Translations under genes and position numbers: made by a program
Part shown: in pieces, positions 1 through 55,154 of the stretch
Layout: each line of letters begins with the position of its first letter
How positions within the stretch are numbered: the first letter of the stretch is position 1
Origin: Heyndrickxia ginsengihumi
GTDB lineage: Bacteria > Bacillota > Bacilli > Bacillales > Bacillaceae_C
Direction of reading: 5' to 3'
Length of the DNA stretch: 55,154 bases
Assembly: GCF_011008565.1 (NCBI RefSeq)
Contig: NZ_JAAIWK010000025.1
Coordinates: 1 to 55,154 of the forward strand
Notes under the pieces: generated by a model
Databases searched by the model: none
Seen by the model: the letters and a program-made list of their open reading frames with translations, nothing else
What the model was told of the DNA's origin: nothing

Positions 1-126
1 CATTTGTTTCTCGACAATTCAAGTGTAAAGGATTTAGGAGTTTACGTGTATTTTTATGTCTGAATTTTATTCACACCCCAACAAATATAATAGAGCCAAT
101 ATTTTATACAATGTTTACTGCTCAAT

Positions 127-164
127 AAAAAAACCGCTTGGATGATTATCCACGCGGTTTTTTG
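127..164. terminator. Bidirectional intrinsic terminator after the MFS efflux gene
   Basis: The arm AAACCGC (131-137) pairs with GCGGTTT (154-160), and TGGAT (139-143) pairs with ATCCA (148-152). An A-run lies on one side and a T-run on the other, so it can work in both directions. It sits just beyond the stop of the minus-strand MFS gene. The 126 bases to its left hold no gene I can support. Confidence 0.85.
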
Positions 165-177
165 TCAATTAACGTAT

Positions 178-1545
178 TTACGCTAAGTGGGTAGCAGATG
201 TTAATTTTGAAAATCTCATACTCATCAGCATAGAAATGATACTTGTCACAATTAAAATAATCCCTAACGTAACAAAATGTGAAGGAGTGATTGCTTTTCC
301 AAACACCATTCCAAGAACGACAGAAGACAAAATAGAGCCTAAATAGCGGCAAGTTTGAAAGAGACCGGAACTTGTGCCGACCATTTTTTCAGGTGTTGTG
401 TCCAACATCGCAACTTGCAGAGCGACATTGCCAATACCATAACCAATGCCGAGAACAAATAAAATGATGCCCATTGCCCAAATCGGTACATGTACAAAGA
501 AGAGCGTGAGTAAAATTGCACCAAGGATCATTGTAAACGTACCAATTTTGATCGGCTTAACAGCACCGACTTTATCGACCCATTTTCCTGTCAATAAGGA
601 AACAAGGATGCTGGCACCAGACATAAATAACATCATTAAGCCGCTGGCATGCACGCTTAAATGCATACTGTCTTGGAAAAAACTCGGTAATCCGAAAAAT
701 AGACAATAATTAAATAAATTAAGGACGATGAATTGAATATAGACCATTGTTAACGGCCGATTTTGGTTCAAAAAATGAATATCGATAAAAGGTGTTTTTG
801 CTTTTAATTCATGCCATACAAAAATCACCAGGAAGACGATACCAATCATACCGGCTACAATATGAAAGGCGGTATCAAGTGATAATAAGAACCATAATAG
901 AAAGACAAGACCGATTGAAAATAATAAAATGCCGAACCAATCTAAATGGAGGATACTTTTTAAGTCGCTGTCTTTCTTTTTCTCATCTTTCGGAATCATG
1001 TACCATCCAAGTAGAAAGCTAATCACGATAAAAGGGAAGTTAACGGTAAAAATCGTTGGCCAATTACCGATGCCGATTAATAGTCCACCAACTGTTGGTC
1101 CAAGAGCGGTCATTGCTGAAGCAAAAATTGATAAGACGGCCAATGCTGATGCTTGATTTTCGTGAATATGATTTCTGATCAGTGCTACACCAGATGGATA
1201 AATGGCGCTGCTTCCGACAGATTGGAATAAACGCATGACAACTAAAAAGAAAAAACTTGGTGCCAATGGTGCCCCAAAGGCAGATACGGCAACAAGCAAT
1301 AGGCCAATTAGAAAGACTTTTTTGCGGCCCACTAAGTCACCGATTTTACCGGTGACTGGTTGGGCAACAGCACTTGCTAAATAGAAAGCTGAAATAAGCC
1401 ACGACACTGTTGAGAAAGAAAGATGGAAATCTTTTTGAATACTGTGCAATGCCAAGGAAATCATCGATGAATTAAGCGGATTGAGCATTGTCCCTGACGC
1501 AATGGCCGTTAAAAATAAGGCACGATTTTGTTTTAGGCTTTTCAT
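178..1545 (-). CDS. MFS drug efflux transporter (DHA family)
   Basis: A 455-residue multi-spanning membrane protein of the major facilitator superfamily, probably a proton-driven drug or metabolite exporter. The N-terminal half has the MFS motif A, seen as GKIGDLVGRKKVF at about residues 66-78, and a motif-C-like stretch LGPTVGGLLIG near residue 148. The length and the motifs fit the DHA1/DHA2 multidrug families; the substrate cannot be read from sequence. The ATG overlaps the stop of the upstream hydrolase gene as ATGA, so the two are translationally coupled. With the MarR gene they form a three-gene minus-strand unit, which suggests a regulated detoxification module. Confidence 0.85.
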   Translation of the reverse strand: MKSLKQNRALFLTAIASGTMLNPLNSSMISLALHSIQKDFHLSFSTVSWLISAFYLASAVAQPVTGKIGDLVGRKKVFLIGLLLVAVSAFGAPLAPSFFFLVVMRLFQSVGSSAIYPSGVALIRNHIHENQASALAVLSIFASAMTALGPTVGGLLIGIGNWPTIFTVNFPFIVISFLLGWYMIPKDEKKKDSDLKSILHLDWFGILLFSIGLVFLLWFLLSLDTAFHIVAGMIGIVFLVIFVWHELKAKTPFIDIHFLNQNRPLTMVYIQFIVLNLFNYCLFFGLPSFFQDSMHLSVHASGLMMLFMSGASILVSLLTGKWVDKVGAVKPIKIGTFTMILGAILLTLFFVHVPIWAMGIILFVLGIGYGIGNVALQVAMLDTTPEKMVGTSSGLFQTCRYLGSILSSVVLGMVFGKAITPSHFVTLGIILIVTSIISMLMSMRFSKLTSATHLA

Positions 1546-2105
1546 TGTTGCACCTGATTCACAAATTCCTCTGTCGTTCTAATTCTGCCGATTCTTGGGA
1601 AAATATAACGAATCGTTGCATCGTGTTCCTCTTTACTGAAAGTAGTCATTGCGTCTGTAATAAAGATTTGTTGATAGCCATATTGGAATGCTTCACGAGC
1701 AGTACTTTCTACCCCAATATTCGTAGCAATTCCGCAGAGGACAATTGTGTCAATGCCGCGTCTTCTTAATTGAAGATCTAGATCTGTTCCAAAAAAAGCA
1801 CCCCATTGTCTTTTCGTAACAATATAATCATTTTCTTGTACGCCAAGACGAGAATCTAAAACTGCCCAATCTGATGGACGTTCAAATTTAGCCGGTGCTT
1901 GATCAAGGATTGGTGAAAGAGCATCCTTTCCATCGTGAAAAGCGACACGTACGAAACTAATAAAGCCATTATTTTTTCTAAATACGTCGATAAGTTTGAC
2001 AGCATTTTCTACAACTTCTTCGCCACCTGGAGATGCGACAATTCCTTTTTGAAGATCTATTAGGACGAGTGCAGTTTTGTTAAAATCAAGATTTAATGAA
2101 TTCAT
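1542..2105 (-). CDS. Isochorismatase-family cysteine hydrolase
   Basis: A 187-residue cytoplasmic hydrolase of the isochorismatase-like superfamily, whose members include nicotinamidases, N-carbamoylsarcosine amidases and other amidases. The expected catalytic triad is visible: Asp17 in VLIDLQKG, Lys98 in VTKRQWGAFFGT, and Cys124 in IVLCGIATNIGVEST, the cysteine following the usual hydrophobic strand. The start is the ATG at 2105 with AGGAGG upstream. It lies between a MarR regulator and an MFS exporter, a common arrangement in Bacillales for a stress-inducible unit. Siderophore-type isochorismate hydrolysis is unlikely because no enterobactin/bacillibactin genes are nearby. The actual substrate is unknown. 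Confidence 0.85.
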   Translation of the reverse strand: MNSLNLDFNKTALVLIDLQKGIVASPGGEEVVENAVKLIDVFRKNNGFISFVRVAFHDGKDALSPILDQAPAKFERPSDWAVLDSRLGVQENDYIVTKRQWGAFFGTDLDLQLRRRGIDTIVLCGIATNIGVESTAREAFQYGYQQIFITDAMTTFSKEEHDATIRYIFPRIGRIRTTEEFVNQVQQ

Positions 2106-2122
2106 GTTTTTCCTCCTATGTA

Positions 2123-2578
2123 TTATGATTGCAGTTTTCTTCTTTTTTCGATTTTGCGATTTAATCGGGTCAGTAACGTTGCGAAAATGTCACGCTCTTC
2201 ATCTGTCCAGCCTTCCAATATTTCCGTATAACTCTCATAACGCTCTTTTTTTGAATGTAAAAAGGCACGGCGACCATCTTCAGTAATTGAAAGAAAGCTA
2301 ACACGAGCGTCTTTTTCATCAATTTCTCGTGCAATCAATCCTTTTGACTCAAGGGCGGCAATTTGTCTGCTGACGGTTGAAATATTTAATTGAAAAAGCT
2401 TTGAAAGCTCTTTCGTCGTTGTTGGACCATCTTCGTAAAGTCGCTGCAAAATTAAATATCCTGAGCGATCAAGGCTTTTTTGGCGCCCATCTAATGTTCT
2501 TTTAAAATCGGCTCTCCGTAATAATACAACAATTTCATGCTCTATCGTTTCAATCGTATCTTTTACATAATCAGCCAT
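2123..2578 (-). CDS. MarR-family transcriptional regulator
   Basis: A 151-residue winged-helix regulator. The recognition region reads TTKELSKLFQLNISTVSRQI at about residues 60-79, followed by the wing containing DEKDARVSF, the typical MarR layout with dimerising helices at both ends. I prefer the ATG at 2578, 9 nt after AAGG, over the in-frame TTG at 2587, which abuts the ribosome site. The gene is first in a unit with the hydrolase and MFS genes, 17 bp from the hydrolase. Two palindromes overlap its own promoter, so it probably represses the whole unit and is released by a small ligand. Few cysteines are visible, so an OhrR-like thiol switch is not evident. Confidence 0.88.
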   Translation of the reverse strand: MADYVKDTIETIEHEIVVLLRRADFKRTLDGRQKSLDRSGYLILQRLYEDGPTTTKELSKLFQLNISTVSRQIAALESKGLIAREIDEKDARVSFLSITEDGRRAFLHSKKERYESYTEILEGWTDEERDIFATLLTRLNRKIEKRRKLQS

Positions 2579-2629
2579 TTTATCCAACCTTTTTCTTTCT
2601 CATCGTTATTGTGGTTTCAGCAAAATCAG

Positions 2630-2663
2630 TTGTATTATACAATCAATTAGTTGTATAATGCAA
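2630..2663 (-). promoter_or_regulatory. Paired palindromic operators over the marR promoter
   Basis: TTGTATTATACAA (2630-2642) is a perfect 6-1-6 palindrome. TTGTATAATGCAA (2651-2663) is a near copy 21 bp away, two helical turns. Read on the minus strand, a TATAAT -10 lies inside the first palindrome and a TTGCAT -35 inside the second, with 18 bp between them. Occupation by a MarR dimer would block the promoter. Confidence 0.7.
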
Positions 2664-2766
2664 ACAGTTTTGTTCCATCATGTGATCGTTTTTGTGCAGG
2701 ATATTTTGTGTTTTCCTGCAATCGTGGCATAATAAAGAAGCAAAATAATAGAATAGAGGTAATAAG

Positions 2767-3081
2767 ATGAACGTAAAGATCAATCGCAATGCAGCTAAAA
2801 AATTAAACAGTATATTAAGCACTCCTGAAGCAGAAGGGAAGATGATCCGAGTTTATATTACACATATGCATGGGGATCATGCCCATTATGATATTGCTTT
2901 AGATACACCGAAAGAACATGATGAAATTGTCAAAACAGATAAGGACATTGATATCCTTGTTGATGCTCGTGAAGAGTTTTTAGATGGTGTTTGGATTCAA
3001 TATTTCTATGTCCCACAAGAGGAATTTGTCATTACAAATCCAGCTAAAGATCGGGAGCACCATCATCACCATCATCATTGA
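2767..3081 (+). CDS. HesB/IscA-fold protein with a C-terminal heptahistidine tail
   Basis: A 104-residue small cytoplasmic protein resembling the HesB/IscA-like iron-sulfur biosynthesis fold (start MNVKINRNAAKKLNSIL, then a beta-rich core with VDAREEFLDGVWIQYF). It contains no cysteine at all, so it cannot use the three-cysteine Fe-S site of true A-type carriers. Instead it has a histidine-rich loop THMHGDHAHYD (about residues 32-42) and ends in seven consecutive histidines, encoded by a mix of CAT and CAC codons. The ATG follows AGAGGTAATAAG. It is a single gene; the next transcript is the ABC exporter leader. Metal binding, perhaps nickel, zinc or iron buffering, is an inference; the function is not established. 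Confidence 0.75.
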   Translation: MNVKINRNAAKKLNSILSTPEAEGKMIRVYITHMHGDHAHYDIALDTPKEHDEIVKTDKDIDILVDAREEFLDGVWIQYFYVPQEEFVITNPAKDREHHHHHHH

Positions 3082-3108
3082 GTGGTCAGATGAAATTCAA
3101 ATTGCAAA

Positions 3109-3138
3109 TTGACGGAATATTTCCCGATGTGATAAGAT
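3109..3138 (+). promoter_or_regulatory. Candidate sigma-A promoter for the ABC exporter leader
   Basis: A TTGACG -35 (3109-3114) and a TAAGAT -10 (3133-3138) are separated by 18 bp. An imperfect inverted repeat, GAATATTTCCC (3115-3125) with GGGAATATTC (3139-3148), straddles the -10 and could be an operator or a terminator for the gene to the left. Confidence 0.45.
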
Positions 3139-3177
3139 GGGAATATTCTTAATATTATTGAAAGGTGGTTACGTGTC

Positions 3178-3243
3178 ATGCGAAGATTAGTGGTAGTTCA
3201 AAAAACGCAACAACCTCATACAACCGTAACCTGCCTAATTTGA
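3178..3243 (+). CDS. Putative leader peptide of the BmrCD-type exporter
   Basis: A 21-codon open frame starting at an ATG 9 nt after a strong AAAGGTGG site and reading MRRLVVVQKTQQPHTTVTCLI before TGA. The last codons (Val-Thr-Cys region, 3226-3234) are the left arm of an antiterminator, so translation of this peptide would directly control hairpin choice downstream. B. subtilis bmrCD is preceded by a translated leader, bmrB, that mediates ribosome-dependent attenuation in response to antibiotics; this frame occupies the same position. It is shorter than BmrB as I remember it, and I see no evident sequence match, so homology is not claimed. Confidence 0.6.
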   Translation: MRRLVVVQKTQQPHTTVTCLI

Positions 3244-3295
3244 CATTGCCTTTTAGTTTGAAATGATAGCGCAGGTTACAATCCTGCGCATTTTT
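3226..3295 (+). promoter_or_regulatory. Attenuator: antiterminator versus terminator hairpins
   Basis: GTAACCTGC (3226-3234, inside the leader peptide frame) is perfectly complementary to GCAGGTTAC (3271-3279). The same bases 3271-3275 also form the left arm of a terminator, GCGCAGG (3269-3275) with CCTGCGC (3283-3289), followed by T5 (3291-3295). The two structures cannot coexist. A ribosome that completes the leader frame would mask 3226-3234 and let the terminator form; one stalled earlier would free it and allow readthrough. Confidence 0.72.
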
Positions 3296-3301
3296 ATGAA
3301 G

Positions 3302-3340
3302 CATAGTGCACTCATCATAAAGAGCGCACTATGTTTTTTT
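3302..3340 (+). terminator. Second intrinsic terminator in the exporter leader
   Basis: CATAGTGC (3302-3309) pairs perfectly with GCACTATG (3326-3333) around a 16-nt loop, followed by seven T residues (3334-3340). It comes directly after the attenuator hairpin, so readthrough would have to pass two terminators before reaching the exporter genes. Confidence 0.75.
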
Positions 3341-3437
3341 GTGCTACCTAATTTTCCGGGAGACGAGCAACTCGGTGTAGAAATAAACAACTTTTTTTGA
3401 TAATAAAACAGCTTTTATAAATGAAAGGATGATGACA

Positions 3438-3488
3438 TTGCGTAAATTAATTGTCTGTATTTCCATATCAGATGACGAAACGGGCTAA
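3438..3488 (+). CDS. Second tiny ORF ahead of the exporter (possible leader peptide)
   Basis: A 16-codon frame starting at TTG, 9 nt after GAAAGG, and reading LRKLIVCISISDDETG before TAA. Its first residues (Met-Arg-Lys-Leu-Ile-Val) resemble the first residues of the leader peptide at 3178 (Met-Arg-Arg-Leu-Val-Val). It ends 33 nt before the first exporter gene, with no terminator between. An in-frame ATG at 3432 is possible but lies too close to the ribosome site. It may be a duplicated leader or a coupling ORF, or chance. Confidence 0.35.
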   Translation: MRKLIVCISISDDETG

Positions 3489-3521
3489 TAAATCGAAACA
3501 AAAGAAGAGGAGGAGTATCCT

Positions 3522-5279
3522 TTGTTTAGTGTGTTAGTGAAATTGCGCTGGTTTTTTAAACAATATTGGAAAAGGTATAGCATCGCAATTGTTACGCTGT
3601 CTCTATGTAATTTTTTTGAGGTTATTCCCCCGATGATGATTGGCAATACGATCGATAAACTTTATCTTGGTGAATTATCAGCAAAATTATTTAGCTTGTA
3701 TATCGCTATTTTTCTTACTGGTTCAATATTAAACTATCTTATTACGTATATTTGGCAGTACGCTTTATTTGGCGGTGCTTTCATTGTTGAGAAAACATTG
3801 CGTTCACGACTTATGAATCATTTGTTGAAAATGGGACCGACATTTTTTGAAAAAAATCGAACAGGAAATTTAATGGCAAGAGGAACGAATGATTTAAAAG
3901 CGGTGTCAATGACAGCGGGATTTGGCATTCTTACACTTGTAGATTCCACGATGTATATGCTTACTATTATTATGACGATGGGAGTATTCGTGTCATGGAA
4001 ATTAACATTTGCTTCTATATTGCCATTACCTATTCTTGCGATCGGCATTAAATATTTAGGTGGAAAAATTCACGAACGCTATACGGTCGCCCAAGATGCT
4101 TTCGGTCAATTAAACGATCGAGTTTTAGAGTCTGTTGAAGGCGTTCGTGTTATCCGTGCATACAATCAGGAATTGAAAGAAGAATCAGTTTTTAAAGCGA
4201 TGACAGATGACGTTTATCATAAAAATGTTACTGTTGCAAAAATCGATGCGCTCTTCAATCCATTAACTAAAATTGTAGCAGGTTTAAGTTATACGATCGG
4301 TTTATCATATGGTGCTTATTTGGTATTTCATCAAAAGATTACATTAGGAAATTTAGTATCATTTAATGTATTTTTAGGGATGTTAACGTGGCCAATGTTT
4401 GCGATCGGTGAACTGATTAATGTTATGCAGCGGGGAAATGCCTCTTTGGACCGTGTGCAGGAGACATTGAATGAGTGTGAAGATGTAGAAGATCCAGAGA
4501 AACCAAAAGAGTTGAAGAAGTTAGGTGATATTACATTTGAAAATAGTTCATTTCAGTATCCACGCTCAAAAACGATGAATCTCAAACATATCCATCTCCA
4601 TATTCACCGTGGAGATACAATTGGTGTTGTAGGAAAAACTGGGAGTGGAAAAACAACATTCATTAAACAACTGCTGCGGGAATATCCGCTTGGTGAAGGT
4701 ACTGTAATGGTAGCGAACACTAGAATAGATGAGTTATCTAAAGAGCAAATTCGCAGCTGGATTGGCTATGTCCCTCAATCGCATTTCTTATTTTCACGAA
4801 CAGTGAAAGAAAATATTTTATTTGGTGTTGATGATGCTGCAGAGGAAGAAGTTCAAAAAGTGATTAAACTTACGGCATTAGATAAAGATATTCGAATGTT
4901 TCCAAATGGACTTGACACTTTAGTCGGGGAAAAAGGTGTGTCACTTTCAGGTGGACAGAAACAACGGATTTCCATTGCTCGTGCATTAATGGTCGATCCA
5001 GAGCTGCTCATACTAGATGATGCCTTATCAGCTGTTGATGCCAAAACAGAGGCGCGGATCATTTGCAATATTCGTAAAGAAAGAGCAGATAAAACGACGA
5101 TTATCGTGACCCATCGTTTGTCTGCGATTGAACACGCTCAGTGGATTGTTGTTTTGGATGACGGCAACATTATCGAAGAAGGCACTCATGAACAGCTGCT
5201 TGCGCTCAATGGATGGTATAGACAGCAATTTGATCGCCAACAAGTTCATCTGCCGGGACAAATGGAGGTGCAAGCATAG
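3522..5279 (+). CDS. bmrC: Heterodimeric multidrug ABC exporter subunit, BmrC type
   Basis: A 585-residue half-transporter: six membrane segments in residues 1-310, then a nucleotide-binding domain with Walker A GKTGSGKTT (about 371-379), signature LSGGQ (about 474) and Walker B LLILDD (about 494-499). The residue after the Walker B aspartate is Asp instead of the catalytic Glu, as in BmrC/YheI of B. subtilis, whose own ATP site is degenerate. The length equals that of B. subtilis BmrC as I recall it. It starts at TTG after AGAGGAGGAG and shares one base with the next gene (TAGTG), so both subunits are made together. Expected role: ATP-driven export of drugs, with expression set by the upstream attenuator. 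Confidence 0.88.
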   Translation: MFSVLVKLRWFFKQYWKRYSIAIVTLSLCNFFEVIPPMMIGNTIDKLYLGELSAKLFSLYIAIFLTGSILNYLITYIWQYALFGGAFIVEKTLRSRLMNHLLKMGPTFFEKNRTGNLMARGTNDLKAVSMTAGFGILTLVDSTMYMLTIIMTMGVFVSWKLTFASILPLPILAIGIKYLGGKIHERYTVAQDAFGQLNDRVLESVEGVRVIRAYNQELKEESVFKAMTDDVYHKNVTVAKIDALFNPLTKIVAGLSYTIGLSYGAYLVFHQKITLGNLVSFNVFLGMLTWPMFAIGELINVMQRGNASLDRVQETLNECEDVEDPEKPKELKKLGDITFENSSFQYPRSKTMNLKHIHLHIHRGDTIGVVGKTGSGKTTFIKQLLREYPLGEGTVMVANTRIDELSKEQIRSWIGYVPQSHFLFSRTVKENILFGVDDAAEEEVQKVIKLTALDKDIRMFPNGLDTLVGEKGVSLSGGQKQRISIARALMVDPELLILDDALSAVDAKTEARIICNIRKERADKTTIIVTHRLSAIEHAQWIVVLDDGNIIEEGTHEQLLALNGWYRQQFDRQQVHLPGQMEVQA

Positions 5280-7294
5280 TGGTCGCAAAACGGTTATTTC
5301 AATACGCTTTGCATGTTAAAGGCATCATTTTAACAGCGGTCATTGCATTAATCCTTTCGGTCAGTGCGGATGTTTTAAGTCCGCTCGTTGCGAAAAATTT
5401 AATTGATCATCATATACTTGGCATTGAACACGGATGGGTTGAAACGAATCATTCATCGCAAGCTGTTCACTTTCAAGGAAAGTTATATAAAAGGATGACC
5501 TATGCAACAGCAGAAGAAAAAGAAGGAAAGAAAGCAAGCATATTACAAGTTGGTAAGTATTTTTATTTTGTGAACAGTGATGTACCGCAGGAGGGAGAAC
5601 GGACTGTTAAGAACCATGTACTTATTGTCTCTCTTCATGGAAAAACGACATCATATAAAGCGACACCATTATCGGTTACAGATATTTTTCATTTTTACCA
5701 GCCTGAAGTCCCATATATGTTAAAACGATTTATCGTATATCTATTATTATTTATTGTGTCAGGTGTAGCAGCATATGGTCAGTTTTATTATCTTCAAAAA
5801 GCTGCAAATCGCATCATTCAAAAAATGCGCAATGATTTGTTTAGCCAGCTGCAAAGATTACCAATCTCTTATTTTGATCATTTGCCCGCAGGAAAAGTTG
5901 TTGCCCGCATTACGAATGATACAGAAGCGATCCACGATCTTTATGTAGCAGTATTATCAAATTTTCTTACAGGCATCATTTATATGGCTGGGATTTATAC
6001 GGCGATGTTTCTATTGGATGCAAAATTGGCTCTGTTTTGTTTGGTGCTACTGCCGATATTATATGTCTGGATGAAAATTTACCGGATCTTTGCACAAAAA
6101 TACAACCATATCATTCGTTCAAAAAACAGTGAGCTAAATGCGATGCTGAATGAAGCGATACAAGGTATGAGTATTATCCAAGTCTTTCGGCGCCAAAAAC
6201 AAGTTTATCATGACTTTGAGCAGCTGAACGACACCCATTATAAATATCAAAATAAATTGTTAACTTTAAACTCTTTATCTTCTCATAATCTAGTAGGAAT
6301 ATTGAGAAATCTAATTTTTGTAGTGTTTATTTGGTATTTTGGCCACGATGCGATTGGCATCCAAACGACATTATCAATTGGATTATTATATGCTTACATT
6401 GATTATATAAATCGTTTATTTAATCCAATTAATAATATTGTGAACCAATTTGGCAATTTAGAGCAAGCACTCGTTGCGGGTGAACGTGTTTTTCATTTGC
6501 TTGATCAGGAAGGGATCACTGTGAGCAAGCAAACGATTCCCCGTTTTCAAGGAAATGTTACTTTTGACCATGTTTATTTTGGCTATAAGGACCATCAATA
6601 CGTACTGAAGGACATTCATTTTGAGGCAAAACAAGGGGAAACGATAGCACTTGTCGGTCATAGTGGTTCCGGAAAAAGTTCCATTATGAACGTATTGTTT
6701 CGATTTTATGATTGCCAAAAAGGGGAAATTCGTATTGATGGAGTCAATATTCAAGACATACCGAAACAAACATTGCGTGAGCATATGGGCATTGTACTTC
6801 AAGACCCATATTTATTTACAGGGACAATTTTTACGAATGTCAGTTTAAATGATCCGCGGATAACGCGTGAAAAAGTAGAGGACGTTCTGAAAGCAGTAGG
6901 GGCAGAGCAAATTTTGCAACATCTTGAAAAAGGGATAGATGAACCAGTTATTGAAAAAGGAAGTACGTTATCAGCAGGACAGAGACAGCTCATATCGTTT
7001 GCGCGAGCATTAGCATTCAATCCTGCTATTTTAATATTAGATGAAGCAACATCAAATATTGATACGGAAACGGAAGCACTCATTCAAGGTGCAATGGATG
7101 TATTGAAAAGAGGGCGAACGACATTTGTTATTGCTCATCGTCTTTCCACGATTAAAAATGCAGATCAAATCATCGTGTTAGATCGAGGAGAAATCGTTGA
7201 GCATGGCAGTCATGATTCATTAATGGCTCAAAAAGGAACATATTATCAAATGTACCAAATGCAGCATGGGCTTGCATTTAGTGATGTCAGTTAG
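5279..7294 (+). CDS. bmrD: Heterodimeric multidrug ABC exporter subunit, BmrD type
   Basis: A 671-residue partner half-transporter. After the first membrane helix (residues 10-35) there is a roughly 100-residue extracytoplasmic insertion (about 45-145), the hallmark of BmrD/YheH, then five more helices. The nucleotide-binding domain has Walker A GHSGSGKSS (about 458-466), a degenerate signature LSAGQ (about 562) and an intact Walker B with catalytic Glu, LILDEATSNID. Together with the Asp-substituted BmrC this leaves one competent ATP site per heterodimer, built from BmrD Walker motifs and the BmrC signature. The GTG start overlaps the bmrC stop by one base and follows GGAGGTG. No clear terminator was seen directly after it. 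Confidence 0.88.
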   Translation: MVAKRLFQYALHVKGIILTAVIALILSVSADVLSPLVAKNLIDHHILGIEHGWVETNHSSQAVHFQGKLYKRMTYATAEEKEGKKASILQVGKYFYFVNSDVPQEGERTVKNHVLIVSLHGKTTSYKATPLSVTDIFHFYQPEVPYMLKRFIVYLLLFIVSGVAAYGQFYYLQKAANRIIQKMRNDLFSQLQRLPISYFDHLPAGKVVARITNDTEAIHDLYVAVLSNFLTGIIYMAGIYTAMFLLDAKLALFCLVLLPILYVWMKIYRIFAQKYNHIIRSKNSELNAMLNEAIQGMSIIQVFRRQKQVYHDFEQLNDTHYKYQNKLLTLNSLSSHNLVGILRNLIFVVFIWYFGHDAIGIQTTLSIGLLYAYIDYINRLFNPINNIVNQFGNLEQALVAGERVFHLLDQEGITVSKQTIPRFQGNVTFDHVYFGYKDHQYVLKDIHFEAKQGETIALVGHSGSGKSSIMNVLFRFYDCQKGEIRIDGVNIQDIPKQTLREHMGIVLQDPYLFTGTIFTNVSLNDPRITREKVEDVLKAVGAEQILQHLEKGIDEPVIEKGSTLSAGQRQLISFARALAFNPAILILDEATSNIDTETEALIQGAMDVLKRGRTTFVIAHRLSTIKNADQIIVLDRGEIVEHGSHDSLMAQKGTYYQMYQMQHGLAFSDVS

Positions 7295-7444
7295 CAAAAA
7301 GATAGCGTGAATGCGAGGACACTGAAAAAGTCTCTTAAATTAAATTGTGATATTAAATTGGGCTGTTAATTTCCGCTCCAGGCGCCTTCGCTTTCCACTG
7401 CAATCAACCACGTTTTTTACCTAGGCTAAATTTAAAAAGATATA
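7295..7444. other. Gene-free stretch with repeat debris
   Basis: Short spacer between bmrD and a decayed transposase. Bases 7370-7400 carry the CGCTCCAGGCGCCTTCGC-type motif common in Bacillaceae intergenic repeats, but no full repeat unit is present. No terminator or gene recognised. Confidence 0.5.
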
Positions 7445-7993
7445 ATGAACATATTAATTTCAAACGGGTTTAAAAGATGTAAATCTTTTGGTCTGTTAAT
7501 CAATAAAACCATTGAAATTGCCATTGAGAAAGGAATTATAAAGAGTAAAGCCATTATTGTAGATGCTACCTACAAAAGCTTGCTACAACCAAATGAAACC
7601 AAGAGAAATACTGATGGCCCGTTCTAAGAAGCTGAGAAAAGTTATAGATGTGTCTATGAAAAACAAGTTTCATGTCAAAAATACAACCGATGTTTCGGAA
7701 GATGAAATTGCTTATTGCCAGGAGTTTATTGACATAATTGAAAAGGAAAAAGCTCTATCGAGTATCCAAAAGTAAAGGGACATTTAAAGAAAGGGTTACC
7801 GATAATATTGAACATTTACAAAGCTCCGAAGAGAAGGATGCAAAAGGAGGTCATAAAACCGCTGATTCATCCTTTTTTGATATAAAACTCATATGGCAAA
7901 ATCCTCGGGTTTATTAGGCATGGAACTGCAAAGCGCATGGCTATATTCACAGTAAATCTAAAAAGAATATTGAAAATAATGGATCAAAAATAA
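7445..7993 (+). pseudogene. Decayed IS1182-family transposase
   Basis: Fragments of a DDE transposase spread over several frames: IIVDATYKS (frame of 7445) carries the first catalytic Asp region, then frame-shifted KKLRKVIDVSMKNKF and VSEDEIAYCQEFIDII, then GGHKTADSSFF (about 7850-7880), the conserved GHKT...SFFGYK block of IS1182-type enzymes, and finally TAKRMAIFTVNLKRILKIM ending at TAA 7991-7993, which resembles the family C-terminus. Frameshifts, a stop after the SFF block and loss of the N-terminal part and of the stretch between that block and the C-terminus show it is dead. I could not find terminal repeats. Confidence 0.65.
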
Positions 7994-8506
7994 GGGAAAG
8001 TAGCTACGGTAACTAAAAAGCCAAGGGTTTTCAGCGCCCTCCGTGAATATCATCTTTCTTACTTAGCTGAAATAATATAGTTGTTTCCGTTTCGAAGTTT
8101 GAAAAATAATTTTTATTTTTAGCCTTGCTATTTTTAGTATATGCTGATAATATAAAGAAGCATTAATTGGAAACCTAATATTCAATATATCAAGGGGGCT
8201 TTCCAAGCAGATAATTTTGACCACTTCTTATAAGGAAGGAATGGCCATACGGACAGCCGGGTCAAATGCCGATTGGCAACTTTAGTTGCCTTATTGATTG
8301 AGTTAAAAGCTCAAATTTTATAAGTTGGTTACTTTACAACCAGTGCATACCATCAACTTGTGAAACAGTCAATAAGAGTACTAAAAGTAATTATTTGCTA
8401 TATAGACTCTATCTAATGAAGATATATTTTGAATATTAAAGAGCTTTCTTCCATAATGTCTTTGAATTTACGTATGTATGCTTTTTTAATATTGATGACT
8501 ATATCT
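7994..8506. other. Gene-free stretch upstream of the polyamine genes
   Basis: No open frame with coding character. It contains a small hairpin (GGCAAC / GTTGCC near 8276-8291) and a 14-codon frame at 8242 with a ribosome site, neither of which I can assign. The sequence is AT-rich and may be residue of the neighbouring insertion element. Confidence 0.4.
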
Positions 8507-8551
8507 AAAGCAAGTGTTATGCGCGATTTTGCGTCCTGCACTTGCTTTTTT
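8507..8551 (+). terminator. Intrinsic terminator or attenuator upstream of the spermidine genes
   Basis: AAAGCAAGTG (8507-8516) pairs perfectly with CACTTGCTTT (8539-8548) and is followed by a T-run. It ends 115 nt before the dehydrogenase start. With no intact plus-strand gene in front of it, it may terminate an unseen short transcript or act as a conditional attenuator. Confidence 0.65.
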
Positions 8552-8666
8552 ATTGTTTAAACCATTTTTTTAAGGATATTACAATACTACAGACATCCTA
8601 AGAAGAAAGTTCTTAGCCTGTTGTGTTGTTTATGTTAGAAAATTTACATAGTGAGGAGATTAGAGA

Positions 8667-9866
8667 ATGGGAAAGGCACTTATTATCGGTTGTGGTGGGG
8701 TGGCTTCAGTAGCCATCCATAAATGTTGTCAAAACAGTGAGGTTTTTGAGGAGATTTGTATCGCAAGCCGTACGAAATCAAAATGTGATGAGTTAAAAGC
8801 AAAACTAGATGGTGGAAAAACGAAAATTTCAACTGCACAAGTAGATGCAAATAATGTAGAAGAGCTAATTGCTTTAATTGAAAAGGTAAAACCAGATGTC
8901 GTGATGAACTTAGCATTACCATATCAGGATTTAACGATCATGGACGCTTGTCTTGCAACAAAAACAAACTATTTAGATACAGCAAACTACGAGCCAGAAG
9001 ATACGGCAAAATTTGAATACAAATGGCAATGGGAATATCGTGAACGTTTCAAAGAAGCTGGTATCACAGCTCTTTTAGGAAGCGGATTTGATCCTGGTGT
9101 AACAGGTGTGTTTTCTGCATATGCATTGAAACATCATTTTGATGAAATTGAATATATTGATATTCTTGATTGTAATGCAGGTGATCATGGCTATCCTTTT
9201 GCAACGAATTTCAATCCTGAAATTAATATCCGTGAAGTTTCAGCAAAAGGAAGCTACTGGGAAAATGGTAAATGGATTGAAACTGAGCCAATGGAAATCA
9301 AACGTGTGTACAATTTCCCTGAAGTTGGCGAAAAGGATATGTACTTATTGCATCACGAAGAAATTGAATCTCTTGCACTAAATATTCCGGGCATTAAACG
9401 TATCCGTTTCTTCATGACATTCGGCCAAAGCTATCTTACTCATTTAAAATGTCTTGAAAATGTAGGGATGACTTCGATTGAGCCAATTGAATTTGAAGGG
9501 AAACAAATTATTCCACTTCAATTCTTAAAAGCCGTTTTACCAGATCCTTCTTCACTTGGACCACGTACGAAAGGTAAGACAAATATCGGCTGTATCTTCC
9601 GCGGCAAAAAAGATGGGAAAGATAAAACATATTATTTATACAATGTATGTGATCATGAAGCATGTTATAAAGAAGTGGGTTCTCAAGCAGTGGCATATAC
9701 AACAGGTGTCCCTGCAATGATTGGTGCGATGATGTTAATGACAGGAACATGGGATTATAAAGGCGTATACAATATTGAAGAGTTTGATCCAGACCCATTC
9801 ATGGAAGCATTGAACAAATGGGGACTACCATGGAAGGAAAGCTTTGACCCAGAGCTTGTTGACTGA
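8667..9866 (+). CDS. Carboxynorspermidine/carboxyspermidine dehydrogenase
   Basis: A 399-residue member of the saccharopine dehydrogenase family. The N-terminal Rossmann motif reads ALIIGCGGVASVAIHKC. The known reaction condenses L-aspartate semialdehyde with putrescine (or diaminopropane) and reduces the imine with NADPH to carboxyspermidine (or carboxynorspermidine). The adjacent gene is the matching decarboxylase, one base away, which is the main reason for choosing this function over lysine-pathway saccharopine dehydrogenase. The ATG follows GTGAGGAGATTAGAGA. A terminator-like hairpin lies about 115 nt upstream. Confidence in the family is high and in the pathway good; which diamine is used cannot be told. 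Confidence 0.87.
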   Translation: MGKALIIGCGGVASVAIHKCCQNSEVFEEICIASRTKSKCDELKAKLDGGKTKISTAQVDANNVEELIALIEKVKPDVVMNLALPYQDLTIMDACLATKTNYLDTANYEPEDTAKFEYKWQWEYRERFKEAGITALLGSGFDPGVTGVFSAYALKHHFDEIEYIDILDCNAGDHGYPFATNFNPEINIREVSAKGSYWENGKWIETEPMEIKRVYNFPEVGEKDMYLLHHEEIESLALNIPGIKRIRFFMTFGQSYLTHLKCLENVGMTSIEPIEFEGKQIIPLQFLKAVLPDPSSLGPRTKGKTNIGCIFRGKKDGKDKTYYLYNVCDHEACYKEVGSQAVAYTTGVPAMIGAMMLMTGTWDYKGVYNIEEFDPDPFMEALNKWGLPWKESFDPELVD

Positions 9867-9867
9867 A

Positions 9868-10995
9868 ATGAGATTTGAAGAATTACCTACACCATGTTAT
9901 GTCGTCGATGAAAGTCTTTTGGAGAAAAATTTACAGATATTAAATGGAGTCATGAAGCGGACAGGATGTAAGATCGTTTTGGCTCAAAAAGCATTTTCGA
10001 TGTATACGATGTATCCTCTCGTCGGGAAATATTTAAGCGGTACGACTGCAAGCGGCTTGTATGAAGCGCGGCTAGGTTACGAGGAGATGGGAAAAGAGAA
10101 TCATATCTTTTCCCCAGCTTACCGTGATGATGAAATTGATGAAATTATTGCCATTTGTGATCACATTATCTTTAATTCTTTCTCACAGGTGGAGAAATTT
10201 AGAGAGAAAGTGCTTAAAGCAGGAAAAAAAATAGGATTGCGTATCAATCCTGAATGTTCTACTCAAGTTGGTCATGCTATCTATGATCCATGTTCCCCAG
10301 GTTCTAGATTCGGTGTAACAATAGAACATTTCCGCCCTGATTTACTTGAAGGTATTTCAGGATTACATTTTCATACACTTTGTCAACAGAATGCTGATGA
10401 TTTAGAAACAACGCTTCGTGCCGTGGAAGAAAAATTCGGACCATGGTTATCACAAATGGAGTGGATTAACTTTGGTGGCGGCCATCATATTACAAGGGAA
10501 GATTATGACATTCCATTATTAGAAGCATGTATTAAAAGAATGCAGGAGAAATATGGATTGGAAGTATATCTTGAGCCTGGAGAAGCAGTGGCACTTAATG
10601 CAGGTTATTTGGTAACAACTGTACTTGACACACTCCAAAACGGTATGGATATTGCGATTCTTGATACGTCTGCATCATGTCATATGCCTGATGTGTTAGA
10701 AATGCCTTACCGCCCGCCACTTCTTGGGTCAGGTGAGGTAGGAGAAAAGCCATTTACGTATCGACTTGGCGGACAAACCTGTCTTGCAGGTGACACAATT
10801 GGAGATTACTCCTTTGATCAGCCATTAAAGAGTGGAGATCGGTTAGTTTTCGGTGATATGGCGATCTATACGATGGTAAAAAACACGACATTTAATGGTA
10901 TGGCGTTACCAGCCATCGCTGTAAAAGATAAAAATGGAGATTGTCATGTTGTCCGCGAATTTGGTTATCAAGACTTTAAGATGCGTTTAGGATAA
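9868..10995 (+). CDS. nspC: Carboxynorspermidine/carboxyspermidine decarboxylase
   Basis: A 375-residue PLP-dependent, alanine-racemase-fold decarboxylase. It begins MRFEELPTPCYVVD, the typical NspC opening; the likely Schiff-base lysine is Lys41 in VLAQKAFSMY, and the C-terminal GGQTCLAGDTIGD holds the active-site cysteine/aspartate block. It removes CO2 from carboxyspermidine or carboxynorspermidine to give spermidine or norspermidine. I chose the ATG one base after the dehydrogenase stop because it fits the family N-terminus; an in-frame TTG at 9844 has a better placed GGAAGG site and would add eight residues. The two genes are clearly co-transcribed. Confidence 0.87.
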   Translation: MRFEELPTPCYVVDESLLEKNLQILNGVMKRTGCKIVLAQKAFSMYTMYPLVGKYLSGTTASGLYEARLGYEEMGKENHIFSPAYRDDEIDEIIAICDHIIFNSFSQVEKFREKVLKAGKKIGLRINPECSTQVGHAIYDPCSPGSRFGVTIEHFRPDLLEGISGLHFHTLCQQNADDLETTLRAVEEKFGPWLSQMEWINFGGGHHITREDYDIPLLEACIKRMQEKYGLEVYLEPGEAVALNAGYLVTTVLDTLQNGMDIAILDTSASCHMPDVLEMPYRPPLLGSGEVGEKPFTYRLGGQTCLAGDTIGDYSFDQPLKSGDRLVFGDMAIYTMVKNTTFNGMALPAIAVKDKNGDCHVVREFGYQDFKMRLG

Positions 10996-11058
10996 AAAGT
11001 TTCTAATATTGTCCAAAACTCTTAGAGGCTCGTTAAAGGTTCGGTTATTTGTAAAAAG

Positions 11059-11280
11059 GGCTGGCAGAAAACTTAAAAGTGGTTAGCTGAAGACGAACAT
11101 TGCATAAACCAGCTCTGGAAATAGACGTAGACTCTTGCGGGAGGATAGGCATCGGTGAAACCCCGCAGTGCATGAGCACGGCACGGGGAGGCTCACCAGC
11201 CATCGCGGAAAGCGAAGTTTATTTCCGGAGCGCAATATTCGGGTTTTCTTTCGTTAATATACTTTTGGCCCGGCCTCTTT
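11059..11280 (+). repeat. Dispersed intergenic repeat, copy A
   Basis: Begins GGCTGGCAGAAAACTT, contains GACGAACATTGCATAA and CGCAATATTCGGGTTTT, and ends CTTTTGGCCCGGCCTC. The ends are near-complementary (GGCTGG.. with ..CCCGGCC). The same layout recurs at 29749-29927 and 46986-47124, and inverted at 19355-19541. It lies between nspC and guaD, where no gene is found from 10996 to 11636. Confidence 0.75.
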
Positions 11281-11490
11281 AATATTTATATTTAAGATGG
11301 AACAAATAAGCCCCTGCTTCAGTCTTCTAATTCTCCTCATAAAGATGTTTTATTTTTTATCTATAATTGAATAATTAGCAGATGTAAAGCAGACCCCTCA
11401 AATAGAAATCAATTTCCAAGTTAAAAACAAAGACCGTAAATACTGCTGCTGCGATAGAATAGAATGGCTTCTCTTCTACATCGCAAAAAA

Positions 11491-11517
11491 ACAGATTCAT
11501 TTAGAATCTGTTTTTTT
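11491..11517. terminator. Intrinsic terminator upstream of guaD
   Basis: ACAGATTC (11491-11498) pairs with GAATCTGT (11504-11511) around ATTTA, with an A-run before and T7 after. It probably ends the polyamine transcript, after repeat copy A. Bases 11281-11490 hold no gene. Confidence 0.8.
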
Positions 11518-11636
11518 GTAAAATACTGTATTAAAGGTTCCTAGTGTGTTTTTAAAAATTTAAAATATTGCTATTTTAATAAATAAAAGTCATAATAATA
11601 AAAATAATAACATTGAGCAAAAGGGGAATTGCATAG

Positions 11637-12110
11637 ATGACGGATATCCATAGACAGTTTTTACAGCAGGCAATTAAATTAGCTGAGAATAATGTACTTT
11701 TAAAAGGAGGGCCATTTGGAGCAGTTATTGCTAAGGGAGATGAATTAATTGCTACTGGCGTAAATCGAGTAACAGCCAACAGTGATCCAACAGCACATGC
11801 GGAAGTAACGGCGATAAGAGAAGCATGCAAACAATTACAAACATTTGATTTGTCGGGATGTACACTCTACACGAGTTGCGAGCCTTGTCCAATGTGTCTA
11901 GGCGCTATTTATTGGGCACGATTAGATTCAGTATATTTTGCGGCAACAAGGCAGGATGCGGCTTCAGTGCAATTTGATGATGATTTCATTTATAAAGAAG
12001 TTCCCTTAGATCCAAAAAATCGCACGATCCCATTCCATCATCAGCTATTAGAAGAAGCGCTGCGTCCTTTTGAAAAATGGAATCATCAGGTGGACAAAAT
12101 GAGATATTAA
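11637..12110 (+). CDS. guaD: Guanine deaminase
   Basis: A 157-residue cytidine-deaminase-fold enzyme that converts guanine to xanthine and ammonia in purine salvage and catabolism. Zinc ligands and catalytic Glu are visible: His54 and Glu56 in HAEVTAI, and Cys84/Cys87 in CEPCPMC. Long stretches (GGPFGAV, NDPTAHAE-like SDPTAHAE, LYTSCEPCPMCLGAIYWAR, DDDFIYKEV, RTIPF) match B. subtilis GuaD, also about 156 residues. It is distinct from the tRNA adenosine deaminase TadA by this C-terminus. ATG start after AAAAGGGGAATTGCATAG. It is monocistronic, with a terminator at 12155. No purine riboswitch was seen upstream. Confidence 0.92.
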   Translation: MTDIHRQFLQQAIKLAENNVLLKGGPFGAVIAKGDELIATGVNRVTANSDPTAHAEVTAIREACKQLQTFDLSGCTLYTSCEPCPMCLGAIYWARLDSVYFAATRQDAASVQFDDDFIYKEVPLDPKNRTIPFHHQLLEEALRPFEKWNHQVDKMRY

Positions 12111-12154
12111 TAAAGGATGATCCTCCTCTACATAATCGCAGGATGAAAATGCTG

Positions 12155-12183
12155 AACCCCATTCTTAAGGGATGGGGTTTTCT
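12155..12183 (+). terminator. Intrinsic terminator after guaD
   Basis: AACCCCAT (12155-12162) pairs with ATGGGGTT (12172-12179), followed by TTTCTT. Confidence 0.8.
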
Positions 12184-12269
12184 TATAATGCTATGGCAGA
12201 AGAAGGAAAACGATTTATTTCGAAACATAAACAATGTTGACTTTTCTGACAAATTGTAATAATATAATT

Positions 12270-12300
12270 ATTATTGAACAGGGTTTTATAATATTGAACA
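12270..12300 (+). promoter_or_regulatory. Direct repeats upstream of the IclR gene (candidate operator)
   Basis: TTGAACA occurs at 12274-12280 and 12294-12300, 20 bp apart. The extended form ATTATTGAAC (12270-12279) recurs exactly at 13295-13304, in front of the first catabolic gene. A shared element before regulator and target genes suggests the IclR binding site. Confidence 0.45.
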
Positions 12301-12451
12301 TTATAATTTGATGAAGGAGGTAGAACTACTAGAGTTAGCGTTTTAGTGGTCTATTGAAAATCATCAGTCCAAAATGGAATAAATACAGCAAAAGGATGAT
12401 TTATAGTGATAAACTATAATCAAGAATCATACAGTAAAAGGACTGAGTTAA

Positions 12452-13225
12452 ATGCCGCTAATTCAATCAATTGATAGAGCACTTCGTATTTTAGATTTAT
12501 TTGATGAGTATACTACAGAGCTCAAAATTACTGAGATAAGCAACCGTATGAATTTGAATAAGAGTACGGTACATGCACTATTAAAGACTTTGCAGCACCA
12601 TAACTATATTGAGCAAGATAGTGAGACAGGAAAATATAAACTTGGTTTGAAATTATTCGAAAGAGGAAATCTCGTCGTCAATCGTTTAGACATTCGTTCT
12701 ATTGCAAAGAAGTATTTATTGGAGCTCTCAAGAAAAACTGGTCACACCATCCATTTGGTCATTTTGGATGGAAAAGAAGGATTATATATTGATAAAGTAG
12801 AAGGGACTTCAGCGATCGTCGTTTATTCTCGCATTGGTCGAAGGATTCCTATCCATAGCAGTGCTGTTGGGAAAGCACTTGTGGCATTCAAAAGTGAACA
12901 TGAGCTCAATAAGATACTAGATGGCTATATTTATAAACAACAAACAGAAAAAACGATTACAAGCGAACAAGATTTTCTGAAAGAATTAAGCATCGTACGA
13001 GAACGTGGATATGCTATTGATAATGAAGAAAATGAACCAGGAATTAGCTGTATCGCAATTCCAATTCGAAATCATCTTGGGGAAGTAGCAGCGGCCATTA
13101 GTTTGTCTATGCCTGCAGCTAAATTGACTGAGGGACAGATTGATCATATGATTCCAATGATAAAAGAAGTTGGCGATCACATTTCTAGTAAGATGGGCTA
13201 TAATCCTAATTTAATCATAAAATAA
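12452..13225 (+). CDS. IclR-family transcriptional regulator of the sugar-acid cluster
   Basis: A 257-residue IclR-type regulator: N-terminal winged helix (residues 5-65, with ITEISNRMNLNKSTVHALLK) and C-terminal ligand-binding domain (about 80-250, with IHSSAVGKALVAF and GISCIAIPIRN). IclR proteins of this layout often control sugar-acid or aromatic-acid catabolism, as KdgR does. The gene is the first of a plus-strand series whose other members form an oxidative pentose route, so a pentonate or its keto-deoxy product is a likely effector. ATG after AAAGGACTGAGTTAA. A 7-bp inverted pair (TCAGTCC 12364-12370 and GGACTGA 12440-12446) covers the ribosome site and may fold. Confidence 0.88.
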   Translation: MPLIQSIDRALRILDLFDEYTTELKITEISNRMNLNKSTVHALLKTLQHHNYIEQDSETGKYKLGLKLFERGNLVVNRLDIRSIAKKYLLELSRKTGHTIHLVILDGKEGLYIDKVEGTSAIVVYSRIGRRIPIHSSAVGKALVAFKSEHELNKILDGYIYKQQTEKTITSEQDFLKELSIVRERGYAIDNEENEPGISCIAIPIRNHLGEVAAAISLSMPAAKLTEGQIDHMIPMIKEVGDHISSKMGYNPNLIIK

Positions 13226-13287
13226 GAAAAGTAAGAAAAAATATCTATTATTTATTTGTTAAAAGTATGTTTAAATATAAGAACTTA

Positions 13288-13304
13288 GTTCATTATTATT
13301 GAAC
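13288..13304 (+). promoter_or_regulatory. Palindrome GTTCA-N7-TGAAC before the FAH-family gene
   Basis: A perfect 5-7-5 inverted repeat, 18 bp before the ATG at 13322 and overlapping the ATTATTGAAC element also found before the IclR gene. GAACTTAGTTC (13281-13291) gives a second, overlapping inverted repeat. It is placed to act as the IclR operator for the catabolic genes. Confidence 0.5.
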
Positions 13305-13321
13305 TAATGGAGGGGGATACT

Positions 13322-14221
13322 ATGAGAATCATTCGCTATGTAAACGATAAAGGCATACCACAATTGGGAGCGGTTACAGAATCGCAACAAATATATGATT
13401 TGCCTTACAAAGATATTTTAGAAGTAGTGGAAATTGCAAAGCTTCATCATATGACGCCATCTGCATTAGTGGAAGAAGTGATAAACGATTCTTTACCTCT
13501 GGAAAAGAGTTTGGAGGAACTGCGTCTTCTTGTTCCGATTGAAGCACAAGAAGTATGGGCAGCGGGAGTAACCTATGAAAAAAGCAGGGACGAGAGGAAT
13601 TATGAATCAACAGGTGGTCAATCAGACGGTCCGACTTTTTATGACAAAGTATATGATGCAGAAAGACCGGAAATCTTTTTTAAATCAACTAAAGAGAGAA
13701 CGGTTGGTCCAGAACAAGATGTGTATCTTCGCAGTGATTCAACGTGGCAAATTCCAGAGCCGGAGTTAGGACTTGTCGTAAATGGCAGTGGGGATATTTT
13801 AGGCTATACGGTTGGAAATGACATGAGTAGCCGCGACATTGAAGGCGAAAATCCGCTTTATTTACCGCAAGCAAAAGTATGGCGGCACTCTTGCTCAATA
13901 GGTCCTGCAATTCGCTTGGCTGAAACAGTTGCTGATCCATATCAAATACAAATCATTTGTCGTATTTACCGTGGTGAAACGCTCGTATTTGAAGACTCTG
14001 CGAACACGAATCAGCTCAAAAGAAAATTCGATGAACTTGTTCGCTATCTTGTGAAGGATAACGTTGTCTTTGATGGGACTGTTTTATTAACAGGAACATG
14101 TATTGTCCCGCCGAATGATTTTACTTTGCAAGATGGGGATCGAATTGAAATTGAGATACCAGGTATCGGCACTTTGAACAATCCTGTAAAAAGCCAGGTT
14201 AATGAAAAGCTTGTTAAGTAA
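13322..14221 (+). CDS. FAH-family 2-keto-3-deoxy-pentonate dehydratase (likely)
   Basis: A 299-residue fumarylacetoacetate-hydrolase-fold protein. The C-terminal catalytic domain shows the metal-binding acidic pattern PEPELGLVV (about residues 144-152), then GNDMSSRDIEGENP and the lysine in PQAKVWRHSCSIGPA. Members of this subgroup include 2-keto-3-deoxy-D-arabinonate/xylonate dehydratase, which yields 2-oxoglutarate semialdehyde. The next gene encodes an aldehyde dehydrogenase of the right type and a pentonate dehydratase follows, so that role is preferred over fumarylpyruvate or acylpyruvate hydrolysis. The ATG at 13322 is chosen because GGAGGGGG lies just before it and inside the longer frame that starts at 13307. 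Confidence 0.78.
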   Translation: MRIIRYVNDKGIPQLGAVTESQQIYDLPYKDILEVVEIAKLHHMTPSALVEEVINDSLPLEKSLEELRLLVPIEAQEVWAAGVTYEKSRDERNYESTGGQSDGPTFYDKVYDAERPEIFFKSTKERTVGPEQDVYLRSDSTWQIPEPELGLVVNGSGDILGYTVGNDMSSRDIEGENPLYLPQAKVWRHSCSIGPAIRLAETVADPYQIQIICRIYRGETLVFEDSANTNQLKRKFDELVRYLVKDNVVFDGTVLLTGTCIVPPNDFTLQDGDRIEIEIPGIGTLNNPVKSQVNEKLVK

Positions 14222-14251
14222 ATGACTAGAATGATAGAAAGGGAGAAGGAT

Positions 14252-15718
14252 ATGACTGTTCAAACTAAGATATTAACATATCAAAATTATATTAATGGCG
14301 AGTGGGTAGAATCTTCTTCACAAACCGCACAGAAAAGTATTAATCCAGCTAACAAGAATGAGATTGTTGGCTACATTCAAAACTCTACTGAAGACGATGT
14401 TAATCTTGCGGTAGCAGCGGCGAAACAAGCGTATAAAAACTGGAGAAAGCTTGGAGCTGTTGCTCGTGGAAATTATTTGTATAAAATCGCTGAGATCATC
14501 GAAAAACGTCAGAATGAGATTGCTGAAACATTGACGAGGGAAATGGGGAAACCTTTAGCAGAGGCGAAAGGCGAAACAGCAAGAGGGATTGCGATTCTGC
14601 GCTATTATGCTGCTGAAGGAATGCGAAAAACAGGTGACGTGATCCCGGCTTCAGATAGTAGAGCGTTAATGTATACAGACCGGGTACCGCTCGGAGTTGT
14701 TGGGATTATTACTCCATGGAATTTCCCAGTAGCAATTCCAATTTGGAAAATGGCTCCCGCACTTATTTATGGCAATACAGTCGTCATTAAGCCGGCAAGT
14801 GAGGCTGCAGTAACAGCCGCGAAGATCATTGAATGTATAAATGATGCAGGTTTACCAAAAGGCGTTGTCAATTTTGTCACAGGTAAGGGGTCAATAGTTG
14901 GGGGGCGAATTATTGAGCATTCAGACGTTAACGGTATTACTTTTACAGGATCAAACACGATTGGTAAAGAGGTTGCACAAAAAGCAGTTGCACGCGGAGC
15001 AAAATATCAGTTGGAAATGGGCGGAAAAAATCCTATTATCATTGCGGATGATGCCGATCTTGAAAAGGCAGTTGACGCAACAATAAGCGGTGGATTTAGT
15101 TCAACTGGACAAAAATGTACTGCAACAAGCAGGGTGATTATACATGAAAAGGTTTATGATGACTTTAAGCGTATGTTAATTGAAAAAACAAAAGCATTAA
15201 CAGTAGGAAATGGTCTTGATCCAAACTCGAAGATTACACCAAGTGTCAGCGAAGCGCAATTAAATACAGTTCTTTCTTACATTGAAAAAGGAAAATCTGA
15301 AGGTGCGACGTTGCTATTAGGTGGAAAACGACCAGAAGATGCAGGTTTGGAAAATGGCTTTTATGTCGAACCAACTATTTTTGAAAATGTCCATTCTGAA
15401 ATGACGATAGGTCAGGAAGAAATCTTTGGACCGGTATTGGCTTTAATGAAGGTAACGTCAATTGAGGAAGCATTACATTTAGCAAACGACGTTTCATTTG
15501 GTCTAAGTGCATCAATCTTTACCAAAAATATTGATCATATGTTTGATTTTATTGATGAAATCAACGCGGGATTAGTACGTGTTAACTATGAAACAGCGGG
15601 AGTAGAATTACAAGCACCTTTTGGAGGCATGAAGGATTCAAGTTCTGGTTCCCGTGAACAAGGTGAAGCTGCTAAAGAATTTTTCACATCAATCAAAACG
15701 GTGTTTGTTAAACCATAA
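14252..15718 (+). CDS. 2-oxoglutarate semialdehyde dehydrogenase (likely)
   Basis: A 488-residue NAD(P)-dependent aldehyde dehydrogenase. Catalytic Cys289 lies in [10 protein letters not shown], general base Glu255 in [10 protein letters not shown], and the cofactor loop is [13 protein letters not shown]. Length and motifs resemble B. subtilis YcbD and other 2,5-dioxopentanoate dehydrogenases. Oxidation of 2-oxoglutarate semialdehyde to 2-oxoglutarate would be the last step of the cluster and feeds the TCA cycle. The ATG at 14252 follows AAAGGGAGAAGG; the longer frame from 14222 has no ribosome site. It is 30 bp from the preceding gene. Specificity is inferred from neighbours; succinate semialdehyde is the main alternative. 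Confidence 0.82.
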
Positions 15719-15740
15719 ATAAGAATTTCATTACGTTGTT

Positions 15741-15790
15741 CCAATGCGATATGCATTGGCCAAGTGACTGCCCCGGAATTTTTTCCGGGC
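15741..15790 (+). other. Two adjacent hairpins after the aldehyde dehydrogenase gene
   Basis: CCAATGC (15741-15747) pairs with GCATTGG (15753-15759), and CCCGGAA (15772-15778) pairs with TTCCGGG (15783-15789). No T-run follows, so these look more like mRNA-stability or partial-termination elements than a full terminator. Confidence 0.45.
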
Positions 15791-15930
15791 ATGTTCCTTA
15801 GTTGTCCTTTATTTGTCATAAGAGTTGCTCAATATTTAAAACTTATGTCAGCTAGCAATTATAAGCAAAAGAATACTGGACGAATCGGCCTCAAAACATC
15901 TGATGTTGATTATGAAAGGTGGTTATGCTT

Positions 15931-17223
15931 GTGACAAAAGTTCCAAACGGAAGATGGATTCATATTATTCCGACTACGATACTTGTATATATTGTTGCTT
16001 ACATGGATCGTACGAACATTGCGTTTGCTATTGCTGGAGGAATGGATAAGGATCTAGGGATGACAAGTACGATAGCGGGATTAGCTGCAGGTATCTTTTT
16101 TATTGGTTATATGGTGTTGCAAGTACCTGGTGGCATGATTGCAGAAAAAGGAAGTGCTAAAAGGTTTATAGCATGGTCTATTTTAGCATGGGGTGGATTA
16201 GCCGTTATTTCTGGTTTTGTTCAATCACCAACTCAATTATTGATGATACGATTTTTATTAGGCGTGGCTGAAGGGGGAATATGGCCAGCGATATTGGTGA
16301 TTATTAGTAATTGGTTTCCTAACGAAGAACGCGGCCGTGCCAATGCTTTTTTTATCATGAATATTGCAATCGCTTCCATAATTACTGGCCCGCTTTCTGG
16401 TTGGATCTTAACATTTTCTAATTGGCGGATGGTCTTTATTATCGAGGGGATTATCTCACTCGCTTTAATCGTGATTTGGTTACCTTTTATCTATGATAAG
16501 CCTGAAGATGCAAAATGGATTTCAAAGGAAGAACTTGATTATTTATTGAGAAAAAGACGTGAAGAACAAGAAAAAATAAAAGAAATACAAACGAATACTT
16601 CCTTTATTGGCATTTTAAAAAAGGCAAATACGTGGAAATTAATTTTCATTTACTTTTTCTATCAAACTGGCATTTATGGTTTCTCGCTTTGGCTTCCAAC
16701 TATCATAAAAGAATTAACTCACACAGGGATGGGGAATGTAGGACTATTGTCTATTTTTCCTTATATCGGGACAATCGTGGGTCTTTATCTTTTTGCCCAG
16801 TTATCTGATAGAAGCATGAATCGTAAATTATATACCGCATTGCCAATGATTTGTTTCGCTATTTGTTTATTTTTTTCCGTTGAGTTTACTAGTCATATAT
16901 GGATATCCTTTGCGTTTCTAATTGGCTGCGGTGTGTTTTTACAGTCAGCAAGCAGTATATTCTGGACGATTCCTCCACTTCTTTTTTCTCCTGAAGTAGC
17001 TGGTAGAACGCGAGGCTTAATTAATGCACTTGGGAATTTAGGCGGATTTTTAGGTCCATATATCGTAGGGTGGTTAACTGCCAACTACAGTCAAAATATC
17101 GGTATTTATGGATTAATTTGTTTCTTAATTGTTGGATTTATTCTTACGATGCTTCTTCCTAACATTACATCTGGTAAATCTCTGTCTACAGTTAATGGAA
17201 AAGGCTTACATCATCATAGATAA
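15931..17223 (+). CDS. MFS sugar-acid transporter (anion:cation symporter type)
   Basis: A 430-residue, 12-helix MFS permease of the ACS type, which includes galactonate, glucarate and hexuronate transporters. It begins with the family-typical YMDRTNIAFA in the first helix (about residues 26-35), with GYMVLQVPGG and the loop FPNEERGRANAFF. Given the neighbours, uptake of xylonate, arabinonate or a related pentonate is likely. I chose the GTG at 15931, 8 nt after GAAAGGTGG; upstream in-frame GTG and ATG codons overlap or abut that site. It is about 200 bp from the dehydrogenase gene and 109 bp from the dehydratase gene, so it may have its own promoter. Confidence 0.83.
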   Translation: MTKVPNGRWIHIIPTTILVYIVAYMDRTNIAFAIAGGMDKDLGMTSTIAGLAAGIFFIGYMVLQVPGGMIAEKGSAKRFIAWSILAWGGLAVISGFVQSPTQLLMIRFLLGVAEGGIWPAILVIISNWFPNEERGRANAFFIMNIAIASIITGPLSGWILTFSNWRMVFIIEGIISLALIVIWLPFIYDKPEDAKWISKEELDYLLRKRREEQEKIKEIQTNTSFIGILKKANTWKLIFIYFFYQTGIYGFSLWLPTIIKELTHTGMGNVGLLSIFPYIGTIVGLYLFAQLSDRSMNRKLYTALPMICFAICLFFSVEFTSHIWISFAFLIGCGVFLQSASSIFWTIPPLLFSPEVAGRTRGLINALGNLGGFLGPYIVGWLTANYSQNIGIYGLICFLIVGFILTMLLPNITSGKSLSTVNGKGLHHHR

Positions 17224-17332
17224 AATCTATGTTGTTTTCAATAGTTTTGATTCAAAGCAAAAGTAGAAAATGAGAAAGTGCTGTTAGAAAGGAACATTAT
17301 ATTGATTCTAATCTGTAAAAGAGGGATAAAGA

Positions 17333-19327
17333 ATGAGTGAACAGCTAATTTCCATTATGGAAAATAATGAACGCAAGGATTTGTACAATATTAAAACACA
17401 TGCTTCTGGACCTAGCGGCTCTTTACCGCTCACACATCATATGTTGATGAATTCTCCAAGTGGAAACCTGTTTGGATTATCACAAAATGTTGGTATGGGA
17501 TGGAAGCCAACAAAACTAACAGGTAAACAAGTGCTTATTCTCGGTACACAGGGGGGTATTCGTGCAGAAGATGGAACACCGATCGCTCTCGGTTATCATA
17601 CAGGACATTGGGAAATTGGTTTATTAATGCGTGCCGCAGCAGAAGAAATTAGAACTAAAGGTGGAATACCATTCGCTGGATATGTCAGCGATCCATGTGA
17701 TGGGCGCTCCCAAGGAACAACAGGCATGTTCGACTCGCTTCCTTATCGTAATGATGCAGCGATGGTCCTTCGTAGATTGACAAGATCTCTCCCTACTCGA
17801 CATGCGGTAATGGGTGTAGCGACATGCGATAAAGGACTGCCAGCAATGATGATTGCTTTAGCAGCAATGCACGATTTACCGTGCATTATCGTTCCGGGCG
17901 GTGTCACACTTCCTGCAACTTACGGAGAAGATGCCGGAAAAGTTCAGACGATCGGGGTTCGTTATGCACAGGATGAGCTTTCTTTACAAGAGGCTGCTGA
18001 TTTAGGATGTAGAGCATGTGCAACCCCTGGAGGCGGATGTCAATTTCTAGGTACAGCTGCAACCTCTCAAGTCGTATCTGAAGCGTTAGGGATGTCAGTT
18101 CCTCACTCTGCCTTAGCTCCATCTGGTCAACCTATTTGGGATGAAATGGGAAGACAGTCAGCCAGAGCAGTGCTAGCAATGGAATCGAAAGGGATGAGCA
18201 TGAAAGACGTTTTAACAGATCAGGCAATCCAAAATGCGATGGTCATACATGCTGCCTTTGGAGGGTCAACAAACTTGTTGCTTCATATCCCTGCTATCGC
18301 ACATGCGGCTGGCAGGAACATACCATCCGTTCATGATTGGAATCGGATAAATAAAACAGTGCCAAGACTTGTCAGTGTTTTGCCAAATGGACCGGTGTAT
18401 CATCCAACGATAAGGGCTTTTATGGCAGGGGGAGTACCAGAAGTTATGCTTCACCTTCGCAAACTTGGTTTATTAGATTGTTCAGTACTTACAGTAACAG
18501 GCGAAACATTAGATCATGTATTAGATTGGTGGGAATCATCAGAACGTCGCTATACAGTGAGAAAGCAGCTCATGGAACTAGACGGTGTCGATCCAGATGA
18601 TGTTCTTATGAATCCGGATCAATCAAAAGCGCGCGGATTAACGTCCACTGTAACATTCCCAATTGGAAACATTGCCCCTGAAGGCTCCGTTATTAAGTCT
18701 ACGGCTATTGATCCAGCGGTTGTAAATGAAGATGGAGTCTATCGCCAAAAAGGAAAAGCGAAAGTTTTTACATCTGAAAAAGAGGCCATTTCAGCCATTA
18801 AAAATGGAAACATTGCAGCAGGCGATATTATGGTGCTAATTGGCCGCGGCCCTTTAGGTACTGGTATGGAAGAGACATACCAAATCACCTCTGCATTGAA
18901 ACATTTATCATATGGAAAATATGTGTCTTTAATAACAGATGCTCGTTTTTCAGGGGTGTCAACAGGGGCTTGCATTGGTCATGTTGGACCAGAAGCATTG
19001 GCCGGAGGTCCGATCGGAAGGCTGCGAACAGGTGATATAATTGAAATCATTGTTGATCGCAATCAGCTTGAAGGAAGTATCAATTTTATAGGAGCAGATA
19101 ATCAGACATTAACAGCTGAGGAAGGTGCGAAAGTTCTTGCAGGTCGAGAATTACATCCGGATTTAAAACCTGATGCGCAGTTACCTGATGATACAAGATT
19201 ATGGGCTGAACTACAAGCTGTTAGTGGGGGAATCTGGAAAGGAAGCGTCTATGACGTTGATAAAATTATAGAAGTATTGAAAGCAGGAAAAGAAGCACTG
19301 GCGTTAAAATCAGAAAGTATAAAATAA
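17333..19327 (+). CDS. YjhG/YagF-type D-xylonate (pentonate) dehydratase
   Basis: A 664-residue member of the IlvD/Edd dehydratase superfamily, YjhG/YagF branch; E. coli YjhG is about 655 residues. Probable [2Fe-2S] ligands are Cys122 ([11 protein letters not shown]), Cys165 ([10 protein letters not shown]) and Cys236 (GGGCQFLG). Other matching stretches are [48 protein letters not shown] and [17 protein letters not shown]. It dehydrates a pentonate to the 2-keto-3-deoxy acid, supplying the FAH-family enzyme encoded upstream. ATG after AGAGGGATAAAGA. Whether the natural substrate is D-xylonate, L-arabinonate or another aldonate is open. A repeat copy follows the gene. Confidence 0.88.
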
Positions 19328-19354
19328 TGCATGTTTGGTTGAAATCCTTTAGTT

Positions 19355-19541
19355 GAGGCCGGGACAAAGGTCTAATTAACGAAAGAAATCTCGAATATTG
19401 CGCGCCAACCCCGCTCCGAAAATCGACTTTGTTTTCCGCAGGCGGCTGGTGAGCCTCTTGCAGGAGTCTATGTATATTTCCAGAGCTAATTTGTGTAATA
19501 TTCGTCTTTAGCTAACCACTTTTGAGCTTTGTCCCATTTTC
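19355..19541 (-). repeat. Dispersed intergenic repeat, copy B (inverted)
   Basis: Begins GAGGCCGGGACAAAGG and ends GCTTTGTCCC, so its ends can pair. Internally it has the inverse of the landmarks of copies A, C and D: CTCGAATATTGCGC and, near the end, TAATATTCGTC. It sits directly after the pentonate dehydratase gene and may act as its terminator. Confidence 0.75.
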
Positions 19542-19702
19542 TTTTTGAAAAACTGCACATCACTCAAAAACAAGCGTCTATTAATTCTGTCATTAACTGA
19601 TCACCTCTATATAAAAACATCATATCTTTTATGTCTATTATGTTTCTTTCTTCATATATATTATTTACATATTGGAGTTCTTATAGAAAGTGGTGAGTAA
19701 TA

Positions 19703-21922
19703 TTGGCGATTCGAATAAATAAAAAAAATAAAGAATTCCATTTGTATAATGATCAGGTGAGCTATATTTTTAGAGTGCTAGAAAAATGTGGACAACTTGA
19801 GCAGGTTTACTATGGAAAGAAAGTACATCACCGATCTTCATTCAAACATTTAATTGAAAGAGAACCGCATACCGCTTCATGTAATATGTTTGAACATGAT
19901 GATACATCCTCGCTTGAATTTATTAAACAGGAGTATCCAAGTTATGGAACAACCGATTTTCGTTCCCCCGCATACGCTATTATTAATCGTAATGGCAGTC
20001 ATGTTACAAATTTTCAATATATTGGTTATCGGTTGTTTCAAGGAAAACGGAAGCTTACACAGTTGCCGGCAACATATGTAGAGGAGTATAGTGAAGCAGA
20101 TACTTTAGAAATCACATTATATGATTACGTATTGCAAGCTAAATTAATCGTTAGTTACACGATTTATAATAGAAGAAATGTGATTACACGTCACGTAACA
20201 TTTGTGAATGAAGGACGTGAGTCTTTTTATATCGATACAGCAATGAGTGCGAGTGTTGATTTTCCTGACGATGTGTATGAAATGGTTTACTTAAATGGTG
20301 CTTGGGGACGAGAGGCACATATTCAGACAGTACCGTTGGCAAAAGGAGTGCAATCTATTGCGAGTGCAAGGGGTGCAAGTAGCCACCAGTTTAACCCATT
20401 TCTAGCACTGAAAAGACCGGAAACGACAGAACATAGCGGGGAAGTTTATGGGTTCAGTTTAGTATATAGCGGGAATTTTTTAGCGCAAGCAGAAGTCGAT
20501 TCTTTTCATACGACACGTGTAATGCTAGGAATTAATCCATTTCAATTCAAATGGAAGCTTGCACAGGGGGAAATATTTCAAACACCAGAATGTGTGATGG
20601 TATATTCTGATCGAGGTTTAAATGGTATGAGCCAGACATATCATGATTTGTATCGGAAAAGATTAGTCCGCGGCTATTGGCGGGATCAAAATCGGCCGAT
20701 TTTAATTAATAACTGGGAAGCGACGTATTTTAATTTTACTGAAGATTCGATTTTGAAAATTGCAAAAGAAGCACAACGATTAGGCATTGAGTTATTTGTG
20801 TTAGATGATGGCTGGTTTGGAAAACGAAATAATGCAAAAAGTTCGTTAGGTGATTGGTATGTCAATAAAGAGAAATTACCTAATGGAATAAAAGGTTTGT
20901 CAGAAAAGATTACAGCGTTAGGGATGAAGTTCGGTTTATGGTTTGAACCAGAAATGGTTTGTAAAGATTCACGTTTATATGAAAGACATCCTGACTGGGT
21001 GCTTTCTACTCCTAACCGTCCAATGTCACATGGGAGAAATCAGTACGTATTAGATTTCTCTAGAGAAGAAGTTGTGGAAACGATTTTTAACCTTATGTGC
21101 AAAGTTATTGATGATGCACAAATTTCCTATATTAAATGGGATATGAATCGTAATATAACGGAAGCGTATTCCCTTGGATTGTCAAATAAGCATCAAGGCG
21201 AGCTTTTTCATCGTTATATTTTAGGGGTATATAAATTATATGAAAAATTGATTGAGAGATTTCCGGAAATCCTGTTTGAATCTTGTGCAAGCGGTGGAGG
21301 CCGTTTTGATCCTGGACTATTGTATTACGCACCACAAACATGGACAAGTGATGATACTGATGCGATTGAGCGTTTATATATCCAATACGGAACATCATTG
21401 GTTTATCCAATTAATTCAATGGGCAGCCATGTTTCTGCTGTACCGAATCATCAAATTGGCAGAATAACACCACTGGAAACGCGCGCAAACGTTGCCTATT
21501 TTGGGACATTTGGCTATGAATTGGATGTGACAACTTTGAGTGATACAGAAAAGCAACAAGTCAAACAACAAATAGAGTTTTTTAAGAAAAAAAGCCGACT
21601 GATTTCCACAGGAACATTTTATCGGCTAGTAAATCCTAAAGATAATGATCATAGTGCATGGATGATTGTTTCAGAAAATCAGAGTGAGGCAATCGTTGGC
21701 TATTATCGTATTCTTGTTAAACCAAACGATGGTTATCGTCGAATTAAACTAGATGGACTTCATCCTAATAAACGATATGCGGTAAGTGGAAAAGAAGGCC
21801 ATTATTACGGGAGTGAGCTGATGAATATCGGGTTAATATTAAATAATAATCATGATGTCCGTAACAAACAAAAGCCAAAAGACTTTTCCTCTGAACTATT
21901 TATCATTACGGAGATTCACTAA
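19703..21922 (+). CDS. Alpha-galactosidase, GH36
   Basis: A 739-residue glycoside hydrolase family 36 enzyme, the full length of tetrameric bacillar alpha-galactosidases such as AgaA. The N-terminal beta-sandwich is followed by the catalytic barrel: FVLDDGWFG, then nucleophile Asp480 in KWDMNR, ESCASGGGRFDPG, and acid/base Asp550 in TSDDTDAIERL. It hydrolyses alpha-1,6-linked galactose from melibiose, raffinose or stachyose. No signal peptide is seen, so it acts in the cytoplasm. The start is TTG at 19703 after AAAGTGGTGAG. No sugar transporter or LacI-type regulator is adjacent, which is unusual for this family. Single gene. Confidence 0.92.
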   Translation: MAIRINKKNKEFHLYNDQVSYIFRVLEKCGQLEQVYYGKKVHHRSSFKHLIEREPHTASCNMFEHDDTSSLEFIKQEYPSYGTTDFRSPAYAIINRNGSHVTNFQYIGYRLFQGKRKLTQLPATYVEEYSEADTLEITLYDYVLQAKLIVSYTIYNRRNVITRHVTFVNEGRESFYIDTAMSASVDFPDDVYEMVYLNGAWGREAHIQTVPLAKGVQSIASARGASSHQFNPFLALKRPETTEHSGEVYGFSLVYSGNFLAQAEVDSFHTTRVMLGINPFQFKWKLAQGEIFQTPECVMVYSDRGLNGMSQTYHDLYRKRLVRGYWRDQNRPILINNWEATYFNFTEDSILKIAKEAQRLGIELFVLDDGWFGKRNNAKSSLGDWYVNKEKLPNGIKGLSEKITALGMKFGLWFEPEMVCKDSRLYERHPDWVLSTPNRPMSHGRNQYVLDFSREEVVETIFNLMCKVIDDAQISYIKWDMNRNITEAYSLGLSNKHQGELFHRYILGVYKLYEKLIERFPEILFESCASGGGRFDPGLLYYAPQTWTSDDTDAIERLYIQYGTSLVYPINSMGSHVSAVPNHQIGRITPLETRANVAYFGTFGYELDVTTLSDTEKQQVKQQIEFFKKKSRLISTGTFYRLVNPKDNDHSAWMIVSENQSEAIVGYYRILVKPNDGYRRIKLDGLHPNKRYAVSGKEGHYYGSELMNIGLILNNNHDVRNKQKPKDFSSELFIITEIH

Positions 21923-21963
21923 TTGAAACTATGAAATGAACAAAAAGGATACTGAGAAAAAAG

Positions 21964-21997
21964 CATATCAATATTCTGTCAACTATTCATTGATATG
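21964..21997 (+). terminator. Weak terminator-like hairpin after the alpha-galactosidase gene
   Basis: CATATCAAT (21964-21972) pairs with ATTGATATG (21989-21997) and is followed by TTTAG. AT-rich with a short T-run. Confidence 0.4.
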
Positions 21998-22119
21998 TTT
22001 AGCATAATAGGTAGCGCGTATATATAAATTTGTGTAATTTAATTGTGGGCTACGTTTGAACATTCTTCGTAGGAATACTAGGAAGGGAATTTCCTTGTAG
22101 TGGCGAAATGATAAATAAA

Positions 22120-22380
22120 AGGCTGTCTTCTTAAGGAATATTTTGATTTCCGCTCTATGATGCTTTCCGCCTGTGGGGTCACTTCAATCTCGCTTTTCCC
22201 GCAGGAGTCTCGCATCCTTCCGCTCCAACCGGCTTTTTATGAAATGTTGAAGTTAACAAAATCAAAATTCATGTTAAAACTTCAATAATTTTAAAAGGTT
22301 GTTTTTTGAACTTTGTAGGTCTTCATCAAAGGAGAATAGTTTGACCTAATTAAAAATAATAATCTTTTAGAAGACAGCCT
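22120..22380. repeat. 261-bp element with inverted ends (MITE-like)
   Basis: The left end AGGCTGTCTTCTTAA (22120-22134) matches the inverse of the right end TTTAGAAGACAGCCT (22366-22380) at 14 of 15 positions. No coding frame lies inside. The interior (22191-22223) carries CGCTTTTCCCGCAGGAGTCT and onward, a core also found inverted at 38934-38964 and in degenerate form near 41740-41770. It fills the 480-bp gap between the alpha-galactosidase and aldo/keto reductase genes. Confidence 0.6.
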
Positions 22381-22404
22381 GAATATTGAAAGGGGTCATT
22401 GACT

Positions 22405-23379
22405 TTGAAATATCGTCGTTTAGGGAATAGTGGTTTAAAGGTAAGTGAAATTGCATTAGGCAGTTGGTTAACATATGGTGAAACAGTTGAACAAGAAAAT
22501 GCAATCAATTGTATACATCAAGCATATGAACTAGGCATCAATTTTTTTGACACGGCCAATGCTTATAATCGCGGAGAAGCTGAAAAAGTTGTTGGTAAAG
22601 CGCTGAAAGATTACGAACGCTCTAGTTATGTTTTAGCAACGAAACTTTATTTTCCGATGGGAGATGAACCAAATCAAAGAGGTTTATCAAGAAAAGCGGT
22701 CATTGAACAATGTGATGCTAGTTTAAAACGACTTGGCGTAGAGTATATCGATTTATATCAATGCCACCGTTTTGATACGGAAACACCAGTAGAAGAAACG
22801 TTACGTGCATTAGATGATCTAGTATCGCAAGGAAAAATCCTTTATTATGGTGTAAGTGAATGGAGTGCCCAACAAATTCAACAAGCTGCTGATATTGTGA
22901 AACAATACCGCCTGCATCCAATTGTATCTAATCAGCCGATTTACAATATGCTCGTGCGTTACATTGAGAAAGAAGTGTTGCCTGTTTCCGTCAAGGAAGG
23001 TATTGGACAAGTTGTCTTTTCACCGTTGGCACAAGGAATTCTAACAGGTAAATACAAACCGGGAAAACAATTGCCGAATGATAGCCGTGCTGCAAATAAC
23101 CAAATTAATAGATGGATTCAAAGTTATCTTCGTGATGATGTGTTGTCATGTATTCAAAGACTAGAGAATTTATCAAGTGAGCTTGGATTACAATTATCAC
23201 AATTAGCAATCGCTTGGATTTTAAGACAACCTGGTGTTAGTTCAGCGATTATCGGGGCAAGTCGTCCATCGCAAATTGCTGAGAACGTGAAAGCATCTGG
23301 AGTTGTATTAACAGAAGATGTTTTAACAGAAATAGAAAGCATTTTAAATGAAGTTGACCGATTTGTTCCTATTTGGTAA
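22405..23379 (+). CDS. Aldo/keto reductase
   Basis: A 324-residue NADPH-dependent (beta/alpha)8 oxidoreductase, close to the KCNAB/glyceraldehyde-3-phosphate reductase-like group. The catalytic tetrad is in place: Asp and Tyr in FFDTANAYNRGEAE (about residues 48-61), Lys in ATKLYFPMG and His in LYQCHRFD. The C-terminal cofactor block reads SAIIGASRPSQIAENV. Two TTG codons compete; the one at 22405 is 9 nt after AAAGGGG and gives the usual start MKYRRLGNSGLKVSEI, while 22399 is too close. Monocistronic, with a terminator right after. Physiological substrate unknown. Confidence 0.87.
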   Translation: MKYRRLGNSGLKVSEIALGSWLTYGETVEQENAINCIHQAYELGINFFDTANAYNRGEAEKVVGKALKDYERSSYVLATKLYFPMGDEPNQRGLSRKAVIEQCDASLKRLGVEYIDLYQCHRFDTETPVEETLRALDDLVSQGKILYYGVSEWSAQQIQQAADIVKQYRLHPIVSNQPIYNMLVRYIEKEVLPVSVKEGIGQVVFSPLAQGILTGKYKPGKQLPNDSRAANNQINRWIQSYLRDDVLSCIQRLENLSSELGLQLSQLAIAWILRQPGVSSAIIGASRPSQIAENVKASGVVLTEDVLTEIESILNEVDRFVPIW

Positions 23380-23389
23380 CTGCAAGCAA

Positions 23390-23421
23390 AACTCTGTTAG
23401 AAGTCGATAACAGAGTTTTTT
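23390..23421 (+). terminator. Intrinsic terminator of the aldo/keto reductase gene
   Basis: AACTCTGTTA (23390-23399) pairs with TAACAGAGTT (23408-23417), followed by T-rich sequence. Confidence 0.85.
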
Positions 23422-23463
23422 ATTTGCTTTTAAGATCCTGTTACATACTATTTTTATTACGTT

Positions 23464-23500
23464 AAAGCAATAAAGGGGTCAGGCCCCTTTATTGCTTTTT
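23464..23500. terminator. Bidirectional terminator at the end of the SASP gene
   Basis: AAAGCAATAAAGGGG (23464-23478) pairs perfectly with CCCCTTTATTGCTTT (23484-23498) around TCAGG, with T5 after. The stem includes the stop codon region of the minus-strand spore protein gene. Confidence 0.85.
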
Positions 23501-23764
23501 GAGTTGTTCTTGCGCCATACGAATCATTTCCTTTACCATATTGCCACCTATTGGTCCGCCAACCTTTCCGGCTTGTTCTGATGTTAGACTGCCATTATAT
23601 CCCTTCTTTAGGGGAATTCCCTGTTCTTTTGCTACTTCATATTTGACGGCATCGGGATGATCTAATGGAACATCATATCCTTGTTTTTTCATGACCTCTG
23701 CTTTGAATTGATCAAGTGCATTTCTTGAGCTTGCGACAAGTGGCTTTCGTTTTCTTCTGCTCAT
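23489..23764 (-). CDS. Alpha/beta-type small acid-soluble spore protein
   Basis: A 91-residue DNA-binding spore protein that coats forespore DNA and protects it from UV and chemical damage, and is degraded by the Gpr protease at germination. The conserved parts are visible: KPLVASSRNALDQFKAEV, then YEVAKEQGIPLKKGYNGSLT (which includes the Gpr-like cleavage region) and GKVGGPIGGNMVKEMI. Usual members have a Phe-Gly after the second acidic residue; here it is Gln-Gly. Start chosen at the third ATG, because GGAGGAG lies 6 nt before it and inside the longer frame from 23779. Forespore (sigma-G) expression is expected; I did not identify the promoter. Confidence 0.87.
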   Translation of the reverse strand: MSRRKRKPLVASSRNALDQFKAEVMKKQGYDVPLDHPDAVKYEVAKEQGIPLKKGYNGSLTSEQAGKVGGPIGGNMVKEMIRMAQEQLKKQ

Positions 23765-23957
23765 ATCCATCTCCTCCATATTTCTATTATTCGATATATT
23801 TCCTTCTTTTATGTTTCAAAAACAAATAATTGATTTTGTGGATGGATACATAGTTTTTACGATGAAGACAACAATAAGTCTACAGGTCGAATTCTTTGTC
23901 CGTTTTTGTTTGATAAGCTAAAATAAACGAGCAAATGAAAATGATGAGGTGTTGAAA

Positions 23958-24890
23958 ATGAAAGCTGTTGTAATTAATCAATATGGGGGAAAGGAACATT
24001 TGCAAGAAGTTCAATTTCCAGATCCGATTATAAAAGATCATCAAGTTTTAGTAGAAATGAAGGCTACTTCAATTAATCCAATAGATTGGAAATTAAGAGA
24101 AGGCTACTTAAAGGAGATGCTTCCTTTTGAATTTCCTATTATCCTTGGCTGGGATGCCGCAGGGATTATAAAAAAAGTAGGAAAGGCTGTAACGAAGTTC
24201 AAAGTGGGAGATGCTGTTTTTGCTCGCCCAGATACGACAAGATTTGGTACATATGCAGAATTTGTTGCGATTGATGAAGACAAGCTGGCATTAAAACCAG
24301 AAAATATCAGTTATGTAGAAGCCGCTTCAATTCCGTTAGCTGGTCTAACGGCATGGCAAGGACTATTTGATGTTTTAAAACTAAAAGCTGGTGAAAAGGT
24401 TTTGATCCATGCTGGAGCCGGTGGAGTTGGGAGCTTAGCGATCCAATTCGCACACCATGTAGGAGCGTATGTCGCGACAACGGCGAGCAAAGAAAATGAA
24501 GATTTTGTCAAAAGCTTAGGGGCAGATGAAGTGATTGACTATCGAACAACTGCATTTGAGGATGTATTATTAAATTATGATGCTGTTTATGATACGATGG
24601 GCGGAGAAATTCAATCGAAAAGTTATAAAGTGTTAAAAAAAGATGGTAGATTAGTGTCAATTGCTTCATATCCAAGTACAGAAGAAGCTGAATTGTATGG
24701 TGTAAAAGCAGGTTTTTTATGGTTAGAACCAAACGGAAAACAACTAGCAGAAATTGGCGAGCTCTTGAAAACAGGAGATGTCAAAGCAATCGTTGGTCAC
24801 GTTTTCCCATTTTCAGAGCAAGGAATTAAAGACGCCCATGCTTTAAGTGAAAGTCATCACGCGCGTGGGAAAATTGTCATTAAGTTTTAA
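23958..24890 (+). CDS. MDR-family NAD(P)-dependent oxidoreductase (quinone reductase-like)
   Basis: A 310-residue medium-chain dehydrogenase/reductase. GroES-like N-terminal domain with NPIDWKLREGYLK (about residues 37-49), then LGWDAAGIIKKVG, and the Rossmann domain with VLIHAGAGGVGSLAIQFAHH (about residues 151-170). The catalytic zinc cysteine/histidine ligands of alcohol dehydrogenases are absent, so it belongs to the zinc-free quinone oxidoreductase/enoyl reductase group. ATG at 23958, 7 nt after GAGGTG. It is transcribed alone, divergent from the SASP gene, with its own terminator. Substrate unknown. Confidence 0.87.
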   Translation: MKAVVINQYGGKEHLQEVQFPDPIIKDHQVLVEMKATSINPIDWKLREGYLKEMLPFEFPIILGWDAAGIIKKVGKAVTKFKVGDAVFARPDTTRFGTYAEFVAIDEDKLALKPENISYVEAASIPLAGLTAWQGLFDVLKLKAGEKVLIHAGAGGVGSLAIQFAHHVGAYVATTASKENEDFVKSLGADEVIDYRTTAFEDVLLNYDAVYDTMGGEIQSKSYKVLKKDGRLVSIASYPSTEEAELYGVKAGFLWLEPNGKQLAEIGELLKTGDVKAIVGHVFPFSEQGIKDAHALSESHHARGKIVIKF

Positions 24891-24918
24891 AAAAACTATG
24901 TCAAAGGTATTAGATCAG

Positions 24919-24948
24919 GATCAGAGATACTATTCTCTGATCTTTTTA
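24919..24948 (+). terminator. Intrinsic terminator of the MDR oxidoreductase gene
   Basis: GATCAGAGA (24919-24927) pairs with TCTCTGATC (24934-24942), followed by TTTTTATT. Confidence 0.88.
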
Positions 24949-25295
24949 TTTGAAGTGGGAGAATAGACCAAGCATGATGAAGTTTCCTGATTGCCCGCGG
25001 AAAGCAACTTAGAGTAAACATCATCGTCCAAGTAAAACAAAGTTATAACTGAAGGGAAAGTTCGATGCAATATCATATTAAAAAGACATTTTACAAACAT
25101 TCCTTTATAAGGGGGATATACTCTTTGCAGCATCAGTTGATGATGGGGGCTGTTATTTTCAAAGGTCTTTTTTCATATACAGTTTGTAAGGAAAGAAAAT
25201 ATTTTTCTTTGCCTAGTTGGAAAGGAATATGCGTTTATAAAATCGAATGATGTTAAGTGGGGATTGATAAAACATATTATAAAGGGGAAAGAAAG
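24949..25295. other. Gene-free stretch before lrgA
   Basis: Contains a short CCCGCGGAAAGCAACTTAG motif (24995-25015) of the kind seen in intergenic repeats, and a 61-codon open frame at 25065-25250 with a moderate ribosome site but no recognisable similarity. I do not regard that frame as a supported gene. The promoter of the lrgAB genes should lie here. Confidence 0.4.
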
Positions 25296-25685
25296 TTGAA
25301 AAAGGGCGTATTTTTTGTCATGCAGCTATTGTTATTATGGGCTTTAAACGAAGTGGGTAATTTGTTTGTCGGATGGACACATTTGCCGATTCCTGGCAAT
25401 GTTGTCGGTATGGTGCTGCTCTTTATATTATTAATGACAGGCATCGTGAAATTACACTGGGTAGATGCAGGTGGCTCATGGCTTCTGAAACATTTATCAT
25501 TCTTCTTTATTCCTATTTCTGTCGGATTAATGACATTAGGGTCAACGTTTATCCATAGTGGCATTATATTGCTGTTTATTTTAATGCTAAGTGGAGCTTT
25601 AGGAATCATTGGAACAGGTATATCGTCACAACTGCTTTCTAAAGGGAAGGAGGAGTACCATGACCATCATCATCACGCTTTATAG
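25296..25685 (+). CDS. CidA/LrgA-family holin-like membrane protein
   Basis: A 129-residue protein with four predicted membrane helices, containing NEVGNLFVGWTHLPIPGNVVG (first 20: NEVGNLFVGWTHLPIPGNVV), the conserved LPIPG turn of the CidA/LrgA family, and FFFIPISVGLM. Family members act with an LrgB/CidB partner in autolysis control or in pyruvate and organic-acid transport (PftA/PftB of B. subtilis). I chose the TTG at 25296 after AAAGGGGAAAGAAAG; a longer frame from 25257 lacks a good site. The last 26 bases overlap lrgB, and the tail reads EEYHDHHHHAL, a by-product of reading the lrgB ribosome site and start in another frame. Confidence 0.82.
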   Translation: MKKGVFFVMQLLLLWALNEVGNLFVGWTHLPIPGNVVGMVLLFILLMTGIVKLHWVDAGGSWLLKHLSFFFIPISVGLMTLGSTFIHSGIILLFILMLSGALGIIGTGISSQLLSKGKEEYHDHHHHAL

Positions 25686-26337
25686 CATCGCAGTTACAGT
25701 AACCGTTTATCTTTTGTCTTTAAAAGTGACGCGCAAGTATCCAACTCCTTTTACAACTCCGGTTTTTTTAAGTACAGTGGCAATCATTCTTATTTTATTA
25801 GTAAGTCATATTTCTTATCAAAATTATCAAATTGCAAAAGATATTATGAGCTATTTTTTAGGACCTGCAACAGTTGCACTAGCAATTCCGTTATATAAGA
25901 ATCGTACGATGATGTTGAAATACTTAACACCTATATTGTTCGGGATGATAGTAGGGAGTACAGTTACCATTAGTTCAGCTGTGATTCTGGCAAAACTGCT
26001 TCATCTGTCCCAACATGTTCTTGCGGCACTTACAATTAAATCAATTACTGTTCCAGTTGCTTCTGAAGTTGCCAAAAATATTGGCGCAAATCAAGTATTA
26101 GTTGCAGGGTTTGTTATGATTACCGGTATGTTCGGAGCGATGTTCGGATTAAAACTATTATCATTATTGAATATTCATCATCCCATTTCTAGAGGACTAG
26201 CATTAGGCACGATCTCACACGGCATTGGAACCGGGGAAGCGGTGAAAGAAGGAGAAATACAGGGAGCAATTTCTGGCGTGGCCATGGCTTTTACTGCTGT
26301 ATTAACTTCTTTTATTATTCCGTGGTTTTTTCGTTAA
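25660..26337 (+). CDS. LrgB/CidB-family membrane protein
   Basis: A 225-residue integral membrane protein of the LrgB family, with about six to seven helices. Conserved stretches: LGPATVALAIPLY, IKSITVPVASEVA and GTISHGIGTGEAVKEGE near the C-terminus. With the upstream LrgA-type protein it would form the holin/antiholin-like or PftAB-like pyruvate facilitator. ATG at 25660 after GGAAGGAGGAG, overlapping lrgA by 26 nt. No LytST-type two-component genes are adjacent, unlike the B. subtilis pftAB locus. The following acyl-CoA synthetase gene begins 59 bp later without an evident terminator. Confidence 0.87.
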   Translation: MTIIITLYSIAVTVTVYLLSLKVTRKYPTPFTTPVFLSTVAIILILLVSHISYQNYQIAKDIMSYFLGPATVALAIPLYKNRTMMLKYLTPILFGMIVGSTVTISSAVILAKLLHLSQHVLAALTIKSITVPVASEVAKNIGANQVLVAGFVMITGMFGAMFGLKLLSLLNIHHPISRGLALGTISHGIGTGEAVKEGEIQGAISGVAMAFTAVLTSFIIPWFFR

Positions 26338-26396
26338 CATCTAATCGGTTTGTAAGATATATACTTTAGTATCTGAAGATAAAGGAGAAGATTGTT

Positions 26397-28013
26397 ATGA
26401 TGAAAACCCCGCTTTTATTATCATCTTTTATGGAAAGAGCAGAAAAATATTTTCCAAACAAATATGTTATTTCGAGGACACATACTGGTATTAAAAGAAT
26501 TCCGTATTCAGAAATTGGAAAACGTACACGCAGGCTCGCTAGTGCTCTTGAAAAAATAGGAATGAACAAAGGCGATAAAATTGGGTCTTTTGCTTGGAAT
26601 CATCATCGTCATCTAGAAGCCTATTTTGCAGTACCTAGCCGTGGAGCAATTTTGCACATGGTGAATATTCGGTTGTCAGAAGAACATTTAATTTATGTGA
26701 TTAATCATGCAGAAGATAAAATTTTGATGATTGATGTTGACTTAATCCCGACTATTGAAAACATCCGTGATCGATTAACAACTGTCCAACATTTTATTAT
26801 TATGTCGGATGATAAAACATTACCAAACACAACATTGTCACCTGTCTATTCGTATGAGCAGTTTCTTGAAGAAGGAGATGAGCAGTATCCTTTCTTACAT
26901 GACTTAGATGAATACGCTCCTGCAGCAATGTGCTATACATCAGCTACAACAGGATATCCAAAAGGTGTTGTATACTCTCATCGAGGACTTTATCTCCATA
27001 GTATGGCATTAGGTTTGGCAGACAATTTAGGGATAAAGGAAAGCGATATTGCGATGCCTGTAGTTCCGATGTTTCATGTAAATGCGTGGGGATTGCCTTT
27101 TGCCGCTGTATGGTTTGGTACTACACTTGTGCTTCCAGGACCTTCTTTTACGCCAAAACTAATTGCTGAATTGATTGAACAAGAAAAAGTTACGATTACT
27201 GCGGGTGTTCCAACGATTTGGATCGGAGTCTTAAAAGAATTGGAAGCGCGAGATTATGATTTAAGCAGTCTTCGTTTAATCGTTAGTGGCGGTTCTTCTT
27301 CGCCTAAAGGGGTTATAAAAGCGTTTGAAGAAAAATATGGTATTCCTTTTATATCTGGCTATGGAATGACTGAAACAACGCCAATTGTTGCCATTTCATC
27401 TTTGAAAAGCTATATGATGGATTATTCATTAGAAGAAGTAATCGAGACAAGGAGTAAAACAGGTCTAGTTGTTCCGGGAATAGAGCTTAAAGTCATTAAT
27501 GATCATGGTGAAGTTCCAAGAGATTCAAAGACGATCGGAGAACTGATTTTAAGGGGACCTTGGATCGCTGATCAATATTACAAAGATGATCGGACGACAG
27601 ATGCTTTTAAAGATGGCTGGCTTTATACAGGAGATATTGCTGTCGTAGATCAAGAAGGATATGTTAAAATTACGGATCGAACAAAAGATTTAATTAAAAG
27701 CGGTGGCGAATGGATTTCCTCCGTCGATATTGAAAACGCTCTCATGTCTCATGAAGCAGTTTTTGAAGCAGCGGTTATTGCGGTACCACACCCAAAGTGG
27801 CAAGAAAGGCCACTCGCTTGTGTCGTTCTAAAGCAAGGCTATGAGCAAAAAGTAAAAGCGGAGGATTTAAAAAACTTTTTAAAAAATCAATTTGCATCTT
27901 GGTGGATTCCTGATGACTTATTATTTGTTGATGAAATTCCGAAAACATCCGTCGGAAAATTTCTAAAAAGAGCTTTGCGCGAGCAATTAAAAGAACATTA
28001 TTCAAATTCATGA
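26397..28013 (+). CDS. Fatty acyl-CoA synthetase (AMP-binding, ANL superfamily)
   Basis: A 538-residue adenylate-forming enzyme that activates a fatty or carboxylic acid with ATP and CoA. The P-loop motif is YTSATTGYPKGVVYSHRG (about residues 180-197), the A5-type motif SGYGMTETTP, the aspartate motif GWLYTGDIA, and near the C-terminus the catalytic lysine block IPKTSVGKFLKR. Length and motifs place it with medium/long-chain acyl-CoA ligases such as AlkK. ATG at 26397, 9 nt after GGAG, with another ATG immediately next. It may be co-transcribed with lrgB. Chain-length preference is unknown. Confidence 0.87.
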   Translation: MMKTPLLLSSFMERAEKYFPNKYVISRTHTGIKRIPYSEIGKRTRRLASALEKIGMNKGDKIGSFAWNHHRHLEAYFAVPSRGAILHMVNIRLSEEHLIYVINHAEDKILMIDVDLIPTIENIRDRLTTVQHFIIMSDDKTLPNTTLSPVYSYEQFLEEGDEQYPFLHDLDEYAPAAMCYTSATTGYPKGVVYSHRGLYLHSMALGLADNLGIKESDIAMPVVPMFHVNAWGLPFAAVWFGTTLVLPGPSFTPKLIAELIEQEKVTITAGVPTIWIGVLKELEARDYDLSSLRLIVSGGSSSPKGVIKAFEEKYGIPFISGYGMTETTPIVAISSLKSYMMDYSLEEVIETRSKTGLVVPGIELKVINDHGEVPRDSKTIGELILRGPWIADQYYKDDRTTDAFKDGWLYTGDIAVVDQEGYVKITDRTKDLIKSGGEWISSVDIENALMSHEAVFEAAVIAVPHPKWQERPLACVVLKQGYEQKVKAEDLKNFLKNQFASWWIPDDLLFVDEIPKTSVGKFLKRALREQLKEHYSNS

Positions 28014-28026
28014 GCATGATGAAAAA

Positions 28027-28064
28027 GAGTCGAAATCAAATATGGATTTCGGCTCTCTATTTCT
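28027..28064 (+). terminator. Intrinsic terminator after the acyl-CoA synthetase gene
   Basis: GAGTCGAAATC (28027-28037) pairs with GATTTCGGCTC (28045-28055), one G-U pair, followed by TCTATTTCTG. The T-run is weak. Confidence 0.65.
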
Positions 28065-28122
28065 GTAATATAGATAATAAGATTAGTTTTTGTGTAAGGA
28101 AAGTGAAGGGATTTATTTCGCA

Positions 28123-28737
28123 ATGAAAAAGTCAGTAAAAAAGAAGAAAGAAAAAAAAGGGTTACTAGCAATTCTATTCATTCCACTGCTTGTAATTGGA
28201 CTTTACATGATTACACATCAAGGTGCTACGCAAATTAAAGAAAAACTTACACAGCCAATTCCTGAAAAATACATTCCTATTTACAAAGCAGCTGAAAAAA
28301 AATATGGTGTTCCGTGGTACGTCTTAGCGGCACATCATCGTGTAGAATCTAAATTCTCCACAATGAATCCAATGGTATCTCCAGTTGGAGCAGAGGGACC
28401 AATGCAATTTATGCCTTGTACTTTTGTTGGATGGAAACATCCATCATGCAGTGGAAAAGGAAAGGGAAACATTCCAGAAAAGGATAAAACAAATCCCACA
28501 TTAATTAAGAAGTATGGCGGTTATGGAGTAGATGCGGATGGAGATGGAAAAGCCGATCCATTTGATGATGCTGATGCAATTTTTAGTGCTGCAAATTATT
28601 TAGCAAAAAATGGTGCTGCAAATGGTCATTTAAAAAAGGCGATTTATTCTTATAATCATAGTGACAAGTATGTCCTTGAGGTAATGTATTATATGAATAT
28701 ATACAAAAATGAGTATAACAAAAAATATAGTTTTTAA
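28123..28737 (+). CDS. Membrane-anchored lytic transglycosylase (SLT/lysozyme-like)
   Basis: A 204-residue protein: lysine-rich cytoplasmic start, one membrane helix (residues 14-31), then an extracytoplasmic lysozyme-like domain that cleaves peptidoglycan glycan strands. The likely catalytic residue is Glu75 in LAAHHRVESKFST, followed by SPVGAEGPMQFMP and SAANYLAKNGA. The domain resembles the N-terminal muramidase half of CwlT-type proteins, without the NlpC/P60 half. DADGDGKADPFDDADA has the look of a calcium-binding loop. ATG at 28123, 11 nt after GAAGGGA; a frame extending upstream has no better site. The role in growth, sporulation or germination is open. Confidence 0.84.
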   Translation: MKKSVKKKKEKKGLLAILFIPLLVIGLYMITHQGATQIKEKLTQPIPEKYIPIYKAAEKKYGVPWYVLAAHHRVESKFSTMNPMVSPVGAEGPMQFMPCTFVGWKHPSCSGKGKGNIPEKDKTNPTLIKKYGGYGVDADGDGKADPFDDADAIFSAANYLAKNGAANGHLKKAIYSYNHSDKYVLEVMYYMNIYKNEYNKKYSF

Positions 28738-28742
28738 CGTAA

Positions 28743-28790
28743 AATAGACAAGACGTAACAGAAGCATGGCTCTGTTACGTCTTGTCTATT
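28743..28790. terminator. Long bidirectional terminator between convergent genes
   Basis: A perfect 20-bp stem: bases 28743-28762 are the exact inverse complement of 28771-28790, around an 8-nt loop. It separates the transglycosylase gene from the convergent glsB-type gene. The flanking T-run is poor, but the stem is unusually strong. Confidence 0.75.
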
Positions 28791-28807
28791 TACTATCATC
28801 GACTTGA

Positions 28808-29059
28808 TTACGCCCGGCGCATAGATCGTAAAATGAGACTTAAGATAAACACTAATATAATGGAGCCAATTAATGCTGGAATAATAGCTATTCCGGCAAT
28901 GTCTGGACCAAAATGTCCCATAATCAATCCGCCAAGCCATGCGCCAATGATCCCTGCGATAATATTTCCAATAATGCCGCCGGGAATATTTTTTCCTAAT
29001 ATTAATCCGGCTAGCCAGCCGATAATCCCGCCGACAATTAAATAAAAAATAAATGACAT
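28808..29059 (-). CDS. GlsB/YeaQ/YmgE-family stress membrane protein
   Basis: An 83-residue, glycine-rich hydrophobic protein with three membrane helices (roughly residues 2-22, 30-50 and 57-78). GGIIGWLAGLILGK and GGIIGNIIAGIIGAWLGGLI are typical of the transglycosylase-associated / GlsB family. Members are induced by general stress; a molecular function is not established. ATG after GGAGGGATTGTC. It is monocistronic and convergent with the transglycosylase gene, sharing the 20-bp stem terminator. Confidence 0.87.
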   Translation of the reverse strand: MSFIFYLIVGGIIGWLAGLILGKNIPGGIIGNIIAGIIGAWLGGLIMGHFGPDIAGIAIIPALIGSIILVFILSLILRSMRRA

Positions 29060-29201
29060 GACAATCCCTCCAATAGTTAAATTTATTATTTGTTTCTATA
29101 TGTTTCATTAACCTTTATTTAAATATTTAAAACATAAAAAGGCTCATCGTTTCATTCAGTGAAAAACGTGTGAAACATATCATTTCACACTGATATAAAC
29201 A

Positions 29202-29342
29202 TTACATGTCATGGCTAGAGTTATGTTTTTGTCTAGTGTGATTACGATTCTTTACCTTTTTAGAACCACTTAATGGTTCAGGCTGTCCACTTTGTTTTGG
29301 AGCATTTTTCCGCATATCTTTGCCATCATTTTTGTTTGTCAT
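29202..29342 (-). CDS. sspP: Small acid-soluble spore protein SspP
   Basis: A 46-residue minor spore core protein. It begins [16 protein letters not shown], has [17 protein letters not shown] and ends SSHDM, almost the same as B. subtilis SspP (formerly CotL, 48 residues). ATG after GGAGGTAAAATAAT. In B. subtilis sspO and sspP form an operon next to citB; here a coiled-coil ORF and a repeat copy separate sspP from sspO. Forespore expression is expected. Its exact role in the spore core is not known. Confidence 0.92.
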
Positions 29343-29459
29343 ATTATTTTACCTCCTCGTTTCTTGTAAATTGTGCATTTCATATGGATTTTATACTGTA
29401 TAAATCCTATTTTTTTACATAATCTATAGATGCATTCTTTACTAAAAGGAGAGATCTTG

Positions 29460-29717
29460 ATGCCCTATCATAAAAATAAGCAACAGGCATTCCAAGCAGC
29501 TCAACAAGATTTTCATCAGGCGATTGATATATACAAAAACTTAGTTGAAGATCAAGAAGACTACGGTCATCACTTAAAATTGTTAAAAGAAGAAATTAAT
29601 GAGACTTATCAGCAAGTTGAAAATGCATTAGAAGTAGCGAGTGAAGCTCAAAGAACACAATTAGAAGAATATCAGCAAACATTAAATCAAATTATGCAAC
29701 AAGTAAATCAAGAATAA
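29460..29717 (+). CDS. Hypothetical 85-residue helical protein
   Basis: A small, soluble, glutamine- and glutamate-rich protein that I do not recognise. It starts MPYHKNKQQAFQAAQQDFHQ and is predicted almost wholly helical, with heptad-like spacing over residues 35-80 (EEINETYQQVENALEVASEA), suggesting a coiled coil. No signal peptide, membrane helix or cysteine. The ATG at 29460 is 7 nt from AAAGGAGAG, a strong site, which supports it being real; the frame extending to 29430 has none. It lies on the opposite strand between sspP and sspO and is followed by repeat copy C. A spore-related role is a guess from position only. Confidence 0.65.
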   Translation: MPYHKNKQQAFQAAQQDFHQAIDIYKNLVEDQEDYGHHLKLLKEEINETYQQVENALEVASEAQRTQLEEYQQTLNQIMQQVNQE

Positions 29718-29748
29718 TAAAAAGAGAATGCTTTTTATTTTCTTCGAA

Positions 29749-29927
29749 GAGGCTGGGACAAAAGTGCTAAACTAAGACGAACATTGCCCAAATCAGTTTC
29801 GGAAATATACATCGACTTCTGTGGGAGGCTCAGCAGCCGCTTGTGGAAAGCAAGTATATTTCCAGGGAGGGGTCGGAGCGCAATATTCGGTTTTTCTTTC
29901 GTTAATAAACCTTGTCCCAGCTTTTTT
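29749..29927 (+). repeat. Dispersed intergenic repeat, copy C
   Basis: Begins GAGGCTGGGACAAAAG and ends CTTGTCCCAGCTTTTTT, so the ends form a stem followed by a T-run. Internal landmarks: AAGACGAACATTGCCCAA and GCGCAATATTCGGTTTTTC, shared with copies A and D. Confidence 0.8.
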
Positions 29928-30051
29928 AATTTAGTCTAAAGATGCCATTCTTTCGCTTAACTCTGTAGAAAAAGAATCCCTGAAGTGAAACTTGGTAATA
30001 TTTTATATGAATTTTTAGTTGATTATAATAATATGGTTATTATACTGAAAT

Positions 30052-30090
30052 AAAAAAAGAAATCAGTAAATCATACTGATTTCTTTTTTT
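30052..30090. terminator. Intrinsic terminator of sspO
   Basis: A 17-bp perfect stem (30052-30068 with 30074-30090), AAGAAATCAGTA inside, flanked by A7 and T7, usable in both directions. It sits 2 bp beyond the sspO stop. Confidence 0.88.
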
Positions 30091-30092
30091 AT

Positions 30093-30242
30093 TTATTGAT
30101 TCTTTTTCTTCTTTTTATTAAATTGTCTCTCTTTTTCAGAAAGCTGTTCATTCCCAAATTCTTCGTTATATCCAGCACCTTTACCTTGCGCTTTTGCGGC
30201 GTTCATTCCAGGACGTAAATGATTTGCCTTTTGTTTGCTCAT
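30093..30242 (-). CDS. sspO: Small acid-soluble spore protein SspO
   Basis: A 49-residue minor spore core protein. Recognisable stretches are [20 protein letters not shown] and [16 protein letters not shown], matching B. subtilis SspO (formerly CotK, 48 residues). The start is the ATG at 30242 after GGAGGAACATATCATT, not the longer frame from 30281. It is divergent from aconitase, as in B. subtilis, with about 250 bp between that must hold both a forespore promoter and the aconitase promoter. Confidence 0.92.
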
Positions 30243-30361
30243 AATGATATGTTCCTCCAAATACATTTTTTGTTGCATCATTATTGTTTATAAATGGACT
30301 GAAAACATACATCCATTTTCATGAAAAAAAGATATTGAAATAAACAAAACTTATTGAATGT

Positions 30362-30379
30362 AATAACATTATTGTTATT
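30362..30379 (+). promoter_or_regulatory. Inverted repeat in the aconitase control region
   Basis: AATAACA (30362-30368) and TGTTATT (30373-30379) form a perfect 7-4-7 palindrome upstream of the aconitase gene. In B. subtilis the LysR-type regulator CcpC binds ATAA/TTAT dyads at the citB promoter, so this is a candidate CcpC site. Confidence 0.45.
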
Positions 30380-30490
30380 TACTTATGTCGCTTATTGTAA
30401 TATGATGAAAATATGAAAAGTATTAAAAACTGTTAAAACTTTTCTTTTAAACTATTTTTTAACACGAAAGTTTTTAAAGGGGGAAATAAA

Positions 30491-33205
30491 ATGGCTAACC
30501 ATGATTTATTTCATGCGCGTTCTTCTTTTGAACTAAAAGGGAAACGTTACCATTACTATCGCCTAGCAGCATTGGAAGAAGCTGGACTAGGAAAAGTTTC
30601 AAAATTACCATACTCTATTAAAGTGTTACTAGAATCAGTTGTCCGTCAATTAGATGAGCGTGTCATTAAAAAAGAGCATGTAGAAGATTTAGCAAAATGG
30701 GGTTCAGATGAAGTAAAAGATAAAGAAGTTCCATTTAAACCGTCACGTGTTATTTTACAAGACTTCACTGGGGTTCCAGCCGTTGTTGACCTTGCATCAT
30801 TACGTAAAGCAATGGCCGATCTAGGGGGAAATCCAGATAAAATTAACCCTGAAATTCCAGTTGATCTTGTAATTGACCACTCTGTTCAAGTAGATAAATA
30901 TGGTACTCCAGATGCGCTACAAGTGAACATGGATTTTGAATTTAAACGCAATGCTGAACGTTATCAATTTTTAAGTTGGGCACAAAAAGTTTTTGATAAC
31001 TATCGTGCAGTTCCGCCTGCAACGGGTATTGTTCACCAAGTAAACCTTGAATACTTGGCAAGTGTTGTTCATGCAAACGAAACGAGCGAAGGTGAATTTG
31101 AAACATTCCCTGACACATTAGTTGGTACCGATTCACATACAACGATGATTAATGGTATTGGTGTTCTTGGTTGGGGCGTTGGTGGTATTGAAGCAGAAGC
31201 TGGAATGCTTGGTCAACCATCTTACTTCCCAATTCCTGAAGTAATTGGCGTGAAATTAACAGGTGCGCTTCCAAACGGTGCTACAGCAACAGACTTAGCA
31301 TTAAAAGTAACTCAAGTGCTTCGTCAAAAAGGTGTTGTAGGAAAATTTGTTGAATTCTTTGGCCCTGGTGTGTCTACATTACCATTAGCTGACCGTGCTA
31401 CAATTGCAAACATGGCTCCTGAATATGGTGCTACTTGTGGATTCTTCCCAGTTGATCAAGAATCTTTAGCTTACTTACGTTTAACAGGACGTTCTGAAGA
31501 ACACGTTGAATTAGTTGAAAAATATTTGAAAGAAAATGATATGTTCTTTACACCAGAAAATGAAGATCCAATTTATACAGATGTTGTTGAACTTAACTTA
31601 TCTGAAATTGAAGCGAATCTTTCTGGTCCAAAACGTCCACAAGACTTGATTCCACTTTCTCAAATGCAAAAAGCATTCCAAGAAGCGCTTACTGCACCAG
31701 CTGGAAACCAAGGGTTTGGCTTAGATCAAAAAGAAATTGATAAAGAAGCAGTTGTCAACTTTAACAATGGCGATACTGCTACGATGAAAACAGGTGCTGT
31801 TGCAATCGCAGCCATTACAAGCTGTACAAACACATCTAACCCTTATGTAATGTTAGGTGCAGGTTTGCTTGCAAAAAAAGCGATTGAAAAAGGATTAGAG
31901 GTTCCAAAATATGTAAAAACTTCTTTGGCACCAGGATCAAAAGTTGTTACAGGTTATTTAAGAGATTCAGGATTGTTGCCATATTTAGAACAATTAGGCT
32001 TTAATCTAGTTGGTTATGGATGTACAACTTGTATCGGTAACTCAGGTCCATTAAAAGAAGAAATTGAAAAAGCAGTTGCGGATAGTGACCTGCTTGTAAC
32101 ATCTGTTCTTTCAGGTAACCGTAACTTTGAAGGACGTATTCATCCGTTAGTAAAAGCTAACTATTTAGCTTCACCTCCGCTTGTTGTTGCGTATGCTTTA
32201 GCAGGTACTGTGGATACAGACTTGAACAATGATCCAATTGGTAAAGATAGCGCAGGCCATGATGTTTATCTTAAAGATATTTGGCCATCTCAAGAAGAAA
32301 TTAATGAAGCGGTTAAACAGGCTGTTACACCTGAATTATTCCGTAAAGAGTATGAAAGAGTATTTGATGATAATGAACGTTGGAATGAAATTAAAACAAG
32401 CAATGAACCATTATACAATTGGGATGAAGAGTCTACTTATATTCAAAATCCACCGTTCTTTGAAAACTTATCACCAAATCCAGATGAAGTTAAACCACTT
32501 TCAAACTTGCGTGTCATTGGCAAATTTGGTGATTCTGTAACAACTGACCATATCTCACCAGCTGGGGCAATCGGTAAAGATACACCAGCAGGTCAATATT
32601 TGCGTTCTAAAGGTGTAGAACCTCGTGACTTCAACTCTTACGGTTCTCGCCGTGGTAACCATGAAGTCATGATGAGAGGAACATTTGCGAATATTCGTAT
32701 ACGTAACCAAATTGCACCAGGCACAGAAGGTGGTTATACTACTTACTGGCCAACAAACGAAATAACATCCATTTATGATGCTGCTATGAAATACAAAGAA
32801 GACGGTACTGGTCTTGTTGTATTAGCAGGTAAAGATTATGGTATGGGTTCTTCTCGGGACTGGGCAGCAAAAGGTACAAACCTTCTTGGTATTAAAACTG
32901 TAATTGCTGAAAGTTTTGAAAGAATTCACCGCTCAAATCTAGTATTAATGGGTGTTCTTCCACTTCAATTTAAAAAAGGTGAAAGTGCTGAAACACTTGG
33001 TTTAACTGGCAAAGAAACATTAGAAGTTCATATTGATGAGAATGTAAGACCACGCGATTACATTAAAGTTGTTGCTACTGATGAAGATGGTAACAAAAAA
33101 GAATTTGAAGTACTTGTACGTTTCGATTCTGAAGTTGAAATCGACTACTATCGTCATGGCGGAATTTTACAAATGGTTCTCCGTGACAAAATCCAATCGA
33201 AATAA
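30491..33205 (+). CDS. acnA: Aconitate hydratase
   Basis: A 904-residue aconitase of the IRP/AcnA type (CitB in B. subtilis), which interconverts citrate and isocitrate in the TCA cycle and, when the cluster is lost, can bind mRNA. The [4Fe-4S] ligands are Cys445 (TSCTNTSNP) and Cys511/Cys514 ([10 protein letters not shown]). Domain order is normal, with the swivel domain near the C-terminus ([20 protein letters not shown]). ATG after AAAGGGGGAAATAAA. Codon use is more uniform than in neighbours, as expected for a highly expressed gene. Monocistronic with its own terminator; its place next to sspO and yneN is the conserved citB context. Confidence 0.96.
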
Positions 33206-33246
33206 GTTTTTAATGTTTTTGAACTATGCATGCACACATTTTTCAA

Positions 33247-33278
33247 GACTGTGATTCATAATCACAGTCTTTTTTTTA
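33247..33278 (+). terminator. Intrinsic terminator of the aconitase gene
   Basis: GACTGTGATT (33247-33256) pairs with AATCACAGTC (33260-33269), followed by a run of eight to nine T. Confidence 0.92.
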
Positions 33279-33358
33279 TGCAAAACTCTTTGTTTTTCTT
33301 CTATTATTTCTTTTCTTACATAAAATAATACAAATCATAATCGTCATGGAGGATGAAA

Positions 33359-33961
33359 ATGATTAAAAGAATTGTGAGTTTAGCAATTGTTTTTGCTTTA
33401 ATTGTGATCATGATTGTACAAGCTATAGTAAAGCATGAAGAACATATTAAAGCAGAGAAAACAGCGGAAAAAAAAGCAAAGATAGAAAAATCTAATAAGG
33501 AAATTGAAGCAATGTATAACCAAGCTCTTTTAAGTGACCAGGATGAAAGCCCTGATTTAAAAGTTGGCACAACCGCACCAGATTTCTCCTTAAAAAACTT
33601 AAATAATGAAACCATTCATTTATCAGATTTCAAAGGAAAAAAAGTTATCTTGAATTTTTGGGCAACATGGTGTCCGCCGTGTAAAAAAGAGATGCCTTTA
33701 CTAGAAGAGGTGTATAAAAAATATCCTTCGACTGTGAAAATCGTGTCCGTAAATATTGATCCGCAAGCTGATGTGAAAAGATATATACAAAATACGGGAA
33801 TTACATTTCCTGTATTATTAGATGAAAATGGCGATGTTAATGAAGTATATAATGTAATGACAGTTCCAACAACGTATTTGATTAATGGGCAAGGAGAAAT
33901 TAAACAGATTCAACAAGGTCAATTAACTAAGGATATATTGGAAAAATGGATACAATCATAA
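33359..33961 (+). CDS. yneN: TlpA/ResA-type membrane-anchored thiol-disulfide oxidoreductase (YneN)
   Basis: A 200-residue protein with an N-terminal membrane anchor (residues 4-23), a charged linker (25-60) and a thioredoxin-like domain (65-200). The redox motif is WCPPC with Cys105 and Cys108, preceded by VILNFWATW, and the cis-proline loop is TVPTTYLI. It acts outside the membrane on cysteines of exported proteins; ResA (cytochrome c maturation) and StoA (spore cortex) are the best-known relatives. Position right after aconitase matches B. subtilis yneN. ATG at 33359, 6 nt after GGAGG; the ATG at 33353 abuts the site. Partner unknown. Confidence 0.87.
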   Translation: MIKRIVSLAIVFALIVIMIVQAIVKHEEHIKAEKTAEKKAKIEKSNKEIEAMYNQALLSDQDESPDLKVGTTAPDFSLKNLNNETIHLSDFKGKKVILNFWATWCPPCKKEMPLLEEVYKKYPSTVKIVSVNIDPQADVKRYIQNTGITFPVLLDENGDVNEVYNVMTVPTTYLINGQGEIKQIQQGQLTKDILEKWIQS

Positions 33962-34053
33962 TGTTTGCGTTATATTAAAATTTTAAGAAAACATTAATAT
34001 TTTCTTGTTTAAATGTCCATAATAGTAAAAAAATTAAAGAGGAGTGGCATTTA

Positions 34054-34188
34054 ATGAGAAAATTAAATAAGAAAACTTTTTCAGATTTAGTATTAGAAAA
34101 TAAGCAAGAGCTTATGAAAGACATTGAAGCAATGAATCGGATTGAGGAAAGATTTGAAAAAAAACATGAGATTAAAGTTGCTGAATAA
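34054..34188 (+). CDS. FbpB-family small basic protein
   Basis: A 44-residue protein starting MRKLNKKTFSDLVLENKQEL, the signature of the Fur-regulated basic protein B family (FxxLVxENKxELxxD pattern). In B. subtilis the Fbp proteins help the FsrA small RNA in the iron-sparing response. ATG after AAAGAGGAGTGGCATTTA. I see no Fur box upstream, so Fur control cannot be claimed here. It lies just before sspN-tlp, a placement I recall from other Bacillus genomes. Confidence 0.75.
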   Translation: MRKLNKKTFSDLVLENKQELMKDIEAMNRIEERFEKKHEIKVAE

Positions 34189-34253
34189 TCCTGTTTTTTT
34201 CCATTCATAAACTCTCATCAACAGGACAAACTGTTGATAAGGAGGGGATGAAA

Positions 34254-34397
34254 GTGGGCAATCCAAAAAAAGATAGTAAACATTATGTACCAAGTCATTT
34301 GGGTACTCAACCTCGAGGCTTTTCTGGAAATAATGGCAAAAAAATGCAAGACCATTCAGGTAAACATGCACAAGTGATCCAAACCAAGGGTGAATAA
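34254..34397 (+). CDS. sspN: Small acid-soluble spore protein SspN
   Basis: A 47-residue minor spore core protein: MGNPKKDSKHYVPSHLGTQP at the start and VIQTKGE at the end match B. subtilis SspN (48 residues). GTG start at 34254, 6 nt after AAGGAGGGG; an ATG at 34248 directly abuts the ribosome site. It is 33 bp from tlp, and in B. subtilis the two are co-transcribed in the forespore. Confidence 0.92.
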   Translation: MGNPKKDSKHYVPSHLGTQPRGFSGNNGKKMQDHSGKHAQVIQTKGE

Positions 34398-34430
34398 GCA
34401 ACTGCTAATGAAATAGAGGGGGATTAAACA

Positions 34431-34667
34431 ATGACAACACATCAACCAAAACCTGATGATCGCAGTGATAATGTAGAAAAATTACAAAATATGGTGCAAA
34501 ACACGATTGAAAATGTTGAAAAAGCAGAAGATTCCGTTGAGTTTGCCAATGATGATACGCAAATTCAACAAATAAAAGAAAAAAATGAACGGCGCCGTGA
34601 AAGTATTAAAGCAATGAAAAGTGAAATTAAGGACGAGGCACAAGCTAAGGAAAACGGATATCATTAA
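34431..34667 (+). CDS. tlp: Small acid-soluble spore protein Tlp
   Basis: A 78-residue thioredoxin-like (by name only) spore protein. KPDDRSDNVEKLQNMVQNTI is the family signature, and the rest is a charged helix (EKNERRRESIKAMKSEIKDE). It has no cysteines and is not a thioredoxin. ATG after GAGGGGGATTAAAC. Second gene of the sspN-tlp unit, with a terminator at 34704. Confidence 0.92.
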   Translation: MTTHQPKPDDRSDNVEKLQNMVQNTIENVEKAEDSVEFANDDTQIQQIKEKNERRRESIKAMKSEIKDEAQAKENGYH

Positions 34668-34703
34668 TAGATAAAGCCAAATGATACAAGGCGGCAACAG
34701 GAA

Positions 34704-34736
34704 GGGTTCAGAATAGTCTCATTCTGAACCCTTTTT
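34704..34736 (+). terminator. Intrinsic terminator of sspN-tlp
   Basis: GGGTTCAGAAT (34704-34714) pairs with ATTCTGAACCC (34721-34731), followed by T5. Confidence 0.92.
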
Positions 34737-34948
34737 AATTAATGCATGAAAAAAACGGAGAGGGTGAAAACTGCGTGGGTGTAGTTGAAGAGGCTTAGCA
34801 TCTAGGGAAAGAGAGCATATGAAGCTCCAATTTAATGAGTGATCTCAGAATTTCACCTTTAATGGGAGTTGGATAGGCAACGTTACAGCGTAATGGCTAA
34901 CAAGTATGATAAAATAAATTATATTATATATTATTGAGGTGTTTGCGC

Positions 34949-35377
34949 ATGCATGTTGCTGAAACAAAAGTTGAAGTTCGCTATGCTGAAACAGACCAAA
35001 TGGGTGTTGTTTATCATGCGAATTATTTAGTCTGGATGGAAGTTGGAAGAACAAAACTAATTGAAGATCTAGGCTTTCGTTATGCTGATATGGAGAAAGA
35101 CGGTATCATTTCACCTGTCATTGATATTGCAATTTCTTATAAAAAACCAGTGCGTTACGGTGAAACTGCAACGGTAAAAACATGGGTTGAACAATATGAC
35201 GGCTTGCGTGTTGAATATGGATATGAAATATATACGGAAGCAGGAGAGCTGGCAATTGTTGCAACATCTAAACATGTTTGTGTCACGAAAGATCGTTTTC
35301 GCCCTATTTCGATAAGAAGAGTTTATCCAAATTGGCATCAGGCATATGAAAATGCCAAAAAACAACAAAGCGAGTAA
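34949..35377 (+). CDS. yneP: YbgC/FadM-family acyl-CoA thioesterase (YneP)
   Basis: A 142-residue hotdog-fold thioesterase. The 4-hydroxybenzoyl-CoA thioesterase motif RYAETDQMGVVYHANYLVW (about residues 9-27) contains the catalytic Asp. It hydrolyses acyl-CoA thioesters; the physiological substrate is unknown. Matches B. subtilis YneP in position and size. ATG at 34949, 7 nt after GAGGTG. It is 6 bp from yneQ, so they are co-transcribed and share the terminator at 35698. Confidence 0.9.
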   Translation: MHVAETKVEVRYAETDQMGVVYHANYLVWMEVGRTKLIEDLGFRYADMEKDGIISPVIDIAISYKKPVRYGETATVKTWVEQYDGLRVEYGYEIYTEAGELAIVATSKHVCVTKDRFRPISIRRVYPNWHQAYENAKKQQSE

Positions 35378-35383
35378 CACTTA

Positions 35384-35695
35384 ATGGCTTTTGGCATTAG
35401 TAAGCAGCAAGTGAAGGAATGGAAGAATACGATAAATCGTGGCGAAATTGCTTTTTTGACTCATTTTTGGCTTGACGAGCGATTTCCTAATACAAAATCA
35501 GTTACAAAAGTAGGGTGTAATGATCTTAATCGTTTAGCAGAATGGGGAGAAAAATATCAGCTAAAGAAAGAATGGATACATATTCGTAAAGATGGTTATA
35601 GTCATTTCGATCTATTAGGTGATAAGCAGCGTGAAATATTAGAAAAAGAAGGAAGGCTGTACGACCAAAGAAAATTTATCAATATGAGGAAATAA
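35384..35695 (+). CDS. yneQ: YneQ-type conserved hypothetical protein
   Basis: A 103-residue small soluble protein found in this position in Bacillus (YneQ). It has EIAFLTHFWLDERFPNTKSV and TKVGCNDLNRLAEWGEKYQL, and no signal peptide or membrane helix. Function unknown. It starts at the ATG 6 bp after yneP; the yneP stop region supplies a weak site, so translation is probably coupled. Confidence 0.82.
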   Translation: MAFGISKQQVKEWKNTINRGEIAFLTHFWLDERFPNTKSVTKVGCNDLNRLAEWGEKYQLKKEWIHIRKDGYSHFDLLGDKQREILEKEGRLYDQRKFINMRK

Positions 35696-35697
35696 TT

Positions 35698-35724
35698 AAA
35701 AGTCTGGTTTTAAACCAGACTTTT
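35698..35724. terminator. Bidirectional terminator between yneQ and yneR
   Basis: AAAAGTCTGGTTT (35698-35710) pairs with AAACCAGACTTTT (35712-35724). The two genes converge on it. Confidence 0.85.
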
Positions 35725-36019
35725 ATGATGTTTTTTTATATTCATATGCAGGTTCTTCTAAATCATGATCATAGTTTACATATAAATCATGGTCATCTAA
35801 GTACCAAGCATCTACATGTTCGATAAAGTAAGTAATTCCATTTATTTCTACAGAAAGTGTGGGATCTTTCGGAGCTTCTTTATGAATGCCAAGTGAAAAA
35901 CCTTGTTGAACTGAGCTGCAGCCACCATATTTAACAAAAAAACGTAAAGAATCCCCTTGTTCTAACATTAATTCTTCTTCGAACCATTTTCTCGCTTCAT
36001 CACTAATAAACATATTCAA
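35723..36019 (-). CDS. yneR: HesB-like protein YneR
   Basis: A 98-residue HesB/IscA-fold protein of the YneR group: FISDEARKWFEEEL at the start, LRFFVKYGGCSSVQQGFSLG in the middle. It has one cysteine where A-type Fe-S carriers have three, so cluster carriage is doubtful. I place the start at the TTG at 36019, 8 nt after AAGGGGG, giving MNMFISDEARKW; the frame from 36052 has no site. Convergent with yneQ. It is the second HesB-fold protein in the window after the His-tailed one at 2767. Confidence 0.84.
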   Translation of the reverse strand: MNMFISDEARKWFEEELMLEQGDSLRFFVKYGGCSSVQQGFSLGIHKEAPKDPTLSVEINGITYFIEHVDAWYLDDHDLYVNYDHDLEEPAYEYKKTS

Positions 36020-36071
36020 AGATAGAACCCCCTTCATTTTCCCATTTTTCATTCAGATGACGGACTAATTT

Positions 36072-36668
36072 CTAAATCCATTTCACCTTTGGTTCAGTTT
36101 TATTTTTGATCCGTTTCATATTTTCTTTATGGCGATAAACAATAAATGAAACAAGTGCAAAGATTACTACAAAAAGAGGCCAGTCATGCGTCAGAATCAT
36201 ATAAACTAGCGTATAAAGCACTGCAAAGATCCCTGTAATAATGGAAGATAATGATACATACTTACTTAGTTTTAGTGTTAATAGAAACACAATAATGACA
36301 AAAACAAATAATAATGGCTGATATGCTAATATAACACCTGCAGACGTAGCAACTGCCTTTCCACCTTTAAACTTAGCAAAAATTGGAAACATATGCCCAA
36401 CAACAGCAATCAATCCGATCACGAGTGGATGTACGCTATGCTCGATCCCAAAAAATAATGGTAGCAGCGTTGCAACCGTTCCTTTTAAAATATCCACAAC
36501 TGTAACGACAATACCGGCTTTTTTTCCTAAAGTTCGAAATGTATTGGTTGCTCCTAAATTACCACTGCCATGTTCTCTAATATCTATCCCGTAAAAAAGC
36601 TTACCGACAATTAAACCTGTGGGAATGGAACCAAGCAGGTAAGCTAATATAATCGTAATATAAATCAT
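36072..36668 (-). CDS. plsY: Acyl-phosphate:glycerol-3-phosphate acyltransferase PlsY
   Basis: A 198-residue polytopic membrane enzyme that acylates glycerol-3-phosphate with acyl-phosphate, the first committed step of phospholipid synthesis in Gram-positives. The three cytoplasmic family motifs are present: [31 protein letters not shown] and [21 protein letters not shown] at 36668, 8 nt after AAGGAG; the ATG at 36674 is too close. Divergent from pabBC. A 7-4-7 palindrome lies 23 bp upstream. Confidence 0.94.
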
Positions 36669-36690
36669 TTGCATAACTCCTTATATACTA

Positions 36691-36708
36691 TGAAATAACG
36701 ATATTTCA
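36691..36708. promoter_or_regulatory. Perfect palindrome upstream of plsY
   Basis: TGAAATA (36691-36697) and TATTTCA (36702-36708) around ACGA. It lies 23 bp before the plsY ATG and could be an operator or an mRNA hairpin. The rest of the gap 36709-37071 is AT-rich and should carry the pabBC promoter; I see no other structure. Confidence 0.35.
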
Positions 36709-37071
36709 AAGCACGTATCATTTAACGCTCAAACGTAATTTCGTAATCTTATTGTAGCATTTCTTACTTAAAATGAGAAAGACTTTTCTGCCTAATAAGC
36801 CCGAAATATTCCACATATAAGTGTAATACATTATTCCAAAAATTGTAAGGGTCAAATATCAACATCAAGAACAAAAATAAATTTGCATGATTGTCATTTT
36901 ACAATCTTTTATATATGTTATGATATTTTTGGTTATTACAAATGCAAGGAGATGGGAGCGCGAGTAGCACTATTAAATAATAAAAATTTAAATCATTTTA
37001 GCAAGTATGTTAACTTTTTATTTTTTATTTCTTGATGCAGACAAGACTACAGTATAGAGGAAGAGACGTTG

Positions 37072-38844
37072 ATGACAGTTAAAGAGATACATAGAAATCC
37101 ATTACTACTCTTTGAATTTATGAATGAAAAAGGTGAACAATCACCTATTTTATTTACACAGCCGACTAACATAATTGTCGCCTATACAATAGATGAAGTA
37201 CTGCCATGTATGCTGAAAATTCAGGAGGCTGTAGCAGACGGCTTTTTTGCTGCTGGCTATGTTTCCTATGAGGCAGCACCAGCATTTGATGCATCTTATC
37301 ATGTACGTCCTGATCATCAGCTTCCATTACTTTGGTTTGGTATTTTTCAAGAGTCGTCTGTTTATGAAAGAACTGAAAGTCAAGGAAGTTATAAAGTTTC
37401 TGAGTGGAAGCCATCTATATATGGAGATCAGTACCATGACGGCATTTTAAAAATAAAAGAAGCGATTCGACAAGGTGATACTTACCAAGTTAATTTTACA
37501 ACACGTATGCATGCGCATTTTGAAGGCGATGATTTTAGCTTTTATCAAAAACTTGCGAAAGACCAAGACTCTAATTATTGCGCTTACTTAAACATTGGTG
37601 ATTATCGCATATTATCGGCATCCCCAGAGTTATTTTTCCGTTGGGACGGGAAAAAAATTACGACAAAGCCAATGAAGGGGACAACAGCTAGAGGGAAAAC
37701 TCGCAAGGAAGATGAAGAAAACGCAACATGGCTGTTCCATTCTGAAAAAAATCGTGCAGAAAATATTATGATTGTTGATTTATTGCGAAATGATTTGGGG
37801 AATATCGCAAAAACAGGAACAGTAAAAGTAGAAAAGCTTTTTGATATTGAACAATATCCAACCGTTTTACAAATGACTTCAACTATAACAGCAATGACAA
37901 AAGAGAATACGAGCATTACAGATATTTTTTCTGCTCTTTTTCCATGCGGCTCAATTACAGGTGCCCCAAAAATAAGTACAATGCGCTTAATATCTGAGCT
38001 TGAAGATTCTCCACGTGAAGTATATTGTGGGGCGATCGGATATATCCGACCACAAGGAGAAGCTGTCTTTAATGTACCAATTCGGACGGTTACGATTGAT
38101 GCTGAAAATGGTCATGCTGTGTATGGAGTGGGCGGCGGAATTACGTGGGATTCAACAACAAAGGATGAGTACGATGAAATTGTCACGAAGGCGTCCTTAT
38201 TGACCGTTGAGCGTCCAACATTCGATTTATTAGAAAGTTTAAAGCTTGATAATGGCATATATTTGTTATTAGATAGACACTTGAATCGTCTTTATGATTC
38301 AGCTCAATATTTTCATTTTCACGTTCGTATTGATCATATCAAAAAGTCTTTAATGGATTATGCAGACAATCATCGAAAAGGGACTTTTAAAGTTAGATTA
38401 GTCGTATCAAAAGATGGCAGCCATACAATTACTGGAGAACCAATTAAGCCGTTTCATGGACCACTTATTGTTGCATTGGCACGTGAACCTATTGATGAGG
38501 ATCATCCGTTTTTGTACCATAAAACAACTAATCGGGATGTATATAACCATTTTAAGACTAAATTAGAACCATCTTTATTTGATGTCGTGTTATGGAACAA
38601 AAAAGGAGAATTAACCGAATTTATAAATGGAAATTTAGTACTAGAAATACAAGATGAATTTTTCACGCCAAAAATAACTTCTGGGCTGCTAGCGGGAACT
38701 TTTCGTGAGGAGCTTATCCATGAAGGGAAAATAAAAGAACGAGTATTGACAAAGCAAGATTTATTAAACTGTTCAAGTATTTGGTTTATTAATAGTGTAC
38801 GTGAATGGGTAAATGTAAAGTTGAAAGAAGATACAATAATATAA
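37072..38844 (+). CDS. Aminodeoxychorismate synthase component I fused to aminodeoxychorismate lyase
   Basis: A 590-residue two-domain folate enzyme. Residues 1-390 are PabB-like (chorismate-binding: SASPELFFRWDGKKI, TTKPMKGTTARG, LLRNDLGNIAKTGTV, FPCGSITGAPK, GAIGYIRP and GVGGGITWDS). Residues 395-590 are a PLP fold-type IV lyase (LDNGIYLLLDRHLNRL, NGNLVLEI, ITSGLLAGTFREEL). The pair would convert chorismate plus ammonia to p-aminobenzoate and pyruvate; the PabA glutaminase is not in the window. In B. subtilis PabB and PabC are separate genes in the folate operon, so this is an extra or alternative copy. ATG at 37072 preferred; a TTG one codon earlier is equally possible. Confidence 0.9.
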   Translation: MTVKEIHRNPLLLFEFMNEKGEQSPILFTQPTNIIVAYTIDEVLPCMLKIQEAVADGFFAAGYVSYEAAPAFDASYHVRPDHQLPLLWFGIFQESSVYERTESQGSYKVSEWKPSIYGDQYHDGILKIKEAIRQGDTYQVNFTTRMHAHFEGDDFSFYQKLAKDQDSNYCAYLNIGDYRILSASPELFFRWDGKKITTKPMKGTTARGKTRKEDEENATWLFHSEKNRAENIMIVDLLRNDLGNIAKTGTVKVEKLFDIEQYPTVLQMTSTITAMTKENTSITDIFSALFPCGSITGAPKISTMRLISELEDSPREVYCGAIGYIRPQGEAVFNVPIRTVTIDAENGHAVYGVGGGITWDSTTKDEYDEIVTKASLLTVERPTFDLLESLKLDNGIYLLLDRHLNRLYDSAQYFHFHVRIDHIKKSLMDYADNHRKGTFKVRLVVSKDGSHTITGEPIKPFHGPLIVALAREPIDEDHPFLYHKTTNRDVYNHFKTKLEPSLFDVVLWNKKGELTEFINGNLVLEIQDEFFTPKITSGLLAGTFREELIHEGKIKERVLTKQDLLNCSSIWFINSVREWVNVKLKEDTII

Positions 38845-38861
38845 TTATGTAAACTTTATTG

Positions 38862-38890
38862 ACGCGTCCTTGCATATAGGGCGCGTTTTT
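38862..38890 (+). terminator. Intrinsic terminator of the pabBC gene
   Basis: ACGCGTCCT (38862-38870) pairs with AGGGCGCGT (38878-38886), one G-U pair, followed by T5. Confidence 0.85.
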
Positions 38891-38933
38891 AATATTGCTG
38901 TTTTCATTAAAATGTTCAGGTATTTGACGATAA

Positions 38934-38964
38934 CGGAAGGTGCGAGACGCCAGCGGGAAAAGCG
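38934..38964 (-). repeat. Second repeat family core, inverted copy
   Basis: The inverse of this stretch reads CGCTTTTCCCGCTGGCGTCT then CGCACCTTCCG, matching the core at 22191-22223 with few differences. The surrounding gap (38891-39214) has further GC-rich fragments (GGCGTAAGCGCC near 38987) but no gene. Confidence 0.55.
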
Positions 38965-39214
38965 AAATAGATGAGACACCAAAGGCGTAAGCGCCAAAGG
39001 AGGTTCAGTATTCGCCCGAAGAAAACGAGCAACTTGGAGCGAAAATCTATTAATTGAACAACATCTATCGGGCGCGGATTTTTCAATTTCATCTGCACAA
39101 AAAAGACCTCTACAGCATATTGGTGTAATGAGGAACAGGGTGGGTATAAAGTATGTATCATAATTTTTTCCGAATTGTACATAATAATACATAAACACGC
39201 AAGGAGGATATTTA

Positions 39215-39364
39215 GTGTCAGAATTAGAAAATGTAAAAAAGAATTTTATTGATAAGCTACTTGAAAATGGGATATATAAATTAAAAAATAAACAACTATA
39301 TGAGCTAACGATTCAAGATCTCGAGAAAATGTATGATGAAGTAAAAGATAAAAGGACATCTTGA
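39215..39364 (+). CDS. FbpA-family small protein
   Basis: A 49-residue protein of the Fur-regulated basic protein A family: KNFIDKLLENGIYKLKNKQL then YELTIQDLEKMYDEV, the family pattern of a lysine-rich helix followed by LYELTLxELE. GTG start after AAGGAGGATATTTA. In B. subtilis FbpA takes part in the iron-sparing response with FsrA, but many paralogs have no studied role. I see no Fur box in the 100 bases upstream. Monocistronic, with a shared terminator after it. Confidence 0.78.
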   Translation: MSELENVKKNFIDKLLENGIYKLKNKQLYELTIQDLEKMYDEVKDKRTS

Positions 39365-39429
39365 TACTGCATTTTTACCTTCGTTCAATATAATCATTCC
39401 ACTCACGATAAATCATCACGAATAAAAAG

Positions 39430-39471
39430 GCCAGAGCGTCTGAAATATATTCAGTCGCTCTGGCTTTTTTT
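39430..39471. terminator. Bidirectional terminator between fbpA-type gene and fabF paralog
   Basis: GCCAGAGCG (39430-39438) pairs with CGCTCTGGC (39456-39464), extended by CTGAA / TTCAG after one mismatch, then T7. The minus-strand fabF paralog ends 2 bp beyond. Confidence 0.9.
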
Positions 39472-39472
39472 A

Positions 39473-40708
39473 TTATGAAAATGTTTTTAAAATAATGACT
39501 GCATTATGTCCACCAAAACCAAAGGAGTTAGATAGACCGATATTCAGTTGGGCATGTCTTCCTTCATTTGCGACATAATCTAAATCACATTGTGGATCAG
39601 GATGTTCTAGATTGATTGTTGGCGGAATGAAATGATCTATTAAACTTTGCAGTAAGGCAATCGCTTCAACCCCTCCAGTGGCACCAAGCATATGACCAAA
39701 CATTGATTTATTTGCAGTGACAGGAATGTTGTAGGCATGGTCTTTAAACACATGTTTAATTGCTTTCGTTTCTGAAATATCTCCTACTGTTGTACTTGTT
39801 GCATGTGCACTGATTACATCCACTTCATGAACGGCAATCTTTGCATCATTTAGTGCTTTATTCATCGCTTGTGAAGCCCCATTGCCTTCTGGATGTGAAG
39901 CGACCATATGATAGGCATCAGAACTTGCTCCATAACCAATCATTTCTCCGTATATGTTGGCATCTCTTTGGAGTGCATGCTCTAGTGATTCAAGGACGAT
40001 GATACCGGCACCCTCGCTCATGACAAACCCATCTCTATTTATATCAAACGGCCGACTGGCTTTCGTCGGTTGATCATTATTAGTAGATAAAGCAGTAGCG
40101 TTCCCAAAGCTTGCTAAAGATAATTTTGTTATCGCTGCTTCTGCACCGCCAGCAAACATGACATCAGCATCTCCATGCTGGATCGCTCGATATGCTTCAC
40201 CAATTGAAGTATTTCCTATTGAACAGGCGGTAACAGGAGACATAGATGGACCAAGAGCACCTAATCTTATACTTATTTGTGCTGAAGCTGCATTTGCAAT
40301 CATCATCGGCACAAGATTAGGACTTACTCTCCTAGGCCCCTTTTCATTTAGCGTGTTTACTTGATCAATTAAAGTTTGAATCCCGCCAATTCCTGAACCG
40401 ACATATACACCTAAACGTTCACGATCAATTTTATCCAAATTAATGTTCGAGTCGATTAAAGCTTGCTCAGCGGCTGCTAAAGCAAACTGACTAAAACGAT
40501 CAATTTTACGGGCTTCCTTTTTTCCAAAAATACCTTCAGCATCAAAATCACGGACAATTCCTGCGATTTTTGTTTTACTGTCAGTGACGTCAAATAGATC
40601 AATAGTCGAAATGCCTGATTTACCGTTACGTACATTCTTCCAAAATGTAGCGGTATCATTTCCTAGCGGGGAAATAACGCCCATTCCCGTAATCACTACT
40701 CTTTTCAT
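39473..40708 (-). CDS. Beta-ketoacyl-ACP synthase II paralog (FabF-like)
   Basis: A 411-residue thiolase-fold condensing enzyme. Active site: Cys162 in TACSIGNTSIGEAY, His302 in SAHATSTTVGD, Lys334 and His339 in ANKSMFGHMLGATGG. It would elongate acyl-ACP with malonyl-ACP. Two signature positions differ from the usual FabF sequences (TACATGTNSI and NAHGTST become TACSIGNTSI and SAHATST). It stands alone and not with fabH, and is divergent from an MmyB-type regulator. I regard it as a second, specialised KAS II and leave the symbol empty. ATG after AGGAGGTATTTTT. Confidence 0.88.
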   Translation of the reverse strand: MKRVVITGMGVISPLGNDTATFWKNVRNGKSGISTIDLFDVTDSKTKIAGIVRDFDAEGIFGKKEARKIDRFSQFALAAAEQALIDSNINLDKIDRERLGVYVGSGIGGIQTLIDQVNTLNEKGPRRVSPNLVPMMIANAASAQISIRLGALGPSMSPVTACSIGNTSIGEAYRAIQHGDADVMFAGGAEAAITKLSLASFGNATALSTNNDQPTKASRPFDINRDGFVMSEGAGIIVLESLEHALQRDANIYGEMIGYGASSDAYHMVASHPEGNGASQAMNKALNDAKIAVHEVDVISAHATSTTVGDISETKAIKHVFKDHAYNIPVTANKSMFGHMLGATGGVEAIALLQSLIDHFIPPTINLEHPDPQCDLDYVANEGRHAQLNIGLSNSFGFGGHNAVIILKTFS

Positions 40709-40761
40709 AAAAATACCTCCTGATAGTACTTATAAGATTATTTTAATTGTGATTTATCCTA

Positions 40762-40802
40762 TTACAAGTTGTTGTTTATCATAGTATAATAACTAATAGT
40801 TA
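40762..40802 (+). promoter_or_regulatory. Promoter and palindromic operator of the MmyB-type regulator
   Basis: A consensus TATAAT -10 (40785-40790) lies 17 bp after TTACAA (40762-40767). A perfect 6-1-6 palindrome, TAACTAATAGTTA (40790-40802), begins at the last base of the -10 and covers the start point. The regulator ATG is at 40820, so autorepression is likely; the divergent fabF-type gene starts 110 bp away. Confidence 0.6.
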
Positions 40803-40819
40803 AAGAAAGGGGCAGGAGA

Positions 40820-41662
40820 ATGGATCGAAATACAAGGTTGAAAGAAATGTCTGCTTTTTTGAAAATGAAACGGTCTAAACTGCATCCCCACATGGTAGGA
40901 CTGCCTTCAGGGACGCGAAGAAGGACTCCGGGTTTGCGTAGAGAAGAAGTGGCACAGTTAGCAGGTGTTAGTACAACATGGTACACGTGGCTAGAACAAG
41001 GGAGAGACATAAAAGTCTCTTCATCAGTTCTTGATGCAGTTTCTAATGCCTTAAGATTAAATATAGATGAGCGCAAATATTTAGCTGCCCTTGCAATGGA
41101 AGAAGGGGCACAATCTGATTGGTTAATTGCGCAAGAAACGAGTATTAGTCCTTCATTAAAAAAAATTTTACAGGAGTTGCGTTATTGTCCAACCATTATT
41201 TCAGATCGGCGCTGTTTTATTGTTGGCTGGAACCAGGCAGCTGCAAATGTCTTTCTTGATTTTGAAGCAATCGGAGAAAGAAGGAGAAATCTTATTTATT
41301 TGCTATTTGCGAGGAAAGAATTAAGGAGCTTGGCGGTCAATTGGGAGCATTTTGTAAAAGGTTTTCTTGCAATCTTTCGTACATACTACGGGCAATATGT
41401 AGCAGATAATTGGTATCTTCAATTTATTGAAAAAATGGCGAAAAAATATCCTGAATTTCATGATTTATGGAATCAAAGTGAGGTAAGCTCAGCTCCGGAA
41501 GTCTTAATTGAATTTCGTCATGCAAAAGCTGGAAAAATGTTGTTTAATCTAACCTCCTTAGAAGTAAAAGGAAATAATGATTTAAGGTGCAGCATTTACA
41601 CTCCTGTAGAGGATACAGACACTGAAATAAAATTAAAAAAGCTAATGGGGCATAATGAATAA
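40820..41662 (+). CDS. XRE-type regulator with MmyB-like ligand-binding domain
   Basis: A 280-residue regulator: helix-turn-helix at about residues 25-80 (RTPGLRREEVAQLAGVSTTW, then YTWLEQGRDIKVS) and a PAS-like MmyB domain (about 105-270; IISDRRCFIVGWNQAAANVF, then HAKAGKMLFNLTSL). MmyB domains of this family are reported to bind fatty acids. The divergent neighbour is a fatty acid condensing enzyme, which fits a lipid-sensing switch. ATG after AAAGGGGCAGGAGA. A promoter with an overlapping palindrome precedes it. Confidence 0.87.
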   Translation: MDRNTRLKEMSAFLKMKRSKLHPHMVGLPSGTRRRTPGLRREEVAQLAGVSTTWYTWLEQGRDIKVSSSVLDAVSNALRLNIDERKYLAALAMEEGAQSDWLIAQETSISPSLKKILQELRYCPTIISDRRCFIVGWNQAAANVFLDFEAIGERRRNLIYLLFARKELRSLAVNWEHFVKGFLAIFRTYYGQYVADNWYLQFIEKMAKKYPEFHDLWNQSEVSSAPEVLIEFRHAKAGKMLFNLTSLEVKGNNDLRCSIYTPVEDTDTEIKLKKLMGHNE

Positions 41663-41704
41663 ATCAGCGCCCCGCAGGGATGCTAAACAATATAAAAGGA
41701 ATAA

Positions 41705-41775
41705 CTTCCGTCTTCGGAAGCTGAGCATTCATGCCTGTGGGGGTTCCTCTCACTCGCTACTCCCGCCGATTGTAC
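41705..41775. repeat. Degenerate repeat-like stretch with small hairpin
   Basis: CTTCCG/CGGAAG hairpin (41705-41720), then GCCTGTGGGGGTTCCTCTCA and CTCGCTACTCCCGCC, recognisably related to the interior of the 22120-22380 element (GCCTGTGGGGTC...CTCGCTTTTCCCGC). No gene in this gap. Confidence 0.45.
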
Positions 41776-41888
41776 CCGTAAATGTTATATATGATTCGAT
41801 TTGATTAAACTTTATAACAGTTTAAAATATTATATATAGGCTAAATAAGGATTAAAGGGCATTATATTACATGTGAGGTGATCGATTG

Positions 41889-42302
41889 ATGGCAATTAAC
41901 AACCCGAGCAGAGAAGAAATTAAAGATATTTTAAAGAAAGCAAAAAGAATTGCTGTTGTTGGTTTGAGTGATAATCCGGAAAGAACTTCTTATATGGTTG
42001 CCGAAGCGATGCAAAAAGCGGGGTATGAAATTATTCCTGTAAACCCCAATGCAACAGAAATATTAGGGGAAAAGGCTGTTGCCCGGTTAACAGATATTAA
42101 AGGGCATGTCGATATTGTCGATGTTTTTCGTCGTTCTGAATATTTACTAGATATTGCGAAAGACTTTGTCCAAATAGATGCAGATGTTTTTTGGGCGCAA
42201 TTAGGGCTTGAAAATGAAGAGGCTTATCAGTTTTTGAAAGACAAAGGTTATACCGTCATAATGGATCGTTGCATTAAAGTTGAACACGCTTTAACGAAAT
42301 AA
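41889..42302 (+). CDS. yneT: CoA-binding domain protein YneT
   Basis: A 137-residue single-domain protein with the CoA-binding Rossmann-like fold of succinyl-CoA synthetase alpha: RIAVVGLSDNPERTSYMVAE (about residues 19-38), IIPVNPNATEILGEKA, and the C-terminal VIMDRCIKVEH. Function unknown beyond expected CoA binding. Same neighbourhood as B. subtilis yneT, which sits between plsY and parE. ATG at 41889, 8 nt after GTGAGGTG; the TTG one codon earlier is also possible. Monocistronic with its own terminator. Confidence 0.88.
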   Translation: MAINNPSREEIKDILKKAKRIAVVGLSDNPERTSYMVAEAMQKAGYEIIPVNPNATEILGEKAVARLTDIKGHVDIVDVFRRSEYLLDIAKDFVQIDADVFWAQLGLENEEAYQFLKDKGYTVIMDRCIKVEHALTK

Positions 42303-42320
42303 AATTTTATTACAAGAACA

Positions 42321-42354
42321 GCAAGCGTATTGACATTTTTACGCTTGCTTTTTT
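42321..42354 (+). terminator. Intrinsic terminator of yneT
   Basis: GCAAGCGTA (42321-42329) pairs with TACGCTTGC (42340-42348), followed by T6. Confidence 0.92.
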
Positions 42355-42516
42355 ATATCATTTAAAAAACGCGATTTGCTAAATTTAGATTTCACGATAA
42401 AATGGGTAATAGACGTTTTGATGACCTATGTTATAATAATGAACGAATGTTTGTTCCTTATTTCTCTGTTTGACGCCTGTCATTAGAGATGTTTGGCAAT
42501 TGAAAGGGGAATGTTT

Positions 42517-44496
42517 GTGACAAAGAAACAAAAAACAATCACATATAATGATGATGCTATACAAGTATTAGAAGGACTTGAAGCCGTTAGAAAGAGACCA
42601 GGTATGTATATAGGTTCAACTGACGCTAGAGGTTTGCATCATCTTGTATATGAAATCGTTGATAATTCAGTGGATGAGGCGTTATCGGGTTTCGGTAACC
42701 ACATCATTGTTAAAATACATAAAGATAATAGCATAAGTGTAACGGACTATGGTCGCGGTATGCCTACAGGGATGCATAAATTAGGAAAACCGACAACTGA
42801 AGTGATTTTAACGGTGCTGCATGCAGGCGGTAAATTTGGTCAAGGCGGATATAAAACGAGTGGTGGTTTGCATGGAGTCGGCGCTTCAGTTGTAAATGCA
42901 CTTTCTGAATGGTTAGTTGTCACAATTAAACGTGATGGTTTCGTTTATGAACAGAAATTTGAAAATGGCGGAAAGCCTGCAACAACGTTAGAAAAGATTG
43001 GAAAAACAAATCAAACTGGAACAACCCTTCATTTTAAACCGGATCCAACCATTTTTAGTTCCACGACATTTAATTACGAAACTTTATGCGAACGTTTGCG
43101 TGAATCAGCCTTTTTATTAAAAGGATTAAAAATTGAAATTATTGATGAACGTTACGACCAGTCAGATGTTTTTCATTATGAAAATGGGATTGAGGCATTT
43201 GTTCAATACTTGAACGAAGAAAAAGATGTCTTACATCCAGTCGTTTTTATTGAAGGTGAAGCTAGCGGCATTGAAGTAGAATTTGCCTTCCAATTTAATG
43301 ATGGCTTCTCAGAAAACATTCTTTCATTTGTCAATAATGTAAGGACGAAAGATGGCGGTACACATGAGGCTGGTGCAAAAGCAGCTTTTACACGTGTCGT
43401 GAATGACTATGCACGGAAAGTACATTTGTTAAAAGAAAGAGATAAAAACTTAGATGGTACAGACATTCGAGAAGGGATTTCGGCCATTGTCTCTGTCCGC
43501 ATACCAGAAGAATTGCTGCAATTCGAAGGGCAAACGAAAGGAAAACTTGGTACAAGCGAAGCACGTTCAGCTGTTGATACAGTTGTCTCTGAACATTTAG
43601 CATACTTTTTTGAAGAAAATCCCGAAATTAGTAGTAATTTAATTAAAAAAGCAATCAAGGCATATCAGGCTAGGGAAGCAGCGAGAAAAGCTCGTGAAGA
43701 AGCACGAAGCGGTAAAAAAAGAAAAAAATCAGAGACCATTCTTTCTGGTAAATTAACACCGGCACAAAGCCGCAATCCGCAAAGGAACGAATTGTATTTA
43801 GTAGAGGGTGATTCTGCCGGCGGATCAGCTAAGCAAGGGCGCGACCGCCGTTTCCAAGCTGTTTTGCCATTACGCGGAAAAGTTATTAATACGGAAAAGG
43901 CAAAACTCCAAGATATTTTTAAAAACGAAGAAATTAATACGATTATTTATACGATCGGCGCTGGCGTAGGGCCAGATTTTAATATAGATGACGTGAACTA
44001 TGACAAAATTATTATTATGACGGATGCTGATACAGATGGTGCACATATTCAAGTTCTTTTATTAACGTTCTTTTACCGTTATATGCGCCCGCTTATTGAA
44101 GCTGGAAAAGTCTACATTGCTTTACCACCTTTATTTAAGGTTAGTAAAGGCTCAGGTAAAAAAGAGGTCATTGAATATGCTTGGACGGAAAACGAATTAC
44201 AAGATACCATTAAAAAGGTTGGACGCGGATACATTTTACAAAGATACAAAGGTCTTGGGGAAATGAATGCCGACCAGCTTTGGGAAACGACAATGAATCC
44301 AGAAACACGTACATTAATTCGCGTCCGTATAGATGATGCGGCAAGAGCAGAAAGACGGATTACAACCCTTATGGGTGACAAAGTTGAACCGAGACGTAAA
44401 TGGATTGAAAACAATGTTGCGTTTGGTTTAGACGAAGATAGTAATATATTGGAAAATGAAAATTTAATGGTTGAGGAAGGAGAGCAAAGCGAATGA
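42517..44496 (+). CDS. parE: DNA topoisomerase IV subunit B
   Basis: A 659-residue GHKL-ATPase and TOPRIM subunit of topoisomerase IV, which decatenates daughter chromosomes. ATPase motifs include [20 protein letters not shown] and the G-loop [19 protein letters not shown]; the TOPRIM part has [32 protein letters not shown] and [10 protein letters not shown]. The usual GyrB-type insert is absent, and the partner is ParC. GTG at 42517, 6 nt after AAAGGGGA; the ATG at 42511 abuts the site. The stop overlaps the parC start by 4 nt. A TATAAT sequence at 42432 is a likely -10. Confidence 0.95.
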
Positions 44497-46934
44497 CAAC
44501 GGTAGAACGATTTCAAGATTTGCCTTTAGAAGAGGTTTTAGGCGACCGTTTCGGACGTTATAGTAAATATATCATTCAAGATCGTGCTCTTCCTGATGCT
44601 AGAGATGGTTTAAAACCTGTTCAACGCCGTATTTTATATGCAATGTATATGGAAGGAAATACGGCAGAAAAGCATTTTCGAAAATCTGCAAAAACGGTCG
44701 GTAATGTAATCGGGAATTACCACCCGCACGGTGATTCATCTGTTTATGAAGCAATGGTTAGAATGAGCCAAGATTGGAAATTGCGCAACGTGTTAATTGA
44801 AATGCATGGAAATAATGGTAGTATCGACGGTGATCCGGCTGCCGCAATGCGGTATACAGAAGCAAGATTATCGCCGATCGCCTCTGAGCTTCTTCATGAT
44901 ATTGAGAAGGAAACAGTTTTATTTATTCCAAACTTTGATGATACAGCAAATGAACCAACTGTTTTACCGGCTAGATTTCCGAATCTGTTAGTGAACGGCT
45001 CAACAGGCATTTCCGCGGGGTATGCAACAGATATTCCCCCTCATAATCTTGGAGAAATTATTGATGGGGCGATCATGCGGATTGAAAAACCGCAAAGTAC
45101 ACTAGATGATTTGATGACGGTCATTAAAGGTCCTGATTTTCCTACGGGCGGAATCATTCAAGGCATTGAAGGAATTAAAAAAGCTTACGAGTCCGGAAAA
45201 GGAAAGATGATTGTCAGAGGAAAGACTGCTATTGAAGATATGCGCGGTGGCAGACAGCAAATCGTTGTAACGGAAATTCCTTATGAAGTGAATAAAGCGA
45301 ACTTAGTGAAGAAAATAGACGAATTCAGAGTTGACCGCAAAATTGAAGGGATTTCAGAAGTTCGTGATGAAACGGATCGCACTGGTTTACGGATTGTAAT
45401 TGAATTAAAAAAAGACGCAGATGCAAACAGCGTCTTAAACTATTTATTCAAAAATACAGAACTGCAAGTATCTTATAATTTCAACATGGTTGCTATATAT
45501 AACCGCAGACCGAAATTAATGGGCCTACAAGAACTTTTAGATGCGTATATTGAGCATCAAAAAGAAGTTGTAACGAAACGGACGGAGTTTGATTTGAAAA
45601 AAGCACGTGACCGTAAACATATTGTAGACGGTCTAATGAAAGCTCTCTCAATACTTGATGAAGTAATTGCAACCATCCGTGCTTCTAAAGATAAAAGAAA
45701 TGCAAAAGAAAATCTTATGGAAACATTTGATTTTACTGAACCGCAATCAGAAGCAATCGTTTCGTTACAGTTATATCGTTTAACAAATACGGATATCACT
45801 TCATTGCAGCAAGAGGCAGCTGAATTAGAAGAAAAAATCGATACGTACACAAAGATTTTAGAAAGTGAAAAAAGATTATTAACCGTTATTAAAAATGAAT
45901 TAAAGGAAATTAAAAAGAAATATGCAGACGGACGACGAACAATTATCGAAAATGAAATTCAAGAATTAAAAATCAATCTTGAAGTAATGATTCCAAACGA
46001 AGATGTGATCGTTACCGTTACAAAAGAAGGATATGTAAAACGGACGAGTCTTCGCTCTTACAGTGCATCAAATGGACAAGACTTTGCCATTAAAGATCGT
46101 GACAGACTGCTCTTTAAGCAAGAGTTAAATACAACAAGCGTTATTCTTGTCTTTACGAATAAAGGAAATTATTTATATTTGCCTGTTCACGAGCTTCCGG
46201 ATATTCGCTGGAAAGATTTAGGCCAGCATGTCACAAATCTTGTTTCTATTGACCGTGATGAAGAAATTATAAAAGTGCTACCGATTATTGATTACAATCA
46301 GCCATTCTACATACTATTCTTTACGAAAAATGGAATGGCGAAGAAGTCAGAATTACAACAATACAAGGCACAAAGATATTCTAAATCATTAGTCGCAATT
46401 AATTTAAAGGGTGACGATGAAGTAGTTGATGTTCATTTAACAGACGGAAAGAAAGAGATATTTTTAGCGACCCATTTAGGATATGGCTTAAGGTTTCATG
46501 AGGAAGAGGTTAATATTGTTGGTCCGCGTGCTGCTGGTGTCAAAGGCATTAATTTAAAAGAAGGAGATTATCTAGTTAGCGGAAAAGTATTAGAAGATAA
46601 TCAAGAAAAGGTATTCGTTGCTACCCAAAGAGGTGCTGTCAAGAAAATGAAATTAGCCGATTTTGAACCTTCTAGTCGTGCGAAGCGCGGAAACGTGATG
46701 TTGCGTGATTTGAAAGCTCATCCGCATAGAATTGTTGGAATGGAGATCGTTCACGAGAATGATACGATTTATTTACAAACAGTAAAAGACTATATAGAAG
46801 CAGTATCAGTGCAAACACTTCGTGTAAGTGATCGATATTCAAACGGTTCATTTGTACTTGATGAAAGTGAAAACGGTGAAGTTCAAACAATTTGGAAGCA
46901 GCAACATGATCATGAAAGTGAACATAAGGAATAG
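44493..46934 (+). CDS. parC: DNA topoisomerase IV subunit A
   Basis: An 813-residue breakage-reunion subunit. The catalytic tyrosine is Tyr121 in [11 protein letters not shown]. The quinolone-determining region reads [12 protein letters not shown] with Ser82 and Glu86, the wild-type residues at the positions equivalent to GrlA Ser80 and Glu84, so no common target resistance change is present. The C-terminal half (about 490-800) has the six-bladed DNA-wrapping repeats ([36 protein letters not shown]). Overlaps parE by 4 nt, so the subunits are co-translated. Repeat copy D follows and probably ends the transcript. Confidence 0.95.
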
Positions 46935-46985
46935 TCAAGTATTCTTTTAAGCATAAATGTAACATGGAACTTAATAACAAATAGC

Positions 46986-47124
46986 GAGGCTGGGACAAAA
47001 AGTATTTAGTAGCTAAAGAAGAACATTGCACAACTCCGCTCCGGAAACAAAGTATATTCGGGAGCGGGGTGGAGACAATATTCGGGGTTTCTTTCGTTAA
47101 TATACTTTTGTCCCAGGCTCTTTT
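46986..47124 (+). repeat. Dispersed intergenic repeat, copy D
   Basis: Begins GAGGCTGGGACAAAAAGTA and ends ACTTTTGTCCCAGGCTC then TTTTC, so the two ends form a long stem with a T-run. Inside: GAAGAACATTGCACAA, an inner inverted pair around CCGCTCCGGAAAC / TTCGGGAGCGG, and CAATATTCGGGGTTTCTTTC. Shortest and most compact copy. Confidence 0.82.
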
Positions 47125-47198
47125 CTTTTTAGGTCAAAAACTTAACATAGATATATTTTTTGCATACAATTTTAATTCTTTTAGGAAGAATCGGTTTC

Positions 47199-47960
47199 TT
47201 ATTCTTTTATGCCAATCACTCTAATTCTTTTGTAGTCCGCATACCATTTTCCATTTTTGATTAAAATTGCTTTCAAATTTTGCTCCATTTTAGTATAAAT
47301 CACTTCTTTTACCTCATCCATTATATCTTGCAATATGTTGTTGCAAAACATCTCCAGCCAATTTCTTATCCCTCGTTCACCATCTAAAAGAGTAGGGCGA
47401 TCAAATAATTGCGCAAATGTTACTTTAAATCCAGTTGCTTCCATTAAATTCGTATACTCTCCGATGCTTGGAAAATACCATGATAATGCTGGTGAAGAAC
47501 TTCCTAACTGTTTCAATTGTTGCTCTAATTCATTTGTAATAGAGTTTACATTTCCTTTGCCTCCAAATTCAGCAACAAATCTGCCGCCATGCTTTAAACT
47601 TCTATAAATATTCTGCAATGCTTGTTTAGGATGCTGGATCCAATGAAGAACGGCATTTGAAAATACGGCATCAAACTGTTGCTCATATTGCATATGAAGC
47701 ACATCTTCAACTTGAAAGAAAATAGAAGGGTATTTTTTTCTTGCTTGTTCTATCATACTTGCAGATTGATCGATTCCTGTAACAATCGCTCCCGCTTCAC
47801 TGATTTGATGTGTCAGATCCCCTGTTCCGCAGCCAAGATCAAGAATGATTTCTCCATCTTTAGGAGCTAAAAGCTTCATTACATGGCTACCATAATGAGA
47901 AACAAACGCATGTTTTTCATCATATAATTTTGGATTCCATTCAGCAACATAATTTCCCAT
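47199..47960 (-). CDS. Class I SAM-dependent methyltransferase
   Basis: A 253-residue Rossmann-fold methyltransferase. Motif I is IILDLGCGTGDLTHQIS (about residues 38-54), then VTGIDQSASMIEQARKKYP, FQVEDVLHM and FDAVFSNAVLHWIQHP, like trans-aconitate and related small-molecule methyltransferases. Trans-aconitate methylation is possible but there is no direct evidence; aconitase is 15 kb away. The ATG is at 47960. Monocistronic on the minus strand, convergent with parC. Confidence 0.84.
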   Translation of the reverse strand: MGNYVAEWNPKLYDEKHAFVSHYGSHVMKLLAPKDGEIILDLGCGTGDLTHQISEAGAIVTGIDQSASMIEQARKKYPSIFFQVEDVLHMQYEQQFDAVFSNAVLHWIQHPKQALQNIYRSLKHGGRFVAEFGGKGNVNSITNELEQQLKQLGSSSPALSWYFPSIGEYTNLMEATGFKVTFAQLFDRPTLLDGERGIRNWLEMFCNNILQDIMDEVKEVIYTKMEQNLKAILIKNGKWYADYKRIRVIGIKE

Positions 47961-48198
47961 CGTTTTAATCCTCCAATGTGCATAGTAATGTAAATCATTA
48001 TAACAGATGAATGTTTAGAAAATATGAACTAGTGGTAATTTATGAAAAATAAGAGAATGGGAAGTGAATCAATAAATGTATTTATGATGATGGAAGTGAT
48101 TGTGTTGAAAGAAAAAGAGTTCAGGATAAAGGAATAAATTACATATTTTTTCCTTAATTGCACAATCTATAGAAAATAAGAAGCAGAGGTGAGGTTTT

Positions 48199-48972
48199 TT
48201 GAAAGCGAAATATGTTATTACGATAATCGTTTTGTGCTATTTGTCGATTAGTACAATGACAATGACCATTACGTATGCAAATGAACAGAAGCATTCAAAA
48301 ATCATCACAGTCCATGAGTATCGCAAAGATGTAACAGGCGATGGCAAAGAAGAAACCATCAAGCTAAAAGGAATTCCTTTTGAAGCTGGCAGTCATTTTC
48401 TTAAAGCTGTATATGCAACGGTTGCGACATCAACTGGTAAAACATTTAAACTAATGTATGAGCCAGGTTATGATCCTAAACTGACATTTCTTGATGTGAA
48501 TCATGATGGAGTGAAAGATATTTTTGAATCAAGCGCGACAGGCGGCAGCGGTGGCATGATGAATTATCGCATAAACAGCATTAAAGGAGAGGAACAGTCT
48601 GAAATTCCACTTCCTCCTCCGTTAAAACTCCAAGGAAAGTTTGATCAAGCCTTTACCGCAAGCTTAAAAATTATGGATACAAATCAAACGTTTCTCATCA
48701 ATTTACGCTCGCGTCAAAAAGATTATGTTCGGTTAGGATTGTACCAAAAAAATGGCATTTTAAATGAGCCTACTGAATTAATGATTGATCCTGTTGCGGT
48801 TTATAAACCAGTAAAAATTTCAGGAAAGAAAGGCTATGGATTACTAGGTTTGCAGCAAGTAAGCGGAGCTTACCACGCAGATCGTATTGGGACCATTTTA
48901 TCAACATGGTATTATGAGCATGGAAGATGGCAGCTTATTAAAACAAAATGGCAAGTTGGGAACCGTTCTTAG
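48199..48972 (+). CDS. Secreted protein with VCBS/FG-GAP-like segment
   Basis: A 257-residue protein with a signal peptide (residues 1-27, cleavage likely near TYANEQ). The mature part contains DVTGDGKEETIKLKGI (about residues 49-64) and LTFLDVNHDGVKDIFESSAT (about 94-113), Asp-rich loops of the kind found in VCBS/FG-GAP beta-propeller repeats and able to bind calcium. No enzyme motif. TTG start after AGAGGTGAGGTTTT. The Staygreen-family gene begins 46 bp later with no terminator, so they probably form an operon. Function unknown. Confidence 0.72.
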   Translation: MKAKYVITIIVLCYLSISTMTMTITYANEQKHSKIITVHEYRKDVTGDGKEETIKLKGIPFEAGSHFLKAVYATVATSTGKTFKLMYEPGYDPKLTFLDVNHDGVKDIFESSATGGSGGMMNYRINSIKGEEQSEIPLPPPLKLQGKFDQAFTASLKIMDTNQTFLINLRSRQKDYVRLGLYQKNGILNEPTELMIDPVAVYKPVKISGKKGYGLLGLQQVSGAYHADRIGTILSTWYYEHGRWQLIKTKWQVGNRS

Positions 48973-49018
48973 GCAAGTATCATATCATATGATAAATAGC
49001 TGGAAAGGGGAATGATTT

Positions 49019-49480
49019 ATGATTGAACAAATTGATCATGGCAATCAGACATCAATTACTATGATTCCACCAGTTACAGCTTATTTCCCATTACAAGGCA
49101 GAAAATATACCGCAACTTATTCAGATATTACTGGAGATATTTATGTATCCGTCGGCAATCGCTTTACAATTAATCCAACGAATATAAATTCATATGATTG
49201 TTTGAAAGCTGAATGGAAAACGTATTTAGGAGAATATGCGCTTTCTTGTACGATTGACTTGCATTGTGAAGAACATGAGAAAACACTTGCTCGGGTAAAA
49301 TATCTTATTTACAAAAAAGAGCTTCCGAACTTGCTGGCAGTTATGTTAGAAAGTGATAAACCTTTCTTACATTATTATCCATTACTATTGGATGCCCCAA
49401 TTAAGGTGGAAATGACTTCGAATTTCCCTGAATTTCGGCAAATACTATATATGGGTACACCTAGACATTATTTAAAGTAA
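49019..49480 (+). CDS. Staygreen (SGR) family protein, possible magnesium dechelatase
   Basis: A 153-residue protein resembling the plant STAY-GREEN family, whose members remove magnesium from chlorophyll a. Shared features are TATYSDITGDIYVSVG (plants: THCDxT...L.L.IS), the AEWK block in DCLKAEWKTYLGEYALSC, HCEEHEKTLARVKYLIYKKE followed by LP, LHYYPLLLDAPIKVEM and SNFPEF. Bacterial homologs occur in non-photosynthetic Bacillales and some have dechelating activity in vitro, as I recall; the natural substrate in such hosts is unknown. ATG after GGAAAGGGGAATGATTT. Likely second gene of an operon with the secreted protein; followed by a terminator. Confidence 0.75.
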   Translation: MIEQIDHGNQTSITMIPPVTAYFPLQGRKYTATYSDITGDIYVSVGNRFTINPTNINSYDCLKAEWKTYLGEYALSCTIDLHCEEHEKTLARVKYLIYKKELPNLLAVMLESDKPFLHYYPLLLDAPIKVEMTSNFPEFRQILYMGTPRHYLK

Positions 49481-49494
49481 GCTTAAAACATCAG

Positions 49495-49516
49495 CTCCCT
49501 GTTCGGGAGTTTTTTA
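49495..49516 (+). terminator. Short intrinsic terminator after the Staygreen-family gene
   Basis: CTCCC (49495-49499) pairs with GGGAG (49505-49509) around TGTTC, followed by T6-7. The remaining gap to 49943 holds no gene. Confidence 0.75.
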
Positions 49517-49866
49517 TGTTAAATAATTTTTCCGTTCCAGTCTATTAATAGTTCAAACACTTTATATATCCTTTAAACAATAAGTTCGCATACATTTCCG
49601 GTCTTTTGTAGTTGGAGAGTACTTTTACTTTAGAGCGGGCAATATAAACTTGAAATGTAAAGCCGAACATTTCGTATCATACTTTCTATTTTATTTATAG
49701 CTGTTTATCGTGATGTCTCCCTTATACATAATGTGGCTTGTGAAAAAAAGAACAATTGCACATAGTTATTTGTCATGATTTATTCGCAATCTTGATATAA
49801 TGAAAGCAGTCGTTTTTGAGCAAGAAATGTATATAAAAATATGATATGATGTTAAAGTGAAATTTC

Positions 49867-49902
49867 ATTTCATTATCAAGATTGTTAGCTTAATAATGAA
49901 AT
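49867..49902. promoter_or_regulatory. 10-bp inverted repeat upstream of an MFS gene
   Basis: ATTTCATTAT (49867-49876) and ATAATGAAAT (49893-49902) are perfect inverse complements separated by 16 bp, 42 bp before the TTG start. The spacing and perfection suggest an operator, but no regulator gene is adjacent. Confidence 0.45.
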
Positions 49903-49943
49903 AGAACATATAGATTTGACATTAGAAATGGGAGACGAGAATT

Positions 49944-51233
49944 TTGGAGAAACAAACAAGTGGGTATAGATGGGTTGTCTTTGCAACAGTTTTATTTTCT
50001 TATTTTTTAATTGTCAGCCAAAGAACAGCACCGGGGCTAATATCTGATCAACTAATGCATGATTTTCATCTGACGGCATCGACGATTGGATTATTGACAG
50101 GAATTCAATTTTTAGCTTATGCAGGATTACAAATTCCAATTGGTCTTTTATCTGATCGCTTTGGACCGAATCCATTTTTAATTATAGGTACATTATTAAA
50201 TGGTTTAGGTACTTTGTTATATAGTATTGCCCAAAATGAAACTGTACTGATTCTATCACGACTATTAGTTGGACTTGGTGATGCGACCATTTGGGTAAAT
50301 TTAGTGTTAATTTTAAGTCAATGGTTTAAGGTTAATGAATTTGTCGGCTTACTTAGCTGGGCAGGGATGACAGGAAGCTTTGGATCAATGATGGCAACAG
50401 TACCATTTACAAAATGGATTGCCTTATCTGGATGGAGGCCGCCATTTTTTATCGTTGGCTTTATCATTTTTATTGCTGGGATTACGCTTTATTATGTATT
50501 AATAAAAAAACCGCAGCAATTATTTGCGACAGATCGCCAGCGCAACAGCGAATCTTTAGCATCAGTGAAAAAAGAAAAACGCGAGAGTATATATGCAATT
50601 TTAAAAAGAATGTTTACAACTCGGCAGGCATGGGCGACATTTTTCTGCCATTTTGGCGTAGTAGGTACGTATGTTGGCTTCATCGGCACATGGGCGGTTC
50701 CATATGGCATGCATGTCTATGGATTGACGCGTTCGGGTTCGAGTCAGCTTATTATGTTGGGGTTGATTGGCGCAATTGTTGGTGCCCCTTTAACAGGCTG
50801 GATTTCTAATCGGTTAAGCTCAAGAAAAAAACCATATATTGTTGTTCAAATTATTATATTTTTAAGCTGGACATCGTTTGTTTTACTTGGTGGAAAACCG
50901 CCGATGGCTTTATTGATTATTCTCTTTTTAATTATAGGATACGGAAATGGTGCCAGTGCCCTTACTTTTGCAGTTGTTCGTCATTCATTTCCGGTAAAAG
51001 AAGTCGGTGTTGTTTCAGGATTTGCTAATACAGGTGGTTTTTTAAGTGCTGTGCTGCTACCAAGTATTTTTGGAAATGTGCTCGATCATTTTCATTCACT
51101 TCCAAGTGTTGTAGGGTATCATTATGGTTTTATTATTCCAGCGCTCTTTTCACTATGCGGAATTTTAGGTGGATTACTGATTAAAGAAAAACAAAAGGAA
51201 ATGAAACCAGCTGTCAAATCAGCACTTTCATAA
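49944..51233 (+). CDS. MFS transporter, unknown substrate
   Basis: A 429-residue, 12-helix major facilitator. Motif A is GLLSDRFGPNPFLIIG (about residues 71-86), and the first helix has SQRTAPGLISDQL, a pattern common to sugar-acid, nitrate-like and cyanate-type MFS groups. No neighbouring metabolic gene indicates a substrate. TTG start at 49944 after GGGAGACGAGAA. It stands alone with a strong terminator at 51261, and a 10-bp inverted repeat in front suggests regulated expression. Confidence 0.83.
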   Translation: MEKQTSGYRWVVFATVLFSYFLIVSQRTAPGLISDQLMHDFHLTASTIGLLTGIQFLAYAGLQIPIGLLSDRFGPNPFLIIGTLLNGLGTLLYSIAQNETVLILSRLLVGLGDATIWVNLVLILSQWFKVNEFVGLLSWAGMTGSFGSMMATVPFTKWIALSGWRPPFFIVGFIIFIAGITLYYVLIKKPQQLFATDRQRNSESLASVKKEKRESIYAILKRMFTTRQAWATFFCHFGVVGTYVGFIGTWAVPYGMHVYGLTRSGSSQLIMLGLIGAIVGAPLTGWISNRLSSRKKPYIVVQIIIFLSWTSFVLLGGKPPMALLIILFLIIGYGNGASALTFAVVRHSFPVKEVGVVSGFANTGGFLSAVLLPSIFGNVLDHFHSLPSVVGYHYGFIIPALFSLCGILGGLLIKEKQKEMKPAVKSALS

Positions 51234-51260
51234 GCATATATCGCTGTGAAATGATTAAAA

Positions 51261-51293
51261 GGCATGCGTTTACATAAACGCATGCCTTTTTTT
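51261..51293 (+). terminator. Intrinsic terminator of the MFS gene
   Basis: GGCATGCGTTT (51261-51271) pairs with AAACGCATGCC (51276-51286), followed by T7. Confidence 0.93.
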
Positions 51294-51336
51294 ATTTGAA
51301 ATAAATAAAATTTTATAAAAAACTATACCCATAACG

Positions 51337-51409
51337 AATTAAATGTGTTATTCTTTATTTGTAATTAGTATAACACATTTAATTAAATGTTAAATAAGTA
51401 TATCGCATT
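51337..51409 (+). promoter_or_regulatory. Candidate CcpN operators of ppsR-ppdK
   Basis: A perfect 14-bp inverted repeat, AATTAAATGTGTTA (51337-51350) and TAACACATTTAATT (51371-51384), is separated by 20 bp. Within it TGTGTTATACT (51367-51377, minus strand) fits the CcpN consensus TRTGHYATAYW at all 11 positions and TGTGTTATTCT (51344-51354) at 10. A third site (51399-51409, minus strand) fits at 9. CcpN represses gluconeogenic genes in glucose, which suits a pyruvate phosphate dikinase operon. Confidence 0.6.
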
Positions 51410-51512
51410 TGGTGGTGAATGTCTCTCAAATAAGGATATTTTTATTAATGATAACACTTTTATAGAATGAAAGAGTTGAAATGTTATGGTTCAATCTGAA
51501 AGGGGGATATGT

Positions 51513-52322
51513 TTGGGACATGAAACAGTATATATCGTATCAGACTCTGTAGGGGAAACAGCCGAATATGTCGTGAGAGCGGTATCAACCCAATTTAGCA
51601 ATGAATTTGTTGAAATTAAACGTTTTTCACACGTAGAAGATATAGCTGATTTAGAGGAAATCATTAAAAGCGCTAAAGAAAAAAATTCGATTATCGCTTA
51701 TACAATCGTCATTTCCTCTTTAAAAACCTATTTAGATTGTAGGTCTGCAGAGGAAGATGTGATGGCCGTTGACTTATTAAGTCCTCTAATGAATGCGTTT
51801 GAACAAAAATATCAAACAGTCCCAAATCATCAACCTAAACTAATGAGAAAGCTCGATGATGATTATTTTAATAGAATTGCGGCAATTGAGTTCGCTGTTA
51901 AGTATGATGATGGCCGTGATCCAAGTGGGCTGATTAGGGCTGATATTGTATTAATCGGTGTGTCACGAACGTCCAAAACACCGCTTTCTATGTACCTTGC
52001 CCATCAGCGCTATAAGGTTGCCAATGTGCCGCTCGTTCCGGAAGTGCCGCCACCTGCTGAGTTATTCAAACTTCCAAGAAATAAATGTATCGGTTTAATG
52101 ATTAATCCTGATCAACTGAATGGAATTCGTAAAGAAAGACTGAAATCTTTAGGATTGTCATCTGATATCAATTATGCAAGCTATGAGCGAATTTTAAAGG
52201 AATTAGATCATGCCGAATCGATTATGAAACGGGTGGGCTGTCCGATTATCGATGTTACAAATAAAGCAGTCGAAGAAACTGCAAGCTTGATTATTGATCT
52301 TTTAAATAAAGAGAGGAGTTAG
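51513..52322 (+). CDS. PPDK regulatory protein (kinase/pyrophosphorylase, PpsR/RP1 family)
   Basis: A 269-residue bifunctional enzyme (DUF299 family, YqfL in B. subtilis) that inactivates pyruvate phosphate dikinase by ADP-dependent threonine phosphorylation and reactivates it by phosphate-dependent removal. Motifs: YIVSDSVGETAEYVVRA at the N-terminus, the P-loop-like GVSRTSKTPLSMYLA (about residues 150-164) and RNKCIGLMINPDQL. TTG at 51513, 6 nt after AAAGGGGGA; the frame extends to 51486 but without a site there. Ends 4 bp before its target gene ppdK, so the pair is surely one operon. Candidate CcpN sites lie upstream. Confidence 0.9.
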   Translation: MGHETVYIVSDSVGETAEYVVRAVSTQFSNEFVEIKRFSHVEDIADLEEIIKSAKEKNSIIAYTIVISSLKTYLDCRSAEEDVMAVDLLSPLMNAFEQKYQTVPNHQPKLMRKLDDDYFNRIAAIEFAVKYDDGRDPSGLIRADIVLIGVSRTSKTPLSMYLAHQRYKVANVPLVPEVPPPAELFKLPRNKCIGLMINPDQLNGIRKERLKSLGLSSDINYASYERILKELDHAESIMKRVGCPIIDVTNKAVEETASLIIDLLNKERS

Positions 52323-52326
52323 AAGA

Positions 52327-54999
52327 ATGACTAAATTTGTCTATTTATTTCATGAAGGAAATAGCAATATGAGAGAGTTACTTGGTGGAAAAGGGGCAAA
52401 CTTGGCAGAAATGACCAATATTGGATTGCCTGTACCATTTGGATTTACAATTTCTACACAAGCTTGCAATGCTTATTATGAAGCTGGAAAAGAAATATCA
52501 CCGGAAGTGAAAGAGCAAATTGAAGATGCACTTTATGAATTAGAAAGAAAAACTGGGAAAATATTAGGGGATCAAAATCAGCCTTTACTCGTTTCTGTAC
52601 GATCAGGTTCTGTATTTTCAATGCCGGGCATGATGGATACCGTTTTAAATTTAGGAATGAACGATCAAACGGTAGAAGCGATTGCTCATTTAACAGGAAA
52701 TGCCCGCTTTGCCTATGATTCGTACCGTCGTTTTATCCAAATGTTTAGCGATGTCGTTCTTCAAATTGATGTGTATCATTTTGAAAGATTACTAGAAGAA
52801 ACTCGTGAACAAAAGGGGTATACAGCCGACCCTGAGTTAACAGCTGAGGATTGGAAAGAAGTTATTATAAAATATAAAGAAATTGTTAAAGAACATACAA
52901 AGCAAGATTTCCCGCAAGATCCAAAAGAGCAATTATTTTTAGCCATTAATGCTGTCTTCGATTCTTGGAATAATCAACGTGCGATCATTTATCGGCGCTT
53001 AAATAAAATCCCGGATCATTTAGGGACTGCAGTCAATATTCAAAGCATGGTGTTTGGAAATATGGGAAATGATTCTGGTACAGGTGTTGCTTTTACGAGA
53101 AATCCGTCTACAGGTGAAAAAATATTATACGGTGAGTATTTAATTAATGCACAAGGTGAAGATGTTGTTGCTGGGATTCGGACTCCGCAGCCAATTCAAG
53201 TTCTTTCAAAAGATATGCCAAAAGTATATGATCAGTTTTTACAAATTAGTCAATTGTTAGAGCAGCATTATCAAGATATGCAAGATATTGAATTTACTGT
53301 AGAGCGCGGAAAACTCTTTATTTTGCAAACTAGAAACGGAAAAAGAACTGCACAAGCAGCGATTAGAATTGCAGTAGATATGGTGAATGAAGGGATTATT
53401 GATCAACAAACAGCTTTATTGCGAGTTGATCCAGATCAATTAAACCAACTGCTTCATCGCCGTATAGATGATTCATATGAACGGCAACAATTAGCGAAAG
53501 GGTTGCCAGCTTCTCCTGGTGCAGCAACAGGCCAAGTCGTATTTGATGCTGATGAAGCGGAACAATTAGGCAACGAAGGGAAAAAAGTCATTTTAGTTCG
53601 TCCTGAGACTACCCCAGATGATATACATGGGATTATCGCATCCCAAGCCATTGTTACAAGCCGTGGTGGAATGACAAGCCATGCGGCTGTCGTTGCTAGG
53701 GGGATGGGAAAAGCATGTATTTGTGGCTGTGAAGCGTTAAAAATCGACCTTGATGCAAAACAATTTTCAGTAGGTAATACAATTGTTCATTATGGCGATG
53801 TAATCACCATTGATGGATCTACAGGTGAAGTAATGCTAGGGGAAATTCCGATGATTGATCCACAGCTTTCTGAAGAATTCCAGCAATTGCTTTCTTGGGC
53901 TGATGAGACGAGACAAATTGGTGTTCGTGCTAATGCTGATAATCCTGCTGACGCAAAAAAATCATTGGAATTTGGTGCAGATGGTATCGGACTATGCCGG
54001 ACAGAGCATATGTTTATGGATATTAAAAGAATTCCGATTGTGCAGGAAATGATTTTAGCTGAGACAAGTGAAGAACGAAAACAGGCGCTTGATCAATTAC
54101 TCCCAATGCAGCAAGGAGATTTTGAAGGTATCTTCTTAGAAATGAAAGGGCATCCAGTAACGATCCGTTTGCTAGATCCGCCGATGCATGAATTTTTACC
54201 TGATAAAGAGGATTTAATCGTTGATGTAACAAAACTTCAATTGACTGAACCTAATAGCGCAGAACTAAAGAGAAAGGAAAAGCTGTTAAAAAAGGTGCAG
54301 CAATTAGCTGAATTTAATCCGATGCTCGGACATCGTGGATGCAGACTAGGAATGATTTATCCGGAAATTTATGAAATGCAAGTGAGAGCAATCTTTAATG
54401 CAGTGGCAAAGCTTACTGAACAAGGAATGACAGTGACACCAGAAATTATGATTCCTTTAGTCGGTCATGTGAATGAATTAAAGCGGATGCGTGAATTGGT
54501 TATTAACATAGCAAATCAAGTAATGGGTGAGCAAAGTATGCACTTCGACTATACTGTTGGTACGATGATTGAAATTCCGCGGGCAGCGTTAACTGCTGAT
54601 GAAATTGCAGAGCAAGCAGACTTTTTCTCTTTTGGTACAAACGATTTAACACAAACGACATTTGGATATAGCCGCGATGATGCGGAAGGTAAGTTTTTAC
54701 AAGCGTATATCGAACAAAAAGTGCTGCCGGAAAATCCATTTGCGGTTCTTGATCAGCAAGGTGTAGGAAAATTGATTCAAACAGGTGTAAGTTTAGGTAG
54801 ACAAACGAAACCATCATTAAAAACAGGAATATGTGGTGAACACGGCGGCGAGAAGAAATCGATCGAATTTTGTTATCAAGCAGGATTAAACTATGTAAGC
54901 TGTTCTCCTTACCGTGTTCCTCTTGCAAGGCTGGCAGCTGCTCAGGCAACGATTAAGCATGGCATTGTAAAGGAGCAAATGACGGTAGCTTCTAAATAA
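52327..54999 (+). CDS. ppdK: Pyruvate, phosphate dikinase
   Basis: An 890-residue enzyme that interconverts pyruvate + ATP + Pi and PEP + AMP + PPi, working in gluconeogenesis or energy-efficient glycolysis. Domain order is complete: ATP-grasp domain (LGGKGANLAEM at about residues 19-29; SVRSGSVFSMPGMMDTVLNL), phosphohistidine domain with His452 in GGMTSHAAVVARGMGKACIC, and the PEP/pyruvate barrel with GLCRTEHMF, GHRGCRLG, GTNDLTQTTFG and CGEHGG, including the active-site cysteine. The phosphorylatable Thr two residues before His452 is intact, consistent with control by the preceding gene. ATG at 52327. No terminator before the IS element at the right edge. Confidence 0.95.
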   Translation: MTKFVYLFHEGNSNMRELLGGKGANLAEMTNIGLPVPFGFTISTQACNAYYEAGKEISPEVKEQIEDALYELERKTGKILGDQNQPLLVSVRSGSVFSMPGMMDTVLNLGMNDQTVEAIAHLTGNARFAYDSYRRFIQMFSDVVLQIDVYHFERLLEETREQKGYTADPELTAEDWKEVIIKYKEIVKEHTKQDFPQDPKEQLFLAINAVFDSWNNQRAIIYRRLNKIPDHLGTAVNIQSMVFGNMGNDSGTGVAFTRNPSTGEKILYGEYLINAQGEDVVAGIRTPQPIQVLSKDMPKVYDQFLQISQLLEQHYQDMQDIEFTVERGKLFILQTRNGKRTAQAAIRIAVDMVNEGIIDQQTALLRVDPDQLNQLLHRRIDDSYERQQLAKGLPASPGAATGQVVFDADEAEQLGNEGKKVILVRPETTPDDIHGIIASQAIVTSRGGMTSHAAVVARGMGKACICGCEALKIDLDAKQFSVGNTIVHYGDVITIDGSTGEVMLGEIPMIDPQLSEEFQQLLSWADETRQIGVRANADNPADAKKSLEFGADGIGLCRTEHMFMDIKRIPIVQEMILAETSEERKQALDQLLPMQQGDFEGIFLEMKGHPVTIRLLDPPMHEFLPDKEDLIVDVTKLQLTEPNSAELKRKEKLLKKVQQLAEFNPMLGHRGCRLGMIYPEIYEMQVRAIFNAVAKLTEQGMTVTPEIMIPLVGHVNELKRMRELVINIANQVMGEQSMHFDYTVGTMIEIPRAALTADEIAEQADFFSFGTNDLTQTTFGYSRDDAEGKFLQAYIEQKVLPENPFAVLDQQGVGKLIQTGVSLGRQTKPSLKTGICGEHGGEKKSIEFCYQAGLNYVSCSPYRVPLARLAAAQATIKHGIVKEQMTVASK

Positions 55000-55054
55000 T
55001 ATTAATGAACAAGTATTCATATAACGAAAGGCTAAAGACAATCCCCCAATGAAT

Positions 55055-55154
55055 GTGAACTGCCCCCTGTCAAGTAGACAGTGGAAATAATAAAAATGAT
55101 TTAAGCGGCTTTAGCTCTATATTCCATCGGGCTAAGGCCGTTTAATCGTTTTTG
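55055..55154 (-). mobile_element. End of an IS3-family insertion sequence (truncated by window edge)
   Basis: TGAACTGCCCCCTGTCAAGT at 55055 onward resembles the terminal inverted repeat of IS150/IS3-type elements, and the transposase C-terminus follows directly. The element continues beyond the window. It lies 56 bp after ppdK and could affect its 3' end. The exact boundary and target duplication cannot be seen. Confidence 0.75.
55101..55154 (-). CDS. IS3-family transposase, C-terminal fragment
   Basis: The last 17 codons of a minus-strand frame read QKRLNGLSPMEYRAKAA and stop at 55101-55103. This is the typical C-terminus of the IS3/IS150 integrase-core transposase (orfB), where LNGLSPVEYR is strongly conserved. 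The rest of the gene lies outside the window, so whether the copy is intact is unknown. Confidence 0.82.
   Translation of the reverse strand, partial: QKRLNGLSPMEYRAKAA

Follow-up and report, generated by a model that had tools for sequence, protein, structure and literature searches.

The leader in front of the bmrC and bmrD homologs of Heyndrickxia ginsengihumi is very probably a conserved ribosome-mediated attenuator of the kind described for bmrB of Bacillus subtilis, a principle already known, and the transcripts that get past it would carry a second leader micro-ORF (ORF2) of which no earlier description was found in the literature. The locus lies near one end of the 55,154-nucleotide stretch of DNA that was analyzed (the window); its features are collected in Table 1.

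Table 1. Features of the leader and exporter locus, in window coordinates.
Feature	Position	Strand	Remarks
Promoter-like site TTGACG-18 nt-TAAGAT	3109-3138	+	TG at 3130-3131; like sites across loci
ORF1 ribosome site AAAGGTGG	3161-3168	+	Overlaps arm 1
Arm 1, GGTTACG	3167-3173	+	In ribosome-site region; pairs with 3225-3231 (anti-antiterminator); from folds and coevolution
ORF1, leader peptide MRRLVVVQKTQQPHTTVTCLI	3178-3243	+	ATG 3178-3180, TGA 3241-3243; 21 codons
Arm 2, last ORF1 codons	3225-3234	+	Common to arm 1:arm 2 and to the antiterminator (arm 2:arm 3)
Terminator T1	3269-3297	+	Stem 3269-3289, tail ATTTTTAT
Arm 3, 5′ side of T1	3271-3279	+	9 bp complementary to 3226-3234 (antiterminator)
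Terminator T2	3299-3340	+	Stem 3299-3336, T7 at 3334-3340; outside the switch
ORF2 ribosome site AAAGGA	3424-3429	+	
ORF2, second leader micro-ORF, MRKLIVCISISDDETG	3438-3488	+	TTG start; stop TAA 3486-3488
bmrC homolog, ABC exporter half	3522-5279	+	TTG start; phmmer match to YheI
bmrD homolog, ABC exporter half	5279-7294	+	GTG start; phmmer match to YheH

Exporter genes and probable attenuator switch

Judged by their sequences, the genes downstream of the leader are a true bmrC/bmrD pair. The nearest solved relatives of their products are the partners YheI and YheH, to which phmmer aligned them over nearly their full length (chain 8t1p_C, E 8.8e-241, residues 2-576 of 585; chain 8t1p_D, E 5.2e-242, residues 2-666 of 671), placing them in the BmrC/BmrD heterodimer family; matches at E values near 1e-240 bear out the BmrCD-type exporter named in a first-pass annotation of this DNA. 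The elements that the annotation had listed in the leader are likewise present, namely the 21-codon frame (ORF1) with its ribosome site, the perfect 9-bp complementarity between GTAACCTGC (3226-3234) and GCAGGTTAC (3271-3279), the terminator T1 that shares bases with this antiterminator, and the second strong terminator T2. Arm 1, the promoter-like site at 3109-3138 and ORF2 had been missed. A search of Rfam over 2600-3900 returned three matches at E ≤ 1, every one far under its gathering score.

When the RNA from 3150 to 3345 was folded, it reached -53.5 against a shuffle mean of -40.0 (z -3.61), with 1 of 200 shuffles as good. The window fold contained the arm 1:arm 2 helix together with T1 when no ribosome was placed on it, T1 (-13.8) when arm 2 was covered, and the antiterminator (-17.3), with T1 absent, when the ribosome was stalled early. 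As a single locus the window ranked modestly, 28% of swapped partners pairing equally well for arm 1 and 4.5% for arm 2:arm 3.

In the mechanism that we propose, transcription would begin upstream of ORF1, and ORF1 would be translated. With no ribosome, the arm 1:arm 2 helix would form and so would T1; a ribosome reaching the ORF1 stop would cover arm 2, and T1 would form again. If a ribosome were detained close to the start of ORF1, as a ribosome-targeting drug might do, it would cover arm 1 and leave arm 2 free, and therefore arm 2 would pair with arm 3 and T1 could not form. We infer these ribosome positions on the leader, and the drug response with them. With arm 1 situated in the ribosome-site region and arm 2 formed by the final ORF1 codons, the device should sense the position of the stuck ribosome and not a particular peptide; ORF1 is unlikely to be a specific arrest peptide, as its letters diverge between loci.

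Promoter-like sites (best site matching 9 or more of the 12 consensus bases, at most 110 nt upstream of ORF1) precede ORF1 in 98 of 101 loci, against 42.4 in shuffles, and an exact TTGACA does so in 77 of 101, against 2.8; in the window alone, promoter-like sites are not above chance (7, against 6.1 in shuffles). Our guess is that the transcript starts near 3145. A start downstream of 3234 would have counted against the attenuator, and the predicted promoter lies instead upstream of ORF1, giving the bmrB-type order of a putative promoter, a short ORF with its ribosome site and the pump genes.

Coevolution of the pairings across loci

Of 126 homologous loci, 102 carry an ORF1-type frame ahead of a terminator; the loci are related, and the counts are hence not independent. 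The set leaves out L071 (30% identity) and L123 (contig end), and L160-L190 were inspected separately, outside all counts. Covariation, which the annotation had put forward as a check, was assessed by swapping partners among 79 representative loci, window included, with ORF1 picked without pairing information. Both pairings scored better within a locus than when swapped (arm 1:arm 2, 19.3 vs 14.8; arm 2:arm 3, 18.8 vs 16.2), and 0 of 10,000 permutations reached the within-locus value in either case; reversed or shuffled arms scored 13.8 for arm 1:arm 2 and 15.6-16.1 for arm 2:arm 3. When ten segments were compared all against all in the 52 representatives with exactly two terminators, ORF1 again being picked without pairing, the ribosome-site region paired with the ORF1 end at z 9.0 and the ORF1 end with the 5′ side of T1 at z 10.5; the stems of T1 and T2 gave z 15.8 and 24.4, and the remaining 41 segment pairs ranged from z -3.3 to 3.1. 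A less strict ORF1 set gave the same all-against-all picture. These two analyses repeat, with a pairing-free choice of ORF1, the main tests on a set of 110 loci for which the selection score included pairing and 18 starts were placed by hand; in that set, 62 loci have 4 nt or more of arm 2 in common between both helices, arms 1 and 2 occur as 50 distinct letter pairs, and the ORF1-T1 region folds at z -3.3 (60 of 110). Folds and coevolution together point to the parts of a bmrB-type leader: a terminator and an antiterminator with common bases, the latter built on leader codons, and an anti-antiterminator formed by arm 1:arm 2.

That the region is an ordinary tandem terminator whose pairings arose by chance is very improbable. 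T2 by itself would be expected to halt transcription and the letters of ORF1 are poorly conserved among loci, as such a reading would have it, but the swap and all-against-all tests and the recurrence of the layout in 102 of 126 loci speak against it. Ribosome-mediated attenuation ahead of the exporter, as predicted by the annotation, is thus well supported by locus comparison and gene identity, and the comparative map supplies the exact arms. Other parts of the earlier account hold to a lesser extent. The pairings coevolve across the 79 loci, but two of the five species of the window's genus examined (L004 and L005) lack ORF1 and have no terminator within 330 nt upstream of bmrC, so the attenuator is not universal in close relatives; and the leader is undescribed only as regards its peptide letters, because the layout recurs in many other Bacillales. 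The classic attenuation layout describes the T1/antiterminator switch but does not explain read-through of T2, because the switch touches T1 only.

At least two terminators are present in 71 of 110 loci, against 1 of 110 shuffled (mononucleotide shuffle, one run), and in 64 of the 102 loci with ORF1 picked without pairing. None of the ten segments tested provided an alternative partner for T2. A conserved T2 outside the switch poses the same puzzle for relatives of the published bmrB system. A T2-like hairpin also occurs in L106, which, like L160 and L161 (all genus g52), we take, as a guess, to be Bacillus in the narrow sense.

The second micro-ORF

ORF2 lies inside the interval 3109-3522 of the first-pass annotation; in the window, 33 nt separate the end of its stop codon from bmrC. 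Of 122 distinct upstream regions, 94 carry its C-terminal motif, against a mean of 0.2 over 40 shuffle runs, a count that treats real and shuffled regions alike. Among the 96 distinct rows of a scan that itself favours Gly-ending rows, 55 have 18 codons, 83 end in the rare stop UAG (7 of 84 for ORF1 at the same loci and 4 of 67 for bmrC), 88 have C or T as the base 3′ of the stop (48 of 84 and 22 of 67, respectively), and the stop stands 22-51 nt before bmrC. All four Gly codons are in use for the last Gly. At position -2, Ser is encoded by AGY 51 times out of 54 and by TCN the other 3 times, so selection at the nucleotide level is possible there. The N-termini vary from hydrophobic to highly charged, and changes outside the last codons are mostly non-synonymous. 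In the window, ORF2 starts with TTG and ends with TAA, a stop used in a minority of cases. No conserved RNA structure was found between ORF2 and bmrC (mean fold z -0.23, 60 of 122 regions), and in the ten-segment test the segment 3′ of T2 had no pairing partner above z 2.6.

A search with the ORF2 pattern matched 117 of 397 genomes, compared with about 8 matches in 7 genomes for the reversed control (judged by eye). The class-wide search matched 26 of 348 genomes, and matches outside the order are at chance level, since there are 14 against about 12 in the reversed control (by eye); one of them, in G471, precedes a bmrC homolog (L177) by about 200 nt. Of the 14 BmrC-like loci inspected that belong to other orders, 2 (L177 and L178) showed ORF2. 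The match in G332 is letter-identical to the ORF2 of L038 (Sutcliffiella). ORF2 is absent from the ORF1-bearing loci L020-L023 and L025-L029, and its frame persists in L004, a locus without the attenuator. An ORF1-T1-T2-ORF2 cassette also stands ahead of an MFS pump.

We propose that ORF2 acts as a slow-termination leader peptide. Its end, an acidic residue, a small residue and Gly, with UAG and a pyrimidine following in most cases, seems made for slow peptide release by RF1, and a ribosome would consequently linger about 35 nt before bmrC, where it would adjust the translation of bmrC or shield the mRNA. Gly-ending peptides are released slowly by both RF1 and RF2 in vitro, according to the excerpt of PMC7246954 that cites Pierson 2016. 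More generally, but tentatively and at somewhat less than an even chance, ORF2 may be a widespread cis-acting leader that signals by termination, with about 18 codons ending in [DE]-[SG]-Gly-UAG-[C/U]. On this view, selection would have favoured slow release by RF1, and the leader would be a portable module that follows a drug-sensing attenuator and precedes drug pumps of the unrelated ABC and MFS classes.

Several other roles were weighed. An RNA element is disfavoured by the fold z of -0.23 and the varying Gly codons, and a read-through fusion of ORF2 with bmrC was rejected because the stop-to-start distance is not fixed. Translational coupling, by which ribosomes ending at ORF2 re-initiate at the bmrC ribosome site or keep it open and the motif only tunes recycling, would suit the 22-51 nt spacing and the inverted repeat (3496-3505/3518-3527) that encloses this site in the window; we nevertheless consider it rather unlikely, as the 60 regions folded reveal no conserved structure in need of opening and coupling alone leaves the Gly-UAG bias unexplained. 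We hold it equally unlikely that ORF2 serves to position a paused ribosome that shields the read-through transcript from 5′-to-3′ decay by RNase J and lengthens mRNA half-life, a role favoured by the protection of mRNA by stalled ribosomes on erm leaders of Bacillus, by conservation of ORF2 without RNA structure and by its retention in L004. A micropeptide that works in trans, with the pump as one conceivable target, is improbable: C-terminus and length are conserved, yet the N-termini range widely in character, most changes outside the last codons are non-synonymous, a released peptide has no need of a biased stop codon, and ORF2 also precedes the MFS pump. Should ORF2 be functional, one conserved element is missing from the bmrCD attenuation model, and in many Bacillales drug export would have a control point in the release of a peptide at its stop codon. 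The slow-termination idea can be tested directly through its signature of Gly, UAG and pyrimidine.

Comparison with known leaders

The TnaC and SpeFL leaders, which arrest ribosomes at their own stop codons, are the model proposed for ORF2. Their sequence likeness to it lies in conserved C-terminal residues and a stop in a short leader; ORF2 differs in being without conserved downstream structure. Nor does ORF2 resemble an ermC-type translational attenuator, as no conserved pairing hides the downstream ribosome site (z -0.23, 60 of 122 regions). Two leader peptides 5′ of one resistance gene are also described for ermBL/ermBL2 (PMC8274638, in excerpt), but these overlap and act by translational attenuation, and ermBL2, running from GTG to TAA and ending in SD, does not have the Gly-UAG end of ORF2.

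Upstream of S. pneumoniae patAB, a terminator, an antiterminator and an anti-antiterminator are likewise predicted before a two-gene ABC exporter, the difference being that 'leader peptide' has 0 occurrences in that text (PMC4319486). Listeria rli59, upstream of lmo1652, also has a small ORF and a terminator ahead of an ABC transporter; lincomycin, erythromycin and chloramphenicol hamper its termination by a mechanism that is only postulated, and the excerpt mentions no second ORF, unlike the arrangement here (PMC8079631). B. subtilis bmrCD is, according to the excerpted account (PMC4191407), the first multidrug ABC exporter reported to be under ribosome-mediated attenuation, and its induction requires bmrB translation and the interaction of lincomycin with the ribosome. 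By this published description, with which our comparison was made, bmrB is a 53-aa ORF with the terminator within its coding region, whereas the 21-codon ORF1 stops 25 nt short of T1, and the excerpt mentions neither a second terminator nor a second ORF before bmrC, both of which are present here (PMC4191407). Common to both systems are a leader directly 5′ of orthologous pump genes, translated in B. subtilis and predicted to be translated here, and a predicted terminator, antiterminator and anti-antiterminator (PMC4191407).

Leader elements and a probable ribosome-dependent switch

The 21-codon leader frame (ORF1), the 9-bp complementarity involving its last codons, the first terminator (T1) and a second terminator (T2), all proposed in the first-pass annotation, are present in the sequence. 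The folded 196-nt leader RNA had a z-score of -3.61 relative to shuffles and contained a helix absent from that annotation, in which the ribosome-site region of ORF1 (arm 1) pairs with the ORF1 end (arm 2). An Rfam scan of positions 2600-3900 returned no match above threshold. The two downstream genes are relatives of BmrC and BmrD, with YheI (E = 8.8e-241) and YheH (E = 5.2e-242) as their best solved matches. BmrC homologs occur in all 34 family genomes examined (E ≤ 1e-150) and in 271 of 397 genomes sampled from the order (E ≤ 1e-190).

Features upstream of bmrC in the window
Feature	Position	Strand	Remarks
MarR-type regulator, isochorismatase-like hydrolase, DHA2-type MFS exporter	178-2587	minus	contiguous cluster adjoining bmrCD
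HesB/IscA-like protein	2767-3081		TIGR00049, E = 1.2e-8 (below cutoff); Pfam search without match; C-terminal end of seven natural histidines
Inverted repeat GAATATTTCC/GGGAATATTC	3115-3148		covers promoter-like site of ORF1
Anti-antiterminator helix (arm 1:arm 2)	3167-3173/3225-3231		
ORF1	3178-3243		
Antiterminator helix (arm 2:arm 3)	3226-3234/3271-3279		arm 3, 5' side of T1
T1	3269-3289		
T2	3299-3336		
ORF2, MRKLIVCISISDDETG	3438-3488		TTG start, TAA stop, ribosome site AAAGGA; just upstream of bmrC

Ribosome states were modelled by folding the window RNA with parts of it covered. The early-stall fold contained the antiterminator (-17.3) and no T1; when arm 2 was covered by the ribosome, T1 formed (-13.8); and the ribosome-free fold contained the arm 1:arm 2 helix together with T1. 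By this geometry, the antiterminated state would require a ribosome near the ORF1 start, covering arm 1 and leaving arm 2 free, a dependence that would account for the divergence of the ORF1 peptide alongside the continued pairing of its last codons.

Promoter-like sites in the window alone were at chance level. Across loci, 98/101 carry, upstream of ORF1, a site that matches the consensus at 9 or more of 12 bases (42.4 in shuffles), and in 77/101 this site includes an exact TTGACA (2.8 in shuffles), which argues that the message most likely starts upstream of ORF1. The inverted repeat over this site could be an operator.

Comparison of the leader across loci

The comparison took in 126 upstream regions, of which 30 belong to the family (the window among them), 41 are named records and 55 come from the wider order; some species are represented twice, and 122 regions are distinct over the last 140 nt. 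With ORF1 chosen by ribosome site and downstream terminator only, without use of pairing, an ORF1 was present in 102 of the 126 loci (79 once similar ORFs were removed). Two of the five species examined in the window's genus (loci L004 and L005) are without ORF1, and the 330 nt preceding bmrC contain no terminator in either. A His-rich tail, as on the window's HesB/IscA-like protein, is also seen in both.

Among the 79, pairing scores were higher within the same locus than across loci for arm 1:arm 2 (19.3 vs 14.8) and arm 2:arm 3 (18.8 vs 16.2), and none of 10,000 permutations gave a mean as high as that observed for either helix; reversed or shuffled control arms gave background scores. An all-against-all test of the 45 pairs of ten segments, under the same ORF1 criterion in 52 representatives with exactly two terminators, returned z-scores of 9.0 for the ribosome-site region with the ORF1 end, 10.5 for the helix between the ORF1 end and the 5' side of T1, 15.8 for the T1 helix and 24.4 for the T2 helix, the remaining 41 pairs ranging from -3.3 to 3.1. 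At least four arm 2 nucleotides are common to both helices in 62 of 110 loci, and the arm 1/arm 2 letters take 50 different forms: the window, for instance, has GGTTACG/CGTAACC, eight loci share AGGCTGA/TCAGCCT, and locus L018 has AGGCTACG/CGTAGCCT. Such substitutions are compensatory changes within a three-way switch. The window's own single-locus ranks are modest, swapped partners scoring equal or better in 28% (arm 1:arm 2) and 4.5% (arm 2:arm 3) of cases. This first stage is well supported and widely conserved, and ordinary in principle.

At least two terminators separate ORF1 from bmrC in 64 of 102 loci. No alternative partner for T2 was found among the segments tested, and polymerase passage through T2 is not explained by the classic attenuation model. 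The T2 stems of the window and of loci L038, L090, L106 and L111 are similar by eye, with a GCATA...TATGC core, a likeness that appears to exceed the needs of a mere terminator.

The second micro-ORF

A scan of the 126 loci for ORF2 yielded 101 distinct rows, 96 of them Gly-ending in a scan that favours such rows. The 96 stop at TAG (83), TAA (12) or TGA (1), 55 are 18 codons long, and the stop lies 22-51 nt upstream of bmrC. When any ORF with the ending was counted, in real and dinucleotide-shuffled regions alike, [DEKN]-[SGDNT]-G-stop occurred in 94 of 122 distinct regions vs an average of 0.2 across 40 shuffle runs (at most 1 in any run), and with TAG in 81 vs 0.03. TAG ends 7/84 ORF1 and 4/67 bmrC frames in the same loci, and C or T follows the stop in 88/96 ORF2, 48/84 ORF1 and 22/67 bmrC frames. 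All four codons serve for the last Gly (37 GGG, 27 GGC, 20 GGA, 12 GGT); of 54 Ser codons at -2, 51 are AGY and three TCN. Among 426 pairs compared, non-synonymous changes predominate in the first codons, and synonymous ones are more frequent at codons -4 to -1, the zero at -1 arising by construction. No RNA structure was detected in the ORF2 region (mean z of -0.23 over the first 60 of the 122 regions), compared with a mean z of -3.3 for the ORF1-T1 fold (first 60 of 110). L004 retains the ORF2 frame, ending EGG-TAG, despite its missing ORF1.

UAG acts as a weak stop when the next base is a pyrimidine. The Gly end, the RF1-only UAG and the biased next base together suggest slow peptide release at the end of ORF2; Gly-ending peptides are described as slowly released by both RF1 and RF2 (Pierson 2016, as cited in PMC7246954). 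A ribosome so paused would stand ~35 nt upstream of bmrC, and the output might be bmrC translation, mRNA stability or recycling. Such a second stage would be unexpected.

Individual loci depart from this layout. L018 has an ELESG-ending ORF2 farther upstream (-138 to -84), with a strong hairpin between it and bmrC. In two Aquibacillus loci (L065, L069), a second ESG-ending micro-ORF and then a short frame that looks like the N-terminus of BmrC precede the ORF2-bmrC pair, an arrangement that is a partial duplication; a short BmrC-like frame is also present in L062.

Spread of the cassette and relation to known leaders

A pattern of ribosome site, ATG, spacing and [DE]-[S/G]-G-TAG matched in 117 of 397 genomes, spread over 43 of 135 genera in the order; its reversed control gave about 8 matches by eye. 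Of 30 loci taken from these matches, 27 were in frame, 25 before a BmrC-type gene (assigned in L139 and L140 from bmrC positions in the order-wide homolog search, and ~300 nt from ORF2 in L135) and two before an MFS gene. Three loci of one genus, g52 (L106, L160, L161), retain the frame with a different end, WLERKDHTLFG-TAG-C. The MFS gene of L164 matches Pfam MFS_1 (E = 1e-44), and that of L165 resembles it by eye. Upstream of both lie an ORF1 with both helices (arm 1:arm 2 scores 25 and 24, arm 2:arm 3 scores 19 and 23, respectively) and two tandem terminators, L164 adding a third terminator-like hairpin. This placement before MFS genes argues that the ORF1-terminators-ORF2 cassette is portable. 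The L165 MFS gene is split across two frames, possibly by a frameshift or an assembly error.

No description of ORF2 was found in a literature search of open-licence papers. In B. subtilis, blocking bmrB translation lowered expression and abolished lincomycin induction (PMC4191407), in agreement with the ribosome-free folded state modelled here. The ORF1 attenuator is a new member of the same kind as bmrB, and the closest two-leader case found is ermBL/ermBL2 (PMC8274638).
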